Assembly (NCBI GenBank): GCA_030041435.1
Contig: JASHNW010000002.1
Coordinates: 1 to 64,000 of the forward strand
Length of the DNA stretch: 64,000 bases
Direction: 5' to 3'
Source: Acidobacteriaceae bacterium
GTDB taxonomy: Bacteria; Acidobacteriota; Terriglobia; Terriglobales; Acidobacteriaceae
The translations under genes were made by a program, and so were the position numbers. Positions 1-64,000 of the stretch are shown here, one piece after another. The notes below the pieces were generated by a model. That model had not been told where the DNA came from. It worked only from the letters and a program-made list of their open reading frames with translations, and made no database searches. Within the stretch, counting starts at the first letter, position 1; every line of letters begins with the position of its first letter.

Positions 1-1002
1 GTTCTTGTGGTACGCGTAGCCGGTTATGAGCGGCAGAGCCAACGTGGCTTCGCTGTAGACCATCTGCTCGAAGGTGGTATCGACTTTGCCCCAGGAACTG
101 GCTTCTTTGAGTGTGCTCGATGAGAGCGCGCCGTCGCGAACGTCGGCCACCGTGATCTGGATCGCATACTTGTGCATCGGCGCGTCGGAGCCGAGGATGT
201 CAGCCGCAACTACGATGTCCTGTGCGAAGTTCTTGGGCACGCCGCCGCCGATCATCAGCAGCCCGGTGGTCGGGTTCGCGATCTTGAGCTGCGTCAGCTC
301 GTAAAAATCCTTCGCGGAATCGATGGAGACCTTCGGCTTGTCCTGGCGCTTGTGCTGGTGCGCCACCAGGCCGAAGCCCGCCGAGCAGTCGCTGAATGCG
401 GGGCAGAAGATGGGCACATCCTTCTGATATGCGGCGAGCACGATCGAATCCACGCCGCCGTTTTGCGGGGTTCTGCCTTCCTTTTCGAGCCACGCGCCCA
501 TGGCGCGGATGAACTCGCGCGAGCTGTGCGGACGCGGCGGCAGCGAATCGGCCACCTTCTCCGTGGTCTCGTCGCAGTGGCGGAGCTCTTCCTCGTCGAT
601 CAGGGTGTCGTAGATGCGGTCGATCATGAGCTCGCGGAGCACGGCGTCCTGGGTGCCGGACTTGAACAGGTCGTCGGCGATGTAATGCTTGAAGCCGAGG
701 GCCTCGAAGAAGTCCTGGTCGACGATGTTGGCGCCCGTCGATACGACTGCGTCCACCATGTTGTTGCGGATGAGATCGACAAAGATCTGCTTGAGGCCAG
801 CCGAGATGAGGGAGCCGGCGAGGCACAGAATGATGCCGCACTCCTGGTCGCGCAGCATGCGCTCGTAAATCGACGCCGCCCGGGCCAGATCGCGCGAGCT
901 GTAGGCCATGGACTGCATGGCATCGACCAGAGCGACGACGTCGTGCTCCTTGATGTCGATGTGGCGGACAGGGGTCGAGAGCAATTCCGGTTTCGAAGTC
1001 AT
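1..1002 (-). CDS. deoxyhypusine synthase-like protein (3' end cut by window edge)
   Basis: Reading leftward from ATG at 1002, 334 codons are visible before the window ends, so only the last few residues are missing (the family usually has about 340-370). The family signatures are present: a glycine-rich NAD-binding segment with S-T-G-A-N near residue 87, and the catalytic lysine context S-W-G-K-V-D at Lys306. In eukaryotes and archaea this NAD-dependent enzyme transfers the aminobutyl group of spermidine to eIF5A. Bacteria lack eIF5A, and bacterial relatives include homospermidine-synthase-like enzymes, so the likely substrate is a polyamine, not a protein. That is inference. It diverges from the xylan operon and is not obviously linked to it. 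Family assignment is firm; the exact reaction is not. Confidence 0.88.
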   Translation of the reverse strand, partial: MTSKPELLSTPVRHIDIKEHDVVALVDAMQSMAYSSRDLARAASIYERMLRDQECGIILCLAGSLISAGLKQIFVDLIRNNMVDAVVSTGANIVDQDFFEALGFKHYIADDLFKSGTQDAVLRELMIDRIYDTLIDEEELRHCDETTEKVADSLPPRPHSSREFIRAMGAWLEKEGRTPQNGGVDSIVLAAYQKDVPIFCPAFSDCSAGFGLVAHQHKRQDKPKVSIDSAKDFYELTQLKIANPTTGLLMIGGGVPKNFAQDIVVAADILGSDAPMHKYAIQITVADVRDGALSSSTLKEASSWGKVDTTFEQMVYSEATLALPLITGYAYHKN

Positions 1003-1405
1003 AGCCCATCCAGAATAGCAAGCGGCACGGGCCTTTCGGGTTGTGGCGGTGTGAATTGCACCCTTCGGTTTTCATGCGGCGCAGCAAGGGGCAGGTGACC
1101 CGAAGCGGCGCGGTACCCAGGCCCCGGAAAAGGGAGAGCCTTGCCTGCGCAATACAGCGAGGAAAATCGATTTTCTGTTGCACTTCCGTTCGCGAGCGAC
1201 TAGATTGGATCGGCAGCGCAGCCGCACGCGGAGCACTCCCGCTCCGCTGCCAACGCAGACACTCGTTCGCTTGTATGACCTTCACCCGCCGACTTCCGGT
1301 TCGCCCCGCATTTCTCCGATTGCCGCGCCGTCCCGCAGTACCGGTGAGCGGTCGGTCGCATTGGCATCGCCAACGAACGCCGCTCTCCGGCCAGGAATCC
1401 ATCGC
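1003..1405. other. divergent intergenic region with candidate operator
   Basis: About 400 bases separate the leftward deoxyhypusine-synthase-like gene from the rightward xylan operon. The frame of the GH3 gene stays open upstream of 1406, but the translated stretch is low-complexity and basic and matches no GH3 N-terminus, so I read it as non-coding. The one clear element is a perfect palindrome at 1162-1175. No convincing -35/-10 pair was found. Confidence 0.6.
1162..1175. promoter_or_regulatory. 14-bp perfect palindrome, LacI-type operator candidate
   Basis: GAAAATCGATTTTC is perfectly self-complementary and centred on CG. A central CpG in an even palindrome is typical of LacI-family operators, which often control plant-polysaccharide operons. 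It lies about 240 bases upstream of the GH3 start. No regulator gene is visible next to it, so the link is inference. Confidence 0.4.
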
Positions 1406-3748
1406 ATGAAAACGAAGTCCTCCGCAAAAAAAGCTGTGCCGAACCGCGCTGCCACCCCCGCATACAAAAATCCCAGCCTTCCCTCCGCGCCTCGGGTCAA
1501 AGATCTGCTGGCGCGCATGACCCTCGAGGAGAAGGCCGCGCAGATGCTGTGCATCTGGCAGGAAAAGGCGCTGACCCTGGTCGACGAGAAGGGCGAATTC
1601 GACCTGGCCAAAGCGAGGAGGTCGCTGCGCGGGCCGTATGCACTGCAGCGCGGGCTGGGCCAGGTGGGGCGGCCCAGCGATGCCGGCGGCGGCCGCAATG
1701 CGCGGCAGATGGCGGAGCTGACCAACGCGATCCAGAAATTCTTTTTGGAGAATTCGCGGCTGGGGATCCCGGTGATTTTTCACGAGGAATGCCTGCATGG
1801 GCACGCTGCACCCGAAGGCACCAGCTTTCCGCAGCCCGTTGCGCTGGGCGCGACCTTCAATCCGGAGCTGGTGGAAAAGCTGTTCACGATGACGGCGCTC
1901 GAAGCGCGCAGCCGCGGGGCGCACCATGCGCTGACGCCGGTGGTGGACGTGGCGCGCGAGCCGCGGTGGGGGCGCGTGGAAGAAACCTACGGCGAGGATC
2001 CTTATCTGGTTTCGCGGCTGGGCATTGCCGCCGTGAAGGGCTTCCAGGGCGACGGCAGGTTCCGCGACAAGACGCGCCTGCTGGCCACGCTGAAGCACTT
2101 CGTCGGTCACGGGCAGCCGGAGAGCGGGATGAACTGCGCCCCGGCGAACGTGTCGCTGCGGGTGCTGCGGGAGACGTTCCTGTACACCTTCCGCGAAGCG
2201 CTGCGCGAGGCCGGCGCGGTGACGCTGATGGCCAGCTACAACGAGATCGATGGGGTTCCGTCGCACGCGAACAAGTGGCTGCTGCGCGATGTGCTGCGCA
2301 GGGAATGGGGTTTCAAGGGCTTTGTCGTCTCCGACTACTACGCCATCTGGGAGCTGGGCTATCGGCCGGACACGCACGGGCACTTCGTCGCGGCGGACAA
2401 AAAGGAGTCGTGCCGGCTGGCGGTGGAGGCCGGCGTCAACATCGAGCTGCCCGACCCGGACTGCTACAAGCATCTGGTGGAGCTGGTGAAGAAAGGGGTG
2501 CTCGAGGAAAAGCAGCTCGACGAGCTGGTGGCGCCGATGCTGTTCTGGAAATTTGAGCTGGGGCTGTTCGACGATCCGTACGTCGATCCGGAGCAGGCAG
2601 AGCAGGTGGTGCGGAAGCCGGAGCATCGGGCGCTGGCGCTGGAAGCCGCGCGCGAATCGATCACGCTGCTGAAGAACGACGGCGGCGTGGCGCCGCTCGA
2701 CCTGAGCAAAATAAAAACCATCGCCGTGATCGGGCCGAATGCGAATCGCACGCTGCTGGGCGGCTACTCCGGCGTGCCGCAGCACGAAGTGACGGTGCTC
2801 GAAGGCGTCCAGGCGAAGGTTGGCAAGGCGGCGAAGGTCCTGTACAGCGAAGGCTGCAAGATCACCATCGGTGGCAACTGGAACCAGGACGCCGTGGTGC
2901 CGAGCGATCCCGAAGAGGACCGGCGGCAGATTAAAGAAGCGGTGCAGGTGGCGAAGAAGGCCGACGTGATCGTGCTGGCCATCGGCGGCAACGAGCAGAC
3001 CTCGCGCGAGGCGTGGAACCTGCAGCACATGGGCGACCGGACGAGCCTCGATCTGATCGGGCGGCAGAACGAGCTGATTGATGCGATGGTGGCGCTGGGC
3101 AAGCCGGTGATCGCGTTCCTGTTCAACGGGCGGCCGCTGGCGGCGACGAATCTGTTTGCGAAGGTGCCGGTGGTGTACGAGTGCTTTTATCTGGGGCAGG
3201 AGACGGGGCACGCCGTCGCCGATGTGCTGTTTGGCGACTTCAACCCCGGCGGCAAGCTGCCCATTTCGTTCCCTCGCTCGGCGGGGCATTTGCCGGTCTT
3301 CTACAACTACAAGCCCTCGGCGCGGCGCGGGTATTTATTCGACGACGTGTCGCCGCTGTTTGCGTTTGGGTACGGGCTGAGCTACACGACGTTCTCCATT
3401 GCGAACGCGCGGCTGGGGAAAAAGAAGATCAAAAAGGACGGCTCGACGACTGTATCCGTCGATGTGACAAATACCGGCGAACGGGCTGGAACCGAGACCG
3501 TCCAGCTCTACATCCGCGACGTGGTGAGCTCAGTGACGCGTCCGGTGAAGGAGCTGAAGGGCTTTAAGAAAATCCACCTCGAGCCCCGCGCCACTGCCAC
3601 CATCGACTTTGAAATCACGCCGGATTCGCTCGCCTTCTACGACGTCAACATGAAATACATTGTCGAGCCCGGCGACTTTGCCATCATGGTGGGCAGCTCG
3701 TCGCGGAACGAAGACCTGCTGCACCTGACGCTGACGGTAACGGAGTAA
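1406..3748 (+). CDS. GH3 family beta-xylosidase / beta-glucosidase
   Basis: A 780-residue glycoside hydrolase family 3 enzyme. Order: (alpha/beta)8 barrel domain with the K-H-F motif followed by G-H-G-Q-P-E-S-G, catalytic nucleophile Asp310 in V-V-S-D-Y-Y, an alpha/beta sandwich domain, and a C-terminal fibronectin type III-like domain (roughly residues 670-780). I chose ATG 1406 because sequence upstream in the same frame shows no family similarity. The N-terminus is Lys/Ala-rich and carries no clear signal peptide, suggesting a cytoplasmic or periplasmic enzyme. The G-Q-P-E-S-G context and the neighbouring transporter and GH10 xylanase favour removal of xylose from xylo-oligosaccharides; glucosidase activity cannot be excluded. 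It is first in a three-gene operon. Confidence 0.93.
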   Translation: MKTKSSAKKAVPNRAATPAYKNPSLPSAPRVKDLLARMTLEEKAAQMLCIWQEKALTLVDEKGEFDLAKARRSLRGPYALQRGLGQVGRPSDAGGGRNARQMAELTNAIQKFFLENSRLGIPVIFHEECLHGHAAPEGTSFPQPVALGATFNPELVEKLFTMTALEARSRGAHHALTPVVDVAREPRWGRVEETYGEDPYLVSRLGIAAVKGFQGDGRFRDKTRLLATLKHFVGHGQPESGMNCAPANVSLRVLRETFLYTFREALREAGAVTLMASYNEIDGVPSHANKWLLRDVLRREWGFKGFVVSDYYAIWELGYRPDTHGHFVAADKKESCRLAVEAGVNIELPDPDCYKHLVELVKKGVLEEKQLDELVAPMLFWKFELGLFDDPYVDPEQAEQVVRKPEHRALALEAARESITLLKNDGGVAPLDLSKIKTIAVIGPNANRTLLGGYSGVPQHEVTVLEGVQAKVGKAAKVLYSEGCKITIGGNWNQDAVVPSDPEEDRRQIKEAVQVAKKADVIVLAIGGNEQTSREAWNLQHMGDRTSLDLIGRQNELIDAMVALGKPVIAFLFNGRPLAATNLFAKVPVVYECFYLGQETGHAVADVLFGDFNPGGKLPISFPRSAGHLPVFYNYKPSARRGYLFDDVSPLFAFGYGLSYTTFSIANARLGKKKIKKDGSTTVSVDVTNTGERAGTETVQLYIRDVVSSVTRPVKELKGFKKIHLEPRATATIDFEITPDSLAFYDVNMKYIVEPGDFAIMVGSSSRNEDLLHLTLTVTE

Positions 3749-3772
3749 ACGCGCCACCAGAACGAGGCCCGT

Positions 3773-5134
3773 ATGATTCAGAAACTTTCGGCCGGCGAAA
3801 AGATCGGCTACGCGCTTGGCGACATGGCCGCCAACTTCATCTTTCAGGCGATGCTGGCGCTGCAGCTCAGCTATTACACGGACACGTTTGGGTTGTCGGC
3901 GGCGCAGGCGGGCACGCTGTTCCTCGTCGTCGGGCTGATCGCGGCCGCGTTCAATCCGGTGATGGGGGTAATCGCCGACCGCACCAACAGCAAGTGGGGC
4001 AAGTTCCGGCCGTGGCTGCTGTGGACTGCTGTCCCCTTCGGCATTATCGGGCTGCTCACCTTCACGACGCCCAGCCTGAGCATGACGGGCAAGCTGGTCT
4101 ACGCGTGGACGACGTACCTGCTGCTGCGGCTCATCTACGCGGTCAACAACGTGCCGTACGCGTCGCTGACGGCGGTGCTCACCGGCGATCCGGACGAGCG
4201 GACGAGCATTGCCTCGTACCGGCAGGTGGCGGCGAACGCTGCGGGGTTTATCGTGCAGGCGCTGGCGATCCCGATGGTGCTGTATTTCGGGCGCGGAAGC
4301 AGCGCGCGCGGGTACCAGATAACGATGGGCCTGCTGTCGCTGCTCAGCGTGATCTTCTTCATCGTTGCGTTCCTGTGCACGAAGGAGCGCATCCAGCCCG
4401 ATCCGCAGCAGCAGACCTCGCTGACGCGGGACCTGAGCGACCTGTTTCGCAACGGGCCGTGGGTGGTGCTGTTTCTGGTGACGACGTTTTACTTTGCGGC
4501 GATTGCGATGCGCGGCAGCGTGATGCTGCCCTATTTCAAATACCTGGCGGGCAATCAGGACCTGTTTAGCTGGTTCAACGGGTTTGGGCTGGCGGCGCTC
4601 ATCCTCGGCGTGATGTGCTCGACGTGGCTTTCTGTGCGTCTGGGCAAGCGGCCGCTGTTCATTCTGAGCATGGCGCTCTCGGGCCTGTTCAATCTGGCCG
4701 TGCTGGTCCTTCCGCCGCATGCGACCGTGGCGATCATCACGTCGGAAGTGCTGCGCCAGTTCTGCTACGGAACTTCCGGCCCGCTGATCTGGGCCATGAT
4801 GGGCGACGTGGCCGATTACGGCGAATGGAAGACCGGCCGCCGCGCCACCGGAACTGTAACCGCCGCGGTGGTATTTGCGCTGTGGGTGGGACTGGCGATC
4901 GGCGGCGCCATTGCCGGATGGCTGTTCTCTTATTACGGATACGTGTCGAATGCCGTCCAGACCGCCCGCGCTTTGAACGGCATCCGCCTGACGGCGGGCC
5001 TCTACTCGGGCTTGCTCTTCTTCGCCACCGCGGCATGCCTCTTTTTCTATCCGCTTTCCCGCAAGCTCAACCATTCGATCTCCGACGAGCTGGCGGGACG
5101 GCGCAAAGGCTTCGGCCCGCAATCCGCGTCGTGA
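3773..5134 (+). CDS. GPH-family sugar:cation symporter
   Basis: A 453-residue polytopic membrane protein of the glycoside-pentoside-hexuronide:cation symporter family (MelB/XynB-like, major facilitator fold). The N-terminal segment G-E-K-I-G-Y-A-L-G-D is typical of the family, as is the loop motif G-K-F-R-P-W-L-L after the second or third helix. About twelve hydrophobic segments are visible. It starts 24 bases after the GH3 stop with a GAGG element before the ATG, and lies between the beta-xylosidase and the xylanase. The likely cargo is therefore xylo-oligosaccharides or xylosides; this comes from context, not from a residue that can be read. Confidence 0.9.
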   Translation: MIQKLSAGEKIGYALGDMAANFIFQAMLALQLSYYTDTFGLSAAQAGTLFLVVGLIAAAFNPVMGVIADRTNSKWGKFRPWLLWTAVPFGIIGLLTFTTPSLSMTGKLVYAWTTYLLLRLIYAVNNVPYASLTAVLTGDPDERTSIASYRQVAANAAGFIVQALAIPMVLYFGRGSSARGYQITMGLLSLLSVIFFIVAFLCTKERIQPDPQQQTSLTRDLSDLFRNGPWVVLFLVTTFYFAAIAMRGSVMLPYFKYLAGNQDLFSWFNGFGLAALILGVMCSTWLSVRLGKRPLFILSMALSGLFNLAVLVLPPHATVAIITSEVLRQFCYGTSGPLIWAMMGDVADYGEWKTGRRATGTVTAAVVFALWVGLAIGGAIAGWLFSYYGYVSNAVQTARALNGIRLTAGLYSGLLFFATAACLFFYPLSRKLNHSISDELAGRRKGFGPQSAS

Positions 5135-5153
5135 TGCGCGAGGAGGCATGCCC

Positions 5154-6290
5154 ATGAGATTAGGAACAATGATCCTCGCTGCCCTCGCCGGGTGCCCCGT
5201 GTCTCTGGTGTTGGGACATGGGATGCTCGCTGCCAAAACCACCACTACCCTTAAGGACGCCTACCGCTCCGACTTTCCCACCGGCGCGGCTATCAACGCG
5301 GCCCAGATCACCGGCCAGGATACGAAGGGCGACGCTCTCATCGCGGAGCAATTCGATTCCATCTCACCGGAGAACGTGCTGAAGTGGGAAGTCATTCATC
5401 CGCAGCCGGGGCACTACGACTTCACGCTCGCCGACCAGTACGTCGCCTTCGGGCAGCAGCATCATATGTGGATTGTCGGGCATAACCTGGTCTGGCACAG
5501 CCAGGTTCCAGGGTGGGTCTTCCGCGACGGCAAGGGAAATTTGCTCACCCGCGACGCGCTCCTTGAGCGCATGCACGAACACATTGCCACCGTCGTCGGC
5601 CGCTACAAAGGCCGCATCCAGAGCTGGGACGTCGTCAACGAAGCCCTGAACGAAGATGGCACCCTGCGACAGTCCCTGTGGGAAAAAATCATCGGCCCGG
5701 ACTACATCGCCAAAGCCTTCGAGTACGCGCACGAAGCCGATCCCGCGGCGCAGCTCACCTATAACGACTACAACCTCGAGAACCCCGCCAAACGCGATGG
5801 CGCGGTCGCGCTGGTTAAAAAGCTGCAGGCTGAAGGCGTGCCCATCAGCTGCGTCGGCATCCAGGACCACGACTCGCTCAGCTGGCCCACCCCGGAGCAG
5901 GAAGACGCGGCCATCTCGGCCTTCGCCGCCCTCGGCGTCAAAGTCGCCATCTCCGAACTCGACATCGATGTGCTGCCGGCGGCCATGAGCGGGCCCACCG
6001 CCGACGTCTCGCTCAACGTCGCCTCCAATCCAAAGCTCAACCCCTGGCCCAGCAGGCTGCCCGACTCCGTCCAGCAGCAGCTTGCCGACCGCTACGCTGC
6101 CCTCTTCCGCGTTTACGTGAAACACCGCGCCGACATCAGCCGCGTCACTTTCTGGGGCGTTACGGATGGAGATTCATGGAAAAACGACTGGCCGGTCCGC
6201 GGGCGCACGGACTACCCGCTCCTCTTCGACCGCAATGACCAGGCGAAGCCCGCCTTCTACGCCGTCATCAAGGCCGCGTCGGACGAGTAG
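5154..6290 (+). CDS. secreted GH10 endo-1,4-beta-xylanase
   Basis: A 378-residue glycoside hydrolase family 10 protein. An N-terminal hydrophobic signal sequence (about residues 1-25) precedes a complete GH10 barrel. The acid/base is Glu163 in W-D-V-V-N-E-A and the nucleophile is Glu268 in I-S-E-L-D-I-D, both in canonical context. The substrate-binding motif G-H-N-L-V-W-H-S-Q is also present. ATG 5154 is preferred over ATG 5148 because AGGAGG at 5141-5146 is then seven bases away instead of one. It cleaves the xylan backbone outside the cytoplasm, feeding the transporter and beta-xylosidase encoded just upstream. No carbohydrate-binding module is seen. Confidence 0.95.
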   Translation: MRLGTMILAALAGCPVSLVLGHGMLAAKTTTTLKDAYRSDFPTGAAINAAQITGQDTKGDALIAEQFDSISPENVLKWEVIHPQPGHYDFTLADQYVAFGQQHHMWIVGHNLVWHSQVPGWVFRDGKGNLLTRDALLERMHEHIATVVGRYKGRIQSWDVVNEALNEDGTLRQSLWEKIIGPDYIAKAFEYAHEADPAAQLTYNDYNLENPAKRDGAVALVKKLQAEGVPISCVGIQDHDSLSWPTPEQEDAAISAFAALGVKVAISELDIDVLPAAMSGPTADVSLNVASNPKLNPWPSRLPDSVQQQLADRYAALFRVYVKHRADISRVTFWGVTDGDSWKNDWPVRGRTDYPLLFDRNDQAKPAFYAVIKAASDE

Positions 6291-6328
6291 GCATTCTGCG
6301 GAGCCGCCCGCGCTCCTGTTCCTGCGGG

Positions 6329-6363
6329 ACGCATCCGCTACCCGCTAAACGCTCCCCGCTGCT
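6329..6363. repeat. degenerate tandem heptad repeat, CGCTNNN
   Basis: Five consecutive 7-base units: ACGCATC, CGCTACC, CGCTAAA, CGCTCCC, CGCTGCT. The first four positions are nearly fixed and the last three vary. It is intergenic, just after the xylanase gene. Two further intergenic heptad arrays with different units occur at 34252-34295 and 62142-62183. Confidence 0.6.
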
Positions 6364-6365
6364 TT

Positions 6366-6521
6366 TCACTCTTCCCGCAGCAGGGTCAGCGGGTCCACGC
6401 CAGGAGCCCGCTGCGCCGGAATGGGCAGCCCCGCATCCAGCTGCCGCATTCGGAGGCGAATCGCCCGCACTACCTGCTGCGGATCGCGATTCGACCGTAT
6501 CACCAGGTCAAGCTTGAAAAC
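6366..6521 (-). pseudogene. relic of ADOP/MacB-type ABC transporter permease
   Basis: The reading frame ending at the TGA at 6366-6368 closes with G-V-D-P-L-T-L-L-R-E-E, the usual C-terminus of acidobacterial ADOP/MacB-like FtsX-family permeases. Just before it lies D-L-V-I-R-S-N-R-D-P, which resembles the end of the large periplasmic domain of the same family. The last four membrane helices that should separate these blocks are missing, so a deletion has fused them. Upstream of about 6521 the frame is unrelated. No ATP-binding partner is nearby. The assignment rests on short motifs. Confidence 0.5.
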
Positions 6522-6599
6522 GCGTGCCAGCCGATTCTGCTCCGGCCGCCGGCGCCAGCAAACGGGGTGTTTTGCGGCGCTTTTCTGCGTTTTTATGCT

Positions 6600-6615
6600 T
6601 GTGACGCAGGTCACA
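6600..6615. promoter_or_regulatory. perfect CRP-type site upstream of ppdK
   Basis: TGTGA-N6-TCACA, the exact consensus palindrome of CRP-type regulators. The centre is about 200 bases upstream of the ppdK start. A second, one-mismatch copy follows 34 bases downstream, centre to centre. Confidence 0.55.
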
Positions 6616-6633
6616 TGCCTCCGGCAATTTTCC

Positions 6634-6649
6634 TGTGATGCACGGCACA
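6634..6649. promoter_or_regulatory. second CRP-type site upstream of ppdK
   Basis: TGTGA-N6-GCACA, one mismatch from the CRP consensus. Its centre is about 166 bases upstream of the ppdK start. Together with the perfect copy at 6600-6615 it forms a tandem pair in an otherwise non-coding stretch. Confidence 0.5.
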
Positions 6650-6807
6650 GACGGTCGTTTTCTCGCGGGCCGACAATTCTCCGTTTTACAGATTGCGGAG
6701 ACCGGCCGCGCTCCACGCTTCTCGCTCAGCCGCCGCCAGCCTGACCGCAACGCACGGTTCCCGCACGAATACAAAAGCGCCCCAGCGGCAGAACGGAGAC
6801 TTTACCC

Positions 6808-9552
<2,745 letters not shown>

Positions 9553-9646
9553 GGCAGGGAGGTCTCGGCAAAGGCCCTGGCGAACCTTCGCCGGGCTCGC
9601 CTTCTGCCGCATGTGACGTTTATCTGCAGTACTTGCTGTAAATCCT

Positions 9647-9682
9647 CCCGCCGCGCCGCCTGTACGGAGCGCGGCGGGTTTT
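9647..9682 (+). terminator. intrinsic terminator after ppdK
   Basis: A perfect 10-bp stem (CCCGCCGCGC at 9647-9656 pairing with GCGCGGCGGG at 9669-9678), a 12-base loop, then TTTT. It lies about 95 bases after the ppdK stop and before the ribosome-binding site of the next gene. Confidence 0.75.
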
Positions 9683-9727
9683 CCACTTTCGGAACGGAGA
9701 ACAACAGCAACTGCGAAGGGGTGTGCC

Positions 9728-10315
9728 ATGAAGCGCACAATCATCCTGCTCGTCCTTCTCGTCGTCATCCTTTTCTTTGCCGTGGTCAATGTCGCCGGGG
9801 CGGCCCAGGCAGCCGCCCTGCCGCATCTGACCCGGCAGGTCCTTGCGGCCGAAACCACCGTCCAGGGGTACCCCTGCGCCCGCGGCTACGAGTGGACCTA
9901 CCCTGACGGCCGGCTCGCCCAGTGCGCCGTGGCCCGCGACACCACCTTCGGCGAACTCGCTGTTCCCGCGGGCTCCATCATCGTCCTCCGCCCTGACGGC
10001 CGCCCCCACCACGTCTTCCTCGCCCACGACGCCTGGGTTGCCGGCTACCACGCCATGGGTGGCAGCTTCCTCGGTCCGGGGGAGGGATCGATCACCAGCC
10101 TCTACCCCAGCGGCCAACTCCGCTCCCTCTACCTCGTCGCGAACGCCGTCATCCAGGGCATACCCTGCCGCGGCGGCCAGTGGGGCATCTTCACCGACCC
10201 CATCAACGGCGGCAATTACGTCGAGTTCTACAGGAACGGCAATCTCCGCGCCTGCAAGCTCACGCAGAACTACCAGGGCCACCCCCGCGGGCAGCGCATC
10301 ACGTTGTCCCCGTAG
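9728..10315 (+). CDS. secreted hypothetical protein with MORN-like repeats
   Basis: A 195-residue protein with an N-terminal signal sequence or anchor (about residues 4-27, rich in Leu/Val/Ile), so probably exported. The rest has several short units of the form Y/F-x-x-G-x-L (for example T-Y-P-D-G-R-L, L-Y-P-S-G-Q-L, F-Y-R-N-G-N-L), similar to MORN-type or toxin-antidote-like beta-hairpin repeats. Paired cysteines (residues about 50 and 67, later 150 and 179) could form disulfides. An AAGGGG element precedes the ATG. No enzymatic motif is seen and I do not assign a function. Confidence 0.75.
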   Translation: MKRTIILLVLLVVILFFAVVNVAGAAQAAALPHLTRQVLAAETTVQGYPCARGYEWTYPDGRLAQCAVARDTTFGELAVPAGSIIVLRPDGRPHHVFLAHDAWVAGYHAMGGSFLGPGEGSITSLYPSGQLRSLYLVANAVIQGIPCRGGQWGIFTDPINGGNYVEFYRNGNLRACKLTQNYQGHPRGQRITLSP

Positions 10316-10399
10316 CCGCGTCTGCGCAACGCTGTCCTTTGAGGCCTCTTCCGATTCTTCCGTCCGTTGCCGGAACAGAAACTGGGGCAGACCAAGGAT

Positions 10400-10425
10400 C
10401 GTTTTTAGGGGTATCCCCAAAAACG
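10400..10425. repeat. intergenic inverted repeat
   Basis: CGTTTTT, A, GGGG, TAT, CCCC, AAAAACG: arms of 7 and 4 bases flank a single bulged A on one side. It lies between two convergent genes. The T-tract is 5' of the GC core and the A-tract is 3' on both strands, the reverse of an intrinsic terminator, so it is listed as a repeat. Confidence 0.5.
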
Positions 10426-10540
10426 AGCGGTTTTCAGGCGAGTTCCTTCCCCATAAACACATTGTTCATGGCCTGAGAGTAGCAACCAGCCCGGCCCGCA
10501 ACGAACCCGGACGCAGCGAGCGGCACGCAGTTTGCAGCGA

Positions 10541-11443
10541 TCAGTGTGCGGCGGGAGGCACCACGGTTGCGCCTGGCTGCTGAATGGCCTGCGCCTCGAA
10601 TTTTTTATAGTCGTTGTCGGTCACGTGGATGTTAGCCCGCTCGCCGATGACGCCAAAGGCGTGCGCGTTCACATAGATATCGGCGCTCGTGGGCAGCCAC
10701 AGCGTGTTGTCGACCAGCTTCTGGTCGAAGACCAGGTTGCTGCCCCTGGCAATGGAAAACAGGCCGAACCCGACGTGCAGGTTGTCGTCGAGGCGGGCGA
10801 CCATGCGGCGGACCTGGCGATCCCGCTCGTCGATCCAGACCGTCCCCGACATGCGGCGCGCGGCCTCTTCGGCCACGCCGTGGGCCCTGGCGTGCGGATC
10901 GCCGGTGTAGTCGAAGGCGATGGTGGGCCGGCCGTCGAGCATCTCGCGGCGCGGGCTGGAAACTTTCACCATGGCCAGGATGTGGCCGACGCTGATGACC
11001 ACCTCGCCGTTGGGCGCCTGGCCGGGCGGCGTCTGCTGCGCTCTCTCGACGGCCTTCATCACCCGCTCCTGCTCCTTCTTCTCCTGGCCGGGATCGAGAT
11101 CTTTGCCGTCCTTCTGAATCTGCCGGCGGACCTCGTGGGTGTTGACGTAGAAGATTTCATAGGTGTCGGACTCGGTCTTCTTCACACTGCCGTTCCTGTT
11201 CAGAGTCTGGGTCAGGTCGATCTCGCGCCAGGTGTAGTTCTCCTGGACGGCGTCCATCTGGCGCTGGTGTGCGCGGACCTGCTCGATCAATGTGGGTACG
11301 TCAGGGAGGGGCTCGGAACTGGGCGGGACGGCTGGGGTTTGCGCCGTCAGTGCGACCGGGGTCAGGCAGCAACCGAGGACGAGGCGCGCAAATCGGAGCG
11401 ATATGCGGCGGGGAAGCAACACGAATCCACGTGAAGCGATCAT
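10541..11443 (-). CDS. exported hypothetical protein, LolA/outer-membrane-lipoprotein-sorting-like
   Basis: About 300 residues with a signal peptide (basic start, hydrophobic core ending near L-T-A-Q). The body has a conserved-looking W-R-E-I-D-L segment, a charged helical middle, and beta-rich C-terminal stretches (for example I-A-F-D-Y-T-G-D-P and G-T-V-W-I-D-E-R-D) of the kind found in exported proteins with a LolA/LppX-like fold. ATG 11443 gives a good signal peptide; a GTG at 11461 would add six residues. The similarity is structural in flavour, and no lipid-binding function is claimed. It diverges from the holin-like gene at 11491. Confidence 0.7.
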   Translation of the reverse strand: MIASRGFVLLPRRISLRFARLVLGCCLTPVALTAQTPAVPPSSEPLPDVPTLIEQVRAHQRQMDAVQENYTWREIDLTQTLNRNGSVKKTESDTYEIFYVNTHEVRRQIQKDGKDLDPGQEKKEQERVMKAVERAQQTPPGQAPNGEVVISVGHILAMVKVSSPRREMLDGRPTIAFDYTGDPHARAHGVAEEAARRMSGTVWIDERDRQVRRMVARLDDNLHVGFGLFSIARGSNLVFDQKLVDNTLWLPTSADIYVNAHAFGVIGERANIHVTDNDYKKFEAQAIQQPGATVVPPAAH

Positions 11444-11490
11444 AGCGTAAGCTGCTGACACCTCATGAGAGGGCGAAGGAGAACGACGGC

Positions 11491-11829
11491 ATGATTCGAC
11501 TGCTGGTGAAGTGGCTGCTGCATGCGCTGGCTCTGTTGATTACGGCAAAACTGGTGCCGGGGTTCCGGATCGGAAGTTTTACCTCGGCGCTGATCGCGGT
11601 GCTGGTGATTGGACTGCTCAACGTTACATTGGGCGCGCTGCTGAAGCTGTTGACGCTGCCGCTGGGCATATTGACGCTGGGGCTGTTCTTCCTGGTGATC
11701 AATGCGATCATTCTGGAACTGGCGGGAAGCATCACTCCGGGCTTCCGCGTGGAGACCTTCGGCGCGGCGCTGATTGGCGCCGTGGTGCTGGCGCTGCTGC
11801 AGATGCTGTTCCGCATGGTGCTCGATTGA
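11491..11829 (+). CDS. phage holin superfamily IV-type membrane protein (YvlD-like)
   Basis: A 112-residue, almost wholly hydrophobic protein with four predicted membrane helices. Repeated L-x-P-G-F-R-I/V near residues 22 and 88 and the block L-L-K-L-L-T-L-P-L-G-I-L-T-L-G-L are typical of the DUF360/YvlD family of small bacterial membrane proteins. These are usually annotated as holin-like but occur far from prophages, and no phage genes are nearby. A GAAGGAG element precedes ATG 11491. Function is unknown; it likely acts in the cytoplasmic membrane. Confidence 0.85.
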   Translation: MIRLLVKWLLHALALLITAKLVPGFRIGSFTSALIAVLVIGLLNVTLGALLKLLTLPLGILTLGLFFLVINAIILELAGSITPGFRVETFGAALIGAVVLALLQMLFRMVLD

Positions 11830-11870
11830 GGCCGCATAGCGGGCCCGTTGCCGTCCGATACAATGAGCCT

Positions 11871-12182
11871 ATGCCTCCCGACAGCGGATCGCGCCGCCGG
11901 CAAAAGTCGCCGCCCCCCGGCGAAACCGGCCAGGAAGCGCTGTATCTGCGCTCGCTGAGCGAGCGGCAGGTGCACGTACACGTGAAGTTGCGCGACGGCG
12001 AAACGGTTTCCGGCTGGATCGAGTACTTCGACGAAAAGATGATCCGGTTGACGCGCGAGGGCAAGCCGAACCTTTTTATTTATAAGAATCAGATCCGCAC
12101 CATCACCGAGCACGGCCGCGAAGCGCGGCGGCGGCCGCGGCCAGAGGAGACTCCGGCCAACCCGGGCGAGGATGCAGTGTGA
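11871..12182 (+). CDS. hfq: Hfq-like RNA chaperone
   Basis: A 103-residue protein whose middle (about residues 22-82) matches Hfq: an N-terminal helix, an Sm1-like strand set V-K-L-R-D-G-E-T-V-S-G-W-I-E-Y-F-D, and an Sm2-like Y-K-N-Q-I-R-T-I in place of the usual Y-K-H-A. Basic, proline-rich tails flank the fold at both ends. Hfq hexamers bind small RNAs and mRNAs. A -10-like TACAAT (11859-11864) lies six bases before the ATG and no strong Shine-Dalgarno is seen, so the mRNA may be leaderless. The stop overlaps the GTG start of the phosphatase gene by four bases, implying translational coupling. It could alternatively be a divergent Sm-like protein. Confidence 0.8.
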   Translation: MPPDSGSRRRQKSPPPGETGQEALYLRSLSERQVHVHVKLRDGETVSGWIEYFDEKMIRLTREGKPNLFIYKNQIRTITEHGREARRRPRPEETPANPGEDAV

Positions 12183-13084
12183 GCGCGGTATCTGCAAACG
12201 GGCGGGTACCCGCCCATCTGGAGTGGGCCGCAGCCGGGGCTGAAATTGCCCTCGAAGCCGGCACGCTGGTGCGCGGCTATTTCGAGCGCGGCGTGGCCAC
12301 CGAGTACAAGGGCGATGTGGATCTGGTGACCGAGGCCGACCGCGCCTCGGAAAAGTTGATTGTGGAGCGGCTGAGCGCGGTCTTCCCGGCGCACGGCATT
12401 TTCGGAGAAGAGGGCTCGCGGCGCCGCCTGGACGCCGAATATCGCTGGTATGTCGATCCGCTCGACGGCACAACGAATTTTGCGCACGGATTTCCGGTTT
12501 TCTGCGTCTCGATGGGGCTGGAGCGCCGCCCGGTGGGGCTGGCTGCCGATGCGGATGGCGAGCTGATCGCCGGGGTGATTTACGATCCGACCCGCGACGA
12601 GCTGTTCCTCGCGCAAAAAGGGCAGGGCGCGTGGCTGAACGGGCGGTGGATTCATGTGTCGCGGACCGCGACGCTGGCGGAGGCGCTGCTGGCGACGGGT
12701 TTTCCCAGCCGCAAGCGCCACGCGAACCCGAATATCCACTTTTATCAGGAGTTCACGCTGCGTTCGCACGGGGTGCGGCGAGCCGGCTCCGCGGCGCTCG
12801 ACCTGGCGTACACGGCCTGCGGGCGGCTCGACGGGTTCTGGGAGTTCAACCTGAATCCGTGGGACACGGCGGCGGGGTCGCTGCTGGTCACGGAGGCGGG
12901 CGGCTCGATGACGCGCTTCGACGGGACTCCGTTTCAGCTGAACAGCGCTGAGATTCTGGCCACGAACGGGTTGTTGCGCGAGGAGCTGATCGGTTTCTTC
13001 GCGGATATGTTCGCCGGCCGGGGGCTGCGTCCCATCCCGACGCCGGCGGAGTTTGCCGCGGCTCGGGCTGCGCGCCGGGGATAA
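12179..13084 (+). CDS. suhB: inositol monophosphatase family protein
   Basis: A 301-residue Mg2+-dependent phosphatase of the IMPase/SuhB family. Metal-binding motifs are intact: E-E near residue 80 (F-G-E-E-G), D-P-L-D-G-T-T-N-F near residue 100, and W-D-T-A-A-G-S near residue 228. It starts at GTG 12179 inside the stop codon of the Hfq-like gene. Substrates of such enzymes include inositol-1-phosphate and related sugar phosphates; in E. coli SuhB also binds RNA polymerase/Nus factors. The coupling to an RNA chaperone is suggestive, but it does not decide the role. Confidence 0.92.
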   Translation: MSAVSANGRVPAHLEWAAAGAEIALEAGTLVRGYFERGVATEYKGDVDLVTEADRASEKLIVERLSAVFPAHGIFGEEGSRRRLDAEYRWYVDPLDGTTNFAHGFPVFCVSMGLERRPVGLAADADGELIAGVIYDPTRDELFLAQKGQGAWLNGRWIHVSRTATLAEALLATGFPSRKRHANPNIHFYQEFTLRSHGVRRAGSAALDLAYTACGRLDGFWEFNLNPWDTAAGSLLVTEAGGSMTRFDGTPFQLNSAEILATNGLLREELIGFFADMFAGRGLRPIPTPAEFAAARAARRG

Positions 13085-13312
13085 CACCCGTTCACGTTCC
13101 CAAAGTTATTTTTCCTGGGTGCTGCGCTTGTTTCGGCGCGGAATTCCCCTGCTAGAATGATCGGTTGCAAGAACAATCGGACTGAGGAAGCGGGGCAACG
13201 ACGATGCCTGCGCCACGCCGTTTTTTATGCGGCGAGACGCGGCGGCTGGCGGCGCCTTCGTCCTGAGACTACGATTGAAGTAACGATATTTCGACTCCCG
13301 AAGAGGATCTCA
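13085..13312. other. intergenic region before ferredoxin gene
   Basis: About 230 bases. An A-G-rich AAGAGGA element sits near 13301 before the ferredoxin ATG. I see no convincing promoter, hairpin or short gene in the rest. Confidence 0.4.
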
Positions 13313-13573
13313 ATGGCATACGTGATTGCGGAACCCTGCATCGGCACCAAGGACACGGCCTGCGTCGATGCGTGTCCGGTGGATTGCATCCATCCGAAGA
13401 AAGACGAGGCAAAGCACGCCGAGTCGGACCAGCTGTTTATCGACCCGGTCGAGTGCATCGACTGCGGCGCGTGCGTGCCGGTGTGTCCCGTGTCGGCCAT
13501 CTATGCCGCCGACGATCTGCCGGAAAAGTGGCAGGAATTCGCCCAAAAGAACGCCGGCTTTTTTGGCCGCTGA
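13313..13573 (+). CDS. seven-iron-type ferredoxin
   Basis: An 86-residue ferredoxin. The first cluster motif is C-I-G-T-K-D-T-A-C-V-D-A-C-P-V-D-C, in which threonine replaces the usual second cysteine, as in [3Fe-4S] sites. The second motif is C-I-D-C-G-A-C-V-P-V-C-P and fits a [4Fe-4S] site. So it is probably a [3Fe-4S]/[4Fe-4S] electron carrier. ATG 13313 follows a GAGGA element. No partner oxidoreductase adjoins it, so its redox partner is unknown. Confidence 0.93.
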   Translation: MAYVIAEPCIGTKDTACVDACPVDCIHPKKDEAKHAESDQLFIDPVECIDCGACVPVCPVSAIYAADDLPEKWQEFAQKNAGFFGR

Positions 13574-13832
13574 GTGAATTTCCAGTCCGCCTCGGACGCT
13601 CGGTGCCCGCCGGGCGTCTGCGTGTGTTTTGATCGCCTCTCCCATCTGCTGCCTGTCTGCCGCATCTCCTCGATTTTGCCGGTACAACCCCGCCCGGCCC
13701 ATTGGCGTCTGAACACTATTGCCTGTATCTCCATTTGTCAGCAGCCCTGGAAAACTGACCTTTATGACTCTGACTGCGCCGAAAAGTCCAAACAGCAGAC
13801 CGACGGGAGCGCCCACTCATGGAAGAATTGGC

Positions 13833-14483
13833 ATGGAAAGGTTTGTCCTGATGAACGCGGGTCCCACGCCGCCCCGGCCAGCCAACCAGCATATGCGCCG
13901 CAACCCGCCGATTGCCGGCGAGGCAGAAGCGATCCAGAAGGCGTGCAGCGGCGATGCGCTCGCCTTTGAGACGCTCTACGCCATGCACAAACGGCGCGTC
14001 TATTCGCTGTGCCTGCGCATGCTGGGCAATGTGGCGGAAGCCGAGGACCTGACCCAGGAGGCCTTCCTGCAGCTGTACCGCAAGATAGGCACGTTCCGGG
14101 GAGATTCCGCATTTTCAACGTGGCTGCACCGCCTGGCAGTGAATGTGGTGCTGATGCACCTGCGCCGCAAGGGGCTGCCGCAGGTATCGCTGGAAGAGAC
14201 TCTGGAGCCCTCGCAGGACGACGGGCCGCGCAAGGACATCGGAGCGCGCGATCTGACCCTGGCAGGGTCGATCGACCGGGTGACGCTGGAGCGCGCCATC
14301 GAGAATTTGCCCCCGGGATACCGGCTGGTGTTTGTGCTGCACGACGTGGAGGGATACGAGCATAATGAGATTGCGGAGATGCTCGACTGCTCCATCGGCA
14401 ATAGCAAATCGCAGCTGCACAAGGCGCGCATGAAGCTGCGGGATCTGCTGCATACCGGGCAGCGGAAGGAGCAGATCGCGTGA
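13833..14483 (+). CDS. ECF-type RNA polymerase sigma factor
   Basis: About 216 residues. Sigma region 2 ([14 protein letters not shown] through [11 protein letters not shown]) and region 4 ([17 protein letters not shown], then the helix-turn-helix with S-K-S-Q-L-H-K-A-R) are clear. The spacing lacks region 3, which marks the extracytoplasmic-function class. The start is uncertain: ATG 13833 (GGAAGA six bases upstream) and ATG 13851 (GGAAAGG nine bases upstream) both have ribosome-binding sites. It overlaps the following zinc-finger gene by four bases, the usual sigma/anti-sigma arrangement. Confidence 0.93.
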
Positions 14484-14767
14484 CTGTGCTGTACGCCATG
14501 GCGAAAACAATGACCTGTGCCGAATTTCAGGAGATAATGCCGGAGCTGTTCGAATCGCAAGCGGATCTGAATGCGCAGGATCATCTCAGGACCTGCGAGA
14601 ACTGCGCCGCACTGGTGCGCGATCTGGAATACATCGCTTCCCAGGCGAAGCTGCTGCTGCCGATGCACGATCCCAGCCCCGCGGTATGGGAACACATCCA
14701 GCAGGCGATCGGGCGCACGCCGGGCGGAGCCGAGGAACGAAGCGCATCCCAGCCCGGCAGGAAATAA
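14480..14767 (+). CDS. small zinc-finger putative anti-sigma factor
   Basis: A 95-residue protein starting at GTG 14480, inside the sigma-factor stop codon; ATG 14498 or 14510 are alternatives. It has C-A-E-F-Q-E-I-M-P and then H-L-R-T-C-E-N-C, the H-x3-C-x2-C pattern of zinc-binding (zf-HC2/ZAS) anti-sigma domains. There is no membrane segment, so it would be a cytoplasmic regulator holding the upstream sigma factor, perhaps released by thiol oxidation as in some soluble ZAS proteins. The signal is inference. Confidence 0.8.
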
Positions 14768-14809
14768 AAGACGTTCCCGCAGCCCCCGCTTCATATAATC
14801 AGAGAACGA

Positions 14810-15445
14810 ATGAGCGGGCAGACGCCGTCTCGATCCATTTCGGGCATCATCCTCACCGGCTTCATGGGGGCGGGCAAGACCACCATCGGCGCGCTGCTGG
14901 CGGAGCGTCTGGGCTGGCAGTTCGTCGATTCCGACCGTGCCGTGGAAGAGCGGGCAGGAATGACGGTGGCCGAGATCTTCGAGCACCACGGCGAGCCGGC
15001 TTTTCGCGAGATGGAAGCTGCAGCGATTCGCGCAGCGATTGCCGGGGAGCGCGTGGTGCTGGCCCTGGGCGGGGGCGCCCTCGAGCGGCCGCAGACACGA
15101 GAGTTGCTGGCGTCCCTGGCCCGCTGGCGCACGGTTTTTCTTGAAGCCCCCCTGGAAACTCTAGTCAGCCGATGTGCCGGCCAGGCCAATGCGCCGGTGC
15201 GGCCCGTGCTGCGCGACCACCAGCGTCTGGCGGAGCGATGGAAAGCGCGGCTGCCGCTGTACGCTCAGGCGCATCTGACGGTTGCCACCGCCGACCGCAC
15301 GCCCCAGGCGGTGGCCGAGCACATTCTGGCAGAACTGGGCAGCATCGGGAATTGCGGCGCCGAGGATACGGGGGCCGGGCAGGCGAGCGCGGATCCGGTA
15401 TGCACTGCGGGCGCGGGCCACGGGCAGCCGCGAGGGGCCGCATGA
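14810..15445 (+). CDS. aroK: shikimate kinase
   Basis: A 211-residue P-loop kinase that phosphorylates shikimate in the aromatic amino-acid pathway. Walker A is G-F-M-G-A-G-K-T (about residues 17-24), the shikimate-binding D-S-D-R follows near residue 41, F-R-E-M-E is the substrate-contact helix, and A-L-G-G-G-A lies near residue 88. The C-terminal 30 residues are a Gly/Ala-rich extension beyond the usual length of about 175. A TATAAT at 14794-14799 lies ten bases before the ATG and no good Shine-Dalgarno is seen. The stop overlaps the next start by four bases. Confidence 0.94.
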   Translation: MSGQTPSRSISGIILTGFMGAGKTTIGALLAERLGWQFVDSDRAVEERAGMTVAEIFEHHGEPAFREMEAAAIRAAIAGERVVLALGGGALERPQTRELLASLARWRTVFLEAPLETLVSRCAGQANAPVRPVLRDHQRLAERWKARLPLYAQAHLTVATADRTPQAVAEHILAELGSIGNCGAEDTGAGQASADPVCTAGAGHGQPRGAA

Positions 15446-16509
15446 GCCGTCCCCTCGGCCCGCGCGGCATCGTGCTGTTCGCCTTCGGCGTGGCGATCGG
15501 CCTGTATTTCGCCTGGCTGCTGCAGGACGTGCTGGTGGTCATCTACGTCAGCGCGCTGTTTGCCGTGGTGCTGATGCCGGTCGTGCGCGGCATCATGCGG
15601 CTGCACATCGGCCGCTGGCATCCCGGACGGGGCATGGCGGTGCTGCTTCTGCTGGTGATGACGGTCGGCAGCCTGACCGTGTTCTTTATGTTCGCGCTGG
15701 CGCCTGCCTTCCGCGATCTGCGCGAGTTTGTGAAAGAGCTGCCGACGAAGGGGCCGCAGTTTTTCGGGCGCCTGCGCGAGGTGCCGCTGCTGCGCGATCT
15801 GGACCTGGGCGCGTTGCAGCAGAAAATCCAGGACTTTGTCGGCAATTACGCGAGCTATGCGGTGAAATTCGCCAGCGACTGGGCGGCAACGCTGGTGCGC
15901 GTGATCGCCGGCTTTGTGCTCACCGTGTACTTTATCGTGGAGGGCGACGAGGCCTACGCATGGTTTCTGTCGCTCTTCCCCGTGGAGCGGCGGCTGCGGC
16001 TGGACCAGACGCTGGCACGCGCCTCGGTGCGCATGGGCCGCTGGCTGCTGGGCCAGGGCACGCTCATGCTGATCCTGGGCGTCTCCAGCACGATTGTCTT
16101 CGCGCTGCTCCGCGTTCGCTACGCTTACGCGCTGGGGGTCATCATGGGGCTGTTCAACATCGTCCCAGTGGCCGGGGCGATGGTCTCCATGTCCCTGGTG
16201 GTGCTGGTGGCCGCGCTGGACTCCTGGACAAGGGTGCTGGGTGTTGGGATCTTCTTTGTGATTTACCTGCAGGTGGAGAACAGCTGGCTGGTCCCGCGCA
16301 TCATGCGGACGCAGGTGGATCTGGCGGGGCTGACGATCCTGATCGCGCTGCTCATCGGTTCCTCGCTGGCGGGCATCATCGGCGCCATGGTGGCGGTGCC
16401 GACGGCCGTGCTGGTGGCCGTGGTCCTGAACGAATATGCGGTGCACGACGAGGCAATCATCGAGGAACCGCATCCGGTGAATACCTCCAGGGCGATTACA
16501 ATGCCTTAA
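15442..16509 (+). CDS. AI-2E family transporter (PerM-like)
   Basis: A 355-residue integral membrane protein. The order of features matches the AI-2 exporter/PerM family: three N-terminal helices, a soluble amphipathic region (about residues 80-150), then a cluster of C-terminal helices with F-N-I-V-P-V-A-G-A-M and the Q-V-E-N-S-W-L-V-P-R-I-M motif. Members include autoinducer-2 exporters and sodium/proton antiporters, so the cargo cannot be stated. ATG 15442 overlaps the aroK stop, implying co-translation. Confidence 0.9.
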   Translation: MSRPLGPRGIVLFAFGVAIGLYFAWLLQDVLVVIYVSALFAVVLMPVVRGIMRLHIGRWHPGRGMAVLLLLVMTVGSLTVFFMFALAPAFRDLREFVKELPTKGPQFFGRLREVPLLRDLDLGALQQKIQDFVGNYASYAVKFASDWAATLVRVIAGFVLTVYFIVEGDEAYAWFLSLFPVERRLRLDQTLARASVRMGRWLLGQGTLMLILGVSSTIVFALLRVRYAYALGVIMGLFNIVPVAGAMVSMSLVVLVAALDSWTRVLGVGIFFVIYLQVENSWLVPRIMRTQVDLAGLTILIALLIGSSLAGIIGAMVAVPTAVLVAVVLNEYAVHDEAIIEEPHPVNTSRAITMP

Positions 16510-16665
16510 GAACAGGCGGGTTGCAGGCAGAAGTTTTTCCTGGGGCGGGCGGTGCTGCTCGCCGCGGCCTTTCGAGCGGTTATCATAAAGAGTGGGTTGT
16601 TCCCCGCGTCCCGCACACCGAATGTTCTCCAATTGCATCCATTGCGTTGGCCTGGCAGGATCTGC

Positions 16666-17670
16666 ATGCCTGTAAACTCCGCCGCATCCGGCCTTGACCC
16701 GCAGGTTGTCGCCATCGACGAGCCGGCCGCTCACTGGAGCGGCGAGCCGCACGCGCACCTGCACGCCCCCAAGGCCGGCGAGACGGCCTCGCTGCTGGTG
16801 GATTATCGCGAGCTGTTCAAGCTGCGCGTCACGCTGATGGTGACGCTGACCGGCTGGGCCGGGTTCTACCTGGGATCGATGCGGTCGGGCATCAGCAGCC
16901 TGCAGCCGGGATTGCTGGAAACGCTGGTCGGGATCACGGTGGTTTCGGGGGGCTCGGCCGCACTAAATCAGTCGATCGAGCGCAAACTCGACGCGAAGAT
17001 GGAGCGCACGGCGAACCGGCCGATGGCGGCGGGGCGCATCGGGCTGGCGCACGGCATTGCCATCGGACTGCTGGCAATTGTGGCCGGGACGTTATGGCTC
17101 ACGCACGAGACTAACTTCATCACCGGCGGACTGACTCTGCTGACGGCGTTTCTTTACGTGGCCGTGTACACGCCGCTCAAGCGCGTGACGCCGCTCGCCA
17201 CCTTTATCGGCGCATTCCCCGGCGCCATCCCTCCTCTGCTGGGATGGACGGCGGCGCGGGGCGTGATCGAGTGGCAGGGTGTGGCGCTGTTTGCGATCCT
17301 TTTCTTCTGGCAGTTTCCGCACTTCATGTCGATTGCGTGGCTCTACCGCGAAGACTACGCGAAGGCCGGCATACGCATGTTGCCGGTGGTGCAGCCCGAC
17401 GGCTGGTCGACGGCGGTCGAGGCGCTGACGTACGCGGTGCTGATGATTCCGGCCAGCCTGCTGCCGGTGTGGCTGCACATGGACGGGAAGATCTATGCCG
17501 TGGCCGCGCTGCTGCTGGGGGCAGGCTACCTTGGCTACACGATTCGGTTCACGCGGATCGTGAAGGCGCGCAGCGACAGAGAATCGCGCATGTATGCGCG
17601 CGACCTGCTCAAAGTGAGCGTGATCTATCTGCCTCTGCTCCTGACCGCGCTCATGCTGAATGCAAAGTAA
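16666..17670 (+). CDS. ctaB: protoheme IX farnesyltransferase (haem O synthase)
   Basis: A 334-residue UbiA-type prenyltransferase converting haem B to haem O for haem-copper oxidases. The prenyl-diphosphate motif N-Q-S-I-E-R-K-L-D-A-K-M-E-R-T (N-x3-E-R-x2-D) and the second Asp-rich motif Y-R-E-D-Y are present, with about eight membrane helices. ATG 16666 (AGGA nine bases upstream) is preferred; the same frame is open further back to 16552 but that part is not conserved. The N-terminal 45 residues are soluble. It is followed by a CtaM-like gene, consistent with cytochrome oxidase biogenesis. Confidence 0.95.
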   Translation: MPVNSAASGLDPQVVAIDEPAAHWSGEPHAHLHAPKAGETASLLVDYRELFKLRVTLMVTLTGWAGFYLGSMRSGISSLQPGLLETLVGITVVSGGSAALNQSIERKLDAKMERTANRPMAAGRIGLAHGIAIGLLAIVAGTLWLTHETNFITGGLTLLTAFLYVAVYTPLKRVTPLATFIGAFPGAIPPLLGWTAARGVIEWQGVALFAILFFWQFPHFMSIAWLYREDYAKAGIRMLPVVQPDGWSTAVEALTYAVLMIPASLLPVWLHMDGKIYAVAALLLGAGYLGYTIRFTRIVKARSDRESRMYARDLLKVSVIYLPLLLTALMLNAK

Positions 17671-17714
17671 AGCAGAGACGAGCGTTTAGGAATCAGGGAT
17701 TATCGTCAGGTCAG

Positions 17715-18278
17715 ATGCCGACAATTACCACCAACAGTCCGAGGCCGAAAAAATCCGTCTCTGCGCCGGTCACCGCCATCGTCGGCGTCAGCGTTGTGGC
17801 TACGCTCTTCCTGTTCTGGCTCATCTACGTGCACCCTGCGTCCGATGCGGCGGGTCTGCACTATACGTTCCTTCCCAATCTGATCGCGCTGCTGAACGGA
17901 CTGGCGGCCGTCGCGCTCCTGTTTGGCTACTATTTCGTCCGCACCCATCGCATTGCGGCGCACCGCAGGGCGATGTTTACGGCGTTCGCTTTCAGCTCTC
18001 TGTTTCTGGTGTGCTATATCGCAAACCACGCGCTGCACGGAGACACGCTCTACCCCATCCATAACGGCACGTACTACCATGCGTATCTGCCGATCCTTAT
18101 CAGCCATATCATTCTTGCGACAGTGGCGCTGCCGGTCGTGCTCATCACGTTTTTTCTGTCGCTCTCCGGGCGCATTCCCATGCACCGCAGGCTGGCGCGC
18201 TTCACGTTCCCGCTTTGGCTGTATGTATCGGTGACGGGGGTGGTGGTGCGGGCGATGCTGGTGGCGGCGTTTCGATAG
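17715..18278 (+). CDS. DUF420 membrane protein (CtaM/YozB-like)
   Basis: A 187-residue membrane protein of the DUF420 family. It has five predicted helices with the family histidine positions in H-R-I-A-A-H-R-R, N-H-A-L-H-G and a long P-I-L-I-S-H-I-I-L-A helix. In Bacillus and Staphylococcus, CtaM-type relatives are needed for assembly of haem-copper oxidases, and the position behind ctaB fits this. ATG 17715 is chosen because the frame upstream of it is not conserved. The role is by family and context. Confidence 0.88.
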   Translation: MPTITTNSPRPKKSVSAPVTAIVGVSVVATLFLFWLIYVHPASDAAGLHYTFLPNLIALLNGLAAVALLFGYYFVRTHRIAAHRRAMFTAFAFSSLFLVCYIANHALHGDTLYPIHNGTYYHAYLPILISHIILATVALPVVLITFFLSLSGRIPMHRRLARFTFPLWLYVSVTGVVVRAMLVAAFR

Positions 18279-18306
18279 CCTTCAGCGAAAGGCAAGGATC
18301 TAGAAG

Positions 18307-18576
18307 GTGGAAGCAAGAGGGAGCGATATCGGTCAGGCTGCCCAGGGCGACGACGGAACGCGCGCGCTGCTGCACACAGGCGTCTGGATTCTGGTGGCCG
18401 GCACGCTGGCGGCGATTCTGGCGGCGACCATCTTCGGCGGCATCGGCATCCAGGGCCCGCATACCAGCGCCGGATGGCTGTCGCTGATGGTGGCCCTGAT
18501 GTGCCTGCCGTTCGGCCTGATGCTGTTCGCGCTGGGCGCGGCCAAGTGGTTCAGGAACCGCCGACTGCGTCGATAA
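18307..18576 (+). CDS. small two-helix membrane protein, hypothetical
   Basis: An 89-residue protein from GTG 18307 with two hydrophobic helices (about residues 25-46 and 58-80) and a basic C-terminus F-R-N-R-R-L-R-R. It follows the DUF420 gene by 28 bases in the same direction and is likely co-transcribed. I do not recognise the family. Start choice is uncertain because the upstream GAAG element is close. A role with the oxidase-assembly genes is only suggested by position. Confidence 0.6.
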   Translation: MEARGSDIGQAAQGDDGTRALLHTGVWILVAGTLAAILAATIFGGIGIQGPHTSAGWLSLMVALMCLPFGLMLFALGAAKWFRNRRLRR

Positions 18577-18589
18577 GCACACCAAAGCT

Positions 18590-19573
18590 TTACCTGGAGC
18601 CGCGCATGGTCGCGGGCAGCACGCCGATGGTGTGCAGCCAGATCGCGGCAGTGCGCGGCCAGGTCGTGATGGGCAGATCCGTCGGCCGCAAGCCGTAGCC
18701 GTGGCCGCCCTTCGTGTAGACGTGCAATTCCGCCGGGACGCCGGCCTGTTTGAGCTTGAGGAAGTAGTCGATAACGTTCTCGACGTGCACCGGATCGTCT
18801 TCCGCCTGTACCAGGAACGTCGGCGGCACGGACGATGTGACCGGAATGTCGGGATTGAACTCGAAGTTCTTCTCCGCGATCGAGAGATAGCCGGGGTAGA
18901 TGACGATGGCGAAGTCCGGGCGGCAGCTCTGCTGGTCGGCAGCGTCGACGGCTGCGTAGAGGCGCCGATCGAAGTGCGTGCTGAGCGCTGCGGCGAGATG
19001 CCCTCCGGCGGAAAAGCCCAGAACGCCGATGCGCTGCGGGTCGATGTGCCACTCCGTTGCGTGTTCCCGCACCATGCCCATCGCGCGCTGTGCATCCTGC
19101 AAAGCCGCCGCGGATTTGGGATACGGGCCGGTGTTCGGCACGCGATATTTCAGCAGCACGCAGTTCACGCCGATGGAATTAAGCCAGGCGCAGACCTCGG
19201 TGCCTTCAAGATCGATGGCGACGATCGAGTATCCGCCACCCGGGAAGACCATGACGGCCGCACCGCTGTTGTGTGCCGCGGGGGCAGCGTAGAGCGTGAT
19301 GGTGGGCACGGATACGTCGCCGATGCGCATGACCGGCCTGCCCGCGACCGGCCGGTCGGTGGGCTTTGTCGTGTCGTGCTCGGGGCCGGTGGCGGTTTGC
19401 GGACCGGGCGTGCCGGAGGGCCACAGGACAAGGGTCGGATCGTCGGCCGGCGGATGCCAGTCAGCGGGCTGGGCCGCCTGCGCCAGGCTGGATGGCACGG
19501 AGAATGGAAAGAAGGCGAAGGCAAGGAGCGCGAGCAGGGCGCGAACCGCATGGCGAGGCGTGCAAAATGGCAT
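18590..19573 (-). CDS. exported alpha/beta-hydrolase (acetyl-esterase-like)
   Basis: A 327-residue protein with a signal peptide (hydrophobic A-L-L-A-L-L-A-F-A-F-F-P-F). The alpha/beta-hydrolase fold shows the oxyanion segment F-P-G-G-G-Y, nucleophile elbow G-F-S-A-G-G-H, and C-terminal His in G-G-H-G-Y-G-L. This fits the BD-FAE/acetyl-xylan-esterase-like group, common in plant-polymer degraders. ATG 19573 has GGTGGAG nine bases upstream and is preferred over GTG 19588. A role in deacetylating hemicellulose beside the xylan genes is plausible but unproven, as the genes are 12 kb apart. Confidence 0.88.
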   Translation of the reverse strand: MPFCTPRHAVRALLALLAFAFFPFSVPSSLAQAAQPADWHPPADDPTLVLWPSGTPGPQTATGPEHDTTKPTDRPVAGRPVMRIGDVSVPTITLYAAPAAHNSGAAVMVFPGGGYSIVAIDLEGTEVCAWLNSIGVNCVLLKYRVPNTGPYPKSAAALQDAQRAMGMVREHATEWHIDPQRIGVLGFSAGGHLAAALSTHFDRRLYAAVDAADQQSCRPDFAIVIYPGYLSIAEKNFEFNPDIPVTSSVPPTFLVQAEDDPVHVENVIDYFLKLKQAGVPAELHVYTKGGHGYGLRPTDLPITTWPRTAAIWLHTIGVLPATMRGSR

Positions 19574-19624
19574 GGCCGGTGTCTCCACCGGCCATCTTAG
19601 ACGACCAGCCCCTGCCGGAATGCG

Positions 19625-20980
19625 TTACTGCGGCGGCGGCGCAGATTGCGGCGTTGCTGCAGGAGGCGGAGTGCCGGCAGCAGGCTGCTGCGCCGGAGCC
19701 GTGGCGCCGGAGTTGCCGCCGGTGCTGCCGCTGGACGCCGGCGGTTGCGACGCCCCGCAGGAGGCCGGCTGGGCGCCTCCCGACGCGGGAGGCGTGGCAG
19801 TTCCGGATGCAGGAGGTTGCGGGCATCCCGCAGGCGACGCCGGTTTCGCCGAAACCGTGGGCGTATAGCCTGGGTCGCCGGGGCGCTGCATGCCGGGCGG
19901 GAAGTTCACCGGCTGCATGGTCGGATGGTCCTTCTGATCCTGGCTGTCGGTGGGCAGCTTTTCGCCGGGAGTGCGCAGCGTGGGCGGCGCCTTGGGAGCG
20001 TTCTCCTCGCTCACATCGGCCGCAGTGCGGTCGCCCAGCTGGACTTCGTGCTGATTGGCTGCAACCACGGGCTGCGTGCCCCAGTAGTCGCCCATCTCAT
20101 TGGCGGAGCGGACGACCAGCGGTTCGCCGACGCGGGCCAGCTCATCGCGCACCACGAAGTCGCCGGAAAAGCGAACGAATTCCACTGGCTGCGGCGCTTC
20201 CCCGAAGATCCAGATCTCGAAGGGCTGGCCGTTTTCCTGCTCTCGCACTTTCTGCTCCGGCTGTCCCCTGGCATAACGCACCATGTCGCGGTCCATGCCG
20301 ATCAGCACGCGGTGCTCGGTGATGGCTTTTTGCAGGAAAGGCGGCAGCGACTCGGCGTAGGCCTCGGCGGGCGACTTCACGCCGAAGTCGATCATCGGCT
20401 TCAGCAGCGCTTCCACCTGCTCGCCGGTGATGTCCGGTACGCGCCCGGGGAAGACCAGCGTGATGCGCGAGCCCGTGGGCGGGCCGTCCAGATCGTTGGC
20501 CAGCGGCGCATCGGCTTCGCCCATTCCGATGGATATGTGCCGCAGGTACTTGTGCTTGTGCTCGGGTCCGTTGTTCAGCTCAATCACAACCGCGTTATCG
20601 CGGATCCTGATGTTGGTGACCACGACACGATCGCCGGGTTTCGCGCTGATGCCCTTGGCGTGCAGCTCATCGATATATTTCTCGCCGGCGGGCTGCATCG
20701 GTCCGTTGGCCTCGAGCTCCAGATTGCCGATCGGCAACGGACGCATGGCAAAGCCCTGCTCCGCCTGGAGGAAGCGGATGAGCTCTTCGCGATTAATCGT
20801 CGTCAGTGGCTCAGGAGGAAGCTTGATGCTGGTGGGCTCGAAATGCGCGTAGTGCTGCTCAATGTGTGCGGGCTGAACGATGAAAACCTGGGCGTTGGCG
20901 GCCGGCACGGCACACAGCCAGCAGGGAACGCACATTGCCGCCATAACCGACAGGCGGCGAAAAGGTCTGGACCCTGGCAT
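19625..20980 (-). CDS. exported hypothetical protein with Pro/Ala/Gly-rich tail
   Basis: A 451-residue protein with a signal peptide (cleavage near A-N-A-Q). The N-terminal 300 residues look folded, with segments such as W-I-F-G-E-A-P-Q-P-V-E-F-V-R-F and G-D-F-V-V-R-D-E. From about residue 320 the sequence is disordered and dominated by Pro, Ala, Gly, Ser and Gln, with a few cysteines. I do not recognise a named family; similar proteins look widespread in acidobacteria, where they have no known role. Export to the periplasm or outer membrane is the only inference. Confidence 0.78.
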   Translation of the reverse strand: MPGSRPFRRLSVMAAMCVPCWLCAVPAANAQVFIVQPAHIEQHYAHFEPTSIKLPPEPLTTINREELIRFLQAEQGFAMRPLPIGNLELEANGPMQPAGEKYIDELHAKGISAKPGDRVVVTNIRIRDNAVVIELNNGPEHKHKYLRHISIGMGEADAPLANDLDGPPTGSRITLVFPGRVPDITGEQVEALLKPMIDFGVKSPAEAYAESLPPFLQKAITEHRVLIGMDRDMVRYARGQPEQKVREQENGQPFEIWIFGEAPQPVEFVRFSGDFVVRDELARVGEPLVVRSANEMGDYWGTQPVVAANQHEVQLGDRTAADVSEENAPKAPPTLRTPGEKLPTDSQDQKDHPTMQPVNFPPGMQRPGDPGYTPTVSAKPASPAGCPQPPASGTATPPASGGAQPASCGASQPPASSGSTGGNSGATAPAQQPAAGTPPPAATPQSAPPPQ

Positions 20981-21178
20981 AAGGCCCCCTTGGGCGGGGT
21001 AGTGCCGACACCAACAGCATGGCCCCGTTTGCAGGAAAGATCAAGCACGATCGGAGTCGCAGGATGCCGCGGTAACGCGTTTACCGGCTGGCTTCGCTGC
21101 CGCATTCCGGTCTGCGGCGCGAACGCCGCGCGGTGCGATTCCTTCCTGGCTGATCTGCCTGGAGCGGTGGAGGCTGAA
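20981..21178. other. intergenic region with imperfect palindrome
   Basis: About 200 bases between lnt and the exported hypothetical gene. It contains GGTAA-CGCGT-TTACC at 21071-21085, five-base arms around CGCGT, about 90 bases upstream of the minus-strand start at 20980. It also holds a 6-bp hairpin GCGGCG/CGCCGC at 21114-21129. Neither is conclusive. Confidence 0.35.
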
Positions 21179-22651
21179 TTAGGTTGCCGCGGATTCCTGC
21201 GGTGGCGCGGAATGGCGGTTCGGCGCGCGCGGATCCGGGTCGGGTGGCACCACCAGCAGGCTGAGGAGAAGAATCAGGGCCGCCAGCAGGTCGACGAGCG
21301 CGAACCAGTTGCCGGCGCGGTCGTAGAAGGTCGGCTGGCTGCGCACGGGAACGCTTGCCACGAGTGTGGCAAAGGGCGCCGCACTGCTGGCGCGCTGGGC
21401 CAGAACGTGCCCGCGGTCGTCGCTGACGGTGAGGATGCCCTGTTTGGCCGCGCGGGCGATGCTGAAGCCGCTCTCGACTCCGCGCAGAATCGCCATCCGG
21501 CCGTGCAGCCAGCCGTCGCGAACGAAGTCCCACGCCGGAACCAGCATCAGCCCGGCTCCGTCGTGCGCATACTGGCGGGAGAGAGCGGGGAAATCCATGT
21601 CCTTGCAAATCTCAATGCCCCAGCGGCCTGAGGGCTGGTCGACGACGACGCGCCGGGCGCCAGGGACCAGATCGCTCTCGAAGGCGGGAAGCATGTGGTG
21701 CTTCTCGTAGGTTGCCAGCAGCGTCCCCTGCGGCGAATAAAGCCGGGCTTCGTTCAGGTTGGGCAGGTGCTGGAAGCCGGCGAGGATGAAAACATGGCTG
21801 GCCTGCGCCGCCCGCTCGAGGATGCCGTCGGCCTTGGCCAGATCGTCCGGGTCGATGCGGCCGAGTTTCTCGGGGATGACCACGGCCTGGGCGCCCTGCG
21901 CGGCCAGTGCAGGCACCTGCCCGGCGTAGGCTGCGATGAGGCGCACCGTGGCCGTGCTCCCCGGAAACTGGTTCTGCGGCAGGTCGGAGGCGATGAGGCC
22001 GACGGTTACGCGCGGGGCAGCGGGCGTCGTATGCAGCCGGAAAAACCCATAGCCGAAGGCGGCTGCGTACAGGACAAGAACTGTCGCCGTGAGAGTGCGC
22101 CGCCGGCCGGCGGCCTGGGGAGCCAGGAGCGCCGCAAGCGCCGAAGGGAAGAGGAAGACGAAAAAGCTGACGCCCCAGATGCCGGTGATGGAGACGATCT
22201 GCAGGAGCGGCAGGCAGTCCATCTGCGTGTAGGCCAGATTGCCGAAGGTGCTGTGGGGCGAATGGAACTCGGCCAGAAATTCAAACGCCACCCAGAGGAT
22301 GGGCAGGGAAAACGCGGCCCGCAGGAGGCGGCCGCGCAGAACCAGGCGGCGATGGATGACAGCGAACCAGGCAAAGATGACGGCCGGCCCGAGTATCGCA
22401 AGCAGCGTGACCGGCAGCGGAGTCACTTCGCGCATGTACTGCCACATATTGAGAGCGCCGATGGCGCAGGAAATGAATGCCACAGCCGAGGCGGGCCATG
22501 CCTTCAGGCGCGGGGCGACGAGCAGGACAGGCAGCGGCGCCAGCCAGAGGAGGAACCAGAGCGGATGCAGGCCGGTCGAGAAGAACCAGGCGGCGGAGGA
22601 CACGGCCAGTGCCGCCAGCGCCGGTATGGCACTCCTCTGCCCTGAGGTCAT
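21179..22651 (-). CDS. lnt: apolipoprotein N-acyltransferase-like protein
   Basis: A 490-residue protein: five or six N-terminal membrane helices, then a periplasmic carbon-nitrogen-hydrolase (nitrilase-fold) domain (about residues 215-460), then a C-terminal helix. This is the Lnt architecture, which adds the third acyl chain to lipoproteins. Candidate catalytic residues are Glu in I-P-E-K-L-G, Lys in Y-E-K-H-H, and Cys in E-I-C-K-D-M-D-F-P. The last differs slightly from the usual I-C-Y-E context. It starts six bases after the pyk stop and so is probably co-transcribed with pyk. Another nitrilase-fold membrane acyltransferase remains possible. Confidence 0.82.
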   Translation of the reverse strand: MTSGQRSAIPALAALAVSSAAWFFSTGLHPLWFLLWLAPLPVLLVAPRLKAWPASAVAFISCAIGALNMWQYMREVTPLPVTLLAILGPAVIFAWFAVIHRRLVLRGRLLRAAFSLPILWVAFEFLAEFHSPHSTFGNLAYTQMDCLPLLQIVSITGIWGVSFFVFLFPSALAALLAPQAAGRRRTLTATVLVLYAAAFGYGFFRLHTTPAAPRVTVGLIASDLPQNQFPGSTATVRLIAAYAGQVPALAAQGAQAVVIPEKLGRIDPDDLAKADGILERAAQASHVFILAGFQHLPNLNEARLYSPQGTLLATYEKHHMLPAFESDLVPGARRVVVDQPSGRWGIEICKDMDFPALSRQYAHDGAGLMLVPAWDFVRDGWLHGRMAILRGVESGFSIARAAKQGILTVSDDRGHVLAQRASSAAPFATLVASVPVRSQPTFYDRAGNWFALVDLLAALILLLSLLVVPPDPDPRAPNRHSAPPQESAAT

Positions 22652-22657
22652 CGCGTC

Positions 22658-24235
22658 TCAGCCGTGACTGGCCGTTTTCGCGGTCCCTTTGCGCACGGGT
22701 TTGCGCGCCGCCGATTTGCGCTCAGCTTTGGCGGATTTGCCGTTTTCGTGCCGCGCCGACGCGGGTTCAGTAAGGCGATCGCCAAGCAGGTGCAGGCGCA
22801 GGAAGTTGGTCGAACCGCTGCGCGTGCGGGTGCCGGCGACGATGCCGAGGATTTCGCGGGGCTTGACGAATCCACCCTGCTCCAGAACGGTCTCCGCCTG
22901 ATCGACCATCTGCTCGGAGGTGTGGACTTTGGGGCAACTGATGGGATGAACGCCCCACAGCATGGCCATGCGATGAATCACCTGATCGACGCTGGAGAGC
23001 GCGTAGATCGGCGGTTTGGGGCGGTATTTGGAGAGCTGTCGCGCCGTGGCTCCGGTTTCCGTGAAGACCGCGATGGCGCTGACGTCCAGGTCTTCGGCAG
23101 CGTGCGCCGCGGACTCGCAGATGGTCTCCGCGATGGAGAGGCGAATGCGGCTGGGGCGCTGATCCCAGGAGTTGGTGTCGCGCAGATGGGTTTCAGTTTC
23201 AGTCACGATCTTGGCCATCATTTTGACCGCCTCGACGGGATACTTGCCGGCCGCGGTCTCGGCGGAGAGCATCACGGCATCCGTGCCGTCGTAGATGGCG
23301 TTGGCCACGTCGCTGGCTTCCGCGCGGGTGGGGCGCGGATTCTCGATCATCGACTCCAGCATCTGGGTCGCGGTAATCACCGGCTTGCGATATTCGGCGG
23401 CGCGGCGGATGACGTGCTTCTGGATGGCGGGAACCTTCTCGGGGGGCATCTCCACGCCGAGATCGCCGCGCGCCACCATCACCCCATCGGCGTTCTCGAG
23501 GATCGCCTCCAGATTCTCGATCGCCTGCGGCTTCTCGAGCTTGGCGATGATCCAGGTTTCCAAACCGAGCGCGGCCACGCGGAATTTCACGTGGCGAACG
23601 TCCTCGGCAGTCCGCACAAACGACACGGCAATGGCGTCCACGCCGTGCTTCATGCCGAATTCCAGGTCTTCCTCGTCCTTTTCCGTGAGCGAAGGGACGC
23701 GCACCGGAATGCCCGGCAGGTTGATGCCCTTGTGCTCGCCGAGCATCCCGCCATTGATCACTTCGCACTCGACTTCCTCGCCGGGAATTTCGACCACGCG
23801 CAGTTCGATGAGGCCGTCGGAGAGGAGAATGCGGGCGCCCGGCTCCAGGTTTTCCGCCAGGGTGGGGAAGGTGGTCGAGATGACCGTCGATGTGCCGAGG
23901 ATGTCGCGCGGCGTAATGGTCAGGCGCTGGCCGGCCTTCAGCTGCACCGGGATGCGGTTCTTCAGGCGGCCGGTGCGAATCTTCGGCCCCTGCAGATCGC
24001 CGAGGATGCAGATGTGCTTGCCCTCCTCGCGGCTGACTTTGCGCACCATTTCGATCAGCTTCAGCTTTTCGGGGTGCGTACCATGAGAGAAATTGAGGCG
24101 GGCCACATCCAGACCGGCGCGGACCAGTTCGCGAAACGTTCCTTCACCGGTGGTGGCAGGGCCGAGCGTGCCGACGATCTTGGCGCGGCGCAGGCTGTCC
24201 CCACTGAGGCCTGGCCCAGACAGCGAGAAATTCAT
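22658..24235 (-). CDS. pyk: pyruvate kinase
   Basis: A 525-residue glycolytic enzyme making pyruvate and ATP from phosphoenolpyruvate. Signatures: A-K-I-V-G-T-L-G-P near residue 18, the catalytic lysine block I-I-A-K-L-E-K-P-Q-A, and M-V-A-R-G-D-L-G-V-E-M-P. It also has G-T-D-A-V-M-L-S-A-E-T-A-A-G-K-Y-P. The last 30 residues or so are an unusual Lys/Arg/Ala-rich tail (K-S-A-K-A-E-R-K-S-A-A-R-K) beyond the normal end. It is the first gene of a pair with lnt. The opposing ppdK gene lies elsewhere and would be regulated separately. Confidence 0.96.
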   Translation of the reverse strand: MNFSLSGPGLSGDSLRRAKIVGTLGPATTGEGTFRELVRAGLDVARLNFSHGTHPEKLKLIEMVRKVSREEGKHICILGDLQGPKIRTGRLKNRIPVQLKAGQRLTITPRDILGTSTVISTTFPTLAENLEPGARILLSDGLIELRVVEIPGEEVECEVINGGMLGEHKGINLPGIPVRVPSLTEKDEEDLEFGMKHGVDAIAVSFVRTAEDVRHVKFRVAALGLETWIIAKLEKPQAIENLEAILENADGVMVARGDLGVEMPPEKVPAIQKHVIRRAAEYRKPVITATQMLESMIENPRPTRAEASDVANAIYDGTDAVMLSAETAAGKYPVEAVKMMAKIVTETETHLRDTNSWDQRPSRIRLSIAETICESAAHAAEDLDVSAIAVFTETGATARQLSKYRPKPPIYALSSVDQVIHRMAMLWGVHPISCPKVHTSEQMVDQAETVLEQGGFVKPREILGIVAGTRTRSGSTNFLRLHLLGDRLTEPASARHENGKSAKAERKSAARKPVRKGTAKTASHG

Positions 24236-24305
24236 CCATCCCCCAAAAGCAGTTCAATCGATTGATCTGTAGTTCAGTTCCGATTTTATCGTGCGCGGGC
24301 CGGTT

Positions 24306-25274
24306 TTATCTTGCCTGCAGACGGCTGGTCTTTTCTGTTTCCGTGCGAAGCGCCGGCGCAGTCTCAGGGAACACCGCCGGTTGCACGCTTCCGCCGGTCT
24401 GAAGTGCCACCGGGAGCGGAAACAGCTGTGCGTTAAATTCTGCACCAATCAGCACGCTGAGGGAAACCATGTAGAGCCACACCAGGGTGGCGATGCCGGC
24501 GCCCAGCGAGCCGTAGACGATGGAATAGTCGGCAAATCGAGTGAGATAAAAGCCGTAAACGATGGTGGCAATGAACCAACTGGCCGTGGCGATGGCTGCG
24601 CCGGGCATGGTTTCGCGCCAGCGCCCACGGACAAAGGCGAACTTGCCGGTGCCGGTGGGCCGTTTGTGGCGGGGCACCCCGTAGTGGTAAATGACGGCAA
24701 GGGAAACCACGCTGGCAAACATGGCGATTGCCCAGCGGATGAGGCGCCATACGACGATGACGTAGAAGCGCAGATCGTGATCGGAATTTTCGATCATCCA
24801 GTGCTCGATGCTGTGGCCGAACGCGAGAAACAGCGTGGCAGCGGCCATGGGCACGATCGCTCCCGGCACCATCAGCAGAGCGACGACGCGCTCGCGCCAG
24901 AAGCCCCACATGCCCCGTGGCTGCCGGTAGGCGCGGCGAAAGCCCTCCATGAGCGAAAGGAGCACACCCATGGCCGCGAATACGCTGACGAAGACCGAAC
25001 CGGAGACAATGCGGACGGAGCGCGCGTGATTGTAAATAAAGTAGGTCTGCACCAGGCGCATGGTGTCCGCGGGGAGCACCTGCTGGAAGGCGCCGCGCAG
25101 CACGCCGCGCACGTTGTCGCTCGCCGGCATGGTGGCGAACAGCGTGGTGATCACCAGCAACGCCGGGAAGATGCTCAGGATCGCAGAATAGGCCGCGGCC
25201 TTGGCCATGGAGAGAGCCCCGTGGCCGAAGGCTGACCACAACGCCCTGCGCAGATGCTGAAAAAGGCGCAACAT
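24306..25274 (-). CDS. YihY/BrkB-family membrane protein
   Basis: A 322-residue integral membrane protein with six helices and the family motifs A-A-A-Y-S-A-I-L-S-I-F-P-A near residue 27, Y-G-S-L-G-A-G-I-A-T-L-V-W-L-Y and G-A-E-F-N-A in the C-terminal part. These proteins were once called ribonuclease BN; that label came from an error and the true role is unknown, with transport proposed. The C-terminal 45 residues are a soluble tail. ATG 25274 is the first good start. Confidence 0.9.
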   Translation of the reverse strand: MLRLFQHLRRALWSAFGHGALSMAKAAAYSAILSIFPALLVITTLFATMPASDNVRGVLRGAFQQVLPADTMRLVQTYFIYNHARSVRIVSGSVFVSVFAAMGVLLSLMEGFRRAYRQPRGMWGFWRERVVALLMVPGAIVPMAAATLFLAFGHSIEHWMIENSDHDLRFYVIVVWRLIRWAIAMFASVVSLAVIYHYGVPRHKRPTGTGKFAFVRGRWRETMPGAAIATASWFIATIVYGFYLTRFADYSIVYGSLGAGIATLVWLYMVSLSVLIGAEFNAQLFPLPVALQTGGSVQPAVFPETAPALRTETEKTSRLQAR

Positions 25275-25344
25275 GAGCGTTCACAGTGTACGCGTCCGGC
25301 CGGGGGATGGCGCCGCTGTGCCATCAGACGCCGCCAGCCCCGGT

Positions 25345-25845
25345 TTAGTTTCGCGTGCCCTTCCAGTGCTCCAGGAACTCGGTTACCGAATTCGGATCCA
25401 TGCGGCGCATGTCCTCAAATTCGCCGGCTCGCTGGCTGTAGAGCAGACGGCCGTGCGAGTCCAGCACCGCCAGCGCGGGGACGCCCTTGTGCAGCGGGAT
25501 ATTGTATTTCTCGGCAAGATCCTGGTTGCTGTCGAAATGGCCGACGTTGATGTCCACCAGGATGAAGTTGTCGGCCAGCAGGGCGGCATTCGGCTCGCGA
25601 TGGAAGTAAATGTCGAGCACCTGGCAGTCGCCGCACCAGTTGCCGCCGAAGTCGAGAATGACCCGCTTGTGCTCGGCCGCGGCCCGCGACAGCGCAGCGC
25701 TCAGTTCCGCGTGCGCCTGCGCCGGATCGCCGTAAATATAGCGCGCCTGGCCGAAGGCGCCAGTGGCCGCCAGCAGTGCCAGGGCCACGGCGAAAACCGG
25801 AAAACGTAAAGGGCCGCGTGCGGATGCGAGAAGGTTTCGAGTCAT
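25345..25845 (-). CDS. exported thioredoxin-family protein
   Basis: A 166-residue protein with a signal peptide (cleavage around A-F-G-Q) and a thioredoxin fold with active site W-C-G-D-C (about residue 71). The motif after it, F-H-R-E-P-N-A-A-L-L, and a cis-proline region G-V-P-A-L-A fit the DsbD-gamma/thioredoxin-7-like periplasmic reductases. It likely reduces or isomerises disulfides in the periplasm. No DsbD partner is adjacent. Confidence 0.9.
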   Translation of the reverse strand: MTRNLLASARGPLRFPVFAVALALLAATGAFGQARYIYGDPAQAHAELSAALSRAAAEHKRVILDFGGNWCGDCQVLDIYFHREPNAALLADNFILVDINVGHFDSNQDLAEKYNIPLHKGVPALAVLDSHGRLLYSQRAGEFEDMRRMDPNSVTEFLEHWKGTRN

Positions 25846-25942
25846 GGCTTTGCGGGGAAACCGGGGTTCCCGTGTACTTCAGGATGCCACAAAAGGCGGG
25901 TTTGATTCGCGGCATTTGCGCAATTGCCGAAGCATGCGGCTC

Positions 25943-26848
25943 TTAGACGAGCGGCGCGTGCGCAATCTCTTCCAGCACCTTCAGCGGAGAGACTTCCGGC
26001 CGCACCATCGCCTCCGGGCGCACCAGAAAGGTCTGTTCCAGCGCATATTGCCCGGCCAGAACCGCGTGCGGCACCGTATCCGTGTAGACCATCCAGCTGG
26101 ATCCGGCGGGAAACTGGAAGGGATACTTCGCGCACTCCGTCTGCCACTGGGGATTTTCCTTCAGAAAATTGTGGAAGCGCATCATGAAATCGTCGTAGGG
26201 CGAGCGCCTGAGCGAAGGAATCGCCGCGCCCAGGCCGATAGCCCGCGCCGCGCCCTTGCCCAGCCGCGACAGCGCCGATCCGGGATGGGGAGCGATTTGC
26301 TGCGGGGCAAACTGCCGCACCGTTGCGGCAAACGGATCGCTCACCACCCAGTCGCGCGTCCGCGACGGATGAATATTGTTGAAGAAGCGCAGAATGCGCG
26401 CTCCATGCGTGGGCCGCGTGGGAAAGGCGTCCGTGTGCAGCAGATCGTTGCGGCGGCGCAGCGGCAAATCGCGCCCCTGCTCTTCCTGGGGACGGAAGCT
26501 GGCGTAGTCGAGCTGCCAGTTGGCCTGGTAAGGCGCGAGAAATTCGGCGAGGAAGGCCACCACCGACTGAGAATACCTGCGCATGACGGTGTGCAGGCGC
26601 TCGACCGCCGCCGGGCTCGCGGTCTTCGTATCCACGCCACTCAGCTTGTCGACCTTTGGCTTGTACGCAATGTTCTTGTGCAGCGAGCTGTCTGTCTGCT
26701 GCTGGCCGAGAAGGAAAGCCGCATCGTCCGCCGCCAGCGGAACGGGCGTCCGCGGGAAGTAAAGGATGTCCCCGGCCTCCAGAAGCGCGCAGAATTCGCG
26801 CGCCTGCTCCGTCGTGGGAGCGAAGCTCGCGACGTGGACAACGGCCAT
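25943..26848 (-). CDS. kdoO: Kdo hydroxylase family protein
   Basis: A 301-residue protein resembling the Fe(II)/2-oxoglutarate-dependent Kdo 3-hydroxylases that modify the inner core sugar of lipopolysaccharide. Family features: the opening G-D-I-L-Y-F-P-R-T-P, the iron-binding L-H-T-D-A-F (H-x-D), the following T-H-G-A-R-I-L-R-F-F-N-N-I block, and a late W-M-V-Y-T-D-T-V-P-H-A-V-L histidine. ATG 26848 shares its first base with the stop codon of the preceding small membrane-protein gene, so translation is coupled. Lipid A-core modification is the likely role; I infer it from the family. Confidence 0.8.
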   Translation of the reverse strand: MAVVHVASFAPTTEQAREFCALLEAGDILYFPRTPVPLAADDAAFLLGQQQTDSSLHKNIAYKPKVDKLSGVDTKTASPAAVERLHTVMRRYSQSVVAFLAEFLAPYQANWQLDYASFRPQEEQGRDLPLRRRNDLLHTDAFPTRPTHGARILRFFNNIHPSRTRDWVVSDPFAATVRQFAPQQIAPHPGSALSRLGKGAARAIGLGAAIPSLRRSPYDDFMMRFHNFLKENPQWQTECAKYPFQFPAGSSWMVYTDTVPHAVLAGQYALEQTFLVRPEAMVRPEVSPLKVLEEIAHAPLV

Positions 26849-27135
26849 CAGTGCGCTCCGGTGAGCCGGCGCCGGATCCACGTTCCGGTGAAGAAAAAGA
26901 ACGCGGTTACGAGCACAGCCACGCCCACAGGCAGCGCCACATAGCGGTAGGAATCGGCGTAGCTGACAGGGTGATGCGCGATGGCATTCCAGAAAAGCAG
27001 CGACACAATCGCCAGAAAGCAGCTGGCGAAGAAGGCCAGGAAGCCCGAAACCAGCGAAAGCAGGACGCAGCCTAAGAAGCCGAAGTCGCCCAGGGGAATG
27101 CCCAGGAGCGTTGCCGGCCGAGCACTGGCGGTCAT
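26848..27135 (-). CDS. small membrane protein, hypothetical
   Basis: A 95-residue protein with three hydrophobic stretches (about residues 12-30, 36-52, 68-86) and a basic end W-I-R-R-R-L-T-G. Its TGA overlaps the Kdo hydroxylase ATG by one base, so the two are probably made together. I do not recognise the family. It might anchor or assist the hydroxylase, but only the coupling supports this. Confidence 0.65.
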   Translation of the reverse strand: MTASARPATLLGIPLGDFGFLGCVLLSLVSGFLAFFASCFLAIVSLLFWNAIAHHPVSYADSYRYVALPVGVAVLVTAFFFFTGTWIRRRLTGAH

Positions 27136-27169
27136 CGACAGAATCCCTCGTCAGCTAGAATACAAGTTT

Positions 27170-27916
27170 ATGGCCGAAGCCGCCCAGATCCCGTTGTTTT
27201 CCGCCGCCAAAGTGGCGCAGGAGGCTGCGGTCCGCCAGGCCGACAACAGCCTTTGTTACGCCACCTTCGGCGAAGTCCACCTGGAACAGGGCGAACTGGA
27301 GCACATCGTCCAGGCTGTCCCCGCGGTCATCGCGGCGGCGCTGCGCCATCGCGCGTATTACTTTGTACCGCTGGCCATCGGCGAGAATGACGACACGGTC
27401 GTCGCGCCCGACTATTCCGTCGACCTGAGCGACCGCGCCATCTGCCATCGCAACGTGCGCTTCGCCGGCTCGGAGTGCATCTTCATCTCCACGCGGCTCA
27501 TGCAGGACCGCTTCGCGCTGGCCTTCGAGTTCCTCATCAACGTCGGCCATCATTTTGTCGACGCCATCGGCGTCCCGCAGAGCTTCGCCGATCTCATCTG
27601 GTCCCAGGCCACGGCCGACGTCCGCGGCGAAACCAGCCAGGATGCGTGGGAGAACCGGCGGCGCGCGCTCGATCGCAGCCGCGGCAACAGCGTCGACGAG
27701 AAGGCGAAGTCCGCGTATTTCGAAGCGGCCTTTGCCGACGCGCTGGCCATCTACATGCTTTCGCTCACCATCGATTTCGACTACGCGGACCTGCGCGAGC
27801 GCGACTATCCGCTACTCGCTCCGCCTGCGCTGGCTGAGAGGCTGCGCCATGTTGCCGAGCTCTTTCCGCCCAACAGCGGCTACGAGTTTGAGATTCGGTA
27901 CCGCAGAAGGACGTAA
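27170..27916 (+). CDS. hypothetical cytoplasmic protein
   Basis: A 248-residue soluble protein without signal peptide or membrane helix. It is rich in Ala, Asp and Arg and has no motif I can match to a family; a stretch I-N-V-G-H-H-F-V-D-A-I-G and F-D-Y-A-D-L-R-E-R-D-Y stand out. A -10-like TAGAAT (27156-27161) lies eight bases before ATG 27170 with no Shine-Dalgarno, suggesting a leaderless message. It precedes recX by 41 bases on the same strand. Confidence 0.7.
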   Translation: MAEAAQIPLFSAAKVAQEAAVRQADNSLCYATFGEVHLEQGELEHIVQAVPAVIAAALRHRAYYFVPLAIGENDDTVVAPDYSVDLSDRAICHRNVRFAGSECIFISTRLMQDRFALAFEFLINVGHHFVDAIGVPQSFADLIWSQATADVRGETSQDAWENRRRALDRSRGNSVDEKAKSAYFEAAFADALAIYMLSLTIDFDYADLRERDYPLLAPPALAERLRHVAELFPPNSGYEFEIRYRRRT

Positions 27917-27957
27917 GCAGCTGCGCAAGGGCGTCTCCGCTGTACTACGCTGACCTC

Positions 27958-28515
27958 ATGCGCAGCCGATCCCGCAAGCCCCCTGTTCCGCTGGACGAAG
28001 ATGCCCTCTGCAACTATGCGGTGAAGCTGCTGGGCCAGCAGATGCGCACCGTAGCCGAAGTGAAGCGTCTGCTGCGCAGGCGTGTCGAGCCGGGTGAGAC
28101 GGGCGAAGCAAAGCTGGATGCGGTGATTGCGCGCCTCAAAGAGCGCCGCTATCTCGACGACGCCGGTTACGCGCAAGACTATGCGAAGCTGCGCCAGGAG
28201 AATGCGAGCATGGGCCGCCGCCGCGTGCAGCAGGACCTGATGCGCAAAGGCGTGCACACCGAGGTGATCGCGAAGACCCTCGACGCGGCTTACGAAGGCG
28301 TGGGCGAAGAGGAACTGGCGCGGCGTCACCTGGAGCGGAAGCGTATCCGCAAACCCACGAACGACAAGGAAGCCGCGCGCGTGGCGCGCCTGCTGATGCG
28401 CGCCGGATTTTCCACCGGCACGATCGTGCGCATCCTGAAAAAGTGGGACGTGGATGACAACGCGCTTGCCGCGATGGAGACAGCAGAAATCGACGAAGGC
28501 GATGCAGAAGGTTAG
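27958..28515 (+). CDS. recX: regulatory protein RecX
   Basis: A 185-residue RecX-family protein, which binds and inhibits RecA filaments. The three tandem three-helix repeats are visible: A-L-C-N-Y-A-V-K-L-L near the start, L-D-A-V-I-A-R-L-K-E-R-R-Y-L-D-D-A-G-Y in the middle, and V-A-R-L-L-M-R-A-G-F near the end. The middle motif L-K-x-R-x-Y-L-D-D is diagnostic. recA is not in this window. The gene is separate from its neighbours by about 40 bases on each side. Confidence 0.92.
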   Translation: MRSRSRKPPVPLDEDALCNYAVKLLGQQMRTVAEVKRLLRRRVEPGETGEAKLDAVIARLKERRYLDDAGYAQDYAKLRQENASMGRRRVQQDLMRKGVHTEVIAKTLDAAYEGVGEEELARRHLERKRIRKPTNDKEAARVARLLMRAGFSTGTIVRILKKWDVDDNALAAMETAEIDEGDAEG

Positions 28516-28557
28516 CGCCATCCTCAATCTCCGCCGATCCCAGGAGCTTTTATAACG

Positions 28558-29097
28558 ATGAAGCGTTTCATCCTCACCGGCGCGCCGGGAGCCGGGAAGA
28601 CCGTGCTGCTCCGCGTGCTTGAGCAGCAGGGACATGGTGTCGTCGAAGAGGCGGCGACCGACGTCATCGCGGTCGAGCAGGCATGCGGCATCGCCGAGCC
28701 GTGGAAGCACCCCGGCTTCCTCGACTCCATCGTGACTTTGCAGAACCAGCGCCTCGCGCGAGCTGCGCAGGCTGCCGATGAGGTGCAGTTTCACGACCGC
28801 TCCGTGCTCTGCACCCTGGCCCTGGCGAGATATCTCGACATACCGCCGCCCGCATCTCTGCACAGCGTCATCGACCGCATCTTGCGCGAGCGGACCTTCG
28901 AGTTGACCGTTTTCTTCATTCGCGGGCTCGGCTTCGTCGCGCCGACCGCCGCGCGGCGCATCACTTTCGAAGAATCGCTGCGCTTCGAGCGCATCCACGA
29001 GCAGGTTTACCGGGAGCATGGTTTTCACCTCGCCCACATCGAGCCTGCGCCGGTTCCGGATCGCGTGGCTCGAATCCTCCGGATCATCGAAAAGTAA
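28558..29097 (+). CDS. AAA_28-type P-loop ATPase
   Basis: A 179-residue single-domain P-loop protein. Walker A is G-A-P-G-A-G-K-T at residues 8-15; E-E-A-A-T-D-V-I follows near residue 30; F-H-D-R-S near residue 79 is the Walker B-like strand. This matches the AAA_28/NadR-kinase-like group of small predicted ATPases or kinases. An AGGAG element lies eleven bases before ATG 28558. Substrate is unknown. Confidence 0.85.
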   Translation: MKRFILTGAPGAGKTVLLRVLEQQGHGVVEEAATDVIAVEQACGIAEPWKHPGFLDSIVTLQNQRLARAAQAADEVQFHDRSVLCTLALARYLDIPPPASLHSVIDRILRERTFELTVFFIRGLGFVAPTAARRITFEESLRFERIHEQVYREHGFHLAHIEPAPVPDRVARILRIIEK

Positions 29098-29130
29098 CCT
29101 CGGCGCCCTGCTACCATCTCCCCAATCGCC

Positions 29131-30393
29131 ATGGCTGTTTTTGGTCTGCTCAGCACGCTCGTTTGCCTGGCTGCGGCTTTCAGCCTCCTCAGCCGTCGCC
29201 TGCTGCGTCTGCCCGCGACCGTGGGCGTGATGCTCCTGTCGCTCGCTACCTCCACGCTCATAGCCGTCGCCGGACGGTGGGTACCTGGTCTGCATACACA
29301 GGTGGCCGCGCTCTTTACCCACATCGATTTCTCCTCGGTTGTCCTGCACGGCATGCTCGCCTTTCTGCTCTTCGCGGGCGCGCTCAAGCTGAACCTGGAA
29401 GACCTCTCCAGACAGAAAGCGCCGGTCGCCGCGCTGTCCGTATTCGGCACGCTGCTTTCCACCGTCTTCGTCGCCGCGCTGCTCCTGGTCATTCTCGAAG
29501 TCACCGGCCTCCGGATGGGATTCGTCCCCTGCCTCCTGTTCGGCGCGCTCATTTCGCCCACCGATCCGATTGCCGTGCTGGAAATGCTGCACCGCGTCGG
29601 AGCGCCGCCCAGCCTCGAAGCGCAACTCACCGGCGAGTCGCTCTTCAACGACGGCGTTGGCGCCGTGGTTTTTCTTACTCTGCTGGAGTCATTCAGCACC
29701 GGAACGCGCCCGACCCTTGCCAGCTTCACCTGGCTGCTGCTCATCAAGGCCGGAGGAGGCACGGCGCTCGGCCTTGTTCTCGGCTTCCTTGCCTGCCGTC
29801 TGCTGCGTATGGCGGACAGCTACCGTGTCGAGGCCCTGCTCACGCTCGCGCTGGCCATGGGCGGATACGCGCTGGCCGACGTCCTCGGACTTTCCGCGCC
29901 TCTGGAAGCGGTGGCTGCCGGCATTGTCGTTGGCGCGCGGGTACGCTCTCTGGCCACGTCGCCGGACGCACGCGAACATGTGGAGAGCTTCTGGGAACTG
30001 ATCGACGACATCCTGAACGTGATTCTGTTCCTGCTGCTCGGCCTCGAGCTCCTGGCCATGCCGTGGAACCCGCACTACATCTATGCCGGCCTGCTGGCCA
30101 TCCCCGTTGTGCTGGCGGCGCGCTGGCTCAGCGTCGTTGTCTCGCTGCTGCTGGTGCGGAAGCTGCACAAGCCGGTGCGCGGCGCCATCACCATGCTCAC
30201 CTGGGGCGGACTGCGGGGCGCACTCGCTGTGGCGCTGGCCTTGTCGCTGACGCCGGGACGCGCCCACGACCGGGTCATCGCCATTACCTATATCGTGGTC
30301 ATCTTCTCGATTGTGGTGCAGGGGCTTACCACCGATAAACTCCTTCACAAACTGGGTTTCAGCGCGCGCGCCCGCGCCGTGGCGCAGCCATGA
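29131..30393 (+). CDS. cation:proton antiporter, CPA1 (NhaP-like)
   Basis: A 420-residue protein with about twelve membrane helices. CPA1 signatures: F-A-G-A-L-K-L-N-L near residue 85, P-T-D-P-I-A-V-L near residue 145, and G-E-S-L-F-N-D-G-V-G (the ion-binding N-D pair). There is no cytoplasmic C-terminal regulatory domain. It likely exchanges Na+ or K+ for H+ across the cytoplasmic membrane. It follows the ATPase gene by 33 bases and may share its transcript. Confidence 0.93.
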   Translation: MAVFGLLSTLVCLAAAFSLLSRRLLRLPATVGVMLLSLATSTLIAVAGRWVPGLHTQVAALFTHIDFSSVVLHGMLAFLLFAGALKLNLEDLSRQKAPVAALSVFGTLLSTVFVAALLLVILEVTGLRMGFVPCLLFGALISPTDPIAVLEMLHRVGAPPSLEAQLTGESLFNDGVGAVVFLTLLESFSTGTRPTLASFTWLLLIKAGGGTALGLVLGFLACRLLRMADSYRVEALLTLALAMGGYALADVLGLSAPLEAVAAGIVVGARVRSLATSPDAREHVESFWELIDDILNVILFLLLGLELLAMPWNPHYIYAGLLAIPVVLAARWLSVVVSLLLVRKLHKPVRGAITMLTWGGLRGALAVALALSLTPGRAHDRVIAITYIVVIFSIVVQGLTTDKLLHKLGFSARARAVAQP

Positions 30394-30444
30394 AATCGCG
30401 ACACTGCGAGCGGCGCAACTGCTGTGCTATTCTTCAGCGTTCCT

Positions 30445-30864
30445 ATGGCTGAGCGCACAACTCCCATTCGCGTGCTGGTGGCCAAGCCCGGCCTTGACGG
30501 ACACGACCGCGGCGCCAAGGTCATCGCGCGCGCGTTGCGCGACGCCGGCATGGAGGTCATCTACACCGGTCTGCGCCAGACGCCCGAGATGATCGTGAAC
30601 GCTGCCATCCAGGAAGACGTGGACTGCATCGGCCTCAGCATTCTTTCCGGGGCGCACAACGCCATCGTGCCGCGCGTCACCGCCCTGCTGCGCGAACGCA
30701 GCGCGACGGACATTTTGGTCGTGCTGGGAGGCACCATCCCGGAGCAGGACATTCCGGCCCTCAAAGAGAACGGAGTCGCAGGCATCTTCGGACCGGGCAC
30801 CTCGCTGGAAGCCGTCGTCCGCTTTATCCGCGATAACGTGCAGCCGCGCGGCGTGAGCGTTTAG
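30445..30864 (+). CDS. cobalamin-binding small subunit of methylmalonyl-CoA mutase type
   Basis: A 139-residue B12-binding domain with the lower-ligand motif L-D-G-H-D-R-G (residues about 17-23) and the further loops S-I-L-S-G-A-H and G-G-T-I-P-E-Q-D. It is the length and sequence of the stand-alone C-terminal (MutC/McmA2-type) subunit of methylmalonyl-CoA or related acyl-CoA mutases. The large catalytic subunit is not in this window. A TATTCT hexamer lies eleven bases before ATG 30445 and no clear Shine-Dalgarno is seen. Confidence 0.9.
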
Positions 30865-30965
30865 ATCTCGTCTGCCGGAAACGCCCGCTTCCCGACTCTC
30901 TACCCACCGCCTGCGAATGCGAGTATCGTAGCGAAATCCGCATTCCGCAATCCACGAGTAGCCGC

Positions 30966-32057
30966 ATGGAAGAGCAGGAATCAAAGGCAGAGACCCGATC
31001 CGGCAAAACGTGGGCCTTCATCAACACGTGGGTGGGGCGAACGACCGCCATCATCGGACTCATCGCGAGCCTCGCCGGCGGCGTCACGTGGTGGGCGGCC
31101 CATTACCGCCGGCATGCCGAGCTGCAGTCGCAGCTGGACCTCGGGCGCACCCAGGTGGCTCACGGCGATTATCCAGGGGCATTCCAAACCTACGGCGCGA
31201 TCCTGAAGGCCGACCCGCTGGATCGGTCCGCGCTCGACGGGCAGTTGAACGCGGCCATGCTGTGGGATGAGAATTTCAGCGTTTCAGTACCCGAGGGTCA
31301 GAGCGCCGAGGATCTCGCGGCGCCGTCGCTCGATCAGATTCTGACCACGCTCGAAGCCGGCCTGGTGAGAACCAGAGGTGAGCGCGCCGCGGACGTGCAG
31401 GCCCATCTCGGCTGGGCCCACTGGCTCAATCAGCACATCGCCGCCAGGGAGTCCGGCTCGGCGGCCGAGCAGAATTTTCGCGCCGCGCTCGCGTCCGATC
31501 CGAAAAACGTGTACGCGAACGCCATGCTCGGCAACTGGATGCTCCAGAACGGAGGAGATATTGCGGAGGCCAGTTCGCATCTCGATACCGCCGTTTCCAC
31601 GGGGAAGGCGCGACCCTTCGTGCGCGAACTGCAAATCGGCGGATATCTCTCCGACGATGTTCGGGGGGCGCGAGCCGGGCTGATCAAAGCTGCGAACGAT
31701 ATGCGCAGGAACGGCGAGCCGCTCGATTCCGACTCGCGCCGGCGCATCCTGGACTTCTGCTGCGGTGTCGTCATCCCCAGCCACGCCGAGCTGGTCGAGT
31801 CGCTCTCTGCCGTGCCGCCGGCTGACTCCTGGCAAACATACATCTGGCTCGACGAAGCCCGCGCCGGAGACGCGGACACAGAAACGCCGGCTCTGGAGCG
31901 CAGCTTCATCCAGGCAAACCTGCTGGAGATTTCCGGGCAGGCGCAGCAATCGCTGGCGCAGTATCGCTCGCTGCAGGGGCAGCTCGCGCAGCGGCCAGGC
32001 TCGCTGAAGGACGCGGTGGACGCATCGGTGGCGCGTCTCTCGCACCGGGCAGGATGA
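30966..32057 (+). CDS. membrane-anchored tetratricopeptide-like protein
   Basis: A 363-residue protein with one N-terminal membrane helix (about residues 26-46: I-I-G-L-I-A-S-L-A-G-G-V) and a long helical domain after it. Helix pairs such as A-H-G-D-Y-P-G-A-F-Q-T-Y-G-A-I-L-K-A-D-P and Y-A-N-A-M-L-G-N-W-M-L fit tetratricopeptide repeats, so it probably binds proteins. With a positive N-terminus of moderate strength, the domain could face the periplasm. No specific partner can be read. Confidence 0.75.
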   Translation: MEEQESKAETRSGKTWAFINTWVGRTTAIIGLIASLAGGVTWWAAHYRRHAELQSQLDLGRTQVAHGDYPGAFQTYGAILKADPLDRSALDGQLNAAMLWDENFSVSVPEGQSAEDLAAPSLDQILTTLEAGLVRTRGERAADVQAHLGWAHWLNQHIAARESGSAAEQNFRAALASDPKNVYANAMLGNWMLQNGGDIAEASSHLDTAVSTGKARPFVRELQIGGYLSDDVRGARAGLIKAANDMRRNGEPLDSDSRRRILDFCCGVVIPSHAELVESLSAVPPADSWQTYIWLDEARAGDADTETPALERSFIQANLLEISGQAQQSLAQYRSLQGQLAQRPGSLKDAVDASVARLSHRAG

Positions 32058-32119
32058 GATTCGCCGGTCGCGCCAGCCGATGTGCAGGCAACATCGCGCG
32101 ATCGGAACTTCCGCTGCGG

Positions 32120-32548
32120 TCAGCCCTGGTTTCTCCACCCCGCGGCCATGCGCTCTTTCAGAATGCAGTGGTCCATCACGACTTTCACCCCGGCGGCCTC
32201 GGCCTGCGCGGCGGCCTCCGCGTGAATGACCCCTTCCTGCAGCCACAGGTACGGAATCTTCAGCCGGATCGCGTCTTTCACCACTTCCGGCACATGTTCC
32301 GGCGCGCGAAAGACGTTGACCAGATCGATGTTGCCATCGAGAGCGGTGAAGGCCGCATCGAGATCCGGGTACGCCCTCTCGCCCAGCGAGCTTTCGATCC
32401 GCGGATTGACGGGGATGATCCGGTATCCCTGACTCTGCATAAAGCGCGAGACGCCGTAGCTGGCGCGGCCCTCGCGATTGGTGAGACCGACAACGGCGAT
32501 GGTGTGGACGCGATCGAGAATCTCACGAATGGTGGCAGGTTCGTTCAT
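32120..32548 (-). CDS. CoA-binding domain protein (YccU-like)
   Basis: A 142-residue Rossmann-fold protein with I-A-V-V-G-L-T-N-R-E near residue 17, I-I-P-V-N-P-R, and the late W-L-Q-E-G-V-I and V-V-M-D-H-C-I-L-K-E blocks. All are typical of the stand-alone CoA-binding family related to the N-terminal part of succinyl-CoA synthetase alpha. The role of these proteins is poorly known. It lies downstream of tpiA with a hairpin between them. Confidence 0.9.
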   Translation of the reverse strand: MNEPATIREILDRVHTIAVVGLTNREGRASYGVSRFMQSQGYRIIPVNPRIESSLGERAYPDLDAAFTALDGNIDLVNVFRAPEHVPEVVKDAIRLKIPYLWLQEGVIHAEAAAQAEAAGVKVVMDHCILKERMAAGWRNQG

Positions 32549-32608
32549 CGTGATCTTGTGATGCTCCGCACCCCGGTGTCGCCGCAGATTGCGGCATGTC
32601 CGCGAACC

Positions 32609-32635
32609 GGGCAGCGTCTTTCCTGCACGCTGCCC
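32609..32635. terminator. hairpin between tpiA and CoA-binding gene
   Basis: GGGCAGCGT (32609-32617) pairs perfectly with ACGCTGCCC (32627-32635) around a nine-base loop. It lies just after the tpiA stop on the minus strand. There is no T-run, so it may be a weak or factor-assisted terminator, or an mRNA-stabilising hairpin. Confidence 0.45.
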
Positions 32636-32642
32636 GCTATCT

Positions 32643-33395
32643 TCAGTAATTCACGATTTTTCCGAACGACTGCGGATCGAGGCTCGCTCCGCCTACCAGC
32701 GCGCCATCGATCTCTGACTCGCTCATCAGCGCCGTGGCATTGTCGGGCTTCACGCTGCCGCCGTAGAGGATGCGCAGCTTGTCCGCCACCTCAGCGCCCA
32801 GCAGCTTCGCCACTTCGCCGCGGATCACCTTGTGCGCGTCCGATGCAATCTGCGGCGTCGCCGTCTTGCCGGTCCCAATAGCCCACACCGGCTCATAGGC
32901 GATCACGATGGGCGCAGCATGTTCCGGCGGGATGCCGGCCAGCACGCCGCGCGTCTGGCGCAGCAGCACTTCTTCCGTCTTGCCGGCCTCGCGCTCGGCC
33001 AGCACTTCGCCAACGCAGACAATGGGCGTCAGCTCATGCCTGAGTGCCGTGTGCAGCTTGCGGTTGATCGTCTCGTCGGTCTCGCAAAAGTATTGCCGCC
33101 GCTCGGAGTGCCCCAGGATCACGTGCGTGGTGCCGATGGCTTTGAGCATCAAAGGCGAGATCTCGCCGGTAAACGCCCCCTCATCGGCCGAGTACATATT
33201 TTGCGCGCCGACGGCGACTCCCGATCCCGTCACCGCGGCGATGACCACCGACAGCGACGTGAACGACGGGCACAGCACGACCTCGTCCCGCTCGTGGCGG
33301 GCGACGAGGGGCAGAAAGTTCTTCACAAACTCCTGCGCCTGGGCGGGGGTCTTGTACATTTTCCAGTTAGCGGCGATCAGCGGCTTACGCGTCAT
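32643..33395 (-). CDS. tpiA: triosephosphate isomerase
   Basis: A 250-residue TIM-barrel enzyme of normal length, interconverting dihydroxyacetone phosphate and glyceraldehyde 3-phosphate. Catalytic residues are in place: Lys in A-A-N-W-K-M-Y-K, His in L-G-H-S-E-R-R, and Glu in A-Y-E-P-V-W-A-I-G-T-G-K. The phosphate-binding I-L-Y-G-G-S-V-K-P lies near the C-terminus. It diverges from the phosphatase gene at 33509. Confidence 0.97.
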   Translation of the reverse strand: MTRKPLIAANWKMYKTPAQAQEFVKNFLPLVARHERDEVVLCPSFTSLSVVIAAVTGSGVAVGAQNMYSADEGAFTGEISPLMLKAIGTTHVILGHSERRQYFCETDETINRKLHTALRHELTPIVCVGEVLAEREAGKTEEVLLRQTRGVLAGIPPEHAAPIVIAYEPVWAIGTGKTATPQIASDAHKVIRGEVAKLLGAEVADKLRILYGGSVKPDNATALMSESEIDGALVGGASLDPQSFGKIVNY

Positions 33396-33508
33396 GAGTT
33401 AAGAATCCTCACAGCGATTGTAGAGGACCGGAGCGCAGCTTATGGTGACGGAGAATACAACTCCAGCCGCCCTCGTGTATCGTGAGTGCTGGTTAATTTC
33501 CGTGGCGG

Positions 33509-34246
33509 ATGACGACCCCGAATGCATGGCTGCCTGAGGCAGCCGCCTGCTCCAGTACCGGCCGCGTGCGCAGCAGCAACGAAGACGCCTTCGGCTACCG
33601 CGCCGACCACGGTATTTTTGTGGTCTGCGACGGAATGGGCGGCGCGGCAGGCGGCGAGATCGCCAGCCGCATGACCGTCCAGGCGATTCTGGAGCGCATG
33701 ACCGCCGCTATGCCTCGCGGAGAGGCCCGCGCCACTCTTCTCGAATCCATCGCCGAAGCCAATCGCGCCGTGCTCGAGCGTGCCGACCGCGATCCGGGCC
33801 TCTACGGGATGGGCACGACGCTGGTGGCCCTGTACCTGAGCCCTGGCTGCGCCGTCATCGCCCACGCCGGCGACAGCCGCTGCTATCTCATTCGCGGCGG
33901 AAAACTCGAGCGCCGCACCCACGATCACTCCCTGGTGGACGAGCAGATGCGCATGGGCACCATGACGCGCGAGGAAGCCGAGCGCTCACCGTTTCGCAGC
34001 GTCATTACAAGGGCCGTGGGCACCCAGAAGATGGTCTGCGAAGACGTGCAGGAGATGGAGACGAAGTCCGGCGACGTCTTCCTGCTGTGCACGGACGGGC
34101 TGACGCGCGAGGTGAGCGAGGAGAACATCGCCCGCATCCTGCACGGCGAGCCGAAGCTTAACGCCGCCGCCCAACTGCTTGTCGAAGCGGCCAATGAGGC
34201 CGGCGGACGGGACAACGTCACCTCGGTGCTGGTGCGAGTGCCGTAA
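33509..34246 (+). CDS. PP2C-type serine/threonine phosphatase (Stp1/PrpC-like)
   Basis: A 245-residue Mg2+/Mn2+-dependent protein phosphatase. Motifs in order: R-V-R-S-S-N-E-D-A-F, V-V-C-D-G-M-G-G-A-A-G-G, M-G-T-T-L-V-A, H-A-G-D-S-R-C-Y, D-H-S-L-V-D-E-Q, L-C-T-D-G-L-T, and G-G-R-D-N-V-T at the end. This is a complete bacterial PP2C. Such enzymes usually reverse Hanks-type kinase phosphorylation; no kinase gene adjoins it. A heptad G-tract repeat follows the stop. Confidence 0.94.
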   Translation: MTTPNAWLPEAAACSSTGRVRSSNEDAFGYRADHGIFVVCDGMGGAAGGEIASRMTVQAILERMTAAMPRGEARATLLESIAEANRAVLERADRDPGLYGMGTTLVALYLSPGCAVIAHAGDSRCYLIRGGKLERRTHDHSLVDEQMRMGTMTREEAERSPFRSVITRAVGTQKMVCEDVQEMETKSGDVFLLCTDGLTREVSEENIARILHGEPKLNAAAQLLVEAANEAGGRDNVTSVLVRVP

Positions 34247-34251
34247 AGACA

Positions 34252-34295
34252 GGGTACAGGGCTCAGGGCTCAGGGTGAAGGGACAAGGGTACAGG
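34252..34295 (+). repeat. heptad repeat of GGG tracts, possible G-quadruplex
   Basis: GGG begins at 34252, 34259, 34266, 34273, 34280 and 34287, exactly every seven bases, with a GG at 34294. Units are GGGTACA, GGGCTCA, GGGCTCA, GGGTGAA, GGGACAA, GGGTACA. Six G3 tracts with 4-base spacers meet the common G-quadruplex pattern on the coding strand. It fills the gap between the phosphatase stop and the dehydrogenase start. Confidence 0.7.
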
Positions 34296-34329
34296 ATGTA
34301 AGAATGCGATGCAGGGAACAGGGGTGGGG

Positions 34330-35181
34330 ATGAGTGAAATCCAGACCGTCGGCGTTCTCGGCGCCGGCACCATGGGCAACGGCATCGCGCACGTCTTTGC
34401 GCGCAGCGGATTCGCCGTCCGCCTGTGCGAGGTCGAGCAGCGCTTTCTCGATCGCGGCCTCGAGACCATCCGCAAAAACCTGGGCCGCGAGGCGGAAAAA
34501 TCCAAAATCACTACCGACGAAGCCGAAGCCGCCCTGGCCCGCATCGCCGGAACGCTGGACCGGGCATCGCTCGCCGAATGCGATTTCATCGTCGAAGCGG
34601 CCACGGAGCGCTTCGAAATCAAGAGGGAGATTTTCCGCGACCTCGAGCGCATCGCCCGCCCCGAGGTGATCCTCGCCTCCAACACGTCCTCCATCTCCAT
34701 CACCAAACTCGCCGCGCAGACTCAGCGTCCCGACCGCGTCATCGGCATGCACTTTTTCAACCCTGTGCCTATGATGAAGCTGGTCGAAGTGATCCGCGGT
34801 CTGGCGACGGCGCAGTCCACCTTCGACATGGTGAAGGCGCTCGGGGAGAAGCTGGGCAAAACACCGGTCGAGGTCAACGATGCCCCAGGCTTCGTCTCCA
34901 ACCGCGTGCTGATGCCGCTGCTCAACGAGGCCATGTACGCCGTGATGGAGGGCGTGGCCACGGCGGAGGCGGTCGACGAAGTCTTCAAGCTGGGCATGGC
35001 GCACCCCATGGGTCCGCTGACGCTGGCCGACTTCATCGGCCTCGATGTCTGCCTCGACATCATGCGCGTGCTGCATGACGGACTGGGCGATCCAAAATAC
35101 CGCCCCTGCCCGCTGCTCATCCGCATGGTGGATGCAGGCTGGCTGGGAAAGAAGAGCGGTCGGGGTTTTTACAGCTACTAG
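34330..35181 (+). CDS. 3-hydroxybutyryl-CoA dehydrogenase family
   Basis: A 283-residue NAD(P)-dependent 3-hydroxyacyl-CoA dehydrogenase. The Rossmann motif G-V-L-G-A-G-T-M-G-N-G-I is at the N-terminus, followed by S-N-T-S-S-I-S-I-T, the catalytic His in G-M-H-F-F-N-P-V-P, and G-F-V-S-N-R in the C-terminal domain. Length matches single-function Hbd/PaaH enzymes of butanoate or fatty-acid metabolism. ATG 34330 has GGGGTGGGG directly upstream and is preferred over ATG 34309. Confidence 0.94.
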   Translation: MSEIQTVGVLGAGTMGNGIAHVFARSGFAVRLCEVEQRFLDRGLETIRKNLGREAEKSKITTDEAEAALARIAGTLDRASLAECDFIVEAATERFEIKREIFRDLERIARPEVILASNTSSISITKLAAQTQRPDRVIGMHFFNPVPMMKLVEVIRGLATAQSTFDMVKALGEKLGKTPVEVNDAPGFVSNRVLMPLLNEAMYAVMEGVATAEAVDEVFKLGMAHPMGPLTLADFIGLDVCLDIMRVLHDGLGDPKYRPCPLLIRMVDAGWLGKKSGRGFYSY

Positions 35182-35191
35182 AGCCGCCGGC

Positions 35192-35605
35192 TCACGCGTG
35201 GAATGCCGCCGCATCCTGCGTTGCCGTGGCCGTCTGCGCGCGCAGACGGTAGTGCGCGGGCCGCAGCAGATAACTCCCCACAGCGAGGGCCAGCAGGGTG
35301 ACCGGGGCTGCGGTCGCGTTCACGCTGTCGTGCACAGCCAAATGAGAGAGGAATGCGCCGATGGTGAGGAAGGTGATCCCGGCGTAGGCCCACTCGCGCA
35401 GCAGGGGATTGCGCGCGCGAAGGATGGCCGCAACCGCAAGAATCTTGCAGGCGCCGAGAATGCTGCAGAGGTAGATCGGATAGCCGAGCCTCCGCAGAAT
35501 CGCGGCTACGACCGGCGCCCGCATCAGGTCCAGAACGCCACCGCCAGCCAGCCAAAGCGCAGCCAAAGCCGTGAGCGTCCAATACCAAAAAGACCGCTGT
35601 CGCAT
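35192..35605 (-). CDS. DoxX-like membrane protein
   Basis: A 137-residue protein with four membrane helices in the DoxX/DoxX_2 pattern: W-Y-W-T-L-T-A-L-A-A-L-W-L near the start and L-C-S-I-L-G-A-C-K-I-L-A-V in the second helix, which is typical. The fourth helix contains V-T-L-L-A-L-A-V-G-S-Y. Function is uncertain in this group. It is convergent with the dehydrogenase gene, ten bases apart. Confidence 0.85.
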   Translation of the reverse strand: MRQRSFWYWTLTALAALWLAGGGVLDLMRAPVVAAILRRLGYPIYLCSILGACKILAVAAILRARNPLLREWAYAGITFLTIGAFLSHLAVHDSVNATAAPVTLLALAVGSYLLRPAHYRLRAQTATATQDAAAFHA

Positions 35606-35800
35606 CGCCGCCTCCGTTCTCCAGACCTCAGCTAACCGTTGAACCTGATGGTGAGAATTAGATCACCCGTACGATCGCGGCGATTGAAAATCTTCTGAGA
35701 GGCGAGGGTGGGATGGGTGCGAATCTGCGCGGTTACTCCCGCGCTTCCGCCCACCCCGCATGCTCTGCATTCCACACCCATCCGGCGTATCCTCGGCATT

Positions 35801-36718
35801 ATGGTGCGGATGACAGTGCTGGCCAGCGGTTCCAAAGGCAACAGCACCATCGTCGCCAGTTCCAGGACCCGCATCCTCGTCGACGCTGGCCTTTCCTGCC
35901 GCGAGCTGATGAAGCGCATGAAAATCGCCGGCGAAGACTGGGCGACGCTTGACGCCATCCTCATCACCCACGAGCACCAGGACCACGTCCAGGGCCTGGC
36001 CGTCACTGCCCGCAAGCTGGGTATCCCCGTTTACTTCACGGAGCCGACGCATCGCGCCTGGATCCGCTGGCTCACTCCGCGCAAACGCATCACCTACGCG
36101 GAGTGGCTGGAACAACGCCGGCAAGCCGCCAACCAGCCTGCCGCCGAGCCTGACGCCGAAGAGAAGGCTGCCGCCGAAGAATCTCTCAACGAGCCCGAGA
36201 AGGATCCCGCGGCGTTGCCCGCAGTCGAATATTTCCAGTCAGGCAGCGCCTTCCGCATCGGCGACATCGCTGTCACCCCGTTCACCATCCCCCACGATGC
36301 TGTTGATCCCGTTGGGTTTGTGTTTGAAGTGGAGGAGGCGCGCATTGGTATTGCGACCGACCTGGGCTATCTGCCATCCAATCTCCATGTGCACCTCAGG
36401 AGATGCCACATCCTGATGCTGGAGTCGAATCACGATCTCGACATGCTGCGCGATGGACCTTACCCGTGGGCCGTAAAACAGCGGGTCATGTCGCGGGTGG
36501 GGCATCTCTCCAACGACGCGGCGGCCGAGTTCCTGGCGCGCGGCTACGACGGCCAGGCGGAATACGTGGTGCTGGCCCATCTGTCTGAAAGCAACAACCT
36601 CCCTGAGTTGGCGCGGCTCTCCGCCGAACGCGCGCTTCGTAATCGAATGAACCTGCTGGCCAATCGCCTCGTATTAGCCGAGCAGGATCGTCCTATGGAA
36701 TCCATCGTCCTGGGTTAG
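35801..36718 (+). CDS. metallo-beta-lactamase-fold hydrolase (WalJ/YycJ-like)
   Basis: A 305-residue metal-dependent hydrolase. It opens with V-L-A-S-G-S-K-G-N-S-T and has the metal motif T-H-E-H-Q-D-H, as in YycJ/WalJ proteins linked to DNA repair or cell-wall control in Gram-positive bacteria. The middle carries a charged, Ala/Glu-rich insertion of about 40 residues (near 104-142) that is absent from most relatives. Late ligands are in I-P-H-D-A, A-T-D-L-G and S-N-H-D. ATG 35801 and 35810 are both possible starts. Confidence 0.9.
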   Translation: MVRMTVLASGSKGNSTIVASSRTRILVDAGLSCRELMKRMKIAGEDWATLDAILITHEHQDHVQGLAVTARKLGIPVYFTEPTHRAWIRWLTPRKRITYAEWLEQRRQAANQPAAEPDAEEKAAAEESLNEPEKDPAALPAVEYFQSGSAFRIGDIAVTPFTIPHDAVDPVGFVFEVEEARIGIATDLGYLPSNLHVHLRRCHILMLESNHDLDMLRDGPYPWAVKQRVMSRVGHLSNDAAAEFLARGYDGQAEYVVLAHLSESNNLPELARLSAERALRNRMNLLANRLVLAEQDRPMESIVLG

Positions 36719-36740
36719 GGCAGGAGGATGGAAAAGTGAC

Positions 36741-36746
36741 TATAAT
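36741..36746 (+). promoter_or_regulatory. TATAAT -10-like element
   Basis: A perfect TATAAT about 90 bases upstream of the zinc-finger membrane-protein gene at 36838. No convincing -35 is found at 16-18 bases upstream, so this is a weak call. Confidence 0.3.
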
Positions 36747-36837
36747 AACTACTGCCGCCCCTTGCATGGTCTTTGCGCCTCCGGGTACGTCGCGGCCAGG
36801 CAATGCACCGGGTGAGCGGAAAGTGGGAACCTGACCG

Positions 36838-37290
36838 ATGAGTACATGCACCGATTCTGTCGTCGGGGACATACTTTCAAGCTGGCGTTATGACATTTCG
36901 GGCATTTCCCCCGAAATGCGCACGGATTACGAACAGCACCTGGCCACCTGCAAGCATTGCCGTGCGCGGCAGCGCCTGCATCGGGCCATTGACGTTGTCC
37001 TCATTAGTGTCAGCACATTATCCATCATGGCCTTCCTGCTGGCGCTGGCTGTTATCCACCACATCGAACCGCTGCGCACCGCGGCCGTGGTGATGCATCT
37101 GGAGCACACGCAACTGGTGCTCACGCTGCAGGCCGCCGCGATTCTGGGGCTGCTGGCGTCGCTGGTGGCCTGGATCCTTGTGGCCATTGCCACACCCGCG
37201 CCGGTCTTTCTTACCGGAGTCGCCATCGAGCAGGCGCGCGTTCTGCAGGACCGCATCCCTGAAGAACTGCGCATCCGCATCCGGGCCTGA
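36838..37290 (+). CDS. zinc-finger membrane protein, anti-sigma-like
   Basis: A 150-residue protein. The N-terminal 45 residues hold Y-E-Q-H-L-A-T-C-K-H-C (H-x3-C-x2-C), the zinc motif of zf-HC2 anti-sigma domains. Two membrane helices follow (about residues 52-72 and 93-118), then a short C-terminal tail. This is the shape of a membrane anti-sigma factor, but no sigma gene is next to it. It may bind a distant sigma factor or have another regulatory role. Confidence 0.75.
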   Translation: MSTCTDSVVGDILSSWRYDISGISPEMRTDYEQHLATCKHCRARQRLHRAIDVVLISVSTLSIMAFLLALAVIHHIEPLRTAAVVMHLEHTQLVLTLQAAAILGLLASLVAWILVAIATPAPVFLTGVAIEQARVLQDRIPEELRIRIRA

Positions 37291-37320
37291 CCCCGGGCCC
37301 TTCATTCTCAGAGGTCTTCC

Positions 37321-37346
37321 AATGTGCGTCCTGCGGGACGCACATT
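37321..37346 (+). terminator. 11-bp hairpin with UNCG-type loop
   Basis: AATGTGCGTCC pairs perfectly with GGACGCACATT around TGCG, giving C(UGCG)G, an extra-stable tetraloop. TCGTTT follows. It lies about 30 bases after the stop at 37290, so it is probably that gene's terminator, although the T-run is interrupted. Confidence 0.65.
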
Positions 37347-37464
37347 TCGTTTGCTGCGAACTGCGCGATGCCTTGAGCTGTCAGCGCCGATGGCGCGAAC
37401 GCTCGAGCCGGAGCATCTGGCGCGACGGAGTAGAGGGAGCGATGCTTCCGGGCGCGGGCGGCGG

Positions 37465-37480
37465 GGTGATTTATGTCACA
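37465..37480 (+). promoter_or_regulatory. CRP-like site upstream of small membrane-protein gene
   Basis: GGTGA-N6-TCACA, one mismatch from the CRP consensus. Its centre is about 78 bases before ATG 37551. It resembles the pair upstream of ppdK. Confidence 0.4.
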
Positions 37481-37550
37481 TACCTTGGCCCCGTTGTTTG
37501 CGACGATGGCAATGTTCTGTTAACCGGGCCCTGGGAAAAGGAGCTGGAAT

Positions 37551-37766
37551 ATGGTGACACCCATCGACGCGGTTCGCTCTGGTATGGGCTTCGATGCAGC
37601 CGGCCACTGGCATCAGGCGAAGCCTCGGTTCAGGCCTGCGCAGTACACGGGAACGGATGAGGATCCACTGGCCCCGGCACGCGGCGCGACGTTCGGATTG
37701 CTGATGAGCGCCGCATTGTGGATCGGCCTGGTCGCTCTCGGCAAGGCGCTTCTCAACCTGTTCTGA
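37551..37766 (+). CDS. small single-helix membrane protein, hypothetical
   Basis: A 71-residue protein with a polar N-terminal half and one C-terminal membrane helix (about residues 48-70: F-G-L-L-M-S-A-A-L-W-I-G-L). A strong AAGGAG element eight bases before ATG 37551 supports real translation, and a CRP-like site lies upstream. No family recognised. Confidence 0.6.
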   Translation: MVTPIDAVRSGMGFDAAGHWHQAKPRFRPAQYTGTDEDPLAPARGATFGLLMSAALWIGLVALGKALLNLF

Positions 37767-38504
37767 TACTCGATATCCATCGCAACCGCCGCGGCCTGTC
37801 CGCGCCTGAACCTGCCTTTTCCCTGGCGGGTTCGGGCGATTTCGAAATGCGATCGCCAGGTCGTACAGGTTGCGGGCGATCATCGGGTGGGCAGACAGAT
37901 CAAACCTTTGGTGGAGGCGCAACGCCACAGCTGTTCCGCCAGCCTTCGATACACGCGGCGCAAGCCTGATTCCGAAGTCGGAAGTCATCCTGCTGGACGC
38001 CGGACATTTCCTCCCTATGAGCGAATCCGCCGTCATCGCCCGCGAGCTTGTGCGCCTCTTCAGCGCGAATCGCGGGCTCGAAACGCAATGGCCCGCGTCC
38101 GCAGCCGATTAGCGAATCGCTCGGCCTCACCCAACGCATATTCGTTTTCAACTGCGCCAGATGGGCAACGGAGACAAACGGATGCCCCGCCCCTCGATGG
38201 AGCCTGGATTCAATCGGACGGTTGATGACAAGGTCTTTCACATTCTTCGATGATTACCGCGGCACTCAACTCTGACCCCTGACCTGGCTGAAATTGCTTC
38301 ACGATCCCCTGGAGAGTCGCAGGCATCGCGGCTCTGCGTGTTCCTGAACCCATCGTAGTAAACCGCCCGGACAAGGCTCCGGCTAAAGGACTCTGGTCCG
38401 CAAAACCGGTTTTGAATCGGCGCAGCTATATGTCCTTGCCCATGACCTTCTTATCGGGTTATGTGGCGGGATAACAGGCTGGAGCACAACTCTTTGGAGG
38501 TTTT
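37767..38504. other. intergenic region with gene relic upstream of TonB-dependent receptor
   Basis: Over 700 bases without an intact gene. 37972-38112 holds the relic tail of an alpha/beta-hydrolase. From 38113 to 38490 I see no gene or clear regulatory site. The TGGAGG element near 38496 belongs to the receptor gene. Confidence 0.55.
37972..38112 (+). pseudogene. relic C-terminus of alpha/beta-hydrolase
   Basis: The frame reads K-S-E-V-I-L-L-D-A-G-H-F-L-P-M-S-E-S-A-V-I-A-R-E-L and on to a stop. This is the usual last strand, catalytic histidine (A-G-H-F) and final helix of alpha/beta-hydrolases. Nothing upstream in any frame supplies the nucleophile elbow or core, so the rest has been lost. 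It is a short match and could be coincidental. Confidence 0.35.
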
Positions 38505-41500
38505 GTGAAACTTCGCAGTTATTCCGCAGGGTTTGGTGTGCTGTTCATCGTCGGCACAGCTCTCTTTGCCGTTCGCGCTCATGCGCAGGCGACAACAGCA
38601 TCGATTCATGGCACGATCACCGATCCGAATGGTGCGGTGCTGCCCAATGCGAGCGTAACCGCGCTCAATACGAGCACGGGCATTACAGTCAGCGAGAAGA
38701 CCGACAGCAAAGGTTATTTCATCTTCCCTAACCTCCACATCGGCGGTCCCTATTCGGTTAGCGTGGAGGATTCGGGGTTCCAGCGCTTCGTCGCAACCGG
38801 GATCATGCTGGACCTTAGTTCGGCGCGAGAGGTGAACGCCACACTTCAAATCGGAACGTCGTCGGAGACTGTTCAGGTGGACGCGGACAAAGTTCAGGTT
38901 GAGTCTTCCGACGTTCAGCTCAAGAATGTAATCGCTGCTCGGGAGCTGGAGGATCTTCCCACGCTCGGACGCGACGCCATACAGCTGCAGAAGACTGCAC
39001 CGGGAACTGTGGAGGCCTCGGATCGCGAGGCTACATTCTCAACCAACGGGAGTCAAACCCAGGAGAATTCCTACCTGCTGGATGGAACCGACATCAACGA
39101 TTTTCTGCTGAATCAGCCGGGGATTACGGTGAACCCCGATGCCCTGGCGGAAGTTAATGTGATTTCCAGCACGCTCGATCCGGAGTTCAGCCGTAACTCG
39201 GGAGCAATCGTTGACGAGGCGCTGAAGAGCGGTACCAATGAGTTCCATGGCGACGGTTTCGAGTTTTATCGCGACACTTTTTTGAATAACGGCAACTTCT
39301 TCTCAGCCACGCGCCCCGGTTTCCATCAGAACGTTTTCGGCGGCACGCTGGGGGGACCGATCCGGAAACATCATGCTTTCTTTTTTGTTGCCTATCAGGG
39401 ACTGCGCAACCGCACTGCCCAAACGCAGTTGACTCCGGTTTTCTCCGGCGCCCAGCGGCAGGGAAACTTCTCGGCCGACGAAGCGCAGTTTTCAAGTAAG
39501 CCGATTCCGTTTCCGGCCGGGCTGAACGGGCCGTCGGGATTCTGCCCGGCGGGAACTGCGTGGAATGCCTGCTTCCCGAACGCGCAGATTCCGGCAGCCG
39601 ACTTTAACTCGATTGCAGGCAATCTGCTGAGCAAGTACGTGCCTGCATCGAACTACACGAGTGCCGGCATCGATTATTACGATTTCAACGCACCGAACAC
39701 TTCCGCGGACGACCAGGGCATCATTCGAATCGACGACCAGTTAACCTCGCGGGACGCGCTATGGGCATCGACAATCTTCGATTCCAGCCCGGCTATGAAC
39801 ACTCTGCCGCTGCCAGCTACTGAATCGACCGGAACCGGTGCGACGCTGCCGGGATTCGCCGCTGACAATTCATCCCACACCAAAATCTTCAACGCGTCGT
39901 GGACCCATGTGTTCAACAGCACGAAGCTGAATGAGCTGCGCGCCGGCTATTTCCGGTTCAATTATGCGGAACTGGAACCGGCTGCGGCAACGCTGGCCGC
40001 GCCTTCTTCGTTCGGTTTCAATATTGTGCCGCAGGATGCTGCCGCAGGGACGCTGCCGTTCATCAACGTGAACGGCTATTTCGCACTCGGCTTCAGCACC
40101 AACGGGCCTCAACCGCGAAAAGATGAGAACTACACTTACTTTGATAACTTCAGCAAAGTGATAGGAAACCATGATCTGAAGTTCGGGGCAAATACAGAGA
40201 GATTCATCATCAGCAATCCGTACTACGCGAATAACAGTGGCGCATTTCTCTTCAATGCCTCAGCAACCTACAGCACGGGCGACCCGGCCGCTGACTTCCT
40301 GCTCGGGATTCCGGCTACTTACAGCCAGGGGTCGGGTTTCTTTGTCGACGTGCGGGCAGCGCAGTATTACGCCTATGCCCAGGACCACTGGAAGGCGTCC
40401 GATACGCTCAGTCTGGCATACGGCATGGGCTACGAAGTGGAGACTCCGTACCAGAACCTGCAATACGATGGAGTCGGAGTAACCTGCTGGACTCCCACCG
40501 ATGCCCAGTCAAAGGTTTTTCCCGGGGCTCCTCCCGGGCTCCTTTATCCGGGCGATTCCGGCTGCAACCGGAACGGCAGCCCAACGACGCATTGGGATCA
40601 TTTCTCACCCCGCGTTGGATTTGCCTGGTCCCCGAATGGCGGCTTTGGTGCGCTGTCGGGTCCGCCGGGGCAGCGCGCTTTCGTGGTTCGCGGAGGTTTT
40701 GGGGTGTACTGGAACCGCGTACAGGGAGAGGGTGCACAGGTCAACTCGAATGATCCGCCATTCTCAGAGAGCAGTGTCGGCGCGGCTGGATTAGGCGGCA
40801 ACCCGAGCTTTGCCAATCCGTTTGCGGATATCGCCGGCACTCCTGGGGCTTCGTACCCGGCAAATCCTTTTCCTTATTCCGTTCCCAAACCCGGGCAGAA
40901 TGTGAACTTTATGTCTCTTTATCCTTTGGAGATGGATAACCTGACATCGGATTTTGACGTCCCCTACACGTATAACTACAACCTGAACATACAGCGCGCC
41001 CTGCCCAGCAATATGGTACTGACGGTCGGTTATGTCGGCTCGACGGGCAGAAAACTGGACCGCGCCAGGGAAGGCGATCCGATTACTCAGCAGGGCCATG
41101 ACGATTGTCTGAATGGCACCGGCTCCAGTACGCCGATCAGCCTCTATGTCGGCCAGAGTCTCAGGACTTTCACTTGCCTGCAGTTAGCCGGATCGCAGTC
41201 GCTTTATTTCCCGGGAGAGAAATTGCAGCCAGGAACGGTTCCAGAAACGCAGATACCAGGAGTTTTTCCGAACGGGGTACCGTATTACCTTTCAATCGGC
41301 GGGATGCACACCAGCGGGTCTTCCAGCTATGACTCGCTGCAGGTATCACTGGCAAAAGCTCCAACACATGGTTTGTATTTTTCTCTTGCCTACACGTACA
41401 GCCATGCTTTGGACAATGCTTCCAGCCTGGAAGACTCCGTGGCAAACGGCTATGGCACAAACTATGTTCCCGGCTTTGAGGGTCGGAGCTATGGAGATTC

Positions 41501-42107
41501 CGCCTACGATGCGCGGCAGCGGCTCGTGGGCCTTTATAACTACGAAATTCCAGTATTGCGGGGAATCCGGTACATACCTTTGGTGCGCTCTGCTTTGGGC
41601 GGCTGGCACTTCTCAGGAATTACAACACTGCAAACCGGGTTCCCGATCACCATCTACGACGCAGGAGTCTATAACTCGCTGTATTGCGATCAATTCAGCT
41701 TTGTGAACTGTCCGGATGTTCCAAATACCTCGACTTTCCGCATTCAAACGGAAAATCCCAGGAATCCGGGCCACTACTGGTTCAATCCGGCGACCTTCAC
41801 TCAGGAGCCGATCGGCACCTTCGGCAATGTTAAGCGTAACTTCTTCCACGGCCCCGGATTTAACTATTCGAACTTCGAAGTGTACAAGAATATTCCGCTG
41901 AGAGGCTTCGAAAACCCGCGTTCCATTCAGGTGCGTCTGGAAGCCTATAACGCCTTCAACCATGCGAACTTTGCGAATCCCAGCGGCAATTTTGGAGCCG
42001 GCCCCACGGTCTTCGGTGTGATCGATTCGGTCGATCAGCCGATCAACGCGGGAGGCGATCCGCAGCCTGGGCGCGCCATTCAACTCGCCGGGAAGTTCTA
42101 CTTTTAG
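38505..42107 (+). CDS. Oar-like TonB-dependent receptor
   Basis: A 1200-residue outer-membrane protein. Order: signal peptide (to about A-H-A-Q), a carboxypeptidase-regulatory-like beta-sandwich (about residues 32-110, I-H-G-T-I-T-D-P-N-G-A-V-L-P), a plug domain with N-S-Y-L-L-D-G-T-D, then a long beta-barrel ending in an aromatic residue (K-F-Y-F). This is the Oar/SusC-like receptor type that is expanded in acidobacteria and linked to uptake of oligosaccharides or peptides. It starts at GTG 38505 with TGGAGG in front. Base composition looks less GC-rich than that of neighbours. No TonB or partner lipoprotein adjoins it, so the ligand is unknown. Confidence 0.93.
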   Translation: MKLRSYSAGFGVLFIVGTALFAVRAHAQATTASIHGTITDPNGAVLPNASVTALNTSTGITVSEKTDSKGYFIFPNLHIGGPYSVSVEDSGFQRFVATGIMLDLSSAREVNATLQIGTSSETVQVDADKVQVESSDVQLKNVIAARELEDLPTLGRDAIQLQKTAPGTVEASDREATFSTNGSQTQENSYLLDGTDINDFLLNQPGITVNPDALAEVNVISSTLDPEFSRNSGAIVDEALKSGTNEFHGDGFEFYRDTFLNNGNFFSATRPGFHQNVFGGTLGGPIRKHHAFFFVAYQGLRNRTAQTQLTPVFSGAQRQGNFSADEAQFSSKPIPFPAGLNGPSGFCPAGTAWNACFPNAQIPAADFNSIAGNLLSKYVPASNYTSAGIDYYDFNAPNTSADDQGIIRIDDQLTSRDALWASTIFDSSPAMNTLPLPATESTGTGATLPGFAADNSSHTKIFNASWTHVFNSTKLNELRAGYFRFNYAELEPAAATLAAPSSFGFNIVPQDAAAGTLPFINVNGYFALGFSTNGPQPRKDENYTYFDNFSKVIGNHDLKFGANTERFIISNPYYANNSGAFLFNASATYSTGDPAADFLLGIPATYSQGSGFFVDVRAAQYYAYAQDHWKASDTLSLAYGMGYEVETPYQNLQYDGVGVTCWTPTDAQSKVFPGAPPGLLYPGDSGCNRNGSPTTHWDHFSPRVGFAWSPNGGFGALSGPPGQRAFVVRGGFGVYWNRVQGEGAQVNSNDPPFSESSVGAAGLGGNPSFANPFADIAGTPGASYPANPFPYSVPKPGQNVNFMSLYPLEMDNLTSDFDVPYTYNYNLNIQRALPSNMVLTVGYVGSTGRKLDRAREGDPITQQGHDDCLNGTGSSTPISLYVGQSLRTFTCLQLAGSQSLYFPGEKLQPGTVPETQIPGVFPNGVPYYLSIGGMHTSGSSSYDSLQVSLAKAPTHGLYFSLAYTYSHALDNASSLEDSVANGYGTNYVPGFEGRSYGDSAYDARQRLVGLYNYEIPVLRGIRYIPLVRSALGGWHFSGITTLQTGFPITIYDAGVYNSLYCDQFSFVNCPDVPNTSTFRIQTENPRNPGHYWFNPATFTQEPIGTFGNVKRNFFHGPGFNYSNFEVYKNIPLRGFENPRSIQVRLEAYNAFNHANFANPSGNFGAGPTVFGVIDSVDQPINAGGDPQPGRAIQLAGKFYF

Positions 42108-42216
42108 AATGACGCGCAGTTGGGCGGGAAGGAATGAAGTGCCACGCTGCTGTCCCCTCTGCTGAGCGAGAGACGATGCCAAAAGGGCTGGAGACACCGA
42201 AACCATGCCAGAGCGA

Positions 42217-42311
42217 TGGCGGAAGTGCGTGTGAGTCGAACACACCGTCGCCCGTTCAGGACGACCGCCGGTTTTGAAGACCGGGAGGGTCACCGGAGCC
42301 CTGGCACTTCC
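42217..42311 (-). tRNA. selC: tRNA-Sec (anticodon UCA)
   Basis: Read on the minus strand, the 95-base gene has an 8-bp acceptor stem (GGAAGTGC with GCACTTCC) and a 5-bp T-stem (GTGTG/CACAC), giving the 13-bp arm typical of bacterial tRNA-Sec. The anticodon arm is CCGGT-CTTCAAA-ACCGG with anticodon UCA at 42277-42275. The long variable arm has a 7-bp stem (GTCGTCC/GGGCGAC). The D-loop contains TCCGGTGA as in E. coli selC, and the terminal GCCA is encoded. It decodes UGA as selenocysteine after SelA converts its seryl form. It lies on the strand opposite selD, 78 bases away. Confidence 0.96.
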
Positions 42312-42389
42312 GCGTCTGGCCGACAGTCCCGCTATGATACCAGGTTGTAACCGGTGCTGCCACGTGCATTCCCTGAACAAGAGAGGTCC

Positions 42390-43427
42390 ATGAGGCTCAC
42401 ACAGCAGGTCAAAGCCGGAGGGTGCGCCAGCAAGCTGGCTCCCGGCTCTCTGCGCGCCGCTCTCGACACGCTGCCTCAGCGCAGCGATCCCAACCTTCTG
42501 GTCGGCTTCGACCAGTCGGACGATGCCGGAGTCTACCGTATCGACAAAGACCGAGCGCTGGTGCAAACCGTGGATTTCTTCACTCCAATGGTCGACGACC
42601 CCTGGACGTTCGGCCAAATCGCCGCGGCAAATGCCTTAAGCGACGTGTATGCGATGGGCGGCTCTCCGCTGACCGCGCTGGCAATCGTATGCTTCCCGCA
42701 GGACGGCGAACTCGAAGTGCTCGGGCAAATTCTGCGCGGAGGAATGTCGAAGCTGGATGAAGCGGGCTGCACGGTGGTCGGCGGCCACTCCGTGCGCGAT
42801 ACGGAGATCAAATTTGGTTATGCGGTCACGGGACTCATCCATCCCGACCGCGTGTACACCAACGGCGGCGCTCGCGCGGGCGACCTGCTTGTGCTGACCA
42901 AGCCGATTGGCACCGGAGTGATCACCACCGCGCTCAAGCAGGGTAAGGCAAATGAGGTATGGGTGGAAGGCGCCATCCGTTCCATGACCACTCTGAACAA
43001 GGCTGCGGTCGGCGTGATCGCGCAGCACGGCGGAGTGCACGCCATGACAGATGTAACCGGATTCGGCCTGATGGGACACGGTCGCGAGATGGCCCTGGCG
43101 AGTGGAGCGAGTCTCGAAATCCAATTCCAAAAGGTGCCACGCCTCGAGGGCGCACTGGAGGCGATCGCTCTCGGCGCAATTCCCGCCGGATTGCATGCGA
43201 ACCGCGAATATGCGGAGTGTATGGTGTCCGAAGAGGATGTTCTGGACGATACACTGCGCATGTTGATGTACGATCCTCAGACCTCGGGCGGACTGCTGGT
43301 GAGTGTGGATTCAGGCTACGCGGATTCTCTGGTGCAAGCTCTCGAGAACGCGCACGTGGCGGCGCGCACGATCGGCCGTGTGATGGCCGACAAGCCAGGT
43401 CTCGTCCTTCGCGGAAGTGATGCATGA
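42390..43427 (+). CDS. selD: selenide, water dikinase
   Basis: A 345-residue ATP-dependent enzyme making selenophosphate, the selenium donor for Sec-tRNA. The active-site motif reads G-G-C-A-S-K, with Cys12 and Lys15 in the positions of the essential Cys and Lys; the second Cys of E. coli SelD is Ser14 here. Downstream blocks N-A-L-S-D-V-Y-A-M-G-G, G-G-H-S-V-R-D-T-E and T-D-V-T-G-F-G-L-M-G-H are intact. ATG 42390 has GAGAGG upstream. The stop overlaps selA by four bases. It encodes Cys, not Sec, at the active site, so it does not need its own product. Confidence 0.96.
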   Translation: MRLTQQVKAGGCASKLAPGSLRAALDTLPQRSDPNLLVGFDQSDDAGVYRIDKDRALVQTVDFFTPMVDDPWTFGQIAAANALSDVYAMGGSPLTALAIVCFPQDGELEVLGQILRGGMSKLDEAGCTVVGGHSVRDTEIKFGYAVTGLIHPDRVYTNGGARAGDLLVLTKPIGTGVITTALKQGKANEVWVEGAIRSMTTLNKAAVGVIAQHGGVHAMTDVTGFGLMGHGREMALASGASLEIQFQKVPRLEGALEAIALGAIPAGLHANREYAECMVSEEDVLDDTLRMLMYDPQTSGGLLVSVDSGYADSLVQALENAHVAARTIGRVMADKPGLVLRGSDA

Positions 43428-44917
43428 TGCCGGCAGCGACCAAACCTATTCCGGGCGGAGAAGATTCGCGGCATGCCCTGGATGCGCTTTACCGCGCGCT
43501 GCCCCCGGTGAACGAGCTCCTGCTCGCGCCGCCGCTCGCCGAGTTCGGTTCGCCCCATGGACGCGCACGTTTGCTGGAGACCATTCGCCGCGTACTGGAC
43601 GGCACCCGACGTGAGATTGCGCAGGGACTTCACTCGTCCGCGAGCCTCGAAAACCTTGTCCGCGAGTTGCCCGCGCGAATCCTGGAAGAGATGCGGCGTA
43701 ATTCGCGGTTTTCTCTGCGGCGGGTGATCAATGCAACGGGCGTGATCCTGCACACCAATCTGGGCCGCGCGCCGCTCAGCCGCATCGCACTGGATCATTT
43801 GTGCGAGGTGGCCGGCGGCTATTCCAATCTTGAGTTCGATCTCGAACGAGGGGGGCGGGGCAGGCGCGATGTGCACGCCGAATCCGCGCTGCTTGCGCTG
43901 CTCAGTCAAACCGAATCGGCTCACTTCGAGCAGACGCATCGAGCGATCTTCGTGAACAACTGTGCTGCTGCTACCTTTCTGGCGATGCATTCGCTGGCCC
44001 GCGGCAGGCAAGTGCTGGTTTCGCGGGGAGAGCTGGTGGAAATCGGCGGAGGATTTCGTATTCCCGAGATCCTCGCAGAGTCGGGCGCAGAGCTTTGTGA
44101 GGTGGGAACGACCAACCGAACGCGGGTATCGGACTACGAGAAGGCCATCACAAGTGAGACGGCACTGATCCTGCGTGTGCATCAATCGAACTTCGCGATG
44201 TACGGCTTCGTCGAACGGCCCAGGCTGGAGGAACTGATCGCACTGGGCAGGCGGGCAGGGGTCTGCATTTTCGAAGATCAGGGCACCGGCCTTGTCGAAA
44301 CACTCGAGCCCTGCGGCGTTCGCGATGAACCGACGATCGCCGGCAGTGTGGCCCGGGGTTGCGACCTCGTGGCGGCCAGCGGCGACAAGCTGTTCGGCGG
44401 TCCGCAGTGCGGCATCCTCGTGGGACGCACAGAATGGGTCGATCGTGTTCGCAGCAGCCCTCTCTACCGCGTCTTCCGGGCCGACAAGCTCAACTTCGCG
44501 GCGCTGGAGGCGACGCTGATCCAGTATCTCTATGGCGATCCTGAGTCAGTCCCTGTAATTCGTATGCTGCGCACGCCGGAAGACGCTATCCGGCGTCGTT
44601 GCGAAGACATCGCGGGCGCGGTCGATCACGCCGACATCATCCTGGCGGTTACCGCTGTGAAAAGCATCATCGGCGGCGGGACTGCGCCAAAAAGCACATT
44701 GCCCAGCCATGCCCTCGCCCTGAAGCATGCACAGCTGGATGCGCCGGCGCTGCTGGCCGCGCTGCGAAGGCTCGACCCGCCCATCATCGGCCGCATCGAA
44801 GAGGATCGGGTGCTGCTGGATCTGCGCACCGTCGAGCCGGAGTTCGACAGGCTCCTGATCGGCACGCTGAACCAGCGTGTCGATTCCTGGCGGGGCATCT
44901 CCGGAGAACCGAGCTGA
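43424..44917 (+). CDS. selA: L-seryl-tRNA(Sec) selenium transferase
   Basis: A 497-residue PLP enzyme that converts seryl-tRNA-Sec to selenocysteyl-tRNA-Sec using selenophosphate. The N-terminal domain has [20 protein letters not shown]. The PLP lysine is Lys322 in [11 protein letters not shown]. Length and order match bacterial SelA. It is coupled to selD (ATG inside the selD stop) and is followed by selB after two bases. Confidence 0.97.
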
Positions 44918-44919
44918 CG

Positions 44920-46839
44920 ATGATGGATCGGTCTTCCTTCAGGGCGCCAGCGGCCCGGTCCGTGGTGCTTGGCACCGCGGGGCACATCGACCATGGCAAA
45001 ACCGCGCTCGTGCGTGCACTGACGGGGATCGACACCGATCGCCTTCCGGAAGAGAAGCGACGCGGGATCACGATCGATTTGGGATTTGCGTCCCTCGAGA
45101 CACAGGCACCGGACGGAGCGTCTTTGCGTCTGAGCTTTGTCGACGTGCCGGGACATGCCCGATTCGTGCGCAACATGCTGGCAGGCGCCGCCGGCATCGA
45201 TGCTGTGCTGATGGTGATCTCGGCGGAAGAAGGCGTGATGCCGCAGACTGAAGAACATTTGGCGATCTGCTCTCTGCTTGGCATTGAGCGCGGACTCACG
45301 GTCCTGACAAAAACAGATGCGGTGAGCGAAGAACGCCTGCTGGCAACGACGCGGGCGGTGAAGAGCTTCGTGCGCGGCACGCTGCTCGCCGACGGTCCGG
45401 TCATCGCCGTGAGTGCGCATTCCGGTTCCGGAATCGCCGAGCTTCGCCGCGAACTGATTGGACTGGCCTCCAGGGTTCCGGTCCGGAACCCTGACGCGGT
45501 CCTGAGGCTGCCCATCGATCGTGTGTTCGTAATGAAAGGATTTGGAACCGTGGTGACCGGCACGCTGATCGGAGGCTCGATTCGCGCGGGAGACGAACTT
45601 GGGATCCTGCCGGGGGACCGCACAACCCGAGTCCGCGGCATTCAGGTACACGGCCGGGCGGAAGAAGAAGCCTGCGCCGGGTCGCGGGTGGCCCTGAATC
45701 TGGCGCACATCGAGACGGCAGAGCTCAGGCGCGGCGACATTCTAACCAGGCCGTCTTCGCTTCAGGCGGTCGATATTCTCGATGTTGAATTGAGCGTGCT
45801 GAGCGGTGCATCGCCGCTGAAGCACCGCGCCAGCGTCCATTTCCACGCGTTTGCCTCGGAGTGCATCGCCACTGTCACGCTCTACGACGCAACCTCGGCC
45901 GGAGCGGGTGAAACCAGGCTGGCACGGCTCCGCCTCCGGGAGCCGGCGGCACTCCTGCCGGATGACCGGTTCGTCCTGCGCCTGGGGACGCCGATCACGA
46001 CCATTGGCGGCGGCCGCATTCTCGATACTCAACCGTCTGCACAGAAGCGAAAGGCGAAGACTGCCGAATGGCTGCGCAAGCTGTGCGCCGCGCCTTCCGA
46101 GGAGCGGATCTGGCTGCGCGTGGCAAGGCGAGGAGTTACGGGAATCTCCGGGAAGGAGCTTTCCCGCGAAACGGGGGGCACGGAGGCCGCGCTCGATGGA
46201 CTCGTGCAGCGCTGGATTCAAGAGGGCCGCGTCCATTTGGCCGGAGACACATGCCTCCTCACGCAGGAGTTCTTCGCCGTGGCGCGTCAATCCATTCTGG
46301 AGCAGCTTGGCAAGCGCAGCGGGGCCGGTTCTTCGGGTGTGAGGAGATCGGAGCTGAGGGAACAGATCGGCCTTGGCCCGGAGGTCTTTGACGACGCCCT
46401 CGGTAGTCTGGAGCAGGAGCGCCAACTGCACGTGGCCGGGGAGTTTGTAAGGCTGTTTGCCTCAGCCTCATTGCCCAGTGGTGATCGCGATCGGATGTCG
46501 GCCGTTGCAGAGGAGTTCGAGCGAGCCGGCATCGCTCCTCCCTCCCCCGATGAGATGGCAACGCGGCTGGGAATTGCTCCCGCCGAGATGCGCCGGCTGA
46601 TCACGCTGCTGCTTCGCGCCGGAACGCTCGTCCGGTTGAGCGACGACTCGTTGTGCATGCATCGGCGTGTGCTCGAGGCCCTGACGGACAGAATACGCGG
46701 CCTGCGCGGCCAGGCCCTGGATATAGCCACCTTCAAACAACTGGCAGGGGTATCGCGCAAATATGCGATTCCGCTGCTCGAGTATCTGGACCGCGAAAGA
46801 ATCACGGTAAAGCAGGGAAGCCAGCGGCTCGTCCTGTGA
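44920..46839 (+). CDS. selB: selenocysteine-specific translation elongation factor
   Basis: A 639-residue GTPase that carries Sec-tRNA-Sec to UGA codons next to a SECIS hairpin. The G1 motif G-H-I-D-H-G-K-T is near residue 22, [10 protein letters not shown] and D-V-P-G-H follow, then T-K-T-D. EF-Tu-like domains 2 and 3 come next. The C-terminal 250 residues contain the winged-helix repeats that bind the SECIS RNA. Two ATGs (44920, 44923) are adjacent. It is last of the three synthesis genes and directly precedes two predicted selenoprotein genes. Confidence 0.96.
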
Positions 46840-46940
46840 TGAAACTCTTTGTGCCGCGTCCACTCAGCCCTCCTCCCAAAGGTCGAGGCGGCTGGATTGA
46901 CGTCATGATATAGTCCGAAGATCGCGAAGGCGGAGGAGCA
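46840..46940. other. gap between selB and first selenoprotein gene
   Basis: 100 bases. A strong GGAGGAG lies just before ATG 46941. A TATAGT at 46908-46913 could be a -10 but lacks a good -35. No terminator is seen, so read-through from selB is likely. Confidence 0.4.
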
Positions 46941-47522
46941 ATGGCTGACGGCGATACTAAAATCAGGCTGATTGAAGATGCCGATGCCACGGGCGATGTG
47001 GCTGCCGTCTATGACGAGTGGCGACAGAAGTCAGGCCGGCAAAAGATGCCAGGCATTCTGAAGTGCTTCAGCCATCGTCCGGATTTTCTTCGCGACGTGA
47101 TGAAGTTCAGCGACACGGTTCACTTTTCCGAAGGTCATCTCAGTCGCCGTCAAAAGGAAGCGATCGCCAGCTGGGTATCGTGGCTGAATCGATGTCCGTA
47201 TTGACTGGACTCGCATGCTTACTTCCTGCGGGTTCAGGGAGCAGAAGAAAAAACGGTGCAGGCGCTGGCGCAGGGCAGGCTGGATGAGGCGGAACTAAGC
47301 CAGGCGGAACGCGCGCTGCTCGACTATGTGAAGAAGGTGACCGAGGCCGCGTACCGGACCACACCGGAAGATGTCCAGATATTGCGGGAGCATGGCTGGA
47401 CCGAGCCGCAGATTGCCGAAGCCGTCTACATTACCGCGATGTTTGCCTTCTTCAATCGGGTCGCGGATGCGTTCGGGATTCCGCCGCAAGGCTATCTGGA
47501 GGCGAACGCGGTGACGAAGTGA
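46941..47522 (+). CDS. AhpD-like selenoprotein (Sec at in-frame TGA 47202)
   Basis: Read through TGA at 47202-47204, this is a 193-residue carboxymuconolactone decarboxylase/AhpD-like protein. Sec88 lies in N-R-C-P-Y-U-L-D-S-H-A-Y, where relatives have C-P-Y-C-x-D-S-H, so U replaces the second cysteine of the C-x-x-C redox centre; Cys85 and His92 are intact. Similarity continues in frame on both sides (R-R-Q-K-E-A-I-A-S-W-V-S before, M-F-A-F-F-N-R-V-A-D-A-F-G-I-P-P after), as expected for recoding, not for a pseudogene. A hairpin at 47223-47240 fits a SECIS. No signal peptide, so cytoplasmic. Such proteins reduce peroxides or disulfides; the substrate is unknown. GGAGGAG precedes the ATG. Confidence 0.88.
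47223..47240 (+). promoter_or_regulatory. candidate bacterial SECIS of the AhpD-like gene
   Basis: TTCCTG (47223-47228) pairs with CAGGGA (47235-47240), one pair being a G-U wobble, around the loop CGGGTT. The loop starts 24 bases after the TGA, within the range seen for bacterial SECIS elements, and carries G residues as SelB requires. It lies inside the coding sequence, as bacterial SECIS do. Confidence 0.65.
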
Positions 47523-47539
47523 TGTGAAGGATCCCAGGA

Positions 47540-48256
47540 ATGAAGGCGACGACAAGACGGAGACTGGCATGGATTGCGGGCAGTGTGGCAGTCGCGTGGC
47601 TCGGCTTCCTTGGATTCGTGGATTGGGCCATGCATCAGCCGCCCGAGACATTCGGCCATGTGATGGCTCACATGCCCATGCCCGCGTATTTTCTCTTCCC
47701 GTTTGAGACCATGTGGAACCAGGCCCGCCGCGGCCACATAAACCCGGGCGACCAGGCTCCGGATTTCGCAGTGAAAACGCTGGAAACCAGGACGCCGGTG
47801 CAGCTCGCCTCCCTGTGGACCTCGCAACCGGTCGTGCTGGTCTTTGGGAGCTATACCTGACCGCCTTTCCGGCGGGAGGTTCCCGCCCTGAACAAGCTGG
47901 CTCAGCAGTATAAGGATAAGATTGCGTTCTACGCGGTCTACATCCTTGAAGCACACCCCACCGACGTGTGGGAGATGCAGTCCAATGTTCACGACGGCGT
48001 CCTCTTCGCCAGTCCGAGGAACGAAGCTGAGCGATTCTCGGTTGCGGGCTCCTGTGTGCGGAAACTGGGAATCAAGTTTCCAGCTTTGGTCGATGGCTTC
48101 GATAACCGCGTCGAAGCCGCATATACAGGCTGGCCCGATCGCATGTATCTCATCGCTCCCGGCGGCCGCATTCTGTACAAAAGCAGGCCGGGGCCATTCG
48201 GTTTCCATCCTGAGGATCTGGCGGCTGCAATCACGCGCGCGGTGAAAGTTCACTAG
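47540..48256 (+). CDS. iodothyronine-deiodinase-like selenoprotein (Sec at in-frame TGA 47858)
   Basis: Read through TGA at 47858-47860, this is a 238-residue protein. A basic N-terminus and one membrane helix (about residues 10-28) anchor it, with the rest predicted outside the cytoplasm by the positive-inside rule. The thioredoxin-like domain has F-G-S-Y-T-U-P-P-F-R with Sec107, the hallmark of the deiodinase family (G-S-x-T-U-P-P-F). Downstream A-V-Y-I-L-E-A-H-P-T-D-V-W matches the deiodinase Y-I-x-E-A-H-x-S-D-G-W, and R-M-Y-L-I-A-P-G-G-R-I-L-Y matches its R-L-Y-V-I strand. A strong hairpin follows the TGA. Bacteria have no thyroid hormone, so the reaction is probably reductive dehalogenation or peroxide/thiol chemistry. 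It starts 17 bases after the AhpD-like gene. Confidence 0.9.
47871..47887 (+). promoter_or_regulatory. candidate bacterial SECIS of the deiodinase-like gene
   Basis: GGCGGG (47871-47876) pairs perfectly with CCCGCC (47882-47887) around the loop AGGTT. The loop starts 17 bases after the TGA and resembles the AGGTCT loop of the E. coli fdhF SECIS, including its paired G residues. Position and loop both fit SelB binding. Confidence 0.75.
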
Positions 48257-48360
48257 ATGCTGCTGCAGCGTATCCGCCACCGTTGCCGTGGAGCCGTCCG
48301 CGGCGGCAGCTCGTCACTCTGAACGAAGGCAGTTTCATGCCTGATGTGCGAAAAAGCGAA

Positions 48361-48462
48361 TCCTACCGTAACGTTCAGTTTCGAGCGGAGCCGGGAAATC
48401 GCCTTCTCCTGCATACCGATGGCCTGACCGGCGCGGAAGATGCCAACGGAGATATGTTCGGG
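48361..48462 (+). pseudogene. relic of SpoIIE/RsbU-type PP2C phosphatase
   Basis: The frame reads F-R-A-E-P-G-N-R-L-L-L-H-T-D-G-L-T-G-A-E-D-A-N-G-D, matching the L-x-P-G-D-x-L-L-L-Y-T-D-G-V-T-E-A motif near the C-terminus of RsbU-like phosphatases. Neither the catalytic start of the domain upstream nor its final helices downstream are found. So only a 100-base fragment of a lost gene remains. Confidence 0.5.
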
Positions 48463-48700
48463 AGGGGCGATGTTGCCGCAACTCGCCAATCTGATCAATC
48501 GCCTGGGCTCAGGAATGCGGGCTACAAGCCCGACCCTCGGCCTGTCGTTTGGCTGATCGCAGCCATTACCTCTCTTGCATGGGAAGCAAACAGGGACCAT
48601 CAAAAATCGACACGAGCGCTGGAACTGCGAATTCCGATCGTCCAGATTGCAAGCCAACATGGCGAACGATCTTCGCTCTCTCTGTCCTGGACATTTGCAG

Positions 48701-48775
48701 TGGTGGCCAGGGACGGGATCGAACCGCCGACGCCGGCCTTTTCAGGGCCGCGCTCTACCACTGAGCTACCTGGCC
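48701..48775 (-). tRNA. tRNA-Phe (anticodon GAA)
   Basis: Minus-strand 75-base tRNA. Acceptor stem GGCCAGG/CCTGGCC, D-arm GCTC-AGTGGTA-GAGC, anticodon arm CGGCC-CTGAAAA-GGCCG with anticodon GAA, T-arm GGCGG-TTCGATC-CCGTC, and encoded ACCA end. All arms fold without mismatch apart from one G-U pair. It stands alone between unrelated genes. Confidence 0.97.
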
Positions 48776-48967
48776 GCCGGAGGTGAACCAGCGCTGGGAG
48801 GGAGTTGTGCGGAACTGCGGAAGGGAAGATGCCGCGCTCGACCAACAACCTCAGCCAGTATAACAAAGCGCCTGGTCCCGAACACTCCTCCGCATTCACG
48901 AAACCCGGCACGGCGCAGGGTACACTTGTCCCACGGATTCAACGCCTTCCGAGGGATACGACCGCTC

Positions 48968-50524
48968 ATGCTCCAGACTCGTTCCGCCCGCGCCGGTGCC
49001 GTTGCGCTGGCCGCCTGCGCGCTGCTGTCTCCGGGTGCGCGACTCGCCGCGCAAACCGCCCCCGCTGCCGAAGCCCGCGCCGCGCGCGCATTCGACGAAG
49101 CCCACAAAGAGGGTCCGCTGGCCCTGCATGCTTTTCTCTACCGCATGCCCAAGGGTGCCGATCTGCACATGCACCTCTCCGGGGCGGTGTACGCCGAGAC
49201 TTTCATCCGCGAAGCCGGCGAGGACGGCATCTGCGTGAGCGCCGCCAAACTCAGCATGGACTCCGATCATCACGCACCCGGCTGCCCCGCCGGCGAAACT
49301 CCCGCGAGCGCCATTCCTGACGATCAGCATCTCTACGACGCGCTCATCGACGCCATGTCCATGCGGTCGTTTGTTTCCGTCACCGGCGAATCCGGCCACG
49401 ACCACTTCTTCGATACCTTTGACCGCTTCGGCGACGACAAACGCTTCGCCGGTGAATGGCTCGATGAAGTCGCCGCGCGCGCCGAGGCCCAGAACGAGCA
49501 GTATCTTGAGCCGATGGTCACGCCCACCTACAAAGCCGCTGCGGCCGCCGGCTACAGAATAGGGTGGAGCGACGACCTGGCCTCCATCCGCCAGCAGTTG
49601 CTTGCCGATCCCGGCTTCCAGGCCAACATCGCCGCCGACCGCGACGAGTACGCGGAGATTCTGCGCCAGCGAACTTCGATCGAGCACTGCGGCCAGCCGA
49701 ATGCCGCGCCTGCCTGCAGCGTTGCCGTGCGGTTCCTCTACCAGGTGCTGCGCGGATTTCCTCCGCAGCAGGTCTATGCGCAGACGCTGCTCGGCTTCGA
49801 GGTCGCGTCAGCCGACCCCGACGTCGTCGGCATCAACTTCGTGATGCCGGAAGACGGCTACATCTCCATGCGCGACTACCGCCTGCAGATGCATATGCTC
49901 GACTATCTGCACGGCGTCTATCCGCAGGTCCACATTTCGCTGCATGCAGGCGAGCTCGCGCCCGGCATGGTGCCGCCCGAGGGGCTCACGTTTCATATCC
50001 GCTCCGCCGTGGAGCAGGGCCACGCGGAGCGCATCGGCCACGGCGTGGACGTGATGTATGAAACCCGTCTGTGGGAGCTGATGAAGGAGATGGCCGACCG
50101 CCACGTGATGGTCGAGATCAACCTCACCAGCAACGACGTGATCCTGAACGTCAAGGGCGACAAGCACCCCTTCATGCTCTACCGGAAGATGGGCGTGCCT
50201 GTGGCGCTCTCGACGGACGACGAGGGCGTTTCGCGCATCGACCTGACCCACGAATATGTGCGCGCAGCGGTTACGTACCCGCTCAGCTATCACGATTTCA
50301 AACTGATGGTGCGCACCTCGATCGAGCACAGCTTTTTGCCTGGCGCAAGCCTGTGGGTCCGGGTAACGCCGGAAAAACTGGAGACGCCGGTCTCCGTCTG
50401 CCGCGGCCAGCTCGGTGCGGAGCAGCCCTCCGGCGCCTGCGGGGCGTTGGTCCACTCCAGCGAAAAAGCGCAGCAGGAGTGGGAACTGGAGCGGCGATTC
50501 CACCTGTTCGAAGCGAGCTTCTGA
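48968..50524 (+). CDS. exported adenosine-deaminase-like protein
   Basis: A 518-residue metal-dependent hydrolase of the adenosine deaminase/ADGF-like group. A signal peptide (cleavage near L-A-A-Q) implies export. Zinc ligands and catalytic residues are intact: H-M-H in L-H-M-H-L-S-G-A, His and Glu in L-H-A-G-E-L, G-H-G-V-D, and the D-D pair in S-T-D-D-E-G. An insertion of about 150 residues lies between the first His motif and the rest of the barrel. It probably deaminates extracellular or periplasmic adenosine-type nucleosides. ATG 48968 gives the signal peptide; the frame is open further upstream but overlaps tRNA-Phe. Confidence 0.9.
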   Translation: MLQTRSARAGAVALAACALLSPGARLAAQTAPAAEARAARAFDEAHKEGPLALHAFLYRMPKGADLHMHLSGAVYAETFIREAGEDGICVSAAKLSMDSDHHAPGCPAGETPASAIPDDQHLYDALIDAMSMRSFVSVTGESGHDHFFDTFDRFGDDKRFAGEWLDEVAARAEAQNEQYLEPMVTPTYKAAAAAGYRIGWSDDLASIRQQLLADPGFQANIAADRDEYAEILRQRTSIEHCGQPNAAPACSVAVRFLYQVLRGFPPQQVYAQTLLGFEVASADPDVVGINFVMPEDGYISMRDYRLQMHMLDYLHGVYPQVHISLHAGELAPGMVPPEGLTFHIRSAVEQGHAERIGHGVDVMYETRLWELMKEMADRHVMVEINLTSNDVILNVKGDKHPFMLYRKMGVPVALSTDDEGVSRIDLTHEYVRAAVTYPLSYHDFKLMVRTSIEHSFLPGASLWVRVTPEKLETPVSVCRGQLGAEQPSGACGALVHSSEKAQQEWELERRFHLFEASF

Positions 50525-50531
50525 TCGAGCG

Positions 50532-51806
50532 ATGCGCATCGTCTTCTCCACCTACGGAACCTTCGGCGACGTGAATCCCCTCGTCGCCCTTTCGCTCGAG
50601 TTGAAGCGCCGCGGCCACCGCCCCGTGCTCGCCATTCCGGAAATGTTTCGCCCCAAGGTCGAGCCGCTCGGCATCGACTTCGCCCCCGTGCGACCCGAGC
50701 AGGACCCCAACGACACGCGCCTCATCGCGATGATCTACGACATCAAACACGGCACCGAAGTCGGTCTGCGCCAGTTTCTGTTTCCGTCGCTGCGCGAGAG
50801 CTACGCGGACCTGACAGCAGCGGTCGAGGCGAACGGCGGCGCCGATCTTCTCGTCGCCGGCGAGCTGGCCTACGCTGCGCCCATCGTCGCGGAAAAGACC
50901 GGCATCCCGTGGGCGTCGTACGTGCTTGCGCCGTTTTCGTTCTTCTCCGCGTACGACCCGCCGGTGTTGCCGCCGTATCCTGCGCTCGCGCGTCTGCAGA
51001 GTGCCTTCCCGCCGCTCGGTCACGTCGTGGCGCGGTTCGCCCGCTTCGTCACCCGCAAATGGCCCGAGCCGGTGTATGCGCTGCGTCAGGAACTGGGCTT
51101 GCCGCGCGGCAAAGATCCGATCTTCGACGCGAAACATTCTGACCGCCTAACCCTGGCCCTGTTCTCGTCCGTGATGGGCAAGCCACAGCCCGACTGGCCC
51201 CCTTCGGTCAGGACGACGGGCTTCGCTTTCTACGATGGCACTGGCGACGAAGGCCACCTGCCGCCGGAACTGGCTTCGTTTCTCGATGCGGGACCGCCGC
51301 CGCTGGTGTTCACCCTGGGCTCAGCCGCCGTGATGCACGCAGGCGATTTCTACGAGCAGAGCGCGCAGGCTGCCGAGATGTTGCGAGAGCGCGCAGTCCT
51401 GCTCATCGGCGCCGACAACCGCAACCTGCCGAAGCGCAAATTGCCGGACAGTATCTGCGTCGCGCGCTACGCGCCCTACTCGCAGATCTTTCCACGCGCT
51501 TCGGTCATCGTCCATCAGGGAGGCATCGGCACCACGGCCCAGGCCCTGCGCGCCGGCCGGCCCATGCTCATCATGCCCTACAGTCACGATCAGCCGGACA
51601 ATGCGCGCCGCGTCCGCCGTCTTGGCGTGGCCGAAGTGCTGGGCCGGAGGCACTACCAGGCGAAGCCGGCCGCGCAGCTTATCCGCGAGCTGCTCAGGGA
51701 AACCTCCTATCGCGAGCGGGCGCGGGCCGTCGCCGCGCAGGTCTCCGCGGAGAACGGGGCAGTTACCGCCTGCGACGCGCTCGAGTCGATGCTGCCGCGG
51801 CACTGA
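50532..51806 (+). CDS. GT1-family glycosyltransferase (UGT/MGT-like)
   Basis: A 424-residue GT-B glycosyltransferase. The N-terminus T-Y-G-T-F-G-D-V-N-P matches sterol/macrolide glycosyltransferases, and the C-terminal donor site has V-I-V-H-Q-G-G-I-G-T-T-A-Q-A-L and P-M-L-I-M-P-Y-S-H-D-Q-P-D-N-A. It likely transfers a sugar from a nucleotide sugar to a lipid or small hydrophobic acceptor; the acceptor cannot be read. It begins seven bases after the deaminase-like gene on the same strand. Confidence 0.92.
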   Translation: MRIVFSTYGTFGDVNPLVALSLELKRRGHRPVLAIPEMFRPKVEPLGIDFAPVRPEQDPNDTRLIAMIYDIKHGTEVGLRQFLFPSLRESYADLTAAVEANGGADLLVAGELAYAAPIVAEKTGIPWASYVLAPFSFFSAYDPPVLPPYPALARLQSAFPPLGHVVARFARFVTRKWPEPVYALRQELGLPRGKDPIFDAKHSDRLTLALFSSVMGKPQPDWPPSVRTTGFAFYDGTGDEGHLPPELASFLDAGPPPLVFTLGSAAVMHAGDFYEQSAQAAEMLRERAVLLIGADNRNLPKRKLPDSICVARYAPYSQIFPRASVIVHQGGIGTTAQALRAGRPMLIMPYSHDQPDNARRVRRLGVAEVLGRRHYQAKPAAQLIRELLRETSYRERARAVAAQVSAENGAVTACDALESMLPRH

Positions 51807-51813
51807 AGCGCCG

Positions 51814-54582
51814 CTATCGCGCCGCCCACACCGCGGTCTCGACGCGGTTCCCGTCCAGATAAAACGTCGAAAGCCCGAGCATGTCCGTGCGCCACGTCAG
51901 AGCGTGGGCGGCCTGTAACTCCTCCAGCACTTCCTGCTTCGGATGACCGTAGAAGTTTCTCCGACCCACAGAAATCGCCGCATACGACGGCGCCACGGCC
52001 GCCAGAAACTCCGGCGTCGTCGAAGTCCGGCTGCCGTGGTGCCCGACCTTCAGCACATCCGACTGCAGCCCGCCGCGCGCTACCATCCTCGCTTCGCTCG
52101 GCGCCTCCGCATCGCCCTCCAGCAACGCCGTCGTCTTCCCGTAGCGCATTTGTAACACCAGCGAGTCGTTATTGCCCGGGATCGCGGCCGGCCGATACCC
52201 CGGCTCCGGCGCCAGCACGCGCATACCGACGCTGTCGAATGCGAACGTATCGCCCGCCGTGTGCTTCACGACCTGCGTGTGCTCGGCCCCAGCCTCGGCG
52301 AGCACCGCATCGTACAGGGACGAGTGAGGATTGATGCCGATCCACAACTCCTTCGGTCGGAAGTTCGCCAGCACCGCCGCCATCCCGCCAATATGATCGG
52401 CGTGCGCATGCGTGATGGCCACGGCATCGAGCTGCCGGATGCCCCGCGACCACAGCACCGGCGAGACCACGTCCTCTCCGACGTCGAAGTTCGATGCACG
52501 CTGGTTGTCTGTGGATCCGGTCAGCCCCGCCGGTCCGACAATCCCTCCGGCATCGATCAGCAGCGTCCTGCCATTCGGCGTGATCACCAGCAGAGAATCG
52601 CCCTGCCCCACATCGATCGTCGAAATCTCCAGCGCTCCGGCGCGATGGGCAATGGGCCGCGGAGTAACAGTGACCGCGGCTGCGGCAACCAGCGCCAGTG
52701 TCCCGGTCAGAGTGCCGAAGCGCCTGCGGCGCATCAGCACCAGGCCCAAAGCGGTGAGCGCGAGCGCGCCGGCCATTGCGAAACCCTGCGGACCAGGAAT
52801 GCGCAGATCCCCGAGCCTCATTCCGCCAAACGTGTGCACCAAAACGCTGACCCCGTGCAGCAGCAGCGCCACCGTCATCGCAGGCAGCGCCGCGAGTTTC
52901 GGCAGCGTCAGCACCAGCAGCAGGGTCGCCAAAGCGAGCGGCAGCAAAATGCCAAGCAGCGGCACGATCAGAATATTCACCGGCAAAGCGATGGCCGTGA
53001 TGCGGTGAAAATAAATCGCCATGGGCAGCGCCATCAGCAGTTCGATCGCCAGCGACGTGGTCAGCAACTCCACGATGAGCAGGCCGCCCCGTATGCATCC
53101 CGGCAACCACCGGTCCGCAACCCGCGTTCCCACAAGCGGACGCATCGCATCGGCCAGAAAGCGCAGACTTACACGGAACTCCGCCACCTGCGGCGATAGT
53201 GCGGGGTCGAGGGGAAGCAGCCACAGGTTGCGCGTGGCCCGCAGGTACGGACCGAAGGTTTTCTCTGCGGCAGGGACTGCGATGCCCGCCACGGCCAGCA
53301 CCGATAACACCGTCATCTGAAAACCGGCATCGAGCAGCGCCGAAGGATTCGCGACCAGCATCACCAGCGCGGCGAATCCAATGGCGTTCAGCGGGCGGCG
53401 CTCGCGCCAGATCATGCGGCCGACGAGATACAGTGCGACCATCCAGAAGGCACGCTGCACCGGCTGGCCGTAACCAGTGAAGAGCGCGTACGCCAGTGAC
53501 AGGGCGATGGTGCACAGCGAAGCGGTCGCGCGAGGCAGGCGCAACCGCCGGCTGCACCAGAACACGATGCCGGAAAAAATGGCCAGGTGCATGCCGGAAA
53601 CCACCAGCAGATGGAACGAGCCGGTGCGCTCGAATCCCACGCGCAGCCGATGGCCCAGCAGGGTGCGGTCGCCGGTCAGCATCGAGGTCAGCATGGCCGC
53701 GTCGTCCGGAGAAAGGCGCAGCATCGTCGGAACCCAGGCTGGCGCCGGCGCTTCCGCGTAGCTCACCAGCCGCACGCTCGCCGCCTGTTGTACGCTGTGT
53801 ATCCAGCACGGCAAGCCGCGATGAGAATGTGTAGCAGTGACCGTTACATCCTGCACGTGGCCGCTGCCCAGCGCCACGATGCCCTGCTGGCGCAGCCACG
53901 CCGCCGCATCCCACACGCCGGGATCAAGAAAACGCTCCTCCATGTGCATCTCGAAGTGACCGCGCAGCGCCGCGCCGCACTGCAGGGCAGGGAACGGCGC
54001 ATCCGCCGGAGCGTAAAGCGTGAGGCGCAGGCCCTCGGGCGCCGGCAGCCGCGCTCCATCGACGGAAACAACGCGGAGGTCGAGCTGTTGACTCTGCTCG
54101 CGACGCTCCACGTCGGAATACGGAGCCAGCGAGTCGACGAAGCGCAGCGGCATGGTGCGGACGACAACGCCTTCAACCTGGTGCGAGGTCTGGATGCCGA
54201 GGCGGCGGGTGGTGGGCGTGGGCGTCGCCGTTTGTGCGGCAATGCGCGTCAGCGGTGTCGTCGATGGCGGCCTGAGCTGCACTTCGGCGCAGAAAATACC
54301 GAGAAGCACCAGCAGAACCGCGGCGCAGAAGAAAGCGAGGCGCGCGGCACGCACGGCCGTTGCCGCAGTTACGGCGAAGCACAACAGAAGTGCGATCAGC
54401 AACTGCCCAGGAGGCGTCCAGGACCATTTTGCCGCCGCATCGCCCAGGGCAAAGCACACAGCGCAGAAAAGCGCCGGCGCCGCAGCGATGTCCAGGAGAG
54501 GGAACTCGCTGCAAGCAGTCGGTGCCGGTACCTGAGATTGCGGTTGTGCTGGGGCCTGCGACGGACTGGCAACGGCGAGCAT
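51814..54582 (-). CDS. comEC: ComEC/Rec2 DNA-uptake channel protein
   Basis: A 922-residue membrane protein. N-terminal helices and a DUF4131-type domain (roughly residues 90-300) are followed by the multi-helix competence domain (L-L-V-V-S-G-M-H-L-A-I-F near residue 330). A C-terminal metallo-beta-lactamase domain has T-H-A-H-A-D-H-I-G-G and V-G-H-H-G-S-R-T-S. It forms the inner-membrane channel for single-stranded DNA in transformation. It is the last gene of the long minus-strand run, 30 bases after the methyltransferase gene. Confidence 0.94.
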   Translation of the reverse strand: MLAVASPSQAPAQPQSQVPAPTACSEFPLLDIAAAPALFCAVCFALGDAAAKWSWTPPGQLLIALLLCFAVTAATAVRAARLAFFCAAVLLVLLGIFCAEVQLRPPSTTPLTRIAAQTATPTPTTRRLGIQTSHQVEGVVVRTMPLRFVDSLAPYSDVERREQSQQLDLRVVSVDGARLPAPEGLRLTLYAPADAPFPALQCGAALRGHFEMHMEERFLDPGVWDAAAWLRQQGIVALGSGHVQDVTVTATHSHRGLPCWIHSVQQAASVRLVSYAEAPAPAWVPTMLRLSPDDAAMLTSMLTGDRTLLGHRLRVGFERTGSFHLLVVSGMHLAIFSGIVFWCSRRLRLPRATASLCTIALSLAYALFTGYGQPVQRAFWMVALYLVGRMIWRERRPLNAIGFAALVMLVANPSALLDAGFQMTVLSVLAVAGIAVPAAEKTFGPYLRATRNLWLLPLDPALSPQVAEFRVSLRFLADAMRPLVGTRVADRWLPGCIRGGLLIVELLTTSLAIELLMALPMAIYFHRITAIALPVNILIVPLLGILLPLALATLLLVLTLPKLAALPAMTVALLLHGVSVLVHTFGGMRLGDLRIPGPQGFAMAGALALTALGLVLMRRRRFGTLTGTLALVAAAAVTVTPRPIAHRAGALEISTIDVGQGDSLLVITPNGRTLLIDAGGIVGPAGLTGSTDNQRASNFDVGEDVVSPVLWSRGIRQLDAVAITHAHADHIGGMAAVLANFRPKELWIGINPHSSLYDAVLAEAGAEHTQVVKHTAGDTFAFDSVGMRVLAPEPGYRPAAIPGNNDSLVLQMRYGKTTALLEGDAEAPSEARMVARGGLQSDVLKVGHHGSRTSTTPEFLAAVAPSYAAISVGRRNFYGHPKQEVLEELQAAHALTWRTDMLGLSTFYLDGNRVETAVWAAR

Positions 54583-54612
54583 GGAGGGCCTGCGCCTCAG
54601 CCGCGCAGCCGA

Positions 54613-55896
54613 TCAGTCCAGAGCGAGTTGCGCCACGCTCTCCAGGTGAAACGTCTGCGGGAACAGATCGACCAGATGCATTTTTCTGAGGCGATAGCCG
54701 GATTCTAGCAACGCCGCAAGGTCGCGGCTCAACGTTGCCGGATCGCAGGAAACGTAAGTAATGCGCGGCGCCCGAATTTTTCCCAGAAAGGCCGTCACTT
54801 CGCGCCCCAGCCCGGACCGCGGCGGATCGACCACCACCAGATCGGGCGCGACTGTCTTTTGTTCGACCGCCCGGCGCAAAAAGCCAGCGGTTTCAGTCGC
54901 CACAACTCGATGCTTCGTGCCGTGCAGATTCTCACGCAGGTCGCGCACGGAGCTGGCCGCCGCCTCAACCGCTGTCACCTCCGCGAACTGCGCCGCAAGC
55001 GGCAGAGAAAACAGGCCGACCCCTGCGTAAAGGTCCCATGCCGCTTCGCCGGCCTCGCCATCGGTAACCAGCCGCACAAGCGCATCGATCAGAAACCGGT
55101 TGGCCTGAAAAAATGATCCGAGACTGACCCGATACGCGCGCTCGGCTACGCGATAGCTCGCCGACACTTCGCCCGCATTCGCCAGGAGTTGACTCGGCTG
55201 GCGGCCCCTCTCCACGGAAAACACGCCTGCGCCCATGAGGCCCGGCAGATGATCCTGCAACCGCGGCCAGGTTTGCGTGAGCATCCGCTGCGCATCGCCG
55301 CTTGGCCGCTTCGTCCACAGCGACATCAGCAACTGAGACTCGTCAGGATCGGTAAACAATTCCAGCTCGTGAACCCAATCAGCGAGGCCCACAGCCTCGC
55401 CTTCCCGATGAAGGATCTCGATTACCCGCTGCAGCGCCGGCGCCACGATCGGGCAAGCCGCCACCGGCAGGTTCACATTCGATTTGCGCTTTTTGTAACA
55501 GAGACTGAACGGATTCCTTTGCACATGCAGACGGATGCGATTGCGATAGCCCCAGGGCTCGCCGCTGAGCGCCGCAATCTCCGGAATCACGCGAATCCGC
55601 GCCCGCTCCAGCGTCTCCCGCAGAATCGCGATCTTCATGGCAACCTGAGCCGCGTAATCCGCATGCTGATAATGGCAGCCGCCGCACGCGCCAAAGTACG
55701 GGCACAGCGGCTGCACGCGCGCCGCGCTCGGCTCGACAACGGATTCGACCTCGGCCGTAGCATACCCGCGGCTCTCCTCCGCAATTCGCGCCTCGACCGT
55801 TTCACCGGGCAGCGCAAAGGGCACAAACACAGCTTTGCCCTGGACGCGTGCCAGGCCCGCCCCGCCGTAGATCGCTTTCTCGATGCGCAGCTTCAC
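54613..55896 (-). CDS. TrmA/RlmD-type RNA uracil-5-methyltransferase
   Basis: A 427-residue SAM-dependent methyltransferase of the TrmA/RumA family. An N-terminal TRAM domain (about residues 1-55) precedes the Fe-S ligands in C-P-Y-F-G-A-C-G-G-C-H-Y-Q-H with a later Cys near residue 147. The SAM motif D-L-Y-A-G-V-G-L-F-S-L and the catalytic Cys in Y-V-S-C-D-P-A-T-L-S-R-D are present. It methylates uridine in 23S rRNA (RlmD/RlmC type) or tRNA; sequence alone does not separate these. Confidence 0.93.
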   Translation of the reverse strand: MKLRIEKAIYGGAGLARVQGKAVFVPFALPGETVEARIAEESRGYATAEVESVVEPSAARVQPLCPYFGACGGCHYQHADYAAQVAMKIAILRETLERARIRVIPEIAALSGEPWGYRNRIRLHVQRNPFSLCYKKRKSNVNLPVAACPIVAPALQRVIEILHREGEAVGLADWVHELELFTDPDESQLLMSLWTKRPSGDAQRMLTQTWPRLQDHLPGLMGAGVFSVERGRQPSQLLANAGEVSASYRVAERAYRVSLGSFFQANRFLIDALVRLVTDGEAGEAAWDLYAGVGLFSLPLAAQFAEVTAVEAAASSVRDLRENLHGTKHRVVATETAGFLRRAVEQKTVAPDLVVVDPPRSGLGREVTAFLGKIRAPRITYVSCDPATLSRDLAALLESGYRLRKMHLVDLFPQTFHLESVAQLALD

Positions 55897-55907
55897 GCCT
55901 GCCTCGC

Positions 55908-56615
55908 CTACTCCTGCCTCATGTAGAAGATGCTCAGCCGCGGCAGATCGTGCTTTTCCAGCAGCCGCTTGTGCAGGAACTGTTGTTCCACCTGGCGCAT
56001 TTGCAACGCCTGCATGCGTCCGCGATACGGCGCGATCTCCCGCGCGCTTTGCTCGCGCAGCGCCGCCAGTTCTTCCTCCGGAGTCGTCGCAATGACCGCG
56101 GTCAGCAGCTTTTCTTCCAGCACCGCCAGCGTGCGCTCCAGTTCCTCCAGGTTCAGGGTCCCCGCCTCACGCGCAGCCTGCGCCAGCGCTTTCAGGCGCT
56201 CCGCGTTTTCCGCCGCCGTCTGCGCCGCAAGGCCTGCGAGTTGCGCGTTCCGCAGCTTTGCAGCCGCCTCCCCCAGATGCGCAGCAATGCGCTCCTGTTC
56301 GAGACCGGCGCTGGCCGCATCGGAATGCGGTTTCGCCGCGCCTACTGACGCTTCCCGCATCTCCTCCGCCGCGGTCATCACTTCCTGCGCGCACCAGGCC
56401 AGCCCGTTGATGCGCCGCACCCGCGCCCGCGCTTTGCGCGCGTCGTAGCGATCGAAAGCCGCGTCGATGCCGCGCAGTACCGCCTCCAGCGGAATCCCCG
56501 CCTCGCGCCACGTCTCGATCAGCGCCCAGTCCAGCGTGGAGAGCAGCAGGATCGACCCGCGCCGCTGCTGGAAGCGCTCCTCAATCTCCGTAAAGTAGTT
56601 GAAGTAGTTTTCCAA
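55908..56615 (-). CDS. hypothetical helical protein
   Basis: A 235-residue soluble protein. The first 90 residues have aromatic and basic helical segments (N-Y-F-N-Y-F-T-E-I-E-E-R-F); the middle 90-200 is Ala/Glu-rich coiled coil. It lies four bases after coaX and eleven before the methyltransferase gene, so it is part of the operon. I do not recognise a named family; the operon position suggests a conserved lineage-specific protein. Confidence 0.72.
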   Translation of the reverse strand: MENYFNYFTEIEERFQQRRGSILLLSTLDWALIETWREAGIPLEAVLRGIDAAFDRYDARKARARVRRINGLAWCAQEVMTAAEEMREASVGAAKPHSDAASAGLEQERIAAHLGEAAAKLRNAQLAGLAAQTAAENAERLKALAQAAREAGTLNLEELERTLAVLEEKLLTAVIATTPEEELAALREQSAREIAPYRGRMQALQMRQVEQQFLHKRLLEKHDLPRLSIFYMRQE

Positions 56616-56619
56616 AACG

Positions 56620-57444
56620 TCATGCGCCCGCGCCGCGCGCCGCCGCCGGCTGGGTGCGCGCCGCTCGATTGCGTTCGTAGATCAACCGTAGCCCGTCGAG
56701 CGTCAGCATCTCGTTTACCTCGGAGATGTACTTCGACTCGCGCGCGATCAGATGCGCCAGCCCTCCGGTCGCCACGCATTTTGTCTCCGGACCCAGCTCC
56801 GCAATCATGCGTTCGAGAATCGAATCCACCAGCCCCAGGTGTCCCCAGAAGAGTCCGATCTGCAGGTTGTCCACGGTGTTCGTGCCGATGATCTTCGCCG
56901 GCCGGCGAATCTCCACGCGTGGCAACCGCGCGGCGCGCGCAAACAAAGCCTCCGCGGAAATGTTGAGCCCCGGCGCGATGGCCCCGCCGAGAAACTCGCC
57001 CTTCTTCGACACCACATCGAAGTTCGTTGCCGTCCCCATATCCACCACAATGGTCGGGCCGCCGTACTTGTGAAACGCCCCCACGCAGTTAGCCACGCGA
57101 TCCGCGCCTACTTCACCCGGGTTATCGGTCAGGATGGGCAGGCCCGTCTTCACGCCCGGCTCGATGAACAGCGGCTTCTGGTTGAAATAGCGCTCGCAGA
57201 ACTCGCGCAGAATCCAGTCGATCGGCGGCACCACCGAAGCGATTGCGATGCCGCGAATGGCGCTGCTTTCCACTTCCTCGTGAGAGAGCAGGCTGCGCAC
57301 GAGAATGCCGTATTCGTCGGCTGTCTGTCCCTGGCGCGTGCTGATCCTCCAGGTCGCGCGCAGCCCCGAAGTGAGTCCGTCGGGGCCCAGCGCATAGAGC
57401 GCGATCACCGTGTTCGTGTTGTTGACGTTCAGTACCAGGAGCAT
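56620..57444 (-). CDS. coaX: type III pantothenate kinase
   Basis: A 274-residue kinase of the ASKHA fold, making 4'-phosphopantothenate for coenzyme A. Motifs: L-N-V-N-N-T-N-T-V at the start (phosphate 1), P-G-V-K-T-G-L, G-A-D-R-V-A-N-C, I-V-V-D-M-G-T-A-T-N-F-D (phosphate 2), and G-G-A-I-A-P-G. ATG 57444 is chosen because the upstream part of the open frame is not conserved. It overlaps neither neighbour and sits 17 bases after birA. Confidence 0.95.
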   Translation of the reverse strand: MLLVLNVNNTNTVIALYALGPDGLTSGLRATWRISTRQGQTADEYGILVRSLLSHEEVESSAIRGIAIASVVPPIDWILREFCERYFNQKPLFIEPGVKTGLPILTDNPGEVGADRVANCVGAFHKYGGPTIVVDMGTATNFDVVSKKGEFLGGAIAPGLNISAEALFARAARLPRVEIRRPAKIIGTNTVDNLQIGLFWGHLGLVDSILERMIAELGPETKCVATGGLAHLIARESKYISEVNEMLTLDGLRLIYERNRAARTQPAAARGAGA

Positions 57445-57461
57445 CGATCTTCTCCGTTCCT

Positions 57462-58283
57462 TCAGCCTTCGCGCACGCCGCCGGAATACACCGTGCGCAG
57501 GCCGTCGGCGGTGCGCACCAGCAGGAATCCCCGCCCGTCCAGGCCCTCCGTGATTCCTGTAAATCCGTCGCCCTCGTCCACGCGCACGCGCTTGCCGCGC
57601 ACCCACGAGGAGTTTGCTTCCAGCCGCGAGCGCATCAGGCGCGCGAACTGCTGCGGTTCGGCAGCTTCGATTACCGCGGCGACCTCGTAATCCAGCGATT
57701 GTAGCAGCGCCGGCAGCAGCTCCTGGCGCGGCCAGTTGCGCCCCGTCTCCATCGCCAGCGACGTGGCGATTTCCCGCAGCTCATCGGGAAACCGCGGCTG
57801 GTGCATGTTGATGCCGATGCCCACAACGGCGTGCCGCACACGCGTGACTTCGGCGTTCAGCTCGGTCAGAATGCCACAGAATTTCTTCCTCCCGAAGAGC
57901 AGATCGTTAGGCCAGCGCAAATCGGCTTCGAGCGAAGTCACGTTGCGGATCGCGGCCTGCACGGCCAAACCGGCCGCGAGGGAAAGCCACAGCACGTCGG
58001 CCGGCGCGATCCGCGGTCGCAGCAGGATGCTCACATAAAGTCCCGACCCCGGCGGTGACTCCCACGCATGCGCGCCGCGTCCTCGTCCGCCTGTCTGCTC
58101 GTCGGCAAAGTAGACGCTGCCGTCGGGCGCGCCCGCCTCGGCCTGCTGCATCGCATAGCTGTTGGTCGAAGCGATGGACGGGAAGAAGTGCAGCTTCCCG
58201 GCATAGCGCGTTCCCCTGAGCGCCGCATCCAGCGCGGGCAGATCGAACGGGTCGTTTTCAGCGTGCGGATCGGCGGGCGCCAC
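57462..58283 (-). CDS. birA: biotin--[acetyl-CoA-carboxylase] ligase
   Basis: A 273-residue biotin protein ligase without the N-terminal DNA-binding domain of E. coli BirA, so probably not a repressor. Motifs: S-T-N-S-Y-A-M near residue 40, T-G-G-R-G-R-G-A-H-A-W for biotinyl-AMP, and W-P-N-D-L-L-F plus K-F-C-G-I-L-T-E. A small C-terminal SH3-like domain follows. It attaches biotin to carboxylase carrier proteins. It starts three bases after the nadC stop. Confidence 0.94.
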   Translation of the reverse strand: MAPADPHAENDPFDLPALDAALRGTRYAGKLHFFPSIASTNSYAMQQAEAGAPDGSVYFADEQTGGRGRGAHAWESPPGSGLYVSILLRPRIAPADVLWLSLAAGLAVQAAIRNVTSLEADLRWPNDLLFGRKKFCGILTELNAEVTRVRHAVVGIGINMHQPRFPDELREIATSLAMETGRNWPRQELLPALLQSLDYEVAAVIEAAEPQQFARLMRSRLEANSSWVRGKRVRVDEGDGFTGITEGLDGRGFLLVRTADGLRTVYSGGVREG

Positions 58284-58286
58284 GGT

Positions 58287-59171
58287 TCAGTACAGCTCCG
58301 CCGTGATGCGCATGGAAAGATCGACGGCGACGGCCGAGTGCGTGAGCGCGCCCACGGAAATGTAGTCTGGCCCGGCCAGCGCGTACTTGCGGACGTTCTC
58401 GATCGTGATGCCTCCCGAGGCCTCGATGGGAAAATCCAGGCCGCGATCCCGCACCATGCCCACGGCCTTCTTCACCTCGGCCGGCGTCATGTTATCCAGC
58501 AGCAGCGATTCCGCGCCGTGGTCCAGCGCCAGCTCCAGCTCCACGAAGTTGCGCACTTCGATATCGATGGTCTGCCCCGGCTTGCGCCGCTCTTTTGCGC
58601 GCTCCAGCACTTTCTCGATGCCGCCGCCCAGCGAAATGTGATTGTTCTTGATCAGAATTCCGTCGGAGAGATCGAGCCGGTGATTCTCGCCGCCGCCGCA
58701 GCGCACCGCGTACTTATCCAGGATGCGCAGGCCGGGAATCGTCTTGCGCGTGTCCAGAATTTTCGCGCCCGTCTCCGCCACCTCGTCCACATAGCGCCGC
58801 GTGACCGTAGCAATGCCGCTCATGCGCTGCATCAGGTTCAGAGTGACGCGCTCGCAGGCCAAAATGACACGGGCATTGTGACGAATCACCGCAATCGCCT
58901 GCCCCTTGCGCAAACGCACGCCGTCGAAAATCTCAGGATGGCTCACAACTTCGTAGCGCCCGCCGCTGCCTCCGTCGAGGCGCGAAAAAATATCCAGGAA
59001 GCGCGGAATGCACCCCAGCCCCGCGAGCACGCACTCCTCTTTGGCGACGATCGTGGCCGCGGCGCGCAGGCTGCGCTCGATGGTCAGGGCGGTCGTCAGA
59101 TCGCTGGTGGCTTTGTCCTCCACCAGCGCCTGCTCCAAAATGGCTTCGATCCTCCGGTTCTTCCACTCCAT
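58287..59171 (-). CDS. nadC: nicotinate-nucleotide diphosphorylase (carboxylating)
   Basis: A 294-residue quinolinate phosphoribosyltransferase of de novo NAD synthesis. Motifs: L-E-Q-A-L-V-E-D, the active-site block D-T-R-K-T-I-P-G-L-R, G-G-G-E-N-H-R-L-D-L-S-D, I-L-I-K-N-N-H, and the late E-A-S-G-G-I-T. All are conserved in NadC. It sits six bases after valS and three before birA. nadA and nadB are not in view. Confidence 0.96.
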   Translation of the reverse strand: MEWKNRRIEAILEQALVEDKATSDLTTALTIERSLRAAATIVAKEECVLAGLGCIPRFLDIFSRLDGGSGGRYEVVSHPEIFDGVRLRKGQAIAVIRHNARVILACERVTLNLMQRMSGIATVTRRYVDEVAETGAKILDTRKTIPGLRILDKYAVRCGGGENHRLDLSDGILIKNNHISLGGGIEKVLERAKERRKPGQTIDIEVRNFVELELALDHGAESLLLDNMTPAEVKKAVGMVRDRGLDFPIEASGGITIENVRKYALAGPDYISVGALTHSAVAVDLSMRITAELY

Positions 59172-59177
59172 GGTCGT

Positions 59178-62015
59178 TTATCCCAGCTCTTCCAGGGCTC
59201 TGCGCGTCTTTTCGATCAGCACCACCAGCTCCGCAGCGCGCTTCCGCAGTCCTTCGACGACAGCCGCCGGAGCCTTGGCCAGAAACGCCTCGTTGCCGAG
59301 TTGCCGCTGCGCGCGTTCCTGCTCCTGTTCGTAACGCGTCAGCTCTTTTGTCAGACGTTCGCGCTCGGCAGCGGTATCGATTTTCTTTTCGTACACCACC
59401 TGCACATCGAACTGCGGCGTTGCGCGCGTCGCTGCGCCTTCCGGCAGTGCGTCAACAGCTTCGATGCCGGAAACGCGCGCCAGCCGCTGGATGATCTCCA
59501 GATTGCCGGCAAACGGCAGGCCGCTCGTCGGCGCGTGGACGCGGATCGGCACCGCGAGCTTCTCTTCCACGCCCAGGTCCTTGCGCAGCCCGCGGACTGC
59601 CACAATCAGCTCCTGCAGCAGGGCAAAATCGCCTTCCACCGCGTCGTTCGTCTGCGCGACTCCCTGCGGATACCGGCTCAGCGCGATCGACTGCGCCGAC
59701 GGCGCGCCCCCGTGCGATTCGTACAGCGCGTGCCACAGCTCCTCGGTAATAAACGGCATGATGGGTGACAGCAGCCGCAGCGCGGTCTCGAAGGTCTGCA
59801 GCAGCGTGGTCAGCGCTTCCCGCGTGTATGCCTTGTCGGCTGTATCGCTGAAGTCGAGACGCAGCTTCACGATCTCCAGATACCAGTCGCAGAAGTCGCC
59901 CCAGAAAAACTGATAGACGAGGTTCGCCGCCTCGTGAAAGCGGTACTCGCCCAGCGCCGCATTCACCTGGCTCGCAACGCTGCTGGCCCGCGCGGCGATC
60001 CAGCGCGCCTCGATTGGCGCGTACGGCGGCACCGACGGCATGTGTCCCAGCATGGACCGGTCCACGCTGATCCCCGCTTCGCGCGCCCGCTCCACGTTCA
60101 TAAAGATGAACCGTGCCGCGTTCCAGATCTTATTGGCAAACGCGCGATACCCCTCCGTGCGCGCCTCGTTGAACGCGATGTCCGTTCCCGGCGAGGCCAT
60201 CGAAGCCAGCGTAAAGCGCACCGCATCGGTCCCGTACTTCTGCACAATCGCCACCGGGTCGATCACGTTGCCTTTGGTTTTCGACATCTTCTGCCGGTCG
60301 GCATCGCGCACCAGAGCGTGGATGTGCACCTCGCGAAACGGCACAATGTCCCGGAGCGTTCTCCTCGACCCGTCCGCCAGCGGCAGCTCCTGCATGAACC
60401 AGCAGCCCAGCATGATCATGCGCGCGACCCAGAAAAACAGTATGTCGAAGCCCGTCAACTGCAGCGACGTCGGATAGAACGCGGTCAGGTCCGCCGTCGG
60501 CTTGCCATCGGCCGGCGGCCAGCCGAACACCGTCACGGGCAGCAGCCCCGACGAGAACCACGTGTCCAGCACATCGGTTTCCTGCGTAATCTGCGCGCTG
60601 CCGCAGTGCGCGCACCGCGCCGGATCCTCGCGCGCCACACTGATCTGTTTGCACGTCGCGCAATGCCACGCCGGGATGCGATGCCCCCACCACAGCTGGC
60701 GCGAGATGCACCAGTCGTAGAGGTTCGTCATCCACTCCAGGTAAACCTTCTCGTTGTTCTCCGGCGTAATCCGGATCGCGCGCCGGCCCTCGGCGTCCGG
60801 CTTCACGGCATCGATCGCGAGGCTCGCAATGGTCGGTCCGCCCGGCGTCGCCTGCTTGTTCACGGCGATGAACCACTGCGTCGAGAGCCGTGGTTCCACC
60901 ACGGTCGCACAGCGCGCGCACTTCCCGATGGCGTTCACGTAATCCCGCGCGGCCGCCAGCAGCCCCTGCGCCTCCAGATCTTCGAGGATTCTCTTCCGCG
61001 CCTCGTACCGATCCAGCCCTGCGTACACACCCGCCTCGGCGTTCATGTGCGCGGTCTCGTCCATCACCGCGATCGCCGGCAGGTTGTGGCGCTGGCCCAT
61101 CGCGAAATCGTTCGCATCGTGCGCCGGCGTCACCTTTACCGCGCCGGTCCCGAAGTCCGATTTCACCCATTCATCGGCGATCACCGGAATCTCGCGTCCC
61201 ACCAGCGGCAGCCGCAGTGTTTTGCCGATCAGGCGCCGGAAACGTTCGTCCAGCGGATTCACCGCAACCGCCACGTCGCCCAGCATGGTCTCCGGTCGCG
61301 TCGTCGCGACTGTGAGAAAATCGCCCGGCGCGCCCACGACCGGGTAGCGAATCTCCCACAGCTTGCCCTGCTGCTCCTCGTGTGTCACTTCCAGGTCGCT
61401 GATCGCCGTCTGGCAGCGCGGGCACCAGTTCACGATGTACGCGCCGCGATAGATCAGCCCCTGCTCGTAGAGCCGCACGAACGCCTCGCGCACGGCGTGC
61501 GAGAGGTTCTCATCCATGGTGAAGTACTCGCGCGACCAGTCCACCGTGTCGCCGATGCGCTTCATCGAAGCCAGGATCGCGCCGCCGTAGTGCGCGCGCC
61601 ACTGCCACACCCGCTCCACGAACGCCTCGCGCCCCAGCGCCTGCCGCGACGTGCCTTCGCTCGTCAGTTGCCGCTCCACCAGCATCTGGGTGGCAATCCC
61701 CGCGTGATCCGTGCCCGGCACCCACAGCGTCAGTTCGCCGCGCATCCGGTGCCACCGCACCAGGATGTCCGCCTCGGTGTGCTCGAACATGTGCCCCATG
61801 TGCAGATTGCCGGTCACGTTGGGAGGCGGCAGCAGGACGGTGAACGCGCGCTCGTCCGCGCCTGCCTTCGGCGTCTTCACGTCGAACAGCCGCTCGCGCA
61901 CCCAGTACTCTGCCCAGCGGTCCTCAATGGCGGCGGGATCGTAGGCTTTGGGCAGCTCGCGGCGGCGCATAGCGTGCGCGGTATTTTCCTGGAGTGTTTC
62001 CGTCTTCTGGGGCAT
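59178..62015 (-). CDS. valS: valyl-tRNA synthetase
   Basis: A 945-residue class I aminoacyl-tRNA synthetase. HIGH-like N-L-H-M-G-H-M-F, the editing domain with V-A-T-T-R-P-E-T-M-L-G-D, D-W-C-I-S-R-Q-L-W-W-G-H, and the K-M-S-K-T-K-G-N motif are present; a C-terminal coiled coil ends the protein. ATG 62015 is preferred; an earlier in-frame start at 62084 adds unconserved residues. It opens the tightly spaced run valS-nadC-birA-coaX. Confidence 0.97.
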   Translation of the reverse strand: MPQKTETLQENTAHAMRRRELPKAYDPAAIEDRWAEYWVRERLFDVKTPKAGADERAFTVLLPPPNVTGNLHMGHMFEHTEADILVRWHRMRGELTLWVPGTDHAGIATQMLVERQLTSEGTSRQALGREAFVERVWQWRAHYGGAILASMKRIGDTVDWSREYFTMDENLSHAVREAFVRLYEQGLIYRGAYIVNWCPRCQTAISDLEVTHEEQQGKLWEIRYPVVGAPGDFLTVATTRPETMLGDVAVAVNPLDERFRRLIGKTLRLPLVGREIPVIADEWVKSDFGTGAVKVTPAHDANDFAMGQRHNLPAIAVMDETAHMNAEAGVYAGLDRYEARKRILEDLEAQGLLAAARDYVNAIGKCARCATVVEPRLSTQWFIAVNKQATPGGPTIASLAIDAVKPDAEGRRAIRITPENNEKVYLEWMTNLYDWCISRQLWWGHRIPAWHCATCKQISVAREDPARCAHCGSAQITQETDVLDTWFSSGLLPVTVFGWPPADGKPTADLTAFYPTSLQLTGFDILFFWVARMIMLGCWFMQELPLADGSRRTLRDIVPFREVHIHALVRDADRQKMSKTKGNVIDPVAIVQKYGTDAVRFTLASMASPGTDIAFNEARTEGYRAFANKIWNAARFIFMNVERAREAGISVDRSMLGHMPSVPPYAPIEARWIAARASSVASQVNAALGEYRFHEAANLVYQFFWGDFCDWYLEIVKLRLDFSDTADKAYTREALTTLLQTFETALRLLSPIMPFITEELWHALYESHGGAPSAQSIALSRYPQGVAQTNDAVEGDFALLQELIVAVRGLRKDLGVEEKLAVPIRVHAPTSGLPFAGNLEIIQRLARVSGIEAVDALPEGAATRATPQFDVQVVYEKKIDTAAERERLTKELTRYEQEQERAQRQLGNEAFLAKAPAAVVEGLRKRAAELVVLIEKTRRALEELG

Positions 62016-62094
62016 GCGAAAAAGCGCTAACTTTTCACGATATAACGATTCGGCTCTCGATGCAGCCTGGGGTGCGGGCGCCATTGCTCAGCAG

Positions 62095-62118
62095 AAAGGC
62101 CGCGCAATGGCGGCCTTT
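62095..62118. terminator. hairpin between bamD and valS
   Basis: AAAGGCCGC (62095-62103) pairs perfectly with GCGGCCTTT (62110-62118) around GCAATG. A-tract and T-tract flank the GC core in the order expected of an intrinsic terminator on either strand. It follows bamD on the minus strand and precedes valS, so valS likely has its own promoter. Confidence 0.65.
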
Positions 62119-62141
62119 TCCTGCCCACAAGCGACTTGTTT

Positions 62142-62183
62142 TGGCCTCTGGCTCCTGGCTACCGGCCTCTGGCTCCCAGCTGT
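62142..62183. repeat. degenerate tandem heptad repeat, TGGCYNC
   Basis: Six 7-base units: TGGCCTC, TGGCTCC, TGGCTAC, CGGCCTC, TGGCTCC, CAGCTGT. It directly follows the bamD stop. The period matches the arrays at 6329-6363 and 34252-34295, but the unit sequence differs. Confidence 0.6.
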
Positions 62184-62186
62184 CTT

Positions 62187-63821
62187 CTAGAACGGATTCA
62201 GCTTGTCCGCGCCCGTCTTCTTCTTGTGCTTGCTCGACGACTCGTCTTTCTTGTCGTAGGGCGCCTTCTTTTTCTTGTTCGGCTTGCCGCTGGCGTTCGC
62301 GCCGGTCTGCACCTGTACGCCCTCGTTCGTGCCCGGCTTCAGCTCGTTGATCTGCTGCGGAGCCGGCGCAGGCCGGTCGATTGCCGGCAAAGGCTTCGCG
62401 TTGGCTGGTCCAACCGGGGCGATGATCGGTTCTGCCCCATTTGGCTGGCCAGCTGCAGGCGCCGCTGCGCCCGACGGCGCCGCCGACCCTGTTGGCGCCG
62501 CCGCTCCGGAACCGCCGCTATCGCCGCCCGCCGGAACAACTGTAGCCGTGGCCGAGTTCCCGGGCTGCTCGGCGCCCGGTACTTCTTCGAAGCTCAGAGA
62601 CGGGGCCGGTTGGTCCGCCGTGCCCGGCGCGCCCCCGTTCTGGATCGTAGCGGTCGCCGCGCCTGGCTGGCTGCTCATCGTGCCCGGCTCCCCGGGGACC
62701 GGACCCGCCGGCAGCGGCTTGTTCTCAATCGCCGCGGTCAGCACCGCCGAACCCTGCTTGATGACCTCCGGGGCCAGCACCGGGGGAGGGCTCTCCAGAG
62801 AAGGATCGCCCACGCGCGCCGCTCGCACCGTGTTCGGACCGCGTCCCAGCAATTGCAGGGTGCGCGCACCCAGTTTCACGTTCACGCGGCTGTCTTCTTC
62901 TGCCTGGCTCTCCGCCAGAGCCTGCGGGCTCGGATCCGGCACCGGAGCTCCCATGGCAATCAGCCGGTCCTTCGCGTCTTCCACGTGCGGCGCCAGCGGA
63001 TAGCGGGTGACCACGCGATCCCATGCGCTAATAGCGCGCTGGTCGTAGTATTTCGCCAGTTCGGTTCTCACCTGAGGCTTCAGGTTCCTGGCGTTCGCCA
63101 TCATCTGCGCTTCCGTTGCGTACGCATCGCCGATGGTAATCAGCGTTTGATCGCTGTGGCTGAAAAGCGGATACGTATCCGCCACAGTCTGCAGGCGGGC
63201 AATGGTGCCGGCCCAGTTCTGCCGCGTCGCGTAGTACTCGCCAATCTCATACTGCCGCTGCGCCAGCACTTCCTGCACCTCGCGCAGCTTCTGTTTGGCC
63301 CTTGGAATCAGCGGCGAGTCCGGAAACTGTTCCAGCATGGTGCGGTACTCGCGCTCTGCCGCCTCGGCGTTCTGCGGATCGCGATCCGGCTTCTCCATCT
63401 GTTCGAAGTAAATGTCGCCCACCTTCATCTGCGCTTCCGCCGCCTCCGGCGTATTCGGGAAGAACGTGATGAAGTCCTTATATTCCGACTCCGCCTGCGC
63501 CAGCGCCGCGGTTCCGCCCTCTTTGAACCACGTATCGCCGACGGCCAGCTTCGCGCGCATCGCGTACTCGGAATCCGAGTAGGTGTTCAGCAGCGTCTGC
63601 AGGTCGAGCCGGGCGACGTCGTACTTGCCCTTCTTCATCGCCAGCATGGCCTTGTCGTACAGCAGCTTGTCCGGCTGCTGCGATTGCACGTTCGCCAGCG
63701 GATTGGCGCTCAGATCGACGTTCTTCTTATGCTTCTTCTGCTTGGCCGCGAACGAGCACGGTGCGCATGCGAGCGCCATTCCCAGACAAACTGCCGATGT
63801 GCGGAGCAACCACCGATTCAT
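62187..63821 (-). CDS. bamD: BamD-like outer-membrane assembly lipoprotein with long C-terminal extension
   Basis: A 544-residue exported protein. After a signal peptide, residues about 45-290 form tetratricopeptide-like helix pairs typical of BamD/YfiO (D-K-A-M-L-A-M-K-K-G-K-Y-D-V-A-R-L and F-P-D-S-P-L-I-P-R-A-K). The usual length is about 250 residues. Here about 250 more follow, rich in Pro, Ala, Gly and Ser, ending in a Lys-rich segment (K-K-K-K-A-P and K-H-K-K-K-T). The lipobox is not clear: C-A-P-C-S-F-A offers two cysteines. BamD is part of the beta-barrel assembly machine. The extension may bind peptidoglycan or another component. Confidence 0.82.
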   Translation of the reverse strand: MNRWLLRTSAVCLGMALACAPCSFAAKQKKHKKNVDLSANPLANVQSQQPDKLLYDKAMLAMKKGKYDVARLDLQTLLNTYSDSEYAMRAKLAVGDTWFKEGGTAALAQAESEYKDFITFFPNTPEAAEAQMKVGDIYFEQMEKPDRDPQNAEAAEREYRTMLEQFPDSPLIPRAKQKLREVQEVLAQRQYEIGEYYATRQNWAGTIARLQTVADTYPLFSHSDQTLITIGDAYATEAQMMANARNLKPQVRTELAKYYDQRAISAWDRVVTRYPLAPHVEDAKDRLIAMGAPVPDPSPQALAESQAEEDSRVNVKLGARTLQLLGRGPNTVRAARVGDPSLESPPPVLAPEVIKQGSAVLTAAIENKPLPAGPVPGEPGTMSSQPGAATATIQNGGAPGTADQPAPSLSFEEVPGAEQPGNSATATVVPAGGDSGGSGAAAPTGSAAPSGAAAPAAGQPNGAEPIIAPVGPANAKPLPAIDRPAPAPQQINELKPGTNEGVQVQTGANASGKPNKKKKAPYDKKDESSSKHKKKTGADKLNPF

Positions 63822-63907
63822 AACACCTCAACCAGCGCAGGCCCTGCCCGAATCTTCTGCGGCCTGGGATGGCCTGCGACGCCCCCCGGCCGGACTCTCC
63901 AATCTTC

Positions 63908-64000
63908 TCACACGGTCAGCATCGCTGCCCGCTGCGCCGCCTCCAGCAGCCCGCGCGCGTCCCGCTCCGCGTGGCCCTCGCCAAAAACCGCGTTCCCGGC
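63908..64000 (-). CDS. 3' end of an unidentified gene (cut by window edge)
   Basis: A minus-strand frame ends at TGA 63910-63908 after 30 visible codons: G-N-A-V-F-G-E-G-H-A-E-R-D-A-R-G-L-L-E-A and on to M-L-T-V. The N-x-x-x-G-E-G-x-A pattern faintly recalls the end of non-hydrolysing UDP-GlcNAc 2-epimerases (N-P-Y-G-D-G-x-A), but the match is too short to name the gene. Confidence 0.35.
   Translation of the reverse strand, partial: AGNAVFGEGHAERDARGLLEAAQRAAMLTV

Follow-up and report, generated by a model that had tools for sequence, protein, structure and literature searches.

A deiodinase-like gene with an in-frame TGA, located beside the selenocysteine machinery of an Acidobacteriaceae bacterium, very probably encodes a selenoprotein

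Organization of the locus

The window analyzed here, a whole stretch of 64,000 nucleotides from an Acidobacteriaceae contig, carries a tRNA for selenocysteine (Sec), the genes selD, selA and selB, an AhpD-like gene with an in-frame TGA and a deiodinase-like gene, arranged in this order and spanning about 6 kb. The features considered below are as follows.

42217-42311, minus strand: tRNA-Sec, anticodon TCA (ARAGORN; Rfam RF01852, 66.5 bits)
42354-43427, plus strand: selD, Cys form (GGCASK; TIGR00476, 8.3e-114)
43424-44917, plus strand: selA (TIGR00474, 1.2e-147)
44599-46839, plus strand: selB (TIGR00475 above cut-off, match beginning at residue 122)
46941-47522, plus strand: putative AhpD/carboxymuconolactone-decarboxylase-like selenoprotein gene (CPYU; Pfam CMD, 2.9e-16; TIGR01926 above cut-off)
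47202-47204, plus strand: in-frame TGA at residue 88 (Sec88) of the AhpD-like protein (the relatives compared have either TGA or a Cys codon)
47540-48256, plus strand: putative deiodinase-like selenoprotein gene, 238 aa, Sec107 (read-through translation; Pfam T4_deiodinase, 1.4e-26)
47564-47620, plus strand: codons of the predicted N-terminal membrane anchor, residues about 9-27 (hydropathy maximum 1.97)
47858-47860, plus strand: in-frame TGA, very probably selenocysteine 107 (TGA in 45/77 and a Cys codon in 32/77 rows)
47871-47887, plus strand: SECIS-like hairpin with a 7-bp stem (GGCGGGA/TCCCGCC) and a GGT loop (covariation across relatives)
48053-48055, plus strand: codon of Cys172, the proposed resolving cysteine (Cys at this column in 51/63 rows of the domain alignment)
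48701-48775, minus strand: tRNA-Phe, adjoining a segment of about 11 kb described below

The true start of selB probably lies later than position 44599, near 44950. Between the end of the AhpD-like gene and the start of the deiodinase-like gene lie 17 nt.

An in-frame TGA very probably read as selenocysteine

With the TGA translated as Sec, the deiodinase-like frame runs from an ATG to a TAG and contains a single internal TGA. The motifs on which the original prediction relied (LVFGSYT-U-PPFRR, EAHPTDVW and RMYLI) are all present in this read-through translation. Under table 11, the same frame yields two pieces: the first starts at 47540 and has 106 residues, the second starts with the GTG codon at 47966 and has 96. 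This GTG is the first in-frame start past the TGA and is separated from it by 35 codons, and the split-gene reading would therefore leave the most constrained segment untranslated.

Homologues were gathered with tblastn, accepting E values up to 1e-10, in two sets of whole genomes (61 and 396) and in 43 named loci; the resulting rows were not made independent, and the same species may have entered more than once. Codon 107 is covered by 77 rows, one of them the window's own; it is TGA in 45 and TGT or TGC in 32, and no other codon occurs. Relatives carrying a true stop at this position would have spoken against a hidden Sec codon; among these rows, neither TAA/TAG nor any other non-Cys codon was found (0/77). 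Three further rows are without the site: a contig-end fragment (L100), a disrupted homologue (L053) and a homologue without its 5' part (L054). In L053 (3766-4415), the frame changes at the active site, reflecting either an assembly error or decay.

The TGA is kept in all 15 closely related rows. Compared in 105 pairs, these rows give a pN/pS of 0.327 for the part before the TGA, 0.218 for the part past it and 0.132 for the 40 codons that directly follow the TGA. The corresponding medians of dN/dS are 0.145, 0.096 and 0.076 (60, 93 and 104 pairs with unsaturated dS); because synonymous change in these rows is near saturation, both sets of values are rough. Judged from these substitution patterns, the sequence past the TGA is under purifying selection.

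A SECIS-like hairpin follows the TGA. Its GGT loop starts 17 nt past the TGA and has the G in a small apical loop that is expected of bacterial selenoproteins, and the GGU loop stands at a fixed distance from the TGA in most TGA rows. Across 38 distinct rows, 78.6% of the hairpin cells are paired, compared with 61.2% after shuffling, and 33 cells are changed on both sides, compared with 11.7. The covariation score is 0.389 versus 0.154 for shuffled rows (0/500 shuffles as high), and the given register exceeds slid registers on both pairing and covariation. Counting the pairs in which any double change occurs gives no excess over shuffling (6 versus 5.0; 141/500), and by itself the window hairpin shows no unusual stability (z -0.96; 34/200 shuffles fold as well). 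Six or seven of the seven pairs form in 30/41 distinct TGA rows versus 0/30 distinct Cys rows. Fewer than five pairs form in the common register in 10/41 distinct TGA rows, most of which have a shifted hairpin, and L087 is the only TGA row without any hairpin by the rule applied here. These comparisons point to a covarying SECIS-like hairpin directly after the UGA that is formed across relatives.

The TGA could also be taken for a genuine stop, or for an error of sequencing, in a broken gene, and under table 11 the frame does end at 47860. However, the retention of TGA or Cys in many genomes, the selection downstream, the covarying hairpin and the Sec machinery next door make this reading extremely improbable. 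The gene, seemingly cut by a stop codon, very probably reads TGA as selenocysteine, and the codon usage across the 77 rows upholds the earlier proposal that a Sec-encoding TGA lies hidden in the frame.

Distribution of the selenocysteine machinery

A homologue with one TGA is present in 12 of the 61 searched genomes, the source genome included, and a tRNA-Sec match of at least 64 bits is found in 35 of the same 61. The 64-bit threshold was chosen here because tRNA-Ser-like matches near the Rfam cut-off also appear in control genomes. Strong tRNA-Sec matches occur in 11/12 genomes with the TGA-form gene versus 24/49 without it (Fisher p 0.009); the exception, G035, has the TGA gene and no strong tRNA-Sec, and its genome is 75% complete. 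Neither a strong tRNA-Sec nor a deiodinase-like TGA gene was found in the other genomes of the genus (0/11). In genome G055, two tRNA-Sec-like matches of 60.9 and 66.2 bits (contig C2, 1112064-1112158 and 1115713-1115807), both exceeding the Rfam cut-off, lie about 3.6 kb apart. A search of the source genome for the formate dehydrogenase alpha subunit gave no match over the cut-off and no stop inside matches.

Family membership, fold and active-site residues

The joined protein falls within Pfam T4_deiodinase (PF00837) with 93.7 bits (E 1.4e-26; cut-off 27), as a profile search had been expected to show. The broader families AhpC-TSA and Redoxin also score above their cut-offs. The peroxiredoxin motif is P-x-x-x-T/S-x-x-C, but the proline of this motif is lacking here: in the alignment of 63 catalytic domains used for all residue counts (A2), position -7 relative to residue 107 is Leu or Ile in 63/63 rows, and position -3 is Ser in 63/63. 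The NCBIfam deiodinase family NF038285 gives 190.9 bits over the C-terminal domain, under its curated cut-off of 250, and this model is longer (347 positions).

The best sequence matches in the PDB are Dio2 (1.2e-17) and Dio3 (2.7e-16). An AlphaFold2 model built from 63 rows reached a pLDDT of 95.5 and a pTM of 0.90, and Foldseek placed mouse Dio2 and Dio3 (9h48 and 4tr3) at ranks 1 and 2 for it. The structure prediction proposed earlier thus returned deiodinases as the nearest solved folds (Dio2 8.2e-14, Dio3 3.5e-13), with ResA next at 1.1e-9. Descriptions of Dio3 list a hydrogen-bond network of Ser167, Thr169, Tyr197, Glu200 and His202 (PMC7506546, PMC11592359). Their equivalents here, assigned by eye from the PDB sequence alignment, are highly conserved in A2: S104 in 63/63, T106 in 62/63, and Y134, E137 and H139 each in 63/63 rows, with U or C at position 107 in 63/63. 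In addition, W144, at the position of Dio Trp207, and R201 are each found in 57/63 rows. The position of Dio3 His219 and Dio2 His182 is His in 0/63 rows (Pro in 46, Ala in 16 and Thr in 1), and that of Dio3 Arg275, as read from the alignment, is Pro here and variable in the family.

Together, the Pfam, PDB, fold and network-residue evidence places the protein, as sequence and model indicate, in the deiodinase (T4_deiodinase) branch of the thioredoxin fold, whereas deiodinase activity itself is only putative. The iodothyronine-deiodinase-like identity first proposed from the motifs is thereby supported by the family match and by Dio2 and Dio3 as best folds, and gene identity and Sec reading are now about as strong as evidence of this kind allows.

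The position of ResA directly after the deiodinases raises the alternative of a ResA/TlpA-like oxidoreductase, of the type that serves thiol-disulfide exchange or cytochrome maturation, in which Sec would replace the first Cys. ResA-type proteins share a membrane-anchored, extracytoplasmic layout, and PRK03147 (ResA) is matched at 1.2e-7. However, CxxC or UxxC is absent from A2, in which the +3 residue is Phe in 54/63 and Leu in 9/63 rows; of the rows not included in A2, the divergent L099 carries Cys there. The NCBIfam ResA model gives 31.8 of the required 170 bits, far under its cut-off. We consider this alternative improbable. L099 itself is a TGA homologue outside A2 that reads FGSIT-U-PFC, a UxxC arrangement.

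A second cysteine at varying positions

Each of the 63 A2 domains contains a second Cys, with exactly one in 60 rows, two in L058 and L086, and three in L069. It is C172 in 51/63 rows, and the other 12 have it elsewhere: at column 155 in L011, L084, L086, L087 and L089, at column 173 in L058, L097 and L098, at column 194 in L090, and at column 105 in L085, L088 and L091 only. Another Cys is therefore present in 12/12 rows without C172 versus 1/51 rows with it, a contrast between rows that share ancestry, so that a Fisher p is no true probability. In the tree, the column-155 rows and the column-105 rows each form a starred group and, together with L090, one nine-row group (support 90/78). On the tree as drawn, three losses of C172 may be enough, with Cys appearing in five separate new places.

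The three column-105 rows are TGA homologues with FGSCT-U-PPF, the proximal-Cys arrangement ("SCTU") of animal Dio1 and Dio3; this proximal Cys is absent from the window protein. In human Dio1, it is described as bonding residue 126 and as required for reduction by glutathione (PMC9141512). Relative to the distal Cys of Dio2, C172 sits about eight residues earlier, as read from the alignment.

All 44 full-length Sec rows (43 in A2 plus L099) have a second Cys. Outside A2, L099 has two, one of which makes its UxxC, while L014, L095 and L096 have one Cys elsewhere; in L055, L065, L073, L075 and L077 it falls in the C172 region, and L079 and L094 are truncated. However, three of the seven divergent rows, L013, L015 and L016, all of them Cys forms, lack a second Cys in the domain, and the second-Cys rule thus fails for some Cys forms. 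From sequence, we infer a Sec-Cys resolving step. A broader generalization is offered tentatively, and with some doubt: the Sec form may always be accompanied by a second, resolving Cys whose place roams, being 172 mostly, otherwise 155, 173 or 194, or the animal SCTU place in one acidobacterial lineage. On this view, an older bacterial family of selenol reductases working outside the cytoplasm, perhaps dehalogenating or peroxide-reducing, would have arrived at several solutions, the recycling Cys of the animal enzymes being one of them.

Membrane anchor and orientation

The model predicts a helix over residues 3-31, within which hydropathy peaks at 1.97 (residues 9-27). Among the 15 close aligned rows, the first ten residues carry three to five Lys or Arg and residues 30-49 carry none to two. 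By the positive-inside rule, charge bias sets the side of the membrane, and the bias seen here places the catalytic domain outside the cytoplasm; the catalytic part is thus probably extracytoplasmic and held by the N-terminal helix. Of the proposed N-terminal anchor "as in the animal enzymes", the anchor stands, whereas the likeness to animals is only loose, given that the charge pattern suggests an extracytoplasmic domain.

Genomic surroundings and the AhpD-like neighbor

In 12 of the 16 named loci L037-L052, the gene immediately upstream is a close AhpD-like one, with SelB just 5' of it in 10 of those 12. In L043, only a 29% Cys-form AhpD-like match is found, and in L051 and L052 none. In L044 (Edaphobacter lichenicola), tRNA-Sec adjoins the gene, selD, selA and selB lie on the other strand, and there is no AhpD-like gene. 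Within the fetched flanks, some of them short, of the wider loci L101-L120, neither a close AhpD-like gene nor a sel gene was found (0/20). Across the 61 genomes, both TGA genes occur in two, the deiodinase-like gene alone in 10 and the AhpD-like gene alone in two, counting AhpD-like matches of at least 64% identity; weaker TGA matches in G040 (44%) and G053 (34%, also containing a TAG) were not counted. Cys homologues of the AhpD-like gene occur in five same-genus genomes at 45-47% identity. A hairpin in the AhpD-like gene was considered as a SECIS element and rejected, as the minimum-energy fold there is another one. An AhpD-like TGA gene in G018 (L123; contig C22, 20079-20636) is found without a strong tRNA-Sec in a genome that is 89% complete, reflecting a missing contig or decay.

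The 17-nt spacing and the recurrence in 12/16 loci would suit a peroxidase-reductase pair of the deiodinase-like and AhpD-like selenoproteins, like AhpC/AhpD. However, the counts above show that the genes are separable, no close AhpD-like gene was found in the flanks of L101-L120, and the AhpD-like protein has no export signal by eye, while its partner is seemingly extracytoplasmic. Since the TGA genes are separate in most genomes and the proteins are probably on opposite sides of the membrane, such a pair is not our main reading and appears very improbable.

The segment from 37700 to 48700, about 11 kb, contains an OMP_b-brl_4 outer-membrane barrel gene, tRNA-Sec, selDAB and both selenoprotein genes. 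It was unmatched in the stretches taken from the same-genus genomes compared (8/8), of which G002 and G006 also keep parts of the 24.7-37.7 kb region, and the segment downstream of tRNA-Phe is kept in 11/11 other same-genus genomes. These flanks suggest gain here or loss elsewhere at tRNA-Phe. A genomic island was considered and rejected: tRNA repeats did not go beyond 10- to 14-base chance-level matches, and no integrase was found among the eight flanking frames scanned. Mobility is therefore not claimed. The Cys forms L055, L057, L060 and L064 (4/4 scanned) have TPR repeats in N-terminal extensions of about 350-450 residues, and TPR repeats are absent from the other Cys forms scanned (L013, L058 and L069); as a functional clue, these fusions gave no substrate and were set aside. 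L064 lies near an FG-GAP/ASPIC-UnbV gene, and no common partner emerged among ten neighboring proteins in nine loci, which include a transposase, glycosidases, a histidine kinase and a macroglobulin.

Proposed function

We assign a probability of roughly 0.6 to the explanation as a whole, namely a membrane-anchored selenoprotein of the T4_deiodinase branch with Sec inserted at residue 107, located outside the cytoplasm, in which attack by Sec is followed by resolution through a second Cys. SelB, the neighboring tRNA-Sec and the hairpin after the UGA would insert Sec at residue 107, and the N-terminal helix would hold the catalytic domain outside the cytoplasm. Sec107, held by S104, T106, Y134, E137 and H139, would then attack an electrophilic oxygen or halogen of the substrate, after which the second Cys (C172 here) would resolve the oxidized selenium into a selenenylsulfide, to be recycled by a putative extracytoplasmic thiol relay. 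An extracytoplasmic selenol oxidoreductase is the most likely function on the sequence evidence, and selenol attack followed by resolution through a Cys, on the extracytoplasmic side, is a likely mechanism.

The chemistry of the animal enzymes, in which the selenolate is described as capturing iodine (PMC11592359), points to a more specific alternative, a reductive dehalogenase of halogenated aromatics in which the halogen would pass to Sec107 as a formal cation. The conservation of the Dio-specific residues, including W144 and R201, and the rank of Dio2 and Dio3 as nearest by sequence and fold are in its favor. However, the position of Dio His219 is never His, that of Dio3 Arg275 is Pro here and variable, and no halogen-metabolism gene was found among the neighbors scanned. 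Such a dehalogenase is therefore judged unlikely, and for the selenol oxidoreductase proposed here, a peroxide-type or other oxidant is likelier as the substrate than an iodinated thyronine. The halogenated aromatic or peroxide named in the original prediction is a candidate substrate.

Relation to known systems

Bacterial deiodinase-like proteins, both with Sec and with Cys, were described in 2005 from the Sargasso Sea survey, with the bacterial function thought to be unlike the animal one and a redox role considered possible (PMC1088965), in line with the original prediction that such selenoproteins are known in some bacteria. The family was recounted in 2008 in the GOS survey, with 22 Sec and 21 Cys sequences and one noted Prx-like/AhpD-like neighbor pair (PMC2398784), and reviews of 2022 and 2026 list it without a reaction in the text available (PMC13188914, PMC9312934). 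For Acidobacteria, a 2006 survey counted four selenoproteins (PMC1794560), and the deep-Sep paper gives three known selenoprotein genes for Occallatibacter riparius, without names in the part available (PMC12013277). Among the open-access matches listed, titles and abstract openings point to neither a tested bacterial enzyme of the family, which does not prove that none exists, nor a paper on this acidobacterial locus. The bacterial family itself has thus been known since 2005; the acidobacterial cassette and the roaming Cys are new, as far as the literature searches reach.

The locus offers a compact Sec set, named relatives (including Acidicapsa dinghuensis and E. lichenicola), clear mutants (U107 and C172) and natural variants with the animal-type Cys, which together make the bacterial substrate and the origin of the deiodinase recycling Cys testable. 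Compared with the peroxiredoxins (AhpC/TSA and Redoxin), the second Cys described here is reminiscent of theirs, which also stands at a varying place. The upstream gene meets TIGR01926 of the AhpD-like selenoproteins, the CxxU form of which is listed in PMC13188914, and its product is a neighbor of the deiodinase-like protein, not the same protein. With the Sargasso Sea and GOS proteins (PMC1088965, PMC2398784), the window protein shares the Pfam family PF00837, the occurrence of both Sec and Cys versions, and a SECIS-type hairpin closely following the UGA, but here the relatives belong to Acidobacteriota and the gene stands beside selDAB and tRNA-Sec. Two reviews give UxxC for the bacterial deiodinase-like family (PMC13188914, PMC9312934), whereas the motif here reads UPPF and +3 is occupied by Phe or Leu throughout A2; the divergent row L099 follows the UxxC form. 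With animal Dio1, Dio2 and Dio3, the protein has in common the GSxTUPPF and EAHPxDxW motifs, the Ser/Thr/Tyr/Glu/His network, the fold of the catalytic domain and an N-terminal anchor; it differs from them in that the bacterial rows do not have their His219 and in its likely extracytoplasmic catalytic domain.
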